From NCBI GenBank assembly GCA_017407225.1, contig JAFQWY010000344.1, forward strand, positions 1-35,549: DNA of 35,549 bases. The letters are read 5' to 3'. The notes under the pieces are model-generated. The model saw only the letters and a list, made by a program, of their open reading frames with translations. It had not been told where the DNA came from and did not search any database. Of this stretch, positions 1-35,549 are shown in pieces (positions within the stretch are counted from its first letter, which is position 1; every line of letters starts with the position of its first letter). A program made the translations under genes and the position numbers. This DNA comes from Clostridia bacterium (GTDB lineage: Bacteria; Bacillota; Clostridia; Oscillospirales; CAG-272).

Positions 1-688
1 CGTCGCGGAAGCAGCGTGCGATCTGGATGTAGCGGTCGAAGCCGGAGTACATCAGAAGCTGCTTGTACAGCTGGGGAGACTGGGGCAGAGCGTAGAAATT
101 GCCGGGATGAACACGGCTGGGAACCAGATAGTCTCTTGCGCCTTCGGGAGTGGGCTTGATGAGGCAGGGAGTTTCGATATCAATGAAGCCGTTGTCGGCA
201 AAGTAGTTGCGGGTGATCTTTACGATTTCGGAACGTGCGATGATGTTCTGCTGCAGGTCGGGACGGCGAAGGTCCAGATAACGGTGCTTCAGACGCAGTT
301 CGGGCTTAACGTCGCTCTTTTCAACGATTGCGAAAGGAGGAGTCTGCGCGGTGGTGAGAATCTTGAGAGCGTCAACGTAGATTTCGATCTCGCCGGTGGG
401 AATGTTCTTGTTGATGGCTGCTTCGCCTCTGGAGCGGACAACGCCGTGAGCGGACAGAACGAATTCCGCGCGGATGCCGAATGCCTTGTCGAAGATTTCG
501 CGGTCGGTGCCCTCGTCAAATGCCAGCTGAACAATGCCGGTTCTGTCTCTCAGGTCGATGAAGATCAGGCTGCCCAGGTCGCGCTGTCTCTGGCACCAGC
601 CGGTAACGGTAACTTCTTCGCCGATGTTGGCGGAGGTGAGAGTACCGCAGTAATGGGTTCTCTTATCTGCTTTGGTAAATGATTCCAT
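1..688 (-). CDS. aspS: Aspartyl-tRNA synthetase, N-terminal part (cut by window start)
   Basis: Charges tRNA-Asp with aspartate in the cytoplasm. The minus strand from ATG 686-688 reads MESFTKADKRTHYCGTLTSA and continues with the OB-fold anticodon-binding domain (GWCQRQRDLGSLIFIDLRDR), then KHRYLDLRRP and the start of the class II catalytic core. That core includes TPEGARDYLVPSR, PQSPQLYKQLLM and the motif 2 segment YIQIARCFRD. About 229 codons are present and the C-terminal majority lies outside the window. A GAAAGGA ribosome binding site sits about 8 nt before the ATG, which fixes the start. It follows the MazG-HAD gene on the same strand after 137 nt, so the two may be co-transcribed. Whether it is the discriminating or non-discriminating type (Asn-tRNA charging) cannot be judged from this part. 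Confidence 0.96.
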   Translation of the reverse strand, partial: MESFTKADKRTHYCGTLTSANIGEEVTVTGWCQRQRDLGSLIFIDLRDRTGIVQLAFDEGTDREIFDKAFGIRAEFVLSAHGVVRSRGEAAINKNIPTGEIEIYVDALKILTTAQTPPFAIVEKSDVKPELRLKHRYLDLRRPDLQQNIIARSEIVKITRNYFADNGFIDIETPCLIKPTPEGARDYLVPSRVHPGNFYALPQSPQLYKQLLMYSGFDRYIQIARCFRD

Positions 689-773
689 GATATATCGTCC
701 TTTCGGTTATTTATCTGAGTGATTTATGATTGCATCCGGGATCGGCCGTCATACGGCTTGCCGGATCCGTTCC

Positions 774-790
774 GGTATAATCTTTATACC
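774..790. other. Perfect inverted repeat between MazG-HAD gene and aspS
   Basis: GGTATAA-TCT-TTATACC forms a 7-bp stem with a 3-nt loop in the 137-nt gap upstream of aspS. It has no T-tract, so it is not a clear terminator. A second imperfect GC-rich inverted repeat (GGATC/GATCC with GCCG/CGGC) lies at about 738-770. I found no T-box motif and no convincing promoter in this gap. It may be a processing or stability element in the transcript leading into aspS. Confidence 0.35.
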
Positions 791-825
791 GCACACGACC
801 ACTTCCCTTCAGTGAATTTTTCGTT

Positions 826-1608
826 TTATTCCGCCGCGAGAAGATCGGGCAGATTGATCAGGTCACGAGTCACAAAATCCGCGCCCGCCTTCTGATACAT
901 TGCCTCGCCGAAATGGGTGGGAACCGCAGCGGCAGTCATGCCGGCACGCTTTGCCAGCTTCACGCCTACCACGGAGGAGGTGCATACCACAGCCTCGCCG
1001 GGCTTGATCTCCAGAACCTCGGAAGCCTTTGCAAACGCTTCGGGATAGTGCTGGGAGGAGATAATCAGGTCGAAGGTATCTGCGGAAAGACCTGCGCCGT
1101 TCAGCTTTTCACGGATCTTTGCATCTTCCAGATCGGAGAGCAGAGCCAGCTTCACACCGGTGGTGGAGAGAATTTCCAGCAGTCTCGCAGCCCACGGAAG
1201 CGCCGCATCCTCATGGGTAACGGTTCCTTCCATGTCAAAGATAATCAGTTTCTTCATACAGTTTTCGTACATGGCATCGTTTTCATGCCAGTTCCGTCCC
1301 AAATTTTTCTCATATTTCCGGACATATGCATCGGTGAACTCGTCCGCGGTGATGCTGTAGGATTCCATCATATCGAACAGATACATGAAAGTATCCGCCA
1401 CTTCCTCAACGAAATGGGAACGGACGCTCTCATTGTTCATGATCCCTTCCGCGCCTTTTTTCTTGATGATGGCGATGGCTTCCCCAAGTTCGTCAATGCT
1501 CCAGAGAATGGAGAACGGCGCGTGTTCGGGTGTACGGTTTTCGATCCAGCCCTTTTCTATGGCAAGATCATGCTGCATTTTCAGAAATTCCGAAATTTTC
1601 CCGTCCAT
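826..1608 (-). CDS. MazG-like NTP pyrophosphohydrolase fused to a degenerate HAD-like domain
   Basis: 260 residues starting at MDGKISEFLK, chosen because GAAGGAAG lies about 7 nt upstream. A further ATG at 1650 has no ribosome binding site. Residues 1-110 carry the MazG/all-alpha NTP-PPase signature ExxE (E40, E43) followed by ExxD (E69, D72), expected to bind Mg2+ and hydrolyse a nucleoside triphosphate to the monophosphate and PPi. Residues 118-260 resemble a HAD phosphatase. The nucleophile Asp (D125 in FDMEGT) and motif II Ser (LLSD) are present. The second Asp of DxD is Glu (E127), the motif III Lys-Pro is replaced by HYPEAF, and the motif IV Asp is missing (VVCTSSVVG where VVGDS is usual). 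The two parts are joined directly at CMKKLIIFD with no internal SD. The HAD half may therefore be a binding or regulatory module. The natural substrate is unknown. Confidence 0.8.
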   Translation of the reverse strand: MDGKISEFLKMQHDLAIEKGWIENRTPEHAPFSILWSIDELGEAIAIIKKKGAEGIMNNESVRSHFVEEVADTFMYLFDMMESYSITADEFTDAYVRKYEKNLGRNWHENDAMYENCMKKLIIFDMEGTVTHEDAALPWAARLLEILSTTGVKLALLSDLEDAKIREKLNGAGLSADTFDLIISSQHYPEAFAKASEVLEIKPGEAVVCTSSVVGVKLAKRAGMTAAAVPTHFGEAMYQKAGADFVTRDLINLPDLLAAE

Positions 1609-1771
1609 TGTGTGCTTCCTTCTGTTCTGTCGAATTTTCAGTCCCAACAACGCACGGATGCAGCGGAGGATTCCGAACTTCTGCCCTCTTCGGTCTGTTC
1701 ACCTGCTGTCGGTTTCCGGGGATTTCCGACCCGGATTTCCATAATCCGCGCGGACTCCCACTGATTATATA

Positions 1772-1800
1772 AGTATAGCAAAAACAACAGCAATTATCAA
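1772..1800 (-). promoter_or_regulatory. Sigma-A promoter for the MazG-HAD gene
   Basis: On the minus strand TTGATA (1795-1800), a 17-nt spacer and TATACT (1772-1777), preceded by TGC as an extended -10. Transcription would start near 1765, giving a leader of about 157 nt before the ATG at 1608. The leader can form short hairpins (CGGATT/AATCCG near 1736-1752) but matches no riboswitch I recognise. The 1801-1929 stretch towards the XRE promoter shows nothing else identifiable. Confidence 0.6.
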
Positions 1801-1929
1801 GTGGCAAAGTGTTATTTTTACGAAGAAAACACGGGCAGTATCTTGGTGATTCCGTCGTTATCCGTAGAAGACGGGCGAAAACTAACCCGACGCTGACAGT
1901 TTTCCCGGAAATATTCACCCGGGAAGTTA

Positions 1930-1958
1930 TTGCAAATCCGCCGCACCGGGAGTACAAT
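1930..1958 (+). promoter_or_regulatory. Sigma-A promoter for the XRE regulator gene
   Basis: TTGCAA (1930-1935), a 17-nt spacer and TACAAT (1953-1958). The predicted transcription start near 1965 leaves a leader of about 40 nt containing the AGGAGA ribosome binding site. Confidence 0.6.
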
Positions 1959-2004
1959 ATTACCAGTGAAGCGCTTCATGAATTTATTGGATCAGGAGAA
2001 CGTT

Positions 2005-2538
2005 ATGACAGTTGACCCGAAGAAAACAGGCGAAGTGATAGCCATGCTGAGAAAGAACATGGGTCTTACCCAGAATGAACTGGGTGAACGGCTTTGCGTA
2101 TCTTATCAGGCGGTAAGCAAATGGGAGAGAGGTGAAACTCTTCCTGATGTTGGGATTCTGCCGGATCTGGCATCGGTACTGCGTACTACCGTTGACAATC
2201 TGCTCTCCGGCGGTAAAAAAGCCATGGAATACCGCGGAAAAATCACCGTAGCCGATGCCCGTGAAGCTCTGACCTGCCTGAAACGGATGGGAGAGCTGCT
2301 GGGAGAGGACAATCTTCTCTATGCTGCCGCCATTGACGGAATCAACCAGAAAATGAACACAACCATTGAGGAAGCCTTCCGCAGTGAGAAAATCTTTGAG
2401 TGCTTCACCGCCGAAGCCGTCTGCTCCTCTATCCGTAATGGGTACTATGCGGATCTCACGGATATCCGGAACAACATGAAGCATGAAAAATTCCGTGACT
2501 TTGTGCTGGCATACGCGGAAGAGCACGGAATGGTGTAA
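2005..2538 (+). CDS. XRE-family helix-turn-helix transcriptional regulator
   Basis: 177 residues. The start at MTVDPKKTGE is set by AGGAGA 7 nt upstream; an in-frame ATG further upstream has no comparable site. Residues 8-65 form a Cro/C1-type HTH (IAMLRKNMGLTQNELGERL, then VSYQAVSKWERGETLPD), the form common in Firmicutes regulators. The C-terminal 110 residues (MEYRGKITVADAREALTCLK onward) are helical and show no enzymatic motif. The layout resembles stand-alone XRE regulators with an uncharacterised C-terminal domain. The target genes are unknown. The divergent MazG-HAD gene and the gene itself are the simplest candidates because their promoters lie within 130 nt of each other. Confidence 0.88.
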   Translation: MTVDPKKTGEVIAMLRKNMGLTQNELGERLCVSYQAVSKWERGETLPDVGILPDLASVLRTTVDNLLSGGKKAMEYRGKITVADAREALTCLKRMGELLGEDNLLYAAAIDGINQKMNTTIEEAFRSEKIFECFTAEAVCSSIRNGYYADLTDIRNNMKHEKFRDFVLAYAEEHGMV

Positions 2539-2554
2539 CCGCTGAATAAAGATG

Positions 2555-2586
2555 AACCGACCTGTACAAACGCACGGGTCGGTTTT
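2555..2586 (+). terminator. Intrinsic terminator of the XRE gene
   Basis: AACCGACC (2555-2562) pairs with GGTCGGTT (2577-2584), 8 bp, ending in TTTT. It lies between two converging genes and may also serve the NUDIX gene on the other strand, although the T-tract on that side is poor. Confidence 0.75.
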
Positions 2587-2596
2587 CTGATTGTTT

Positions 2597-3049
2597 TCAT
2601 CGGTCAGAAACAGATCCGAACACCTGCTCCAGTGCCCAGTTCTGCATTTCCGCAAACATTCTGCCCCTGAGTTCATCGTAATCCATCCAGAGGAAGGTGT
2701 GATCCTTTTCCGAAGATTCCGCAGTTTTTTCAAGCAGTCTGCCCGCATAATAGGTCTGTACCGGGTGGAAACAGCCGATCACCGGATGCCTGCAGTACGT
2801 CTCGGCGGAACAGATTTTTTCGCCCACAGAAACCGTATATCCCGCTTCTTCCAGACATTCCCGAACAATACACAGAGAATGGCTTTCCTCGTTCTCAAGA
2901 CCGCCGCCGAGGAAAAAATACCCTTTCGGTGTCCTGACAACCCCGACCCGGCCATTCTGCACCGGAATCAGATAGGCGCCTTCCCTGTCCGTGTACACAG
3001 CATCCTCTTTTTCACCGAAAACGCCGTGCAGTCTTCCGTTGTTTGCCAT
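2597..3049 (-). CDS. NUDIX hydrolase
   Basis: 150 residues with a full NUDIX box GX5EX7REXXEEXG in GGLENEESHSLCIVRECLEE followed by AGY, which binds Mg2+ and hydrolyses a nucleoside diphosphate linked to another group. The flanking sequence (AYLIPVQNGRVGVVRTPKGYFFLGGG) is typical of small housecleaning NUDIX proteins. The substrate cannot be read from the sequence. The gene begins 9 nt after the amidohydrolase stop on the same strand, so the two are likely one transcript. No strong ribosome binding site precedes the ATG, which suggests translational coupling. Confidence 0.9.
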   Translation of the reverse strand: MANNGRLHGVFGEKEDAVYTDREGAYLIPVQNGRVGVVRTPKGYFFLGGGLENEESHSLCIVRECLEEAGYTVSVGEKICSAETYCRHPVIGCFHPVQTYYAGRLLEKTAESSEKDHTFLWMDYDELRGRMFAEMQNWALEQVFGSVSDR

Positions 3050-3058
3050 CGTGCCGGA

Positions 3059-4204
3059 TCAGCCCACAGCTTTCACGCCGTCCAGATATACGGCTACAAT
3101 CTTCGTGGAGCTGACCAGTGCATCGCCGTCCGCCAGAACGATATCCGCATCCTTGCCGGCTTCCAGGGACCCTACTCTGTCCGCGATGCCGATGTGTTCA
3201 GCCGGATTGATGGTGATCGCCTGCAGAGCATCGAAGGGATCCATGCCGGCTTTGATGGCAAGTCCTGCACAGAGGGGCAGATATTCCTGCTGGATCACGG
3301 GGCTGTCGGTGATGATGCTGACCTTCACGCCTGCCTTGGCCAGAATGCCCGGGGTCTCGAAGGTCTTATTGATCAGCTCGATCTTGCTGGCGCTGGTGAG
3401 AGTGGGACCGATTGCCACGGGATATCCCGCACGGACCAGCTCCTTCACGATCAGGTGTCCTTCGGTACAATGCTCGATGGTCAGCTTCACGCCGAATTCC
3501 TTCGCAATACGGATGGCGGTGCAGATATCGTCGGCACGGTGAGCGTGAGCCTTCAGGGGAATCTCGCCCCGGATCACGGGCACCAGTGCTTCCAGCTTCA
3601 TGTCGAATCCGGGTTTCTTTGAGGGATCTTCTTCGGCCGCTGTAAGCTTCGCTTCGTATTCCTTGGCCTTGAACAGCATCTCACGCAGTTTTGCGGCTGT
3701 GGTCATTCTGGCGGATACTCCCTTGGAGGCATAGCATCTCTTGGGATTCTCACCGAACGCGCACTTCATGGCCGCCGTCTGCTTCACGCACATATCATCC
3801 ACGCAGGTGCCGTTCATCTTCACTGCCATGAAGCTGCCCCCGATGACGTTGGCACTGCCGGGTCCGGTGCAGACCGTGGTAACACCGGCTGAGAGAGCCA
3901 TGGGAATGGCAAGATCCTGGGGATTGAAGCTGTCGATGGCGCGGAGGTGGGGTGTGATGGGATCGTTTCCTTCGTTGTAGTCGTGACCGACCTGGCCCAG
4001 ACCGTAGTTGTCCAGACCGATGTGACCGTGTGCTTCCACAAATCCGGGATACACTCTCAGCCCGGAGGCATCCACCACTTCTTCCCCGTCGGCGGGGACA
4101 AGATCCTGTGCGATCTCGGCGATTTTTCCGTCGGTTACCCGGATGTCGGCAATGTAGGGATCTCTGTGAACGGCGTCGTATACGGTTCCGTTTCTGATAA
4201 GCAT
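3059..4204 (-). CDS. Metal-dependent amidohydrolase (imidazolonepropionase-like family)
   Basis: 381 residues from MLIRNGTVYD, start set by AGAGGAGAG about 7 nt upstream. The N- and C-terminal parts form the composite beta-domain of this family (MLIRNGTVYD, then GSLEAGKDADIVLADGD). The TIM-barrel metal site is seen as HxH (H59, H61 in VEAHGHIG), with later His residues in KAHAHRADD and IEHCTEGH and an Asp in SIITDSPV. The protein would hydrolyse a C-N bond in a cyclic or linear amide. Relatives annotated as imidazolonepropionase, prolidase-like or adenine deaminase-like share these features, and hut-pathway neighbours are absent, so the substrate stays open. It is cytoplasmic, with no signal peptide. 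Confidence 0.88.
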   Translation of the reverse strand: MLIRNGTVYDAVHRDPYIADIRVTDGKIAEIAQDLVPADGEEVVDASGLRVYPGFVEAHGHIGLDNYGLGQVGHDYNEGNDPITPHLRAIDSFNPQDLAIPMALSAGVTTVCTGPGSANVIGGSFMAVKMNGTCVDDMCVKQTAAMKCAFGENPKRCYASKGVSARMTTAAKLREMLFKAKEYEAKLTAAEEDPSKKPGFDMKLEALVPVIRGEIPLKAHAHRADDICTAIRIAKEFGVKLTIEHCTEGHLIVKELVRAGYPVAIGPTLTSASKIELINKTFETPGILAKAGVKVSIITDSPVIQQEYLPLCAGLAIKAGMDPFDALQAITINPAEHIGIADRVGSLEAGKDADIVLADGDALVSSTKIVAVYLDGVKAVG

Positions 4205-4244
4205 AATTTTCTCTCCTCTGCATGATTTTTTATGATTTGCTTTC

Positions 4245-4273
4245 ATTATACTATAAATTCACTCGTTTTACAA
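4245..4273 (-). promoter_or_regulatory. Sigma-A promoter for the amidohydrolase-NUDIX pair
   Basis: On the minus strand TTGTAA (4268-4273), a 17-nt spacer and a perfect TATAAT (4245-4250), about 40 nt upstream of the start codon. Confidence 0.75.
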
Positions 4274-4337
4274 CGCATATTCTGAATTTTTCACAAATCC
4301 GGACAGGACTGCGCCTTCATTCTTCACAGGATTGCTA

Positions 4338-4366
4338 TTGTAATTACTTCCGCTGTATGATAAAAT
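4338..4366 (+). promoter_or_regulatory. Sigma-A promoter for the aminotransferase-ppa-obg direction
   Basis: TTGTAA (4338-4343), a 17-nt spacer and TAAAAT (4361-4366). It diverges from the amidohydrolase promoter, with about 65 nt between the two -35 boxes. AAAGGAG lies about 12 nt before the ATG at 4410. Confidence 0.65.
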
Positions 4367-4409
4367 ATCTCTGTATCGTTAATTTGAATCAAAGGAGTAA
4401 ATACTATAT

Positions 4410-5603
4410 ATGGAATACAGAATTTCCGACAAACTTGCTGCGCTCAAGCCGTCCGCGATCCGTGAGATTTTCAAGTCTCTCTCCGATCCCACCATCATCT
4501 CCTTCGCTGCGGGCAATCCCTCCCCCCTGTCCTTCCCGGCTGACGAACTGGGCGAAATCTCCGCCGATATCTTTAAAAATCAGTCCGCGCTGGCGCTCCA
4601 GTACGGCATCACCGAAGGCTATCCGCCGCTCCGTCAGGCGGTTTCCGCAAGAATCCTTGATAAGTTCGGCATCGGTTCCGACAATGACGAAACCATCATC
4701 ACCACCGGCGGTCAGCAGGGAATCGAGCTGCTCTGCAAGGCTCTCTGCAACTAAGGAGACGCTGTCATCTGCGAAAATCCCTCCTTCATCGGTGCGCTGA
4801 ACGCATTCCGCTCCAACGGTGCTGAAACCATCGGTGTTCCCCTCCGCGAAGACGGTATTGACACCGCTGTTCTGGAAGAAACTCTCAAGAACACCCCCAA
4901 CGCGAAAATTCTCTATCTCATCCCCACCTTCCAGAATCCCGCAGGCACCACCTCCACTCTGGAGAACCGCAAGGCAGTTTACGAGCTGGCCAAGAAGTAC
5001 GGCATCGTAATTCTGGAAGACAACCCCTACGGCGAGCTCCGTTTTGCCGGCGAAAATGTGCCCACCTACAAGTCTTTTGACACCGAAGGTCTGGTGGTTT
5101 ACTGCTCCTCCTTCTCCAAGATTCTCTCCGCAGGCATGCGTGTGGGCTTCGTCTGCGGTCCCCGTGATCTGATCCAGAAGATGGTTGTTGCCAAGCAGGT
5201 GGAAGACGTTCATACCAACCAGTTCTTCCAGATGCTCTGCCACCGCTACATGACCGAATATGATCTGGATGCACACATCGCAAAGATCCGCGCGCTCTAC
5301 AAGTCCAAGTGCGATCTGATGCTCTCCGAGCTTGACAAGAATATGCCCAAGTGCGTCAGGTACACCCGTCCCGAAGGCGGTCTGTTCCTGTGGTGCACTC
5401 TCCCGGACGGTGCCGACTCCGCTCCCTTCATCAAGGCTGCACTGGAAAAGAAGGTTGCCGTTGTTCCCGGAACCGCGTTCAACTGCGACACCGAAGCGAA
5501 ATCCGACTCCTTCCGTCTCAACTACTCCATGCCCTCCGACGAAGACATCGTACGCGGCATCAGGATTCTCTCCGATCTTGCAAGAGAAATGTACGGCGAA
5601 TGA
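4410..5603 (+). pseudogene. PLP-dependent class I/II aminotransferase interrupted by one in-frame TAA
   Basis: The frame from ATG 4410 (after AAAGGAG) encodes a 397-codon fold-type I aminotransferase of the LysN/MocR-catalytic-domain kind. Features are SFAAGNPSPLSFP, the ITEGYPPLR loop, ITTGGQQGIELL, IPTFQNPAGT, LEDNPYGELRF, the PLP-binding Lys237 in SSFSKILSAGMRVGF, and LNYSMPSDEDI. Codon 115 (4752-4754) is TAA, in the context LLCKALCN-stop-GDAVICENPSF, where relatives normally have an acidic or polar residue before GD. Everything after the stop remains in the same frame and looks intact, so a single base change explains it. No good restart site follows the stop. GTG 5058 is the start of the longest downstream open frame but would remove a third of the protein. 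It could be a real recent nonsense mutation, a sequencing or assembly error, or readthrough. TAA is a normal stop elsewhere in this window. Confidence 0.85.
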
Positions 5604-5628
5604 TCGTCTGTAACCAAAATATCCAAAG

Positions 5629-5694
5629 AAAGGACCGGGCACCGTTCCAACGGCTTCGTCAGACAGAATGCGAAGACCGGGTGCCTCACTGCAA

Positions 5695-5697
<3 letters not shown>
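5629..5697 (+). promoter_or_regulatory. SD sequence separated from the ppa start codon by a hairpin
   Basis: A strong AAAGGA (5629-5634) lies about 60 nt before the ppa ATG (5695), and nothing like an SD lies closer. The intervening bases fold: GGCACC (5638-5643) with GGTGCC (5680-5685), CGG (5651-5653) with CCG (5677-5679), and CTTCG (5654-5658) with CGAAG (5671-5675), giving a 12-nt loop. The fold would bring the SD to about 12 nt from the ATG. No alternative start codon is in frame at the usual spacing from the SD. An ATG at 5668 is in frame but sits in the hairpin loop without an SD. Confidence 0.5.
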
Positions 5698-7592
<1,895 letters not shown>

Positions 7593-7624
7593 TTCACTTC
7601 CATCAATTATACGAGGTATCAATC

Positions 7625-8335
7625 ATGCTTACTGAACTGAAAAAACAGGTTTACGAAGCCAATATGGCAATCCAGCGTCACAAGCTGGCGATCTTCACCT
7701 GGGGCAATGTATCCGGAATTGACCGCTCCAAGGGTCTGGTAGTCATCAAGCCCAGCGGCGTGGAATACGATGCCCTCTCCCCCATTGACCTTCCCGTCAT
7801 CGACGTGGCTACCGGCCGTGTGGTGGAAGGCGACCTGAATCCCTCCTCCGATACCCCCACTCATCTGGAAATCTACCGCCGATTCAAGGATGTCGGCGGC
7901 GTAACCCACACCCACTCCGAATGGGCGACCATCTACGCTCAGGCCGGAAGATCCATCCGTCCCTACGGCACCACCCACGCGGACTACTTCGGCGGCGAAA
8001 TCCCCTGCACCCGTCCTATGACCGCGGAAGAAATCACCGGCAAATACGAACTGGAAACCGGCCGCGTAATCTGCGAAACCTTCGAGAAGCTGAACATTGA
8101 TCCCATGCACATTCCCGCGGTTCTGGTTCACAGCCACGGTCCCTTCACCTGGGGCAAGGATGCCATGAAGTCCGTGGAGACTGCAATCACCCTCGACTAT
8201 GTGGCTCGTCTGGCATATTACACCGAAAGCCTGACCGGGATTCAGAACAAACCCAACATGGACAACACCCTGCTCCACAAGCACTTCGACCGCAAGCACG
8301 GCAAGAATGCCTACTACGGACAGAAGAGAAAATGA
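7625..8335 (+). CDS. araD: L-ribulose-5-phosphate 4-epimerase
   Basis: 236 residues of the class II aldolase family. Interconverts L-ribulose-5-P and D-xylulose-5-P, the last step of arabinose entry into the pentose phosphate pathway. The match to characterised AraD is detailed: TWGNVSGIDR, VIKPSGVEYD, PSSDTPTHLEIY, THTHSEWATI (zinc His pair), GTTHADYFGGEIPCTRPMT, VLVHSHGPFTWGKD and LLHKHFDRKHG. GAGGT precedes the ATG by about 8 nt. No araA, araB or araR is nearby. The gene follows obg after 32 nt and overlaps the next, unrecognised gene by 4 nt. Confidence 0.95.
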   Translation: MLTELKKQVYEANMAIQRHKLAIFTWGNVSGIDRSKGLVVIKPSGVEYDALSPIDLPVIDVATGRVVEGDLNPSSDTPTHLEIYRRFKDVGGVTHTHSEWATIYAQAGRSIRPYGTTHADYFGGEIPCTRPMTAEEITGKYELETGRVICETFEKLNIDPMHIPAVLVHSHGPFTWGKDAMKSVETAITLDYVARLAYYTESLTGIQNKPNMDNTLLHKHFDRKHGKNAYYGQKRK

Positions 8336-9450
8336 CTGATCTTTCACGCTCCGTTGATTTCCTGCTGGAAAACGGCGGGGATCTTCTGAAATTCCGTCTG
8401 CACCATGACATTCTCCATGATCTGACAGCGGATGAGGAATCCGCATGGCTTGAGAAAATCATGGCGGAGACGGATTATCCGCTGCTGCTGACCCATGTAC
8501 ACGACACCGGATATATCGGCAAGGGCGCCCATTCCTGGGATAAATTCAAGGATTCCTATCTGGATGACGGTGAAGCGGCGGCGCGGTTTCTGGAAGCACT
8601 GCGGATTCCCCGTGACAATCCGGTTGTGGTGAATTTCGTGAAAGCCCTGCGGGACGATGCCGTTCTGGAACAGGAATTCTCCTACTACAATCCCGAAAAG
8701 GCGCGTTTCAGAAACCGGAATCTGGGGCTGAACAGCGGCTCCACGCTTGGCGTTCTGCTGTACACCATGCAGGCGATGCTGGGGTACGGCGATGAGCCGG
8801 AAGTGAAACCGTTCGTGGACTGTTCCTGGCGGGCGTTCACCTCCCTGCTGGATATTCAGTCCGTGGATGACATCACCGATTACAACCCGAACCTGAAGCG
8901 GAAATACAACTATCCCACCATCACGCCTGATACATACTTCCCCTGTCAGTACCATCTGGAAACTCTGGCACGCACCAACTCATGGCGGACACCGGAATCT
9001 GTGGATACGCTTGCCAAGGCCATCAATCACCATGCCGTGGTTACAAAGGACTGCAAAGGCTTCGCGGTAAAGATGGACGGAAAACAGGTTGGCCCCGGAT
9101 GGGCATATATGTCACCGTTCCTGCCGGTTCTGCCACACAGTCAGGCTCCCAATCAGCGGAAAACTCTGACAAACCTGGCCATGTGCGTGGGGGACCGTGC
9201 GGATGTTGTCCGTCAGTCTCGAGAAATACTCGCGGAAACCATGGCACCGGACGGCGTGTTCCGGGTGGAATTTGAGTCCGCGTACCAGAAAAAGGGCTTC
9301 AGGTCCAATCTGAGACTGGGACACCCCTATGCGGAAATCGGACTGGAGCGGAATTACCGGAAGGACACCGCAATCTGGTGCGATCTGACGTTCTGGGCTG
9401 TGGAATTCCTGTATCTGATGGAACAGAACAGCCGAAAGGAGCTGCCATGA
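8332..9450 (+). CDS. Uncharacterised protein, probably an all-alpha toroid
   Basis: 372 residues that I cannot assign to a named family. The ATG overlaps the araD stop (ATGA) and GAAGAG lies just upstream, so translation is coupled to araD. The sequence lacks a signal peptide and membrane spans. It is rich in Trp, His and Tyr and alternates helical stretches with short loops (FRLHHDILHDL, HDTGYIGKGAHSWDKF, YFPCQYHLETLARTNSW, SVDTLAKAINH). That pattern recalls alpha/alpha-toroid proteins such as terpene-cyclase-like or prenyltransferase-like folds. The likeness is only structural intuition. No metal-binding or Walker motif is evident. Coupling to araD suggests a link to sugar metabolism, but this is not shown. 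Confidence 0.75.
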   Translation: MTDLSRSVDFLLENGGDLLKFRLHHDILHDLTADEESAWLEKIMAETDYPLLLTHVHDTGYIGKGAHSWDKFKDSYLDDGEAAARFLEALRIPRDNPVVVNFVKALRDDAVLEQEFSYYNPEKARFRNRNLGLNSGSTLGVLLYTMQAMLGYGDEPEVKPFVDCSWRAFTSLLDIQSVDDITDYNPNLKRKYNYPTITPDTYFPCQYHLETLARTNSWRTPESVDTLAKAINHHAVVTKDCKGFAVKMDGKQVGPGWAYMSPFLPVLPHSQAPNQRKTLTNLAMCVGDRADVVRQSREILAETMAPDGVFRVEFESAYQKKGFRSNLRLGHPYAEIGLERNYRKDTAIWCDLTFWAVEFLYLMEQNSRKELP

Positions 9451-9719
9451 AAACTGCACGGATTACCGGGCTGATTCTTCTCGGAATCTCCCTGCTGTTC
9501 ACCCTTTCCCTGACTCTCAACTACATCGGAGCCGTCAGTCCCGCTGAAATCAATGACGGTCTGACCCTCCGCGGCGGTCTTCTCACATTCCTCGTCTTCG
9601 GGGATGACGGATGGACACCGGAAGGATTCTACCGCGCCTTCCTTATCTCCCTGCAGATTTCGGTATACCTGGGAATCGCCAATATCGCACTTGCCGTGAT
9701 TGAGCGGCTGAAAAAATAA
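9447..9719 (+). CDS. Small membrane protein of unknown function
   Basis: 90 residues from MKTARITGLI. The ATG overlaps the previous stop by 4 nt and a strong AAAGGAG lies 7 nt upstream inside that gene, which decides this start over longer in-frame versions. Two hydrophobic stretches (about residues 8-29 and 62-86) suggest two membrane spans joined by a polar loop (SPAEINDGLTLRGG and GDDGWTPEG). It is the last gene before the terminator at 9729. It may be a partner of the preceding unknown protein. Confidence 0.75.
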   Translation: MKTARITGLILLGISLLFTLSLTLNYIGAVSPAEINDGLTLRGGLLTFLVFGDDGWTPEGFYRAFLISLQISVYLGIANIALAVIERLKK

Positions 9720-9728
9720 CATAACAAA

Positions 9729-9771
9729 ACGGATGACCCGTCATGTTTGACAAGTCATCCGTTGTTTTTTT
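9729..9771 (+). terminator. Intrinsic terminator ending the araD-side transcript
   Basis: ACGGATGAC (9729-9737) pairs with GTCATCCGT (9754-9762), a perfect 9-bp stem, followed by eight T. It separates converging genes. On the minus strand a shorter run (GTTTT) follows, so it may work both ways. Confidence 0.88.
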
Positions 9772-9776
9772 GTGAA

Positions 9777-11597
9777 TTATACCGTAATCGTCAGCGTAAA
9801 GGTCTTTTCGGTGAATCTTCCCGATGCAAGACGGACGCGAACCAGATGATCCGTGCTCCATTCCTTCATCAGCTTGCTCTCCAGCGCCACATCGTCGGTC
9901 TGAGCTGTCAGGGATGCATCATATTCCGCTGTGACTCCGGCTATCTTCATGCTGTTTCCGTCAAACACAGGCATTGCATGACACATGAGGCTGAATTCCG
10001 CAGATCCTTCTCCGGCATAACGGACAGTGTCCTCGATCACAGCCCCCGTATCGGTCAGATACACCCGGCGGATATAGGACTGCACGCCGCATTCCGCGGG
10101 ATAAGCGTTCTTCAGTTCCATTTCCATCACGCCGTTTTCCGCCGACAGAATCTCAGCCCGGTACTGTCTGCCCGGCTTCTGCTCGTATCCGTTCAGCGAG
10201 GGCAGATTGTGGTACAGGGAACGCATGGTCCAGAGGGTGTACCGCTTGGACGAGAAGGTGTCCTTGCAGTAGGTTTCCACACCGGCATCCAGGAACACCG
10301 GCTCACCGTTTTTGAACAGAACGAAGGATCCCACATCGTTGTGATTGTGGCTTTCCCCGTTGTGTCCGCCCTTGACCGCAAGCGCCAGTCCGGTTTTCGG
10401 ATTCTTCGTAATCATCACGCCCAGACCGGGGTAGAAAATCTCGTCCTTGCCCTGAGCAGTCACATCCGCCGGCTGGGGTTCGCAGGAATTGAGGATGGCG
10501 CGGTAGGGCGTATTGCCGTGACTCCATACGCTGTAGTTTCGGCTGTTGTACGCAGAGCGCGCATAGGCAGTCAGCTTATCGGAACCGCATTTCCGGCCTG
10601 CTCTCGCCAGAAGTGCCATGTCCGGCGTGAGAAGATGTCCCGCATCCGCGAAGTTGACGAATACCCGTCCGCCAAGGTTGAAATCCACGATGTACTCGCA
10701 CATTTTCGCCACAAACGGATCGTGATACAGTCCCAGTGCGCCGCCGGTCATGTCGGAGAGAATCTCCATGGCATCGAAGTAGGATGCACCCGCCACCCCC
10801 CAGTATCCGGGGCCTTCGTCACAGCCGCCGTCGCTGGGATACGTGGATGTAAACCGGTCAAGAAGAACCATGGATCTCTCCACAGCCAGTTCCCGTTTGG
10901 CGTCGTCCGATTCGCACAGCATCACAGCCAGCATCACGTTGGAGACAATCCACGGCGTCCAGTTGTTGAGAATCTGTCCGTTATCCCCCATCCATCCGTT
11001 TATGGTTCCGCGCACATCATAGTACACATGGAAAATCCGGTTCTTCAGCATATCCAGAATTCTCCGGCGGATCACGGGCGTTACTTCATCCAGAAGCCCG
11101 TCCCCCAGATACCACACCAGAGCAAGCATGGCGCCGGTAGCCGCAGAAAACAGATCGCAGTAGCGCACATCATCGTCTTCGTTCTGGTTGAAGGCATCCG
11201 GCAGGCAGTTTTTCGGATTCCCGTGGCAGGCATGATTGTGCGCCGGGATCACCCAAGTGGATTCCTCCAGAATTGCCCAGATGCAGTCGATGAGGGTATC
11301 GGTGAACCGTCCCTGTTTTTCCGTCAGCTCCGCCATCAGCAGATTCATCATAGCGGTACGGCGTGCGAAATACAGCGCTTCATACCGGGAACGGTTGCCG
11401 TTGCGGTAGAACTCCATGTATACGCTCGCCGGGCAGTTGGGCACCGGTTTTCCGAGATACTGCTCGGCGGCAGAAATCACATACGGGAAGTTTATATTGT
11501 TTTTATCGAAGGAAGTCCCGTCGAAAGGTCTGAACTCCGCATAGGGGATCAGCTTTCCCTTTGCCGAAAGCTGATTCTGCTCGTAAAGTTTCGGCAT
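9777..11597 (-). CDS. Heparinase II/III-like polysaccharide lyase family protein
   Basis: 606 residues, start set by AAGGAGG about 8 nt upstream. The N-terminal part (about 1-330) is an alpha/alpha toroid with the heparinase II hallmark NGWMGDNGQILNNWTPWI and the segment YPSDGGCDEGPGYWGVAG. The C-terminal part is a beta-sandwich with the family region GGHNGESHNHNDVGSFVLF followed by FLDAGVETY and SLYHNLPSLNGYEQ. This family cleaves uronic-acid-containing glycans by beta-elimination. No signal peptide is seen, so it should act inside the cell on imported oligosaccharides. It starts 17 nt after the GH36 stop, so the two act in one transcript. Glycan specificity cannot be told from sequence alone. 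Confidence 0.88.
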   Translation of the reverse strand: MPKLYEQNQLSAKGKLIPYAEFRPFDGTSFDKNNINFPYVISAAEQYLGKPVPNCPASVYMEFYRNGNRSRYEALYFARRTAMMNLLMAELTEKQGRFTDTLIDCIWAILEESTWVIPAHNHACHGNPKNCLPDAFNQNEDDDVRYCDLFSAATGAMLALVWYLGDGLLDEVTPVIRRRILDMLKNRIFHVYYDVRGTINGWMGDNGQILNNWTPWIVSNVMLAVMLCESDDAKRELAVERSMVLLDRFTSTYPSDGGCDEGPGYWGVAGASYFDAMEILSDMTGGALGLYHDPFVAKMCEYIVDFNLGGRVFVNFADAGHLLTPDMALLARAGRKCGSDKLTAYARSAYNSRNYSVWSHGNTPYRAILNSCEPQPADVTAQGKDEIFYPGLGVMITKNPKTGLALAVKGGHNGESHNHNDVGSFVLFKNGEPVFLDAGVETYCKDTFSSKRYTLWTMRSLYHNLPSLNGYEQKPGRQYRAEILSAENGVMEMELKNAYPAECGVQSYIRRVYLTDTGAVIEDTVRYAGEGSAEFSLMCHAMPVFDGNSMKIAGVTAEYDASLTAQTDDVALESKLMKEWSTDHLVRVRLASGRFTEKTFTLTITV

Positions 11598-11614
11598 ATT
11601 CTATCCTCCTTATT

Positions 11615-13585
11615 TCACTTTGCTTTATAGAACAGCACCACGCCGCTTCTGACGGGCAGCGGATAAGCAAATCCGTTCTTCAGCTCGTCCGCAGTCTTTG
11701 TGAAGGCCGCTCCGGTGGTGGAATCGGTAAATTCGTATACGGCACCGTCAATCACAGTGGGATATACAGTGAAGGTTTCCTCAGCTGCTTCCCGGTTGCG
11801 GATGAACTGAATGAAGCCTTCGCCGTCATCGTCAAACTGTACCGCGTACCAGTCTGCGGGATTCTTGCGGCATTCGCTCAGCGGATAGTAATCACCGTCA
11901 AGGGTGTACTTTGCAGCTCTGCGCCATACCTTTTCCCAGCGGATGGTGCGCTCAAACTGATCTTCGGGTGCGTTGTACCAGGTAATGTAGGTGACAGCGG
12001 GAACCATCGCGCACTGGAAGGAGAAATCGTCGTTTTCCGCCCACTGCTGTCCGAGAGTCTTTTCCACAAATTCTCTGTCCCAGGACATATTGTGGGAACG
12101 GAAGTAAGGAATCCACTCGTGCAGCTCACGGAACTGCTTCTGCTTGATCACGTGCTCGCCGTAGCCTACATCAGTATAGTGAAGAGGCACGGAGCGGCGC
12201 ATGGTTTCCAGGTCGTTTCTCCGACCGCCGGATGCACAGGAGTCGCACCACAGACCGGGATTTCTCTCAATGAGAGTGTCCCAGTACCGGAGGTAGCCCT
12301 GAACATGGAGATTTTCCATGGCACCGATTCTGTCTTCTTCTTCCGCCTTCACCCAGCAGGACTTGGGATCGAAGTTGAAATCCTGACGGTATACACGGAT
12401 CTTCCCCTGCTTGATGATAGAGTCAACCCTCTCGATGAGCCAGTCGCAGGCTTCCTTATCCCCAAGATTCAGCAGGTGGTTGCCGCTTCTGTCATCCCGT
12501 GACGGAAGAAGCCAGTCGTAATGCTCATCGTACAGCTCCGTACCGGGCACCACTCTCTCAGGCTCGAACCAAACCAGCAGTCTGGTGCCTTCCCTGTCGC
12601 ATTCTTCACCGATGGGTCCGAAGCCGTTGGGAAGACGATCCGCATCGGGCTTCCATGTACCGGTGTGGGGCCAGTTATAGTCGCACTTGTACCAGCCGGC
12701 ATCAATCCACCAGATATCGGGATTCAGACCCTGACGGCGGTATTCTCTCAGACCGAGAATCTGGTTTTCCTCGGTTGCCGCAGTGTGTTCCGGTTTTCCC
12801 TCGCATCCGTGATGATGGAGGCACATGATGGGTTCCAGCGGCTTGCCGAACTCACGCGGAATGATGTGATCCATGTACCAGCGTCTCCACAGGTTCATGC
12901 TGCGGGTTTCGTCCCCTTCGGAGATCATCATGGTCAGCATGGGAGTCCGCATGGTTTCACCGGGGTGAATCTTCATATTGCAGCGCATCTGACCGCAGGT
13001 GTACTTCACGCCGTCCTCGGTTCTTGCAATGTCAGCTTTCCATATATGGGGCCAGCCCACCGCCGCACGGACGACGAAGCCTTCGAAATCCAGCCGCATA
13101 TAAGGAAATGCACCGTTGCAGGAGGTACCGTCGTTCGGATGGATCTCCATGGGCTCATCCAGAGTATCCGTCCACCATTCGTAGCCGGTGTCGTTGCAGT
13201 TGTCGCCGTTGCCGTGAACAAATGCTTTGAAACTGCCGGGAATCACGCCGCCCAGCATCACGTCGGAGAGGATTTCGGTGTCCGCATCTCCGTCATTGGT
13301 AAAGTACGCCACCCACTCGGATACGGGATAATCCCGGTATTCGTTGTGGATCACGGTGAGTGTCAGTCCGCAGGTTCCGCAGTGACCGGTGTAGGTGTGG
13401 CGGGTCAGGTTGGCGTCCACAATTTCACGGGTGTATTTCCTCTTCATTTTCGCAGGAATCCCGGTCATTTCCCGTCCGCCCAGCTTCCATGTGAGGGGAA
13501 TCGCTTCGAATTTTGCGTCAGTGTCGCTGTGGAGGAAAATCTTCTCCATCAGACACATATCCGCACGCTTGACTGCAGTTTTCAT
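11615..13585 (-). CDS. GH36-family alpha-galactosidase-like glycoside hydrolase
   Basis: 656 residues, with AAGGAGA about 9 nt before the ATG. An N-terminal beta-sandwich (about 1-270) precedes the TIM barrel. GH36 features are the WWIDAGWYKCDYNWPHTGTW loop, LLVWFEPERVVPGTEL, the nucleophile Asp in VYRQDFNFDP, CASGGRRNDLETMRRSVPLH with the acid/base Asp, and a C-terminal beta domain. It would release alpha-linked galactose or N-acetylgalactosamine. Nucleophile context (RQDFN rather than KWDMN) places it off the standard raffinose/melibiose enzymes, so a different terminal sugar is possible. No signal peptide is seen, so it is probably cytoplasmic, working with the adjacent lyase-like protein on an imported oligosaccharide. 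Confidence 0.9.
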   Translation of the reverse strand: MKTAVKRADMCLMEKIFLHSDTDAKFEAIPLTWKLGGREMTGIPAKMKRKYTREIVDANLTRHTYTGHCGTCGLTLTVIHNEYRDYPVSEWVAYFTNDGDADTEILSDVMLGGVIPGSFKAFVHGNGDNCNDTGYEWWTDTLDEPMEIHPNDGTSCNGAFPYMRLDFEGFVVRAAVGWPHIWKADIARTEDGVKYTCGQMRCNMKIHPGETMRTPMLTMMISEGDETRSMNLWRRWYMDHIIPREFGKPLEPIMCLHHHGCEGKPEHTAATEENQILGLREYRRQGLNPDIWWIDAGWYKCDYNWPHTGTWKPDADRLPNGFGPIGEECDREGTRLLVWFEPERVVPGTELYDEHYDWLLPSRDDRSGNHLLNLGDKEACDWLIERVDSIIKQGKIRVYRQDFNFDPKSCWVKAEEEDRIGAMENLHVQGYLRYWDTLIERNPGLWCDSCASGGRRNDLETMRRSVPLHYTDVGYGEHVIKQKQFRELHEWIPYFRSHNMSWDREFVEKTLGQQWAENDDFSFQCAMVPAVTYITWYNAPEDQFERTIRWEKVWRRAAKYTLDGDYYPLSECRKNPADWYAVQFDDDGEGFIQFIRNREAAEETFTVYPTVIDGAVYEFTDSTTGAAFTKTADELKNGFAYPLPVRSGVVLFYKAK

Positions 13586-13606
13586 AGGGGTTCTCCTTCC
13601 CGATAA

Positions 13607-13807
13607 TTATTTCAGTAGTTCAAGTGCTTTCTTGTAAAGAGGGTCGAATTCGCATCCGCAGGACCCGCACTGTGCATCCGCTTCGGCGATGGCAGCAATC
13701 AGCTCATCCCGGTTGTCTTTGCCGTCAAGGAAATCACGGGCGGGCCTGTCGATCAGATCCCAGCCGCAGGTTGCGAATTTTTCAAGAATTTCGTAAAGTT
13801 CGGTCAT
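13607..13807 (-). CDS. Small Cys-rich protein, unknown function
   Basis: 66 residues, acidic and helical, with a good AAGGAG site 7 nt upstream. Near its C-terminal third it carries CGSCGCEFDP, a tight CxxCxC group that could bind a metal or act in redox. One more Cys is present (ATCGWDL). It sits in the recG to GH36 gene string with gaps of 31 and 21 nt. I do not recognise the family. The clear ribosome binding site and spacing argue that it is a real gene. Confidence 0.7.
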   Translation of the reverse strand: MTELYEILEKFATCGWDLIDRPARDFLDGKDNRDELIAAIAEADAQCGSCGCEFDPLYKKALELLK

Positions 13808-13838
13808 CAGTCTGCTCCTTTGTATTGTAATGAAAGAA

Positions 13839-16028
13839 TCAATTCACCGTATGGTTTGATTTCTCCGCCATTCTGGTCAGCCGGATCAGGGTTTCACGGT
13901 TTTCGGGCTTTTCAAGTTTCGGGTCGTCCTGGGCAGTACGCTTTGCATAAAAGGAAGCGCGCTCGATCAGACCGGTATCCCGGCAGGCGGAGGTCAGGGC
14001 ATCGCTCATCTGCCCGTGCTGACGGATCACACCCGCATCCGAGAAGAAGTCACCGGGGCCCCGCAGTTCCAGGTCGTATTCCGCAATCCTGAAGCCATCG
14101 GAGGTGCTCTTGATGGCCCTCAGTCTCTCGGCGGATTCCGGTGTGGTGGAGTCGGAAACCAGAACGAAGTAGGATTTCGCCGTTCCCCGTCCCACGCGCC
14201 CTCTCAGCTGATGGAGCTGGGACAGCCCGAACCGTTCCGCGTTTTCCACGATCATCAGAGTGGCATTGGGCACGTTCACACCGACCTCGATAACCGTTGT
14301 GGATACCAGTACATCCACCGCTCCCGCCGCAAAGGCTGTCATGATTTTCTCACGCTCAGCGGATTTCATCTTGCCGTGGACATATTCCACCGTCAGTCCG
14401 TCCAGTTCTTCCTTCAGATATTCCGCAAAAACGGTGGCGGCTTTCAGAGGCGTGCTGGTGTCAACCTCCATCTGCACAAAGGGAATGTCCGCCATTTCTT
14501 CCGAATCGGTTTCCTCGGCTTCCGCTTCATCCACGGCAGGACACACCACGTAGATCTGATGCCCCTCCTCCTTCTGCTTCCGGATAAATCCGTTGAGACG
14601 CTCGCGGTAGCTTTCGTTGACTACGAGAGTATCGATTTTCTGCCGCCCCTTGGGAAGCTCATCGATCCGCGACACATCCAGACTGCCGAATGCGGCCAGG
14701 GTCAGGGTGCGCGGAATGGGTGTGGCACTCATGACAAGGCTGTGGATGCCCTCCCCCTTTTCAAACAGCGCCGCTCTCTGCATCACGCCGAACCGGTGCT
14801 GCTCATCGATCACGGCCAGACCCAGCCGGTCGATCTCGACTCCTTCGGACAGCAGCGCATGGGTACCGATGATGATATCCACACTGTCGTCCGCTTTGCC
14901 GGTCATTGAAGTCTGTCCGTCCGTAAGCCCCGACAGTATTTTATCTTTCTCACGCTTTTTCGTGGAGCCTGTCAGCAGTGCGCACCGGATTCCCATGGGC
15001 GTGAACAGCTCCACAAAATCCTCCGCGTGCTGATTGGCGAGGATTTCCGTGGGTACCATCAGCGCCGCACGGTATCCGGATTTTACAGCCGCATAACAGG
15101 CGGACGCCGCAACGATGGTCTTGCCGCTGCCAACATCCCCGGTAAGAATCCGGTTCATCAGGCAGTCTCCCGCCATATCCGCGAGAATTTCGTTCACCGA
15201 TCGCTGCTGTGCCCCGGTCATCTCAAAGGGGAGCTGTGCATAAAACTCATCCATGGTATCGCACCGGATGGGGCAGGTATTCTTCTTTTTCCGCCGCGCC
15301 TGTCCCAGATTCATGGAAAGCAGGGTCAGGTACAGCTCGTCAAACATCAGCCGCCGTTTGGCCGCCTCAATCTCTGACAGCGTTTCGGGATTGTGAATCT
15401 TCGTTACCGTGTAGGCATAGGTGGGCATGGACATCTCGGCAAGCGCATCCCTCGGCATGTACTCCGTCAGCTCGTTTCCGCACATCCGCAGGGCTTCGCT
15501 GACAAGCTGGGTCATGATCTTCTGGGTCAGCCCGGACACGAGAGGATAGACCGGGACGATCTGCTTCAGCGGCACACCTTCGTCCACACGTTCCGCGATG
15601 GGATTGGCCGCCTGCACCCGGCTTCCCTCGCAGGTAAATCTGCCAAAAAAACGGAAAGTTTCTCCCACATGGAACACATTCTTCATGTAGGGCATATTGA
15701 AATAGGTCAGCTCCGCCGTTCCGGTTTCATCGAAGGCACGTACCTTCAGCAGAACCATGCCGCGGCGCACCATCCGGACGTCCGGTTCCGTGGATACGGT
15801 CAGTTCCGCCGAGAAGGGGCCGCGTTCACCGTTTTTCAGTCTGTCGCGGATCACGGATAGGGTCTGGATGTCGCCCCGGTTCTGATAGGCACGTGGGAAT
15901 ACCCGGATCAGATCTCCCAGTGTTTCCGCACCCAGCTTTGCCAGTGCGTCCCGCCGTGCATCTCCCACTCCCTTGAGTACCGTCACAGGCCGATCCATGT
16001 TCCTGCCGGTAATTTGTCTGTCTGTCAT
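13839..16028 (-). CDS. recG: ATP-dependent DNA helicase RecG
   Basis: 729 residues. Remodels stalled replication forks and branched DNA. The N-terminal wedge (VTVLKGVGDARRDALAKLG and an OB-fold) is followed by SF2 helicase motifs: Walker A LTGDVGSGKTIVA, VIDEQHRFGVMQR, SATPIPRTL and QLRGRVGRG. Length is slightly above the usual 680-690, partly from an acidic insert (AEAEETDSEEMADIPF) in the second helicase domain. The start is uncertain. ATG 16028 has no clear SD. ATG 15998 (MDRPVTVLKG), where RecG homology begins, has AGGAA unusually close to it. It is followed on the same strand by the small Cys protein and two glycan enzymes. Confidence 0.96.
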   Translation of the reverse strand: MTDRQITGRNMDRPVTVLKGVGDARRDALAKLGAETLGDLIRVFPRAYQNRGDIQTLSVIRDRLKNGERGPFSAELTVSTEPDVRMVRRGMVLLKVRAFDETGTAELTYFNMPYMKNVFHVGETFRFFGRFTCEGSRVQAANPIAERVDEGVPLKQIVPVYPLVSGLTQKIMTQLVSEALRMCGNELTEYMPRDALAEMSMPTYAYTVTKIHNPETLSEIEAAKRRLMFDELYLTLLSMNLGQARRKKKNTCPIRCDTMDEFYAQLPFEMTGAQQRSVNEILADMAGDCLMNRILTGDVGSGKTIVAASACYAAVKSGYRAALMVPTEILANQHAEDFVELFTPMGIRCALLTGSTKKREKDKILSGLTDGQTSMTGKADDSVDIIIGTHALLSEGVEIDRLGLAVIDEQHRFGVMQRAALFEKGEGIHSLVMSATPIPRTLTLAAFGSLDVSRIDELPKGRQKIDTLVVNESYRERLNGFIRKQKEEGHQIYVVCPAVDEAEAEETDSEEMADIPFVQMEVDTSTPLKAATVFAEYLKEELDGLTVEYVHGKMKSAEREKIMTAFAAGAVDVLVSTTVIEVGVNVPNATLMIVENAERFGLSQLHQLRGRVGRGTAKSYFVLVSDSTTPESAERLRAIKSTSDGFRIAEYDLELRGPGDFFSDAGVIRQHGQMSDALTSACRDTGLIERASFYAKRTAQDDPKLEKPENRETLIRLTRMAEKSNHTVN

Positions 16029-16064
16029 ATAACAATTTCACTGATTTCATGTGTATTTTTCTTA

Positions 16065-16093
16065 ATCTTATCATAAAAACCGCCGAATTGCAA
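16065..16093 (-). promoter_or_regulatory. Sigma-A promoter for recG
   Basis: On the minus strand TTGCAA (16088-16093), a 17-nt spacer and TAAGAT (16065-16070). The predicted start near 16058 leaves about 30 nt before ATG 16028. Confidence 0.6.
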
Positions 16094-16187
16094 GTATGCA
16101 CGATAAACTCACACGAACATTTTTTCGGCACGCATGAATCAGCGGATCCCGGTAAATACTAAGACAAACAGAATCCGGGAGGATTGT

Positions 16188-16892
16188 ATGACCGAAGAAA
16201 AAATAATGGAAGCGGAAAGCATCGGATATAAAAAACGGATGCGAGAGCTGCAGGATATGCTTGCGGATACCGCGGATCAGCTGAAGGAATGCGGCCGGGG
16301 AATGATCCTCGTTTTTGAAGGACCTGACGCATCGGGAAAAACCGGATGCATCCGCCGTCTGACGAAGGAACTCGACATGAAGCAGTACACCGTTCATCCC
16401 ATCGGGAAACCGTCGGCGGAGGAGTACGGTCGGCACTACCTCCACCGGTTCTGGACAAAACTGCCGGCATACGGGAATATCGCCGTCTTTGACCGCAGCT
16501 GGTACGGACGGGTGCTGGTGGAGCGGATTGAAGGATTCTGCACGGAGATTCAATGGCAGAGAGCCTATCGGGAAATCAATGAATTCGAAAGACAGCTGAC
16601 CGATGACGGGTATATTCTCCTTAAGCTGTGGTTTGAAGTCAGCGTTGAGGAACAGCTGAGACGGTTTCAGGCACGGATGAACGATCCTGCGAAGGCACAT
16701 AAAATTACCGACGAGGACTGGCGGAACCGCTCCAAACGCACGGAATACGATCTTGCACGGGATGATATGCTCCGGCAGACAAACGGACTTTCCGCGCCGT
16801 GGGTCGTGATTGACGGAAACTGCAAAAAATCCGCCAGAATCCGTGCGGCGGAGGAAATTCTGGCACACGCGGAAATCTGTCTGCGGACTTGA
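16188..16892 (+). CDS. Polyphosphate kinase 2 family protein
   Basis: 234 residues from MTEEKIMEAE, start set by GGGAGGA 5 nt upstream; a longer frame to 16134 lacks a site. PPK2 enzymes move phosphate between polyphosphate and nucleotides in the cytoplasm. Walker A is GPDASGKT (45-52), where most relatives have GWDAAGK. Walker B and the lid start are seen in FDRSWYGRVLVERIEGF (from residue 101), followed by NEFERQL, ILLKLWFEVS and a basic lid (RFQARMNDPAKAHKIT, DEDWRNRSKRTEYDLARDDM). Whether it phosphorylates NMP or NDP cannot be decided here. It sits next to a protein with a PPase-like domain. Confidence 0.9.
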   Translation: MTEEKIMEAESIGYKKRMRELQDMLADTADQLKECGRGMILVFEGPDASGKTGCIRRLTKELDMKQYTVHPIGKPSAEEYGRHYLHRFWTKLPAYGNIAVFDRSWYGRVLVERIEGFCTEIQWQRAYREINEFERQLTDDGYILLKLWFEVSVEEQLRRFQARMNDPAKAHKITDEDWRNRSKRTEYDLARDDMLRQTNGLSAPWVVIDGNCKKSARIRAAEEILAHAEICLRT

Positions 16893-16917
16893 TTCGGGGA
16901 TATGTTTATGGTATAAT
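16889..16917 (+). promoter_or_regulatory. Sigma-A promoter overlapping the ppk2 stop codon
   Basis: TTGATT (16889-16894) covers the TGA stop of the PPK2 gene. A 17-nt spacer ending in TGG leads to a perfect TATAAT (16912-16917). It would start transcription near 16924, about 26 nt before the fusion gene, which can therefore be expressed apart from PPK2. Confidence 0.75.
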
Positions 16918-16949
16918 CTCAGCAAATCTGTATTGTACGGGAGCGTATC

Positions 16950-18113
16950 ATGAACAAGGGCAGAATCATATTTCTCAACGGTCTGACCAGCTGCGGAAAA
17001 ACTTCCGTTGCGGAACAGATGAAAACGCTGTGCGGCGATGTGCTGTATGTGGTTTCCAACGATATTTTCCACGGAATGGTGGACTGGAAATTCTTTACCG
17101 CCGACTACTGGAAAATGGTCGCTCACACCATCACCGCCCAGTACTACGCGGCGCATGGCATGGCTGAGGCCGGGTTCAGCGTGGTCATCGACGGTATGCT
17201 GCTGGATCTGCCCGAGTACCGGGAGCAGTTCGGCAAATCCAACGCAGAGCTGGTACGGGAGATCTTTGCCGGGCTGGATGTGACTTTTGTGGACTTCCGC
17301 TGTCCTCCGGAAGAGCTGCGCAGACGGAATCTTGCCCGTGGAAACCGAGGGGAATTCCAGTCGGATGAGCAGGCGCGGCTGATGACAAAGGAGTTTGAGT
17401 ATGATCTGACCATCGACGTGATGAAAACCATGCCCGACGAATCGGCGGTGAAGATTCTGGAGTTCTGCGGACTGCCGTGGGCTTATACAAAGAAGATCAA
17501 CTGCTCCGTTGCCGCATCCCGCAGAAAAATGCTGTCTTCCCTCTTCGGCAGCCGTGGAAAAATCACTGTGCTGACTGACGAGAAACACTCCGTCGACGGG
17601 TATCCCGTGGAGCTGTCCGTCTCCCCGGCCGATCCCGGGGACGATATTGCTGCCGAGCTGATCCGCCGGGAGTACATCGAATCTGCGCGGTCCGATCGGG
17701 TCATCACGCTTGTACGGGGCAGACGGGAGCGCGTCCGTATTCTTTTGCAGTCCGACGGGGATCTGCTGTATACTTTATCACAGCTTGGCCGAACTGTGAC
17801 CGTCACCGTCGACCGCCCTGCAGGCAGTGTACATCCGGATCATCCCGACATGGTGTATCCGGTGAATTACGGTTATGTCAGCGGAATCTCTTCCGGGGAC
17901 GATGAGTGGATGGATGCATATATTCTCGGCGTATGCGAACCTTTATCCGAATTCACAGGCACGGTTTCTGCCGTAATCCATCGATTCGACGACTGCGACG
18001 ACAAGCTGATCGTGACTCCGGCAGGTGCTTCTTTTTCATCCGCCGAGATCGCGGAGACTGTGAATTTCTGTGAAAAATACTTTGATTCCGCAGTGATTTG
18101 TCCCGCAGATTAA
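16950..18113 (+). CDS. Fusion: chloramphenicol-phosphotransferase-like kinase, unknown domain, small PPase-like domain
   Basis: 387 residues with GGGAG 6 nt before the ATG. Residues 1-180 resemble the CPT-like P-loop kinases: Walker A GLTSCGKT (11-18), SNDIFHGMVDWKFF, VVIDGMLLDLPEYREQF, VDFRCPPEELRRRNLARGNR, and the conserved YDLTIDV. Residues 185-280 (KITVLTDEKHSVDGYPVELS to LYTLSQLGR) are not recognised. Residues 283-387 match the short pyrophosphatase-like proteins of Firmicutes: VTVDRPAGSVHPDHPDMVYP, VNYGYVSG, DAYILGVCEPLSEFTG, VIHRFDDCDDKLIV. Such short domains lack part of the family I active site, so activity is uncertain. The substrate of the kinase is not known, and resistance to chloramphenicol should not be assumed. 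Neighbouring PPK2 suggests phosphate or polyphosphate metabolism. Confidence 0.82.
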   Translation: MNKGRIIFLNGLTSCGKTSVAEQMKTLCGDVLYVVSNDIFHGMVDWKFFTADYWKMVAHTITAQYYAAHGMAEAGFSVVIDGMLLDLPEYREQFGKSNAELVREIFAGLDVTFVDFRCPPEELRRRNLARGNRGEFQSDEQARLMTKEFEYDLTIDVMKTMPDESAVKILEFCGLPWAYTKKINCSVAASRRKMLSSLFGSRGKITVLTDEKHSVDGYPVELSVSPADPGDDIAAELIRREYIESARSDRVITLVRGRRERVRILLQSDGDLLYTLSQLGRTVTVTVDRPAGSVHPDHPDMVYPVNYGYVSGISSGDDEWMDAYILGVCEPLSEFTGTVSAVIHRFDDCDDKLIVTPAGASFSSAEIAETVNFCEKYFDSAVICPAD

Positions 18114-18120
18114 GTCGGTT

Positions 18121-18153
18121 TGTGAATTTCAACAGATTTGGACTGTGAATTTC
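18121..18153 (+). repeat. Direct repeat TGTGAATTTC upstream of the aro promoter
   Basis: TGTGAATTTC occurs at 18121-18130 and 18144-18153 (23 nt apart), and once more at 18059-18068 inside the end of the preceding gene. The second and third copies share the longer GACTGTGAATTTC. The last copy ends 39 nt before the -35 box. It could be a tandem operator, or a local duplication with no role. Confidence 0.5.
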
Positions 18154-18192
18154 GTTATTTTATCCAAAACCCCGGAAATTGGCGCAAACATA

Positions 18193-18221
18193 TTGACAAC
18201 CATCGCCGCTTGTGCTAAAAT
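18193..18221 (+). promoter_or_regulatory. Sigma-A promoter of the aromatic operon
   Basis: A consensus TTGACA (18193-18198), a 17-nt spacer ending in TGC (extended -10) and TAAAAT (18216-18221). Transcription should begin near 18228, just before the SD and leader peptide. Confidence 0.88.
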
Positions 18222-18251
18222 TACTCCATCATCATGGAAGGATCTTGAATC

Positions 18252-18305
18252 ATGAAAACATTCAACGCAGCATACGAATATTATTACTCTTACTTTACCC
18301 TGTAA
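18252..18305 (+). CDS. Tyr/Phe-rich leader peptide of the aromatic operon
   Basis: 17 residues, MKTFNAAYEYYYSYFTL, then TAA. GGAAGGAT lies about 9 nt upstream. Tyr is at positions 8, 10, 11, 12 and 14 and Phe at 4 and 15, seven aromatics in 17 residues, with no Trp. The gene sits between a strong promoter and an intrinsic terminator that precede aroF. This is the arrangement of ribosome-mediated attenuation, known for trp, pheA, his and others in enterobacteria. Slow translation at Tyr/Phe codons when charged tRNA is scarce should favour read-through into the operon. Confidence 0.88.
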   Translation: MKTFNAAYEYYYSYFTL

Positions 18306-18331
18306 AATGAAGTAAGAGTGTTTGTGCTGCG
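18266..18331 (+). promoter_or_regulatory. Attenuator 1:2 hairpin overlapping the leader peptide codons
   Basis: A long stem forms from CGCAGCA (18266-18272) with TGCTGCG (18325-18331), CGAA (18275-18278) with TTTG (18321-18324), and a perfect 10-bp helix ACTCTTACTT (18286-18295) with AAGTAAGAGT (18310-18319). The left arm lies in the Tyr codons, so a ribosome stalled there would melt it. The freed right arm can pair less strongly with the terminator interior: AGTGT (18317-18321) with ACACT (18377-18381) and CGATAC (18330-18335) with GTATTG (18371-18376). This pairing is the candidate antiterminator. Confidence 0.72.
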
Positions 18332-18355
18332 ATACAAGTTTTTATAGACATATAG

Positions 18356-18399
18356 AAGCGGATCACCACAGTATTGACACTGTCGGGGATCCGCTTTTT
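18356..18399 (+). terminator. Attenuator terminator before aroF
   Basis: AAGCGGATC (18356-18364) pairs with GATCCGCTT (18388-18396), 9 bp. An inner ACAGT (18368-18372) / ACTGT (18379-18383) extends the stem, and a run of five T closes it. It lies upstream of the first structural gene, so it can only act as a regulated or leaky terminator. Confidence 0.88.
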
Positions 18400-18461
18400 G
18401 ATTTCTTCCCCATCATTTCAAAAATATTATCTGCATATATATGCACAGAAAGAGGATTATC

Positions 18462-19469
18462 ATGATTGCTGTCATCAAGAACGGAACAACTCAGAAGCAG
18501 CTTGACAGTTTCTGCGAATGGCTCAAGTCCCAGGGCGTGGGCGTACATCTCTCCACCGGCGAATACCAGACTGTCATCGGTCTCATCGGCGATACTTCCA
18601 GAATTGATGAAGATATGCTCAACGGTCTTGAAATCGTGGAATCCGTCAAGCGAATTTCCGATCCCTTCAAGAGTGCCAACAGAAAATTCCATCCCGACGA
18701 CTCCGTAATCGACATATCCGGCACCACTACCGTCGGCGGCAGTATCTTCGGTGCCATCGCAGGTCCCTGCTCCATTGAATCCGAAGAACAGATCATCACC
18801 GTTGCCAAGGCTGTCAAGGCATCCGGTGCCACTATGCTTCGCGGCGGTGCATTCAAGCCCCGTACTTCCCCCTACGATTTCCAGGGGCTGCGCGCAGACG
18901 GGATCGAGCTTCTTCTGGAAGCCAAAAAGGAAACCGGTCTTCCCATCGTCACCGAAATCATGAACGCCAACCACCTGCCCCTGTTTGAAGATGTCGACGT
19001 AATTCAGGTAGGCGCGAGAAATATGCAGAACTTCGAACTGCTCAAGGAACTGGGCAAGACCCGAAAGCCCATTCTCCTCAAGAGAGGTCTGGCAAACACC
19101 CTGAAGGAACTGCTCATGTCCGCGGAATACATCATGGCGGGCGGCAACGAAAACGTCATCCTCTGCGAACGCGGTGTCCGTACCTTTGAAACCTACACCA
19201 GAAATACTCTGGATCTGTCCGCAGTCCCTATGCTCCACGAGCTCTCCCATCTGCCCGTCATCGTTGACCCCAGCCACGCAACCGGACTCTCCAGACTGGT
19301 AAAGCCCATGGCTCTCGCCGCTGCTGCCTGCGGTGCCGACGGTATCATGATCGAAGTTCACAACAATCCCAAGGCCGCTCTCTGCGACGGTCCCCAGTCC
19401 CTCACTCCCGAACAGTTCGACGATGTGATGAAGGCTGTAAACAAGGTTCTCACCGTTGTGAACGAATAA
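18462..19469 (+). CDS. aroF: 3-deoxy-7-phosphoheptulonate (DAHP) synthase
   Basis: 335 residues, first step of the shikimate pathway (PEP plus erythrose-4-P). The start MIAVIKNGTT is set by AGAGGA 5 nt upstream. Residues 1-75 form the ferredoxin-like/ACT-like regulatory domain seen in Thermotoga-type enzymes. The barrel follows with AGPCSIES, LRGGAFKPRTSPYDFQG, VGARNMQNFELLKELG, LLKRGLANT, and PVIVDPSHATG. Members with this N-terminal domain are usually inhibited by Tyr and Phe, which agrees with the leader peptide composition. It is first in an eight-function operon. The symbol refers to function; some annotations call this family aroA or aroG. Confidence 0.94.
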   Translation: MIAVIKNGTTQKQLDSFCEWLKSQGVGVHLSTGEYQTVIGLIGDTSRIDEDMLNGLEIVESVKRISDPFKSANRKFHPDDSVIDISGTTTVGGSIFGAIAGPCSIESEEQIITVAKAVKASGATMLRGGAFKPRTSPYDFQGLRADGIELLLEAKKETGLPIVTEIMNANHLPLFEDVDVIQVGARNMQNFELLKELGKTRKPILLKRGLANTLKELLMSAEYIMAGGNENVILCERGVRTFETYTRNTLDLSAVPMLHELSHLPVIVDPSHATGLSRLVKPMALAAAACGADGIMIEVHNNPKAALCDGPQSLTPEQFDDVMKAVNKVLTVVNE

Positions 19470-19508
19470 TCCCATCATATAGTATATATAGTCTGATCGA
19501 GGTACATC

Positions 19509-20354
19509 ATGGTAACAGGAATTGTAGGTCTGGGTCTCATCGGCGGATCCATGGCCAAAGCATACAAGAAAAGCAAACAGACCGTATACGGCGCGGATGC
19601 CAATGAAATCACGCTTGGTTACGCCATTCTCTCCGGCGCCGCGGACGAAAAGCTCACCGACGAAAACATCGGCGACTGCGATCTGATCCTGCTGGCAGTC
19701 AATCCGGATATCGCCTGTGCATGGCTCAGGGAAAACGCTCACAAAATCTCGCCCTCCACGATGGTCATCGACCTGTGCGGCACCAAGCGCATGATCTGTG
19801 AAGTCGGGTTTGCACTGGCGAAAGAACACGGCTTCACCTTCGTGGGCGGACATCCCATGGCGGGCTATCATCTCTCCGGCATCAAGAATTCCCGTGAGAA
19901 TCTGTTTGAAGGAGCGCCCATGGTCATCGTTCCCCCCGTATACGACGATATCACCCTGTTTGAAAAGATCGAGTGTCTGCTGGTTCCCGCAAAGTTCGGC
20001 AGATTCACCTTCACCACCGCCGAAGAGCACGACAAGGTCATCGCGTACACTTCCCAAATGGCGCACATCGTTTCCAATGCTTACGTGAAAAGCCCCTCTG
20101 CTCAGGAAAAGAATCACGTGGGCATCTCCGCCGGTTCCTACAAGGACCTGACCCGTGTTGCATGGCTCAGCGAAACCATGTGGACCGAGCTGTTCATGGA
20201 AAACCGCGAAAATCTGATTCAGGAAATCGACCAGCTTATCGGCTATCTCACTGAATACAAGGATGCTATGGTAAACGAAGACCGCGAGACCCTCTGTTCC
20301 CTTCTGAGAGACGGACGGCTCGCCAAGGAGAAGGCTGACGGTACACCCACATGA
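19509..20354 (+). CDS. tyrA: Prephenate dehydrogenase
   Basis: 281 residues, NAD(P)-dependent oxidative decarboxylation of prephenate to 4-hydroxyphenylpyruvate, the branch to tyrosine. The Rossmann start GIVGLGLIGGSMAKAYKK, then DLILLAVNPD, DLCGTKRMI, GGHPMAGYHLSGI and the active-site segment SQMAHIVSNAY are visible. No chorismate mutase or ACT domain is attached, so prephenate must come from a mutase coded elsewhere. GAGGT precedes the ATG. The gene lies 39 nt after aroF and overlaps aroB by 4 nt. Confidence 0.94.
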   Translation: MVTGIVGLGLIGGSMAKAYKKSKQTVYGADANEITLGYAILSGAADEKLTDENIGDCDLILLAVNPDIACAWLRENAHKISPSTMVIDLCGTKRMICEVGFALAKEHGFTFVGGHPMAGYHLSGIKNSRENLFEGAPMVIVPPVYDDITLFEKIECLLVPAKFGRFTFTTAEEHDKVIAYTSQMAHIVSNAYVKSPSAQEKNHVGISAGSYKDLTRVAWLSETMWTELFMENRENLIQEIDQLIGYLTEYKDAMVNEDRETLCSLLRDGRLAKEKADGTPT

Positions 20355-21400
20355 AACTGAACGCAGGAACTTACGAAATCATCATCGAATCCGGCTCCAT
20401 TGCAAAAACCGGTGAATATGCGGCATCCGCCGTGAAGCCCTGCCGGACTCTGGTGGTGTCCGACGACAATGTATACCCCCTCTACGGCAAAACCGTGGAA
20501 GAAAGTCTGACCGGTGCAGGTTTTGATGTAGCCGAATCCTATGTCTTCCCTCACGGCGAGGAGCAGAAGAATCTCACCACATTCTCCGCCATTCTGGAAC
20601 ACATGGCGGCACAGCATCTGACCCGTACCGATGTGGTGTTTGCTCTCGGCGGCGGCGTCACCGGCGACATGACCGGATTTGCGGCTGCCTGCTATCTCAG
20701 AGGCATCCGGTTTGTGCAGATCCCCACCTCCCTGCTTGCCATGGTGGACTCCTCCGTGGGCGGAAAAACGGCCGTGGATCTGTCCGCAGGCAAAAATCTG
20801 GTAGGTGCCTTCCACGAGCCTTCTCTGGTCATCTGCGACCCGGAGGTTCTCTCCACCCTTCCCGCCGATTTCTTCACTGACGGTATGGCGGAAGCCATCA
20901 AGATGGGAATGCTGGGCAACCGCGCCCTGTTCGACGGCATCCGGGACAAGGCACTCACTACCGCTCAGATTATTGAGATGTGCGTGACGGACAAGCGTGA
21001 CATCGTTGCCCGAGACTTCCGGGACAACGGCGAGAGACAGAAGCTGAATCTCGGTCACACCGTCGGTCATGCACTGGAAGTTCTCTCCGACTATACCATC
21101 CGCCACGGTCACGCAGTTGCCGCCGGGATGCACGTCATCACCAGGGCATCCGCCGCACGGGGACTCTGCTCCGAAGAACTGCTCCGGGCTCTGGATGCCG
21201 CACTTGTTGCCGCAGGACTGGATCCCATGCTCTGCTCCCGTCACTCTGTGGAAGACCTGCACCGCGGCACCCTCCACGACAAAAAACTGCGGGGCAATAC
21301 CATTTCGCTGGTCATTCCCCGTGAGATCGGCGTGTCCGAGCTGATGAAATTCACCACCGACGAGCTGACGGATATCATCCGTGCGGGGATTGAAGCATGA
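20351..21400 (+). CDS. aroB: 3-dehydroquinate synthase
   Basis: 349 residues. Converts DAHP to 3-dehydroquinate with NAD and a divalent metal. Signatures: VFPHGEEQKNL, FALGGGVTGDMTGFAAACYL, QIPTSLLAMVDSSVGGKTAVD, FTDGMAEAIKMG, NLGHTVGHALE and GHAVAAGM with metal-binding His residues. The ATG overlaps the tyrA stop (ATGA), and the gene overlaps aroA the same way, which points to coupled translation. Length is normal. Confidence 0.96.
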   Translation: MKLNAGTYEIIIESGSIAKTGEYAASAVKPCRTLVVSDDNVYPLYGKTVEESLTGAGFDVAESYVFPHGEEQKNLTTFSAILEHMAAQHLTRTDVVFALGGGVTGDMTGFAAACYLRGIRFVQIPTSLLAMVDSSVGGKTAVDLSAGKNLVGAFHEPSLVICDPEVLSTLPADFFTDGMAEAIKMGMLGNRALFDGIRDKALTTAQIIEMCVTDKRDIVARDFRDNGERQKLNLGHTVGHALEVLSDYTIRHGHAVAAGMHVITRASAARGLCSEELLRALDAALVAAGLDPMLCSRHSVEDLHRGTLHDKKLRGNTISLVIPREIGVSELMKFTTDELTDIIRAGIEA

Positions 21401-22644
21401 ACATCACACTCCATCATTCCTCTCCAAAAGGAACGGTTTCCGCTCCGCCGTCCAAATCCCATGCGCACCGGCTTCTGATCTGCGCGGCGCTGTCGGACAA
21501 GCCCTGCCGGATCCGCTGTGACAGAACCAACGACGACATTGACGCAACGGTGCGCTGTCTGACAGCACTGGGAGCTGAAATTACATACAAAGATGGTGTG
21601 TTCACCGTCAATCCCATCGCAAAAATCCCTTCTCACGCCGTTCTTGACTGCGGCGAATCCGGTTCCACCCTCCGCTTCATGCTTCCCGTGACGGCGGCGC
21701 TTGGTGCGGATGCACAGTTCGTCCTCCACGGCAGACTTCCCAACCGTCCCCTTTCTCCTCTGTATGAAATCATGGAAGAACACGGCGTGAAGATGTCTCC
21801 CCAGGGCTCCAATCCCTTCTGCATTTCCGGCAAGCTGACCGGAGGAGACTTCACCTTCGATGGCGGCGTGTCCTCACAGTTCACAACGGGACTTCTGCTT
21901 GCTCTCCCTCTGACAGGCGAAGAATCCCGCATCCGTCTCACCGGAAAAATAGAATCCCGTCCATATATTGATCTGACTCTTGCCACCATCCGCCAGTTCG
22001 GAGTACAGGCAGAAGATCTCAGCACGGAATTCGTCCTGCCCCGGTCCCGGTTCACCACCCCCGCCGGGGATGTATCCGTGGAAGGCGACTGGTCATCGGC
22101 GGCATTCATGCTGTGTCTGGGCGCTCTGTCCGAAGAAGGCATTACGGTCACCGATCTCAATCCCCATACCGCTCAGGGCGACTCCGCCATCGTGGACATT
22201 CTCGCCGCTTTCGGGGCTGACTGTACCCGCACGGGAGAAACCGTAACCGTAAAGAAAAACGCCCTTCACGCAATCACGCTGGATGCGGCGGAAATCCCGG
22301 ATCTGATTCCGGTAGTATCCGTAATCGCGGCAGCGGCGGAAGGAACCACCGTCATCGAAAACTGCGGACGGCTCCGTCTGAAGGAAAGCGACCGCATGGA
22401 GACCATCCGCGCCACCATCGCATCCATCGGCGGCGACTGCGTACTGGATGATGACCGTATTATTATAAATGGAAGAAAGACGCTCACCGGCGGCACCGTT
22501 TCCTCCTTCGGGGATCACCGGATTGCCATGTCGGCGGCAGTTGCTTCCTTCCTCTGCGAGAATCCCGTCACCATCGAAGGCGCGGAATGTTCGGCGAAAT
22601 CCTATCCCACATTCTTCAGCGAACTCGAAAAACTCTGTCGGTAA
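21397..22644 (+). CDS. aroA: 5-enolpyruvylshikimate-3-phosphate (EPSP) synthase
   Basis: 415 residues. Adds enolpyruvate from PEP to shikimate-3-phosphate. Signatures: PPSKSHAHRLLICAAL, CGESGSTLRFMLPVTAAL, the LHGRLPNRPLSPL loop, SSQFTTGLLLALPL, RLRLKESDRMETI and SFGDHRIAMSAAVA. The glyphosate-contact segment GESGSTLRF has Glu after Gly where class I enzymes usually have Asn-Ala-Gly, so it is of the class II-like kind. Sensitivity would have to be measured. The ATG overlaps the aroB stop. Confidence 0.95.
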   Translation: MNITLHHSSPKGTVSAPPSKSHAHRLLICAALSDKPCRIRCDRTNDDIDATVRCLTALGAEITYKDGVFTVNPIAKIPSHAVLDCGESGSTLRFMLPVTAALGADAQFVLHGRLPNRPLSPLYEIMEEHGVKMSPQGSNPFCISGKLTGGDFTFDGGVSSQFTTGLLLALPLTGEESRIRLTGKIESRPYIDLTLATIRQFGVQAEDLSTEFVLPRSRFTTPAGDVSVEGDWSSAAFMLCLGALSEEGITVTDLNPHTAQGDSAIVDILAAFGADCTRTGETVTVKKNALHAITLDAAEIPDLIPVVSVIAAAAEGTTVIENCGRLRLKESDRMETIRATIASIGGDCVLDDDRIIINGRKTLTGGTVSSFGDHRIAMSAAVASFLCENPVTIEGAECSAKSYPTFFSELEKLCR

Positions 22645-22655
22645 AGGAGGTTCCC

Positions 22656-23753
22656 ATGACAAGCTACGGAACCAATCTGAATATACAAATCTTCGGCGGC
22701 TCCCACGATGAGGAAATCGGCGTAATCTGCAAAGGTCTGCCGGCGGGAATTGCTGTAAATGAAGAAAAACTGCAGAAATTCATGGCACGCCGCGCCCCCG
22801 GTCAGAGCAAACTCACCACATCCCGGAAGGAGCCGGATATCCCGGTGTTCACATCCGGTCTGGATAACGGCATGACCACCGGAGACACCCTCCGCGCCGT
22901 GATCCGCAACACCAATCAGCGCTCCTCCGACTACAAAAAGCTGGCGTTCATTCCCCGTCCGTCCCACGCGGATTATCCCGCCATGGTGAAATCGGAAGGT
23001 CACGCGGATCTTCGCGGCGGCGGACATTTCTCCGGCAGACTGACCGCTCCCCTGTGCATCATCGGCGGCATACTGAAACAGGAGCTGGAACGCCGCGGTA
23101 TCTTCATCGGTGCGCACATCGCATCGGTCGGCAGTGTACAGGATGCACGTTTTGATCCCGTGAACCTGACAAAGGCAGATTTTGATGCCGTTCCGTCGGA
23201 TTTTCCCGTCATCGACACCGAAGCCGGAGAAAAAATGAAGGAAGTCATTGATGCCGCACGGATGGATCTTGACTCCGTGGGAGGTGTAGTGGAATTTGCC
23301 GCTGTGGGACTTCCCGCAGGCATCGGTGAGCACATATTCGGCGGCATGGAAGGCAGAATTTCTTCCATCGTCTTCGGCATTCCCGCTGTCAAGGGTATAG
23401 AATTCGGCGACGGATTTGCCTCCTCTGCTGCTCTCGGCTCCGAAAACAACGACCCCTACACTACCGACGGCAAGACCATTACCACCGTCACCAATCACTG
23501 CGGCGGCATTCTCGGCGGCATGACCATCGGGATGCCCCTGATCTGCCGTGCCGCAGTCAAGCCCACACCGTCCATCGGCAAGCCCCAGCAGAGCGTTGAC
23601 ATGGACAAAATGGAAAATACAACTCTGGAAATCGGCGGACGCCACGATCCCTGCATCGTTCAGCGCGCCGTACCCGTATTTGAAGCGGCGCTGGCAATTG
23701 CCGTCTACGATGCGCTGCTGGATTCCGAAAACTGGGAGGACATGGAAAGATGA
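22656..23753 (+). CDS. aroC: Chorismate synthase
   Basis: 365 residues from MTSYGTNLNI, start set by AAAGGAGG about 6 nt upstream, 11 nt after the aroA stop. Makes chorismate from EPSP using reduced FMN. Family motifs: the start IFGGSHDEEIGV (FGESHG in most relatives), RRAPGQSKLTTSRKEPD, the segment SHADYPAMVKSEGHADLRGG, GGHFSGRLTAPLC, EFGDGF, and GGRHDPCIVQRAVPV. The N-terminal GESHG appears as GGSHD, a departure worth checking, but the rest is standard. Confidence 0.95.
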   Translation: MTSYGTNLNIQIFGGSHDEEIGVICKGLPAGIAVNEEKLQKFMARRAPGQSKLTTSRKEPDIPVFTSGLDNGMTTGDTLRAVIRNTNQRSSDYKKLAFIPRPSHADYPAMVKSEGHADLRGGGHFSGRLTAPLCIIGGILKQELERRGIFIGAHIASVGSVQDARFDPVNLTKADFDAVPSDFPVIDTEAGEKMKEVIDAARMDLDSVGGVVEFAAVGLPAGIGEHIFGGMEGRISSIVFGIPAVKGIEFGDGFASSAALGSENNDPYTTDGKTITTVTNHCGGILGGMTIGMPLICRAAVKPTPSIGKPQQSVDMDKMENTTLEIGGRHDPCIVQRAVPVFEAALAIAVYDALLDSENWEDMER

Positions 23754-24982
23754 ACAAGAAACTGCGCTGCGGACTGATCGGCATGCCCCTCGGTCACAGC
23801 TATTCTCCCCAGATTCACGCGCTTCTCGCCGATTACGACTATACGCTGACCGAGCTGGAAGAGCAGGAAGTGGGCGAGTACCTGAAATCCGACCGCTACG
23901 ATGCCACCAACGTCACCATTCCCTACAAGAAAACCGTTATGCCCTTCCTTGACGAAATCTCTCCGGAAGCACAGCGGATCGGTTCCGTAAATACCATCAC
24001 CCATCTGCCGGACGGACGTCTCAGAGGGGACAACACCGACTACTACGGCTTCTCACACCTGCTTGACACTGCCGGGATTGACGTAAAGAACCGGATCGTG
24101 GTCATCATCGGCGGCGGCGGTGCCTCCATGACTGCCCGTACCGTCGCGGCCGACCGCGGTGCAAAGGAAGTGCGGATTCTGATCCACAGGGAAAATACGC
24201 CCGAAAATCTTCCGAAATTCGCCGATGCGGAAATTCTCATGAACACCTCCCCCGTGGGAATGTATCCGAAAAACGGCGAATCTCCTGTGCCCATGGATCT
24301 GTTCCCCAACCTGATCGGTGTGGTGGATATGGTGTACAATCCCTCGAAAACCGCGCTGATTCTGGATGCGGAGGAGAGAAAGATCCCCTGCATCTCCGGT
24401 CTCCCCATGCTGGTGGCTCAGGCAAAAATGGCGTCGGAGCTGTTCACCGGAACAAAAATCGACGACAGCGAAATCGATCGGGTAACCCGCATCGTGGAAC
24501 TGCAGATGAAAAATATCTCCCTCGTCGGTATGCCCGGATGCGGCAAGAGCACCATAGGACGTGTTCTTGCACAAAAACTGGGCCGTAAATTTGTGGATCT
24601 GGACGAAGTCATTACCGAAAAGGCAGGATGCCCCATTCCGCAGATCTTCGCCGAACAGGGAGAAGCCGCATTCCGTCAGCTGGAGCACGACTGTCTGGAA
24701 GAAATCTCCAAGCTTTCCGGTCTGGTCATCGCAACCGGCGGCGGTACCGTGATCCGGGAAGACAACCGCCGTCTCCTGAGACAGAACAGCGAAACCGTAT
24801 TCCTCAGACGGGATCTTTCCCTTCTGCCCAAGGACGGGCGTCCCGTATCTCAGGCAAACGATCTGGGCGAGCTGTTCAAAGAGCGGCTTCCCTTCTACCT
24901 TGATGCGGCAGATCACGAAATCACCGTGGAACCGGATCCCGAGCAGAACGCACAGAACATCACGGAGGTACTTGGCTTATGA
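23750..24982 (+). CDS. aroE-aroK: Bifunctional shikimate dehydrogenase / shikimate kinase
   Basis: 410 residues; two consecutive pathway enzymes in one chain. Residues 1-250 are shikimate dehydrogenase: GMPLGHSYSPQIHALL, NVTIPYKK with the catalytic Lys, GSVNTITHL, DNTDYYGF, the nucleotide loop IIGGGGASMTART, NTSPVGMYP, and GLPMLVAQA. Residues 255-410 are shikimate kinase: Walker A GMPGCGKS (260-267), VDLDEVI, EAAFRQLEHD, ATGGGTVIRE and a lid Arg in KDGRPVS. The join is short, with no internal SD. The ATG overlaps the aroC stop and the end overlaps aroQ, so four of the operon's junctions are ATGA. The fusion channels dehydroshikimate towards shikimate-3-phosphate. Confidence 0.94.
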   Translation: MNKKLRCGLIGMPLGHSYSPQIHALLADYDYTLTELEEQEVGEYLKSDRYDATNVTIPYKKTVMPFLDEISPEAQRIGSVNTITHLPDGRLRGDNTDYYGFSHLLDTAGIDVKNRIVVIIGGGGASMTARTVAADRGAKEVRILIHRENTPENLPKFADAEILMNTSPVGMYPKNGESPVPMDLFPNLIGVVDMVYNPSKTALILDAEERKIPCISGLPMLVAQAKMASELFTGTKIDDSEIDRVTRIVELQMKNISLVGMPGCGKSTIGRVLAQKLGRKFVDLDEVITEKAGCPIPQIFAEQGEAAFRQLEHDCLEEISKLSGLVIATGGGTVIREDNRRLLRQNSETVFLRRDLSLLPKDGRPVSQANDLGELFKERLPFYLDAADHEITVEPDPEQNAQNITEVLGL

Positions 24983-25416
24983 AATTTCTCATCATCAACG
25001 GGCCCAATCTGAATATGCTGGGCATCCGGGAGCCTTCCATCTACGGCAGACAGGATTTCGCGGCTCTGCTGAAGCTCTGCGGCGACACCTGCGATGAGGC
25101 CGGCATCGAATATGAAACCTTCCAGTCCAATCACGAAGGCGATATCGTGGACAAAATCCAGCAGGCGTACGGTGTGTTCGACGGAATCGTCATCAATCCC
25201 GCAGCTTACACCCACACCAGTGTTGCCATTCTGGATGCGCTGAAGGCTGTGGGAATCCCCACCGCTGAGGTGCACATCTCGGATATCAACACCCGCGAGG
25301 AGTTCCGGAAGTTTTCCTATGTGTCCCTTGCCGCAAAATTCACCATTGCCGGTCACGGTCTGGACGGCTACCGGGAAGCCATTCTCCGTCTGAAAGATCT
25401 GATTGAAGCCAACTGA
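24979..25416 (+). CDS. aroQ: 3-dehydroquinate dehydratase, type II
   Basis: 145 residues. Dehydrates 3-dehydroquinate to 3-dehydroshikimate. Type II dodecameric enzyme features: INGPNLNMLGIREPSIYG with the catalytic Tyr, FQSNHEGDIVDKIQQA, INPAAYTHTSVAILDAL, and VHISDINTREEFRKFSY with the loop to GHGLDGY. Overlaps the previous stop by 4 nt and is the last gene before the terminator at 25425. The operon thus covers all seven steps to chorismate. Confidence 0.96.
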   Translation: MKFLIINGPNLNMLGIREPSIYGRQDFAALLKLCGDTCDEAGIEYETFQSNHEGDIVDKIQQAYGVFDGIVINPAAYTHTSVAILDALKAVGIPTAEVHISDINTREEFRKFSYVSLAAKFTIAGHGLDGYREAILRLKDLIEAN

Positions 25417-25424
25417 ACAAAAAA

Positions 25425-25465
25425 GCTCCTGCCGGATTTTCATCTCCGACGGGAGCAATTTTTTA
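25425..25465 (+). terminator. Intrinsic terminator of the aromatic operon
   Basis: GCTCCTGCCGGA (25425-25436) pairs with TCCGACGGGAGC (25445-25456), 12 positions with one mismatch, then six T. On the minus strand it ends in TTTTTT as well, so it is likely bidirectional for the converging acetyltransferase gene, whose stop codon is at 25463-25465. Confidence 0.88.
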
Positions 25466-26122
25466 TTCTTCTTCCTGTTCCCAGATTCTGTCTCCGGCTT
25501 CGATTCTTCTGTCGTGCCAGTAGAATTCCCGGTCCCGTTCGCCGATTTCACGGATCACACGGCAGGGATTTCCGTAGGCCACCACATTTGCGGGGATGTC
25601 TTTTGTCACAATGGATCCGGCCCCGATCACGGAGTTGTCGCCGATAGTGATGCCGGGACAGATGACGGCTCCTGCACCGATCCACACGTTGTTTCCTATG
25701 TGTACGGGGAGATTGTACTGGTACACACGCTTGCGGAGGCTGGGTTCAATGGGATGACCGGCCGTGGACACAATAACATTGGGTGCAAACATCACGCTGT
25801 CTCCCACGTAAATATGGGTGTCGTCCACCAGCGTCAGACCGAAGTTGGCATACACATTTTTCCCGAAATGGACGTTGTGTCCGCCCCAGTTTGCATGGAG
25901 CGGCGGCTCGATGTAACATCCTTCCCCGATTTCCGCAAACATCCTCTTCAGAAGCTCCGTACGTTTCTTTCCTTCCGATGGACGGGTCATGTTGTAGTCG
26001 TACTGCAGTTCCAGACAGGCAGCCTGCTCCGCTGCCAGATTTTCGTTGTCACAGGTAAAAAGCAGTCCGCTGTGTGTCTTGCGGTACACTTCCTCCAGTT
26101 CAAGGCGTTCCTGTTCCGTCAT
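25463..26122 (-). CDS. Sugar O-acetyltransferase (maltose/galactoside acetyltransferase family)
   Basis: 219 residues from [18 protein letters not shown] about 7 nt upstream supports this start over a longer frame. Transfers acetyl from acetyl-CoA to a sugar hydroxyl. The N-terminal helical Mac domain ([14 protein letters not shown] onward) is followed by a left-handed beta-helix of hexapeptide repeats ([67 protein letters not shown]) and the His of STAGHPI. The closing motif [12 protein letters not shown] is typical. The C-terminus is slightly longer than Maa or LacA. The acceptor sugar is unknown. Confidence 0.92.
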
Positions 26123-26364
26123 ATATTCTTCCTTCTTTCCGTAGTTGTGTATTCCAAGTATACTCCATCCGCCGGGAAAATGCAATAGACTTCCCGATTT
26201 TCCGGGATTTCTTCCGTTATCCCGTTTCTTAACAGAATAAAAAATTTACAAATCAGCGACAATATACATTTTCACCAAAAAACAGCCGGAATTTTATCTG
26301 TCTGCAGCACCTTCAAAAACGAACTTGTTCACAATTTATTATATATTTCCGGGAAAATCCGTGG

Positions 26365-26370
26365 TATAAT
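26365..26370 (+). promoter_or_regulatory. Extended -10 promoter for the ABC permease genes
   Basis: TGG followed by a perfect TATAAT. No good -35 hexamer lies 17 nt upstream (the region is AT-rich), so activity would rest on the extended -10. A small hairpin ACCTTGCC/GGCACGGT (26387-26408, one mismatch) lies in the leader before the AGGAGG at 26420. Confidence 0.55.
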
Positions 26371-26435
26371 ATTGAAGATAATTTATACCTTGCCATACCA
26401 GGCACGGTGAATAAAAACCAGGAGGAAAATCCGCT

Positions 26436-28706
26436 TTGGAACAGGTATTTGAATACTTAAAAAGAAGCATTTCCATTGCGTGGAAGACCGTATTCTTTAA
26501 TTTCAAACAGTACGTCTGCTTCTTCATCGCAATCATCATCGTTCAGCTTCTTTACGGCATGATGACGGTTTCCAACGACAACAACAACTCTGTGGAATAC
26601 CAGCATGTCACCGAAGAATATAACTATCACATGGTGCTCCTTGGTCTGAACCATGACCAGGCTCTGTATCTCATCGAAGACAGAGGTACAGTCTTTGCAT
26701 CGGACACGGTGTTCCAGGTTGTTGATACTTATCAGTACACCAACAACTTCACCGGCGAAGAACGGTACGACGTATACCTTCTCTTCATCAACGACATCGA
26801 CTACAGTATCAAGCAGTTTGAAACAAAATACGAGAAAGACCTTGCCAGCCTCGGTTCGGAAGGTTCCTCGTTCTCCAAACGAACCACACAGCTTCTGACC
26901 TTTGAGGACAATGAACGCGCCAACGCATTCACCTTCTTCCTCATCACTCTGATCCTTCTCGTTGTCTGTATCTTCCTGCTCACCCAGCTGTACAACATCA
27001 GAATCAATCAGTACAAATTCCAGTACGGTATTTATCTGACGTTCGGTGCGGACTTCAAGATGCTCTTCTCAACGTGCTTCTGGGAACTGTTCGTTATCTT
27101 CGTGGTAACCTTCATTCCCTCCATGCTCATTTCCACGCTGATTTCCTTCTGCCTCTATCTGGGCAACGGCTTCAGCTTCATCTTCAATCCGCTTTCCATC
27201 CTCAAGGTGTTCCTGTTCACCCTCTTCGTTATTCTGGCTTCCTGCTGGACTCCCATGAAGATCATGTCCGTGAAGGATCCCATGTCCCTCATCGTGACCG
27301 AAGACAACTCCAACCTTGTTACCTCTCCCCAGCGGTCCTTCAACATCTTCGCGGAAAACTTCCCCGTCAAGTACGAATTCTACTCCATGTGGCGTTTCCG
27401 CAAGTACAACATCCAGCTGCTCACCTCCGCAATCGTATTCTGTGCGCTGTTCATCATGGGTCTTTACATGGCGGATATCTATACCACCGACCTGTACTAT
27501 CCCCGTCCCCAGTTTGAAATCGACATGACTCAGTCTGGCTTTGAATATGACGATCTCATGTCCGATGAACTGTACGCTCTGGAAAACGTCCGCGCGGTTG
27601 AAATCAACGACAACACCACCGAAGGCTACGAACTTTCTTCCCACATGATCGTGGAAAAGAAGGACGTCCGTGCATTCAAGAACCTGGTTGCTTATGCCGG
27701 CAAGGATTTCGATACCCAGGATAAGTACTGGCGAGTCAGCTCCGATATCATTTATACCGCAATTCCCGAAGAACAGATCAAGATTCTGGAAGACTACGAC
27801 TACACCGGTGATCTGACCTCCATCCTTCAGCCCGGTACCGTAATCGTCGGCGACGCAATCTCCAACGTACCCACCTACAAGTTCGATGTAGGCGACAAGA
27901 TCTACCTGTCCAAGAAGACCGGTCAGATCAAGTCCGTTGACACCAACATCACCGGCCGTGCCCTGCTCAAGAATCAGATCGAATTCTTCCGTTATGACTA
28001 CTACGAATTCACCGTCGGCGCCGTTCTTCACGACGTTCCCTCCGGTTCCACCCCCATTTACCTCAACCTCGACGACTACAAGACCATGACCGGCAAGACT
28101 CCGAAGGCGAATTCCTTCAACATTTATGTTGACCAGGAAGCTACCGTGGAAGAAGTCAAGACCCTGTACCGCGAAGTTCAGGAATGGAGCCACGACTACG
28201 GTGATGTCAAGGTCAGAAACAAGGAAAACACCCTTCTGACCGCTGTTGCTCATGACAAGCACTACAACGAGCTCTACATCTGCATCTCCATTCTCATCCT
28301 CTTCATCTCCCCGCTGATCTGGTTCTTCTCCCAGACCCTGTACTACACCAAGCGTGAAAAGGAATTCAACATCCTTCAGTCCATCGGTGCGGTAGCAAAG
28401 GAAATCAAGATGATTTACCTGCAGGGCGGTCTCTCCATGGCTGTTCTCTCCCTGTTCGTATCCATCATTCTTTCCTATACGGGCAGCTATCTCCTGTTCT
28501 ACGTTTACAACGTACTGATGCCCTACTTCACCAAGGAAAACGTACGTTATATGTTCTACATGCCCTGGTACGCAATCCTCATCAGCATCGTAATGTCCGT
28601 TGCCTGCGGCTTCTTCTCCACTTACCTGCCCTTCCGCAGCTACTACAAGAACCGCTACTCCCTTGACAACGGCGGCGCAGGCCACGAATTCGGCGGAGAC
28701 GAATAA
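26436..28706 (+). CDS. FtsX-family ABC transporter permease
   Basis: 756 residues with TTG as start codon (26436-26438). AGGAGG 10 nt upstream and the absence of a nearby ATG support it. Eight membrane spans are predicted by eye at about 26-46, 168-188, 216-240, 253-270, 331-350, 627-646, 680-705 and 722-740. They form two FtsX-like four-span groups with outside domains at 47-167 and 351-626. The coupling-helix pattern QYKFQYGIYLTFGADFKMLF appears after span 2 and EFNILQSIGAVAKEIKMIYL after span 6. This is the architecture of MacB/LolC/BceB-like machines that move or sense peptides and lipids rather than small solutes. The second outside domain is Asp/Tyr-rich. The ATPase follows 74 nt later. 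No histidine kinase or response regulator is adjacent. Confidence 0.88.
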   Translation: MEQVFEYLKRSISIAWKTVFFNFKQYVCFFIAIIIVQLLYGMMTVSNDNNNSVEYQHVTEEYNYHMVLLGLNHDQALYLIEDRGTVFASDTVFQVVDTYQYTNNFTGEERYDVYLLFINDIDYSIKQFETKYEKDLASLGSEGSSFSKRTTQLLTFEDNERANAFTFFLITLILLVVCIFLLTQLYNIRINQYKFQYGIYLTFGADFKMLFSTCFWELFVIFVVTFIPSMLISTLISFCLYLGNGFSFIFNPLSILKVFLFTLFVILASCWTPMKIMSVKDPMSLIVTEDNSNLVTSPQRSFNIFAENFPVKYEFYSMWRFRKYNIQLLTSAIVFCALFIMGLYMADIYTTDLYYPRPQFEIDMTQSGFEYDDLMSDELYALENVRAVEINDNTTEGYELSSHMIVEKKDVRAFKNLVAYAGKDFDTQDKYWRVSSDIIYTAIPEEQIKILEDYDYTGDLTSILQPGTVIVGDAISNVPTYKFDVGDKIYLSKKTGQIKSVDTNITGRALLKNQIEFFRYDYYEFTVGAVLHDVPSGSTPIYLNLDDYKTMTGKTPKANSFNIYVDQEATVEEVKTLYREVQEWSHDYGDVKVRNKENTLLTAVAHDKHYNELYICISILILFISPLIWFFSQTLYYTKREKEFNILQSIGAVAKEIKMIYLQGGLSMAVLSLFVSIILSYTGSYLLFYVYNVLMPYFTKENVRYMFYMPWYAILISIVMSVACGFFSTYLPFRSYYKNRYSLDNGGAGHEFGGDE

Positions 28707-28780
28707 GATTTCAGAGTTTACGAAACAATTCATTGATTTGAGAAAGGATCCGGCTGTAATCACAGCTAAGGTAATAAAAA

Positions 28781-29512
28781 ATGGCAGATACCATCGAATA
28801 TATGCTGCAAACCGAAAGCGTTATCAAGCAGTACAAGCAGTATGATACCGTTATCACCGCAGTAAACCGCGCCAGCATCAAGGTTGAACCCGGCGAATTC
28901 GTCGCAATCATCGGTACTTCCGGTTCCGGTAAGTCCACTTTCCTCCACATCTGTGCAGGTCTGGACTCCTGTGACGCAGGCCGTGTTATGATCCGCGGTC
29001 AGGATATCACCAAGATGTCCGCAGACGAACTGAGCCGTTTCCGCGGCATGAACATGGGCTTCGTATTCCAGAGACACAACCTGATTCCCCAGTTCACCGC
29101 TCTTGAAAACATCCTCATCCCCACCATGATGTGCAACAAGTCCGAACTGTCCTATCAGGAAACCCTCCGCCGTCTGGTGGAAACCCTCCAGCTCACCGAA
29201 CGTCTGAACCACCTTCCCTCCGAGCTTTCCGGTGGTCAGCAGCAGAGAGTTGCAATCGCACGTGCAATGATCAATATGCCCGACATCCTCTTCGCCGACG
29301 AACCTACCGGTAACCTGGACAGAAACAACGCGGACGAAGTTCTGAAGCTCCTTCTCAAGACCAGAGAAGAAATGGGTCAGACCCTGATCATGGTAACCCA
29401 CGACCTTGCAATCGCCGATCATGCAGACCGTATCTTCCGTATGGACAACGGTATCCTCACTCTTCACAGAGACTACATCGGCGGCACCAAGAAGACCGTT
29501 ACCTCTTATTAA
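28781..29512 (+). CDS. ABC transporter ATP-binding protein (MacB/LolD type)
   Basis: 243 residues, powering the FtsX-like permease upstream. Walker A GTSGSGKS (45-52), Q-loop in FVFQRHNLIPQFTALEN, signature LSGGQQQRVAIARA, Walker B ILFADEPTGNLD and the switch His in IMVTHDLAIADHADRI are all present. The phrase RHNLIPQFTALENI and the GNLD ending are typical of the MacB/LolD/FtsE clade. AAGGT lies about 9 nt before the ATG. A strong terminator follows at 29526, making a two-gene unit. Confidence 0.95.
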   Translation: MADTIEYMLQTESVIKQYKQYDTVITAVNRASIKVEPGEFVAIIGTSGSGKSTFLHICAGLDSCDAGRVMIRGQDITKMSADELSRFRGMNMGFVFQRHNLIPQFTALENILIPTMMCNKSELSYQETLRRLVETLQLTERLNHLPSELSGGQQQRVAIARAMINMPDILFADEPTGNLDRNNADEVLKLLLKTREEMGQTLIMVTHDLAIADHADRIFRMDNGILTLHRDYIGGTKKTVTSY

Positions 29513-29525
29513 TCCACTCATCCGA

Positions 29526-29558
29526 AAGGGAATTCTTCATCAAGGAATTCCCTTTTTT
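29526..29558 (+). terminator. Intrinsic terminator of the ABC transporter genes
   Basis: AAGGGAATTC (29526-29535) pairs perfectly with GAATTCCCTT (29545-29554) and ends in a six-T run. Confidence 0.92.
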
Positions 29559-29679
29559 CGTTCACGGAATCATCCGGGCGTAAAGCCACCAAAAGTTTTA
29601 TGTCTGCAACTGATCCTGCCCGGAAAAAATCAGTCATCCCAGGCTGAAATCCGGTATAATATCCCCGGAGGTGAAACAG

Positions 29680-30549
29680 ATGACTCTTCTGAAAGAACTG
29701 AATGACGCCATAGCGTACATTGAAAACAGCCTGTGCGGGGATCCTGATCCCAACAAGGCCGCAGCCATCGCCTGTGTGAGCACGGACACATTTCTGCGAT
29801 TCTTCAGCTACATCACCGGAATGACCCTGACGGATTACATCCGGAAACGGCGGCTGACCCTGGCGGCACAGGATCTGACCGATGCCGATGATGGCGTCGC
29901 GGATCTCGCCGTGAAATACGGATACGACAGTGCGTCGGCATTCTCACGGGCATTTGCAAAGCAGCACGGCATCACACCGTCCGCTTACCGGAAAAACGGC
30001 GGAAGTCTCAGAATCGTCCCCCCTGTTTCCTTCCATATCTGTATCAAAGGAGCGGAAGAAATGGATTTCAGAATGATTGAGCTGAATGAGACAAAACTGT
30101 ACGGTATTTCCCGGAAAGACGAAGGATACCGGAACCGCGAGGAACTGCGCCACCTGATGTGGTCGGAAGAAGAGGAGAATATCCCCTGCCGGATCTGTGC
30201 CGGCCGATGGAATCAGCCCGGATGCACATCCTTTGACGGCGAATGGTACGGCATCTGGAATGACGGCAGGTACATGATCGCACGTGAGGAAGGTGACGCT
30301 GCGGATCCGCCTTCCCTCGAAACCGTTGTACTTCCGGCAGGCCGGTATGCCGCATTCCGTACAAAGCCAGGCGGAGCGGCATGGGAGGAATTCCCACGGC
30401 TGTTTGAGCTTATTTTTCAGATATGGCTGCCTTCATCGGGTTATCGTGTGAAAAGCGGCATGATTGTTGAGATTCTGCACCTGCGGACGGATCACGATCT
30501 GCGTAAAAAGAACCGGTATTATGAAGTGTGGCTGCCGATAACGGAATAA
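29680..30549 (+). CDS. AraC-family regulator with GyrI-like effector domain
   Basis: 289 residues. ATG 29680 is preferred over GTG 29671 because GGAGG then lies 8 nt upstream. Residues 8-105 hold two HTH units (AAAIACVSTDTFLRFFSYIT and DLAVKYGYDSASAFSRAFAKQHG ITPSAYRK), the canonical AraC DNA-binding domain placed N-terminally. Residues 135-289 resemble the GyrI/SOUL-like small-molecule-binding domain (LAGRW-type segment CAGRWNQPGCTSF, VVLPAGRYAAFRTKPGG, VEILHLRTDHD). Proteins like Rob and SbmC/GyrI combine these modules to sense drugs or metabolites. A TATAAT at 29655-29660 would give a very short leader. The gene is flanked by terminators on both sides and appears monocistronic. Confidence 0.9.
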   Translation: MTLLKELNDAIAYIENSLCGDPDPNKAAAIACVSTDTFLRFFSYITGMTLTDYIRKRRLTLAAQDLTDADDGVADLAVKYGYDSASAFSRAFAKQHGITPSAYRKNGGSLRIVPPVSFHICIKGAEEMDFRMIELNETKLYGISRKDEGYRNREELRHLMWSEEEENIPCRICAGRWNQPGCTSFDGEWYGIWNDGRYMIAREEGDAADPPSLETVVLPAGRYAAFRTKPGGAAWEEFPRLFELIFQIWLPSSGYRVKSGMIVEILHLRTDHDLRKKNRYYEVWLPITE

Positions 30550-30555
30550 ACGGAT

Positions 30556-30588
30556 AAAAAGAGAGGATCTTCGGATTTCTCTCTTTTT
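30556..30588 (+). terminator. Intrinsic terminator of the AraC-type regulator
   Basis: AAAAAGAGAG (30556-30565) pairs with CTCTCTTTTT (30579-30588), a perfect 10-bp stem ending in five T. Confidence 0.85.
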
Positions 30589-30650
30589 GTATTGGTATCA
30601 TGCCGGCGGATTGAGCGGCATATACTGAAACAAAAACACCGGAGGATTCT

Positions 30651-31385
30651 ATGAAACTCAGCGCCCGAACCTTGACCAACTATATTCTGTTCGCCTTTCT
30701 GTTTTCATCCGTCTGCATGATTTTCGGCCGGACAGCGGTAAAGCTTGCTTCCGAAGATGCCGCACAGGTCTCCGTTCAGTCGGAATCCCCCGTCCTGCTC
30801 ATCGATCCGGGGCATGGCGGAGAGGACGGCGGCGCTTCCTCGGGTGAAATTCTGGAGAAAGATCTGAATCTCACGGTTTCCCGGAATCTTGCGGATATCT
30901 GCACCATTTTCGGATATAAAGCAGATCTGACACGAAACTCCGACACCCTCCTGTACGATGCCTTTGATGACATGGATGATTACGGAGGCAAAAAGAAAAC
31001 CTACGATCTCAGAAACCGTCTGCGGATGGCGGAGGAATCGGGTTCCTCTCTTTTCATCGGAATTCACATGAACAAATTCCCGCAGGAGAGTTCCAAAGGA
31101 CTGCAGGTATACTACACCCCCAACGCCGACGGATCGGAAAACGCTGCACGGATGATTCAGAATTATGCAAAAACATACCTGATGCCGTGGAATCAGCGCG
31201 AAATCAAATCCGCCACCAGTGCCATCTACCTTCTGCATCGGATTCAGATGCCGGCAGTGCTGGTGGAATGCGGATTTTTATCCAATCCCGAAGACTGTGC
31301 CAATCTGACAGACCGGGAGTATCAGGTGAAACTGGCCTCCGCAATTTTCGCCGCATCCTCGGAATGGCTGGCTTCCGCTCCGTAA
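30651..31385 (+). CDS. N-acetylmuramoyl-L-alanine amidase, CwlD-like
   Basis: 244 residues, CGGAGG 8 nt upstream. Cleaves the bond between MurNAc and the stem peptide. An N-terminal hydrophobic stretch (about 10-28, YILFAFLFSSVCMIFG) is an uncleaved anchor or signal. The Amidase_3 domain starts at VLLIDPGHGGEDGGA, with zinc ligand His55, Glu69 (in EKDLNLT), a His in GIHMNKF and the catalytic Glu in VECGFLSN. Size and order fit CwlD, which trims spore cortex peptidoglycan to muramic lactam, a hint that the host forms spores. A vegetative role is possible. Confidence 0.9.
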   Translation: MKLSARTLTNYILFAFLFSSVCMIFGRTAVKLASEDAAQVSVQSESPVLLIDPGHGGEDGGASSGEILEKDLNLTVSRNLADICTIFGYKADLTRNSDTLLYDAFDDMDDYGGKKKTYDLRNRLRMAEESGSSLFIGIHMNKFPQESSKGLQVYYTPNADGSENAARMIQNYAKTYLMPWNQREIKSATSAIYLLHRIQMPAVLVECGFLSNPEDCANLTDREYQVKLASAIFAASSEWLASAP

Positions 31386-31392
31386 TTTGGTC

Positions 31393-31421
31393 TTGCCAAA
31401 TCCCAGATTCCGCTGTATAAT
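31393..31421 (+). promoter_or_regulatory. Sigma-A promoter for radA
   Basis: TTGCCA (31393-31398), a 17-nt spacer and a perfect TATAAT (31416-31421). A start near 31428 argues that radA begins at ATG 31453 and not at ATG 31432. Confidence 0.7.
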
Positions 31422-31452
31422 ATAGAATATAATGAAGATTAAGGACGGAACC

Positions 31453-32883
31453 ATGAAACAGAAAACCGTTTTTGTATGCAGTGAATGTGATTACCAGAGT
31501 GCGAAATGGCTGGGCAAATGTCCCCAGTGCGGTGCCTGGAATTCCTTTGAGGAGGAAACCTATACCCAACCATCGAAATCCGTGTCCTCTCATGCCGCCG
31601 CACGCCCCGCACCGACCGGCGAACGGGAACGTGCCTCCAAATTCAGCGAATTCCAGATGCCCGAATATCTGCGCCACAGCACCGGAATCGGAGAATTTGA
31701 CCGGGTTCTGGGCGGCGGTCTGGTGGAAGGCTCCGTGATTCTCCTGGCAGGAGAGCCCGGGATCGGCAAATCCACCCTCCTCATGCAGCTGTGCGGTCAG
31801 GTAGGTGACTCCTGCAAGGTACTGTATGTTTCCGGTGAAGAATCCGGCAGTCAGCTGAAAATGCGTGCCGACCGTCTGGGGATCAGCGCGGAATTTCTCT
31901 ACATTCTCACCGCCACCAGCATCAGCGACATTCTGGCGGAATACGATAAAATCAAGCCGGATATCATGATTGTGGACTCCATCCAGACCATCTACACCGA
32001 TGCCTCCGCATCCATGAGCGGCAGTGTGACTCAGGTGCGGGAATGTGCCTCCATGATCATCGGCAAAGCCAAGACCGACGGATGTGCCGTTCTCATCGTC
32101 GGACATGTAAACAAAGAAGGCGGCATTGCCGGGCCGAAGGTGCTGGAACACATGGTGGATGCGGTGATTTCCTTTGAAGGCGACCGCCGTCAGCCCCACC
32201 GCATTGTCCGCGCCATCAAAAACCGTTTCGGCTCCACCAACGAAATCGGCGTGTTCGAAATGTGCGAAACCGGACTGGAAGAAGTGGCAAATCCCTCGGC
32301 GATGCTTCTGGAAGGACGTCCTGTTGGAGTAAGCGGAAGCTGTGCGGTGTGCATCATGGAAGGAAGCCGTCCCCTCATCGCTGAGATTCAGGCACTGGTG
32401 ACTCCTACCGTATTCCCCGCCCCCAGACGTACCGCAAACGGCATCGACTACAACCGGATGTGCCTGCTTCTGGCAGTTCTGGAAAAGCGTCTGGGACTGC
32501 GGTTCTCCACGAGCGACGTATATCTGAATGTCATCGGCGGTCTGAAACTGGACGAGCCTGCCATTGACGCCGCCTGCTGTCTTGCCATGATCTCCTCCCT
32601 CCGGGATATTCCCGTACCGGACGACGTGATCGCATTCGGTGAAGTGGGACTTGCCGGGGAATTCCGTTCGGTTGCATCTATCGAACAGCGTGTCAACGAA
32701 GCATTCCGTCTGGGATTCACGAAAATCGCCCTGCCCAAACGTGCGGCACTGAAAAACAAGGAGACTCTGGAGCAGTCCGGTGTGGAAATCATCCCTCTCG
32801 CCGGGATTTACGATGCCCTGAAGCTGCTGAGCACTGCGGAAAAACAGCCGATCGTACAGGATGGTGAAGATTATGCTGACTGA
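31453..32883 (+). CDS. radA: DNA repair protein RadA (Sms)
   Basis: 476 residues from MKQKTVFVCS, with AAGGA about 9 nt upstream. Helicase-like RecA paralogue acting in branch migration during recombination. The N-terminal zinc finger uses C9, C12, C23 and C26. The RecA-like core has Walker A GEPGIGKST, YVSGEESGSQLKMRA, MIVDSIQTIY, and the RadA-specific KNRFGSTNEIG. The C-terminal part (about 290-476) is the Lon-protease-like domain (RLGLRFSTSDVYLNVIGGLK, GEVGLAGEFRSVASIEQRVNEA), without the catalytic Ser-Lys pair of a true protease. It overlaps the next gene by 11 nt. Confidence 0.96.
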   Translation: MKQKTVFVCSECDYQSAKWLGKCPQCGAWNSFEEETYTQPSKSVSSHAAARPAPTGERERASKFSEFQMPEYLRHSTGIGEFDRVLGGGLVEGSVILLAGEPGIGKSTLLMQLCGQVGDSCKVLYVSGEESGSQLKMRADRLGISAEFLYILTATSISDILAEYDKIKPDIMIVDSIQTIYTDASASMSGSVTQVRECASMIIGKAKTDGCAVLIVGHVNKEGGIAGPKVLEHMVDAVISFEGDRRQPHRIVRAIKNRFGSTNEIGVFEMCETGLEEVANPSAMLLEGRPVGVSGSCAVCIMEGSRPLIAEIQALVTPTVFPAPRRTANGIDYNRMCLLLAVLEKRLGLRFSTSDVYLNVIGGLKLDEPAIDAACCLAMISSLRDIPVPDDVIAFGEVGLAGEFRSVASIEQRVNEAFRLGFTKIALPKRAALKNKETLEQSGVEIIPLAGIYDALKLLSTAEKQPIVQDGEDYAD

Positions 32884-33916
32884 TCGGCACAGAAAAATTC
32901 TTGATGCCATTCTGGGAACGATCCATGAGAAATATGCTGATGATGTTGCAGTTCTGATCGTCTACGGATCCGCTGTCAACGGTACTGCCGATGAATACTC
33001 CGATCTGGATATGCTGTATATTCCCAAAACTTTCAAAGGACGGAATCTGGCGAAAACCTTCATCATGGACGGCATCGGCTACGATATCTGGTGCGGCAGC
33101 TGGGATACCCTGCACAGCATGATGGCGTGGGAAGATATGCGTGTCTCCATTCTTGCGGATTCCGAGCTGGTTTACGCCGCATCGGCGGAAGACCGGCAGA
33201 AATACGAGACCATGCGTGACAATGCCCGCCGCCGTACGGATCTGCCAGACACAGCTCATGACTATCATCCCGCGCTGGAATTTATCAAAAAGGCGAAGAA
33301 CTACTACGGTGAACTTTGTCTCGGCAGTTCTGCGGCTGTCGGAGGAGTTCTCATGGAACTGGTAAATGCAGTCTGTTATGTAAACCGCCGGTATCTGAAA
33401 TACGGAGCCAAGAGAATTCTCGAGGAGATTGCTCAATTCCCCTGTCTGCCGGCAGATTTCATCGAAAACTACCGACATGCTGTGCGGAAACAGGAAAATA
33501 CCGTCGAAATCTGCAGAGACATGATTCTTCGTACAGAGGCATTTATCCACGAGCACTACCGGAAATTTACAGGGAAAGGCAAGCTTGCCTCCCGCTGCAC
33601 CGGGATGTACGAGGAAATCTCGTCACACTGGAACAAAATCCGCCGCTGCTGTGAAGCCGGAGATATGGACGGTGCTCTCATGGCCGCCTGCTCCCTCCAG
33701 TACGATCTGGATTACGCAAAAATCACCATCGGCTCCTCCTTTGATCTGATGAGCGGCTGGAACCCTCGGAATCTGAACGCCTTCCGGATGCACTGCGATG
33801 CCGTCGAACAGGATTTCATCCGTACACTCCGTGACAACGGCATTTCCATCCTCACTCTCTCCGCCCCGGATGAGCTGAAGCTGATTCTCACGGATGCGCA
33901 CGATGACGAACCGTAA
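32873..33916 (+). CDS. Nucleotidyltransferase-domain protein, specificity unknown
   Basis: 347 residues from MLTDRHRKIL, overlapping the end of radA. An ATG 12 nt earlier is in frame but has AGG directly against it. Residues 25-50 hold the pol-beta-type nucleotidyltransferase motif: G32-S33 in VYGSAVNGTADEYSDLDML, with D44 and D46 as metal ligands. The remainder is helical (LEFIKKAKNYYGEL, MELVNAVCYVNRRYLKYGAK), like the helical substrate-binding domains of aminoglycoside or lincosamide nucleotidyltransferases and of MNT toxin families. No acceptor is predictable. Resistance is only one of several possibilities. No HEPN-type partner gene is next to it. Confidence 0.8.
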   Translation: MLTDRHRKILDAILGTIHEKYADDVAVLIVYGSAVNGTADEYSDLDMLYIPKTFKGRNLAKTFIMDGIGYDIWCGSWDTLHSMMAWEDMRVSILADSELVYAASAEDRQKYETMRDNARRRTDLPDTAHDYHPALEFIKKAKNYYGELCLGSSAAVGGVLMELVNAVCYVNRRYLKYGAKRILEEIAQFPCLPADFIENYRHAVRKQENTVEICRDMILRTEAFIHEHYRKFTGKGKLASRCTGMYEEISSHWNKIRRCCEAGDMDGALMAACSLQYDLDYAKITIGSSFDLMSGWNPRNLNAFRMHCDAVEQDFIRTLRDNGISILTLSAPDELKLILTDAHDDEP

Positions 33917-33949
33917 GACTGAAAAGATCGGACAAAACACAAAAATCTC

Positions 33950-33978
33950 TTGACAACACAAAAATCACATGGTATAAT
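33950..33978 (+). promoter_or_regulatory. Sigma-A promoter of the T-box transcript
   Basis: Consensus TTGACA (33950-33955), a 17-nt spacer ending in TGG, and perfect TATAAT (33973-33978). Both hexamers match consensus. Transcription should start near 33985, the beginning of the T-box leader. Confidence 0.9.
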
Positions 33979-33984
33979 AAACTC

Positions 33985-34238
33985 TGTACAAATGCGATGA
34001 CGGGAAACCAGTAGCGTATTCAATCCTTCTGCAGAGAAATGACGGTCGGTGCAAGTCATGAAGACGGATGCGTGAATACATTCTCCGAGCAGCACACCGA
34101 ACCATCTACAGTAGGCTGTGACGTCTGACGGGCGTTATTCCGTCGGGGTATCCGCTATGCGCGTACCTGTGAGGTCATTCCCGTGAGGGTCTGACAAACC
34201 GAGGTGGTACCACGGAATTTCCGTCCTCTGCTTTTTTT
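33985..34238 (+). promoter_or_regulatory. T-box riboswitch, specifier UAC (Tyr)
   Basis: Stem I carries the AGTA specifier-loop motif (34010-34013) and the helix GCGTATTC (34014-34021) / GGATGCGT (34066-34073). A distal ATGAC (34039-34043) / GTCAT (34055-34059) hairpin has the GGTCGGTGCAA loop. After that helix come GAA and then TAC (34077-34079) followed by A, the position that holds GGC in B. subtilis glyQS. The T-box core GAGGTGGTACCACGG (34201-34215) includes TGGT, which pairs with an ACCA tRNA end, so discriminator A, as in bacterial tRNA-Tyr. The terminator ACGGA/TCCGT with GAGG/CCTC ends in seven T (34232-34238). Uncharged tRNA-Tyr should open the gene downstream. Confidence 0.88.
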
Positions 34239-34288
34239 AGCCGGGGACTTTTTATTTTTCAAACGCCTTTCAGAAAGGATTAACTAAA

Positions 34289-35549
34289 ATGGTTATTACC
34301 GATTTTCTCGAACGAAATGCCCGTCTTCATCCCGATGACGTGGCTCTGGTGGAGATCAACCCCGCCAACCAGCCCAATCCCAATACCACATGGCGCGAAT
34401 TTTCCCTGATTGAATCCACTCCCGGCGGCAAGTACCGTCGTGAAATGACCTGGCGCGATTTTGACGTAAAGGCCAACCGCTTTGCCAATCTGCTGATGAC
34501 CCGCGGTGTCAAGAAGGGTGACAAGGTTGCCATCCTTCTGATGAACTGTCTGGAATGGCTGCCCATCTACTTCGGTGTACTGAAAACCGGCGCGCTGGCG
34601 GTTCCCATGAACTACCGTTACTCCGCTGACGAAATCAAATACTGCTCCGAGCTGGCGGATGTCTCCGTTCTTGTCTTCGGTCCCGAATTCACCGAACGTG
34701 TGGAATCCGTATTCATGGAACTGCCCATGCTGAAGAACCGCTTCTTCGTCGGCAAGGACGTTCCCGCATTCGCTGACAGCTACGATGAAATGGTAACCTA
34801 CTGCTCCTCCATGGCTCCCGCTGTGGAATACGATGAAAACGATGACGCTGCCATCTACTTCTCTTCCGGTACCACCGGCTTCCCCAAGGCAATTCTTCAC
34901 CGTCATGCCGCACTGGTATCTTCCTGCCAGACCGAACAGAATCACCACGGTCAGACAAGGGACGACGTGTTCCTCTGCATTCCTCCGCTGTATCATACCG
35001 GCGCAAAGATGCACTGGTTCGGCAGCCTTCTCTCCTGCAGCCGTGCGGTCATCCTCAAGGGCGTATCCCCCGAATGGATCCTCCGCGCCGTATCCGAAGA
35101 ACGTGCCACCATCGTATGGCTTCTGGTTCCGTGGGCGCAGGATATCCTGGATGCCATCGACCGCGGCGACGTGGATCTGGCGGACTACCGTCTGTCCCAG
35201 TGGAGACTGATGCACATCGGTGCACAGCCCGTTCCCCCGTCCCTCATCAAGCGCTGGAAAGCCGTATTCCCGGATCACGACTATGACACCAACTACGGTC
35301 TGTCCGAATCCATCGGTCCCGGCTGTGTTCATCTTGGCGTTGAAAACATCCACAAGGTCGGTGCAATCGGTGTTCCCGGCCATCTGTGGGAAGCTGAAAT
35401 TGTCAACCCTGACGGTGATCCCGTGGAAGGGGAAGAAGTGGGCGAACTGATCGTCAAGGGCCCCGGTGTCATGAAGTGCTACTATAAGAACGAAAAAGCT
35501 ACCGACGAAATTCTCAAGAACGGCTGGCTCTATACCGGCGACATGGCAA
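34289..35549 (+). CDS. ANL-superfamily acid-CoA ligase, N-terminal part (cut by window end)
   Basis: About 420 codons from MVITDFLERN, AGAAAGGAT about 9 nt upstream. Acyl- or aryl-CoA synthetases activate a carboxylic acid with ATP to an acyl-AMP and then a thioester. Core motifs: MTWRDFDVKANRFANLL, the P-loop YFSSGTTGFPKAILHRH (A3), PPLYHTGAKMHW, NYGLSES (A5) and GWLYTGDMA (A7 start, where the window ends). The small C-terminal domain with the catalytic Lys is outside. The substrate is not readable from the sequence. The Tyr T-box upstream points to an acid related to tyrosine, for example 4-hydroxyphenylacetate, but a fatty acid ligase is also possible. Confidence 0.88.
   Translation, partial: MVITDFLERNARLHPDDVALVEINPANQPNPNTTWREFSLIESTPGGKYRREMTWRDFDVKANRFANLLMTRGVKKGDKVAILLMNCLEWLPIYFGVLKTGALAVPMNYRYSADEIKYCSELADVSVLVFGPEFTERVESVFMELPMLKNRFFVGKDVPAFADSYDEMVTYCSSMAPAVEYDENDDAAIYFSSGTTGFPKAILHRHAALVSSCQTEQNHHGQTRDDVFLCIPPLYHTGAKMHWFGSLLSCSRAVILKGVSPEWILRAVSEERATIVWLLVPWAQDILDAIDRGDVDLADYRLSQWRLMHIGAQPVPPSLIKRWKAVFPDHDYDTNYGLSESIGPGCVHLGVENIHKVGAIGVPGHLWEAEIVNPDGDPVEGEEVGELIVKGPGVMKCYYKNEKATDEILKNGWLYTGDMA

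Follow-up and report, generated by a model that had tools for sequence, protein, structure and literature searches.

A Tyr/Phe-rich leader peptide as a predicted ribosome-mediated attenuator of the shikimate operon in Clostridia

How does a bacterium of the class Clostridia adjust the synthesis of its aromatic amino acids? The question is raised by a stretch of 35,549 nucleotides from a Clostridia bacterium of the CAG-272 group (assembly GCA_017407225.1, contig JAFQWY010000344.1), hereafter the window. An initial annotation had placed there a Tyr/Phe-rich leader peptide attenuator in front of a full shikimate operon. Family matches bore out the operon: aroF-tyrA-aroB-aroA-aroC-aroEK-aroQ form one run on the plus strand down to position 25416, in which neighbouring genes overlap or are spaced by 40 nt at most, and encode all seven shikimate steps plus prephenate dehydrogenase.

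18462..19469, plus strand: aroF, DAHP synthase of the B. subtilis type (NF006421 and TIGR01361 above cut-off, from start 18441; PF00793, PF18152)
19509..20354, plus strand: tyrA, prephenate dehydrogenase (PF02153 and PF20463 above cut-off; NCBIfam matches under cut-off)
20351..21400, plus strand: aroB, 3-dehydroquinate synthase (TIGR01357 above cut-off)
21397..22644, plus strand: aroA, EPSP synthase (TIGR01356 above cut-off)
22587..23753, plus strand: aroC, chorismate synthase (TIGR00033 above cut-off; mechanical start, family match from residue 32-33)
23750..24982, plus strand: aroE-aroK fusion, shikimate dehydrogenase and shikimate kinase (two separate family regions, both under curated cut-offs)
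24979..25416, plus strand: aroQ, type II 3-dehydroquinate dehydratase (TIGR01088 above cut-off)

As the initial annotation had it, aroF begins at 18462 (protein MIAVIKNG...), and the 18441 of the ORF list is a mechanical start. All parts of an attenuator are visible upstream, correctly ordered and spaced on the plus strand: promoter, ribosome-binding site, ORF, long hairpin over the Tyr codons, terminator and aroF.

18193..18221, plus strand: promoter, TTGACA, 17-nt spacer, TG before the -10, TAAAAT (11 of 12 consensus positions)
18236..18242, plus strand: ribosome-binding site GGAAGGA of the leader ORF (direct reading, 9 nt ahead of the ATG)
18252..18305, plus strand: predicted leader peptide ORF MKTFNAAYEYYYSYFTL (translation, like ORFs in relatives, frame test)
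18266..18274, plus strand: segment 1 CGCAGCATA, from the Ala-Ala codons into the first Tyr codon, partner of segment 2 (fold, mask simulation, partner swap)
18285..18320, plus strand: upper helix of the 1:2 hairpin, 13 bp, 18285-18297/18308-18320 (fold)
18318..18331, plus strand: segment 2 GTGTTTGTGCTGCG, with segment 1 or segment 3 as alternative partners (fold, mask simulation, partner swap)
18355..18404, plus strand: intrinsic terminator, hairpin 18355-18397 of -23.4 kcal/mol with the T-rich tail TTGATTT (scan, fold)
18369..18380, plus strand: segment 3 CAGTATTGACAC, spanning the terminator loop and the upper part of its 5' side, pairs with segment 2 as antiterminator (mask simulation, partner swap)

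The promoter is as close to the consensus as originally described; because the 900 bases scanned hold three promoter-like sites, compared with 1.5 (sd 1.3) in shuffles, only its quality is unusual. The ORF was likewise correctly recognized as well initiated, with the AAGGA core of its ribosome site at 18238-18242; its 17 codons comprise five Tyr and two Phe and are followed by a stop. The fold of the leader RNA reaches -56.5 kcal/mol, compared with -33.6 in shuffles (z -5.8), and none of the 200 shuffles was as stable. The hairpin formed by segments 1 and 2 combines a 9-bp helix (18266-18274/18323-18331) with the 13-bp upper helix through a 10/2 internal loop, and its 5' side is made of the Ala-Ala codons (GCAGCA) and the Tyr codons. 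A hairpin over the Tyr codons had been claimed at 21 bp; it is present, with a total of 22 bp. The strong terminator claimed before aroF is also there; it is absent from the list of a first simple scan and listed by a later one.

Enterobacterial trp, pheA and his leaders work through the alternative pairings 1:2, 2:3 and 3:4, with the cognate codons at segment 1. The window leader is very probably a classical ribosome-mediated transcription attenuator of this trp/pheA type, which would sense charged tRNA-Tyr and probably also charged tRNA-Phe. RNA polymerase would start near 18228 and make the leader, and a ribosome would translate the 17-codon peptide. With ample charged tRNA-Tyr (and tRNA-Phe), the ribosome would run through and depart, and segment 1, with its Ala-Ala codons, would pair with segment 2; segment 3 would then be free for the terminator, and transcription would end before aroF. 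When charged tRNA-Tyr is scarce, the ribosome would stall over segment 1 with Tyr 8, 10, 11 or 12 in its A site. This would allow segments 2 and 3 to pair and preempt the terminator, so that the shikimate and tyrosine operon would be transcribed. That the promoter is used, the peptide made, the ribosome stalled and the operon regulated in this direction in vivo is what we infer. With tyrA in the operon, the amino acid sensed would be a product of the genes controlled.

The initial annotation had proposed to look for aromatic codons and stems upstream of related aroF genes. We defined a leader as at least five Tyr/Phe in eight residues of an ORF of 7-45 codons lying no more than 330 nt upstream of the gene. 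We applied this detector to 87 aroF relatives, seven from a search of the genus (window included) and 80 from GTDB genomes picked by similarity to the query; two aroF fragments at contig ends (L008, L009) had been removed beforehand. A Tyr/Phe-rich ORF precedes aroF in 67 of the 87 relatives, and two of the 20 failures (L005, L014) are cut by contig ends. Within the genus, aroF is matched in nine of 25 genomes and usable in seven, six of which carry the leader, the seventh being L005. Named relatives with the leader are Sporobacter termitidis (L026), Angelakisella massiliensis (L052) and Emergencia sp. (L023). Chance occurrence is low. Of 1,513 windows of 330 nt taken at random from the same loci, 9 triggered the detector; in a second random draw that required an ATG with a ribosome site, none of 1,512 did so. 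Upstream regions shuffled by mononucleotides passed in 26 of 1,720 cases, three of them with ATG and ribosome site, which compares with 56 of the 87 relatives in the observed data.

Because the 80 GTDB genomes were picked by similarity, we added an order-wide and a phylum-wide draw. In the order the leader was found at 50 of 69 places (the 29 best matches and 40 taken at successively lower ranks, mostly skipping second copies and the weakest places, with L001 uncounted); since the places are mostly the better aroF matches, this figure leans to close relatives of this aroF, though the genomes were evenly drawn. Six of the 19 failures (L156, L158, L163, L165, L167, L168) resemble looser aromatic leaders and were left uncounted. 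The phylum sample, chosen in the same manner, comprises 68 places (69 minus L200, which has no gene anchor), again mostly better aroF matches; 14 of them carry the leader and 54 fail. Gene starts are poorly placed at several of the distant phylum loci, and two of the 14 (L182, L184) have no ribosome site. The samples overlap, with some species in two of them and L183 being the same place as L168. Near relatives of this aroF commonly carry the leader, which becomes rare at greater distance within the phylum.

To ask whether the aromatic codons are read, we located each Tyr/Phe cluster without reference to a start codon and then looked upstream for the closest ATG that has a ribosome site. Among 146 clusters, this ATG is in frame in 117, out of frame in five and absent in 24; where it exists, it is thus in frame in 117 of 122 cases. 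By set (relatives, order and phylum, respectively), the counts are 58, 47 and 12 in frame, 0, 2 and 3 out of frame, and 12, 5 and 7 with none. Synonymous codons are mixed in the 94 distinct leaders retained for the pairing analysis below (189 TAC, 163 TAT, 407 TTT and 83 TTC). Frame agreement and mixed synonymous codons are both as expected of a translated leader, a short ORF rich in codons for the amino acids that the operon makes.

The same result bears on the idea that the element is a tRNA- or metabolite-binding riboswitch, either a T-box or an unknown aptamer, with the ORF being fortuitous. T-boxes (RF00230) also tune amino acid genes; they differ from a leader peptide in reading uncharged tRNA directly, with no need for translation. 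The source genome (92% complete, 5.7% contamination) is rich in them, with 15 matches, three of which are above cut-off, and they precede valS, trpB, thrS, ileS, serS, pheS and others, as judged from reading the downstream ORFs without a family search. Two relatives from the same order (L170, L171) also have a T-box ahead of aroF; they are among the 19 leaderless order-level loci, where a single tRNA was the other match. At the window leader, however, no family of Rfam 15 reached its gathering score, T-box included. The best sub-threshold match, preQ1-II, scored 20.5 bits where the gathering score is 47, and we rejected it. Rfam leader families are absent from the leader loci of 20 relatives, where the only match is a tRNA in one locus, and no T-box at gathering score replaces the leader in the 20 leaderless loci of the 87-relative set. 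Across widely differing RNA sequences, moreover, the Tyr/Phe codons keep their frame with an ATG that has a ribosome site, and we regard a riboswitch as extremely improbable here.

If the leader is an attenuator, its segments should be able to form two mutually exclusive pairings in each relative. After 10 of the 119 leaders with a ribosome site had been dropped for want of an acceptable terminator, and 15 more as near-duplicates, 94 distinct leaders remained, all with a terminator between leader and gene. In many of them, though not all, segment 1 resembles GCAGC and directly precedes the aromatic codons, segment 2 resembles UUUUGCUGC, and segment 3, inside the terminator, resembles GCAGUG; GCNGC occurs in region 1 of 32 of the 94, compared with 2% of shuffles. 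The three segments change together, as in CAGC/GCTG/CGGC (L065, L069), GGCGAA/TTTGCC/GGTGAA (L007), GCACAAA/TTTGTGC/GCACGAA (L075) and CATACTT/GAGTATG/CATACTC (L139). Since the leaders are highly variable, we preferred to a covariance model the more direct partner-swap test, in which the duplex energies of each leader's segments are compared with those obtained with the segments of all other leaders (20,000 permutations). A leader's own partner pairs better than swapped ones for both 1:2 (z -17.7) and 2:3 (z -16.2), with none of the 20,000 permutations doing as well in either case. The negative control, 1:3, also beats most permutations (z -3.4, 11 of 20,000), a value that gauges the effect of shared composition and kinship alone. 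A smaller run with 54 leaders gave a z of -9.9 for 2:3, and in 26 of the 54 no more than 5% of 100 segment-2 shuffles paired as well. The count of shared segment-2 bases, 85 of 94 leaders with their own segments and 73-80 with swapped ones, does not discriminate and was discarded. The aromatic codons and the stems looked for in the relatives are therefore both present.

The terminator and its co-varying 5' half also inform a second alternative, namely that the translated leader affects aroF translation or mRNA stability, or that its peptide acts in trans, instead of working through termination. A leader peptide active in trans has been described for peTrpL in the accessible part of one report (PMC7298713), and 10 of the 119 leaders lack an acceptable terminator in our scan. 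A strong terminator nevertheless separates the leader from aroF in the window and in each of the 94 distinct leaders, and the partner with which segment 2 co-varies, segment 3, sits in the terminator's 5' half, a position that follows from how the region was chosen. An action that bypasses termination is therefore very improbable.

We then folded the window leader with the footprint of a ribosome masked, on transcripts that stop at 18380 or 18384, short of the terminator's 3' arm. With the ribosome absent or at the stop codon, pairing 1:2 stood at 0.93-0.96 and 2:3 at 0.00. With Tyr 8, 10, 11 or 12 in the A site, 1:2 fell to 0.00 and 2:3 rose to 0.76-0.91, as expected if stalling at cognate codons frees segment 2; the exceptions are Tyr 14 and Phe 15, which lie too far downstream and leave the hairpin closed. 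Stalling at any codon from 4 to 13, aromatic or not, opens 1:2, with 2:3 values of 0.11-0.91 at the other codons. What would matter in this model is that codons 4-13 include Phe 4 and four Tyr codons out of five. At equilibrium the full-length RNA contains the terminator in all simulated states (stem 0.99-1.00), so the switch would require the usual co-transcriptional timing, as in the textbook case.

The same calculation was extended to the 94 leaders. Starting from a mean of 7.7, the expected number of 2:3 pairs climbs to 12.1 when ribosomes stall at aromatic codons and drops to 4.7 when they sit at the stop codon; in the latter case the window leader is unchanged at 8.3. The stall increases 2:3 by more than one pair in 78 of the 94 leaders and decreases it in two; 73-78 rise under three other footprints. 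When segment 3 is taken from another leader, the mean rise is 3.1 pairs compared with 4.5 with the leader's own (p 0.002). The rise still exceeds one pair in 60 of the 94, so part of the stall effect is generic to any mask over segment 1. The parts, their conservation, the frame agreement, the co-varying alternative pairings and the folding logic are all seen in the sequences and models. They support the ribosome-mediated attenuator first proposed, whose function is predicted.

Which amino acid is sensed deserves separate attention, as the element could mainly sense phenylalanine, with the Tyr codons as passengers. Such is the behavior described, in the accessible part of the report, for Corynebacterium glutamicum, where aroF transcription goes up on Phe limitation and is indifferent to Tyr despite a Phe-Tyr-Phe leader (PMC11802643). 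Our data offer two arguments in the same direction: Phe codons exceed Tyr codons across the 94 leaders (490 vs 352), and in the window a stall at Phe 4 opens the hairpin, with 2:3 at 0.64-0.71. Against it, five of the seven aromatic codons of the window leader are Tyr, as are four of the five whose stall opens the hairpin. The operon moreover carries tyrA and not pheA. Prephenate dehydratase has two good matches and one weak match in the source genome, and the 300 nt upstream of one pheA copy (L243) contain no aromatic leader, the other copy (L244) starting at a contig end. We consider a mainly Phe-sensing element unlikely, and retain the reading of a Tyr sensor that probably responds to Phe as well.

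How new is such a leader? The initial annotation had thought it new, and our search of the open-access literature found no report of a Tyr/Phe leader of aroF in Clostridia. Two precedents nonetheless exist for aroF elsewhere. The accessible parts of two reports describe in C. glutamicum the aroR-aroF arrangement of Neshat et al. 2014, with a Phe-Tyr-Phe leader and attenuation on Phe limitation (PMC11802643, PMC4046766). The likeness is close, with a leader of Phe/Tyr codons right before a DAHP synthase operon and stalling reported to raise transcription; yet, comparing by description, aroR belongs to an actinobacterium and responds to Phe and not Tyr, whereas the Clostridia have longer Tyr/Phe clusters. 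Because the C. glutamicum aroF encodes what we take to be another type of DAHP synthase than that of the window, the two leaders probably arose separately. The second precedent, uORFC-13-1, was predicted comparatively and is reported solely from Acholeplasma and environmental sequences; as far as the accessible text describes it, a terminator and a Phe-containing uORF likewise lie ahead of aroF (PMC8632094). It differs by description in resting on 24 sequences in which a run of U supplies one or more Phe codons, instead of Tyr/Phe clusters.

Among better known devices, the enterobacterial trp, pheA and his leaders share the segment logic and differ in codons, genes and lineage, with no Rfam match at the window leader; for the trp leader, RF00513 is named in PMC4046766. 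A ribosome-stalling Tyr leader had been presented as new in a Clostridia-type genome, aromatic genes of Gram-positive bacteria being more often under other controls. The window leader has no T-box match. Firmicutes leaders of the same kind are on record, at least in the accessible portions of the sources. One is a His leader at hisS/hisZ of bacilli, whose authors knew of no earlier case beyond Proteobacteria and Actinobacteria (PMC2965389); another is a Leu-rich, leucine-responsive attenuator peptide of the S. aureus ilv genes (PMC5794164). Both are likewise ribosome-sensed where T-boxes are common, and differ from the present case in amino acid, gene and class. A T-box precedes a tyrosine operon of the B. 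cereus group in a report whose main text makes no mention of the word aroF (PMC2494555). Hence the kind of device, and a leader before a gene of the same name in an actinobacterium, are already known; added here are the Clostridial family, common among near relatives, its Tyr-rich codons, the co-varying pairings and a possible link between Trp codons and trpE.

This link emerged when the Trp codons of the leaders were compared with the presence of trpE in 68 genomes: both occur in 10, a Trp codon only in two, trpE only in 14 and neither in 42. Accordingly, trpE is present with 10 of 12 Trp-containing leaders and with 14 of 56 others (P-value 0.0003, Fisher test; related genomes are not independent). 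By genus the proportions are 4 of 5 and 9 of 33 (counts 4, 1, 9 and 24; P-value 0.04), and with six looser leaders added they become 12 of 16 and 15 of 58 (counts 12, 4, 15 and 43; P-value 0.0007). We scored trpE as present at E ≤0.001, even under the family cut-off (G122, G060, G325 and G237, as well as G142 among the looser leaders). Eight of 76 genomes were omitted from the table of 68. Six have looser leaders: with a Trp codon and no trpE (G128, G109), with both (G086, G047), with trpE and no Trp codon (G142) or with neither (G037). In G102 leader and trpE are both unseen, and G230 has a Trp-less leader failing the rule, its trpE matches being fragments. Trp codons thus seem to appear with trpE and to be mostly missing without it, which, as related genomes are not independent, is a lead. 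The source genome itself has no trpE in searches with PF04715 and TIGR00564; tyrosine and phenylalanine are therefore plausible as the main products of the operon, matching a leader without Trp codons.

These sequence comparisons indicate that classical ribosome-sensed attenuation may be a regular means by which one group of Clostridia, many of them known from animal gut metagenomes, governs entry into the shikimate pathway and its trunk, here in a source genome that otherwise uses T-boxes. Rather more tentatively, and with somewhat less than even confidence, we suggest that these leaders form an undescribed, clade-wide Tyr/Phe attenuator family whose codons are an evolving record of the aromatic amino acids that the host still makes. 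The leader would offer a marker of Tyr/Phe control that can be read from sequence in uncultured bacteria.

The genes on either side of the leader and the aroF operon were located as follows:

16950-18113, plus strand: gene directly upstream of the leader promoter (PF07931)
25403-26188, plus strand: ORF of 261 codons that overlaps the 3' end of aroQ

The upstream gene encodes an N-terminal chloramphenicol phosphotransferase-like/AAA kinase domain, and its score against the NCBIfam resistance enzyme (40.5 bits) is far under the cut-off of 250. The downstream ORF, with no match in NCBIfam or Pfam, is possibly the last gene of the operon.

Within the genus of the window, 16 of the 25 genomes sampled returned no match to its aroF. 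Four of these 16 have a listed completeness of at least 90%, and the result suggests that the gene was lost or that a different DAHP synthase is used.

Among the aroF loci of related genomes, we observed that Trp codons within the aromatic leader are accompanied by the presence of trpE in the genome (L159, L164, L174, L185, L188, L189, L190, L196, L197 and L199). The exceptions are L004 and L179, where the leader has a Trp codon and the genome has no trpE. In G230, which belongs to the same family as the genomes of L185-L190, the leader (L187) is devoid of Trp codons and trpE is present only as fragments. Looser aromatic leaders, with Tyr and Phe spaced apart, occur at L156, L158, L163, L165, L167 and L168; these are missed by our detector, which requires at least five Tyr/Phe in eight residues, and four of the six also contain Trp.

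In two genomes of the window's order, a T-box precedes aroF in place of the leader peptide:

L170, 140-391, and L171, 123-373 (minus strand): T-boxes

Short ORFs with GWYRG or GWYHG were found at L209, L217 and L225, and may be in-frame readings of T-box sequence.

A T-box is also detectable near the 3' end of the window:

33988-34231, plus strand: T-box (106.7 bits)
34289 onwards, downstream of the T-box: AMP-binding enzyme gene (PF00501), incomplete at the contig end

In the alignment of this T-box, the codon that comes after GAA is UAC, which by the position rule would be a Tyr specifier codon. The same window may therefore host a Tyr T-box in addition to the Tyr leader peptide.
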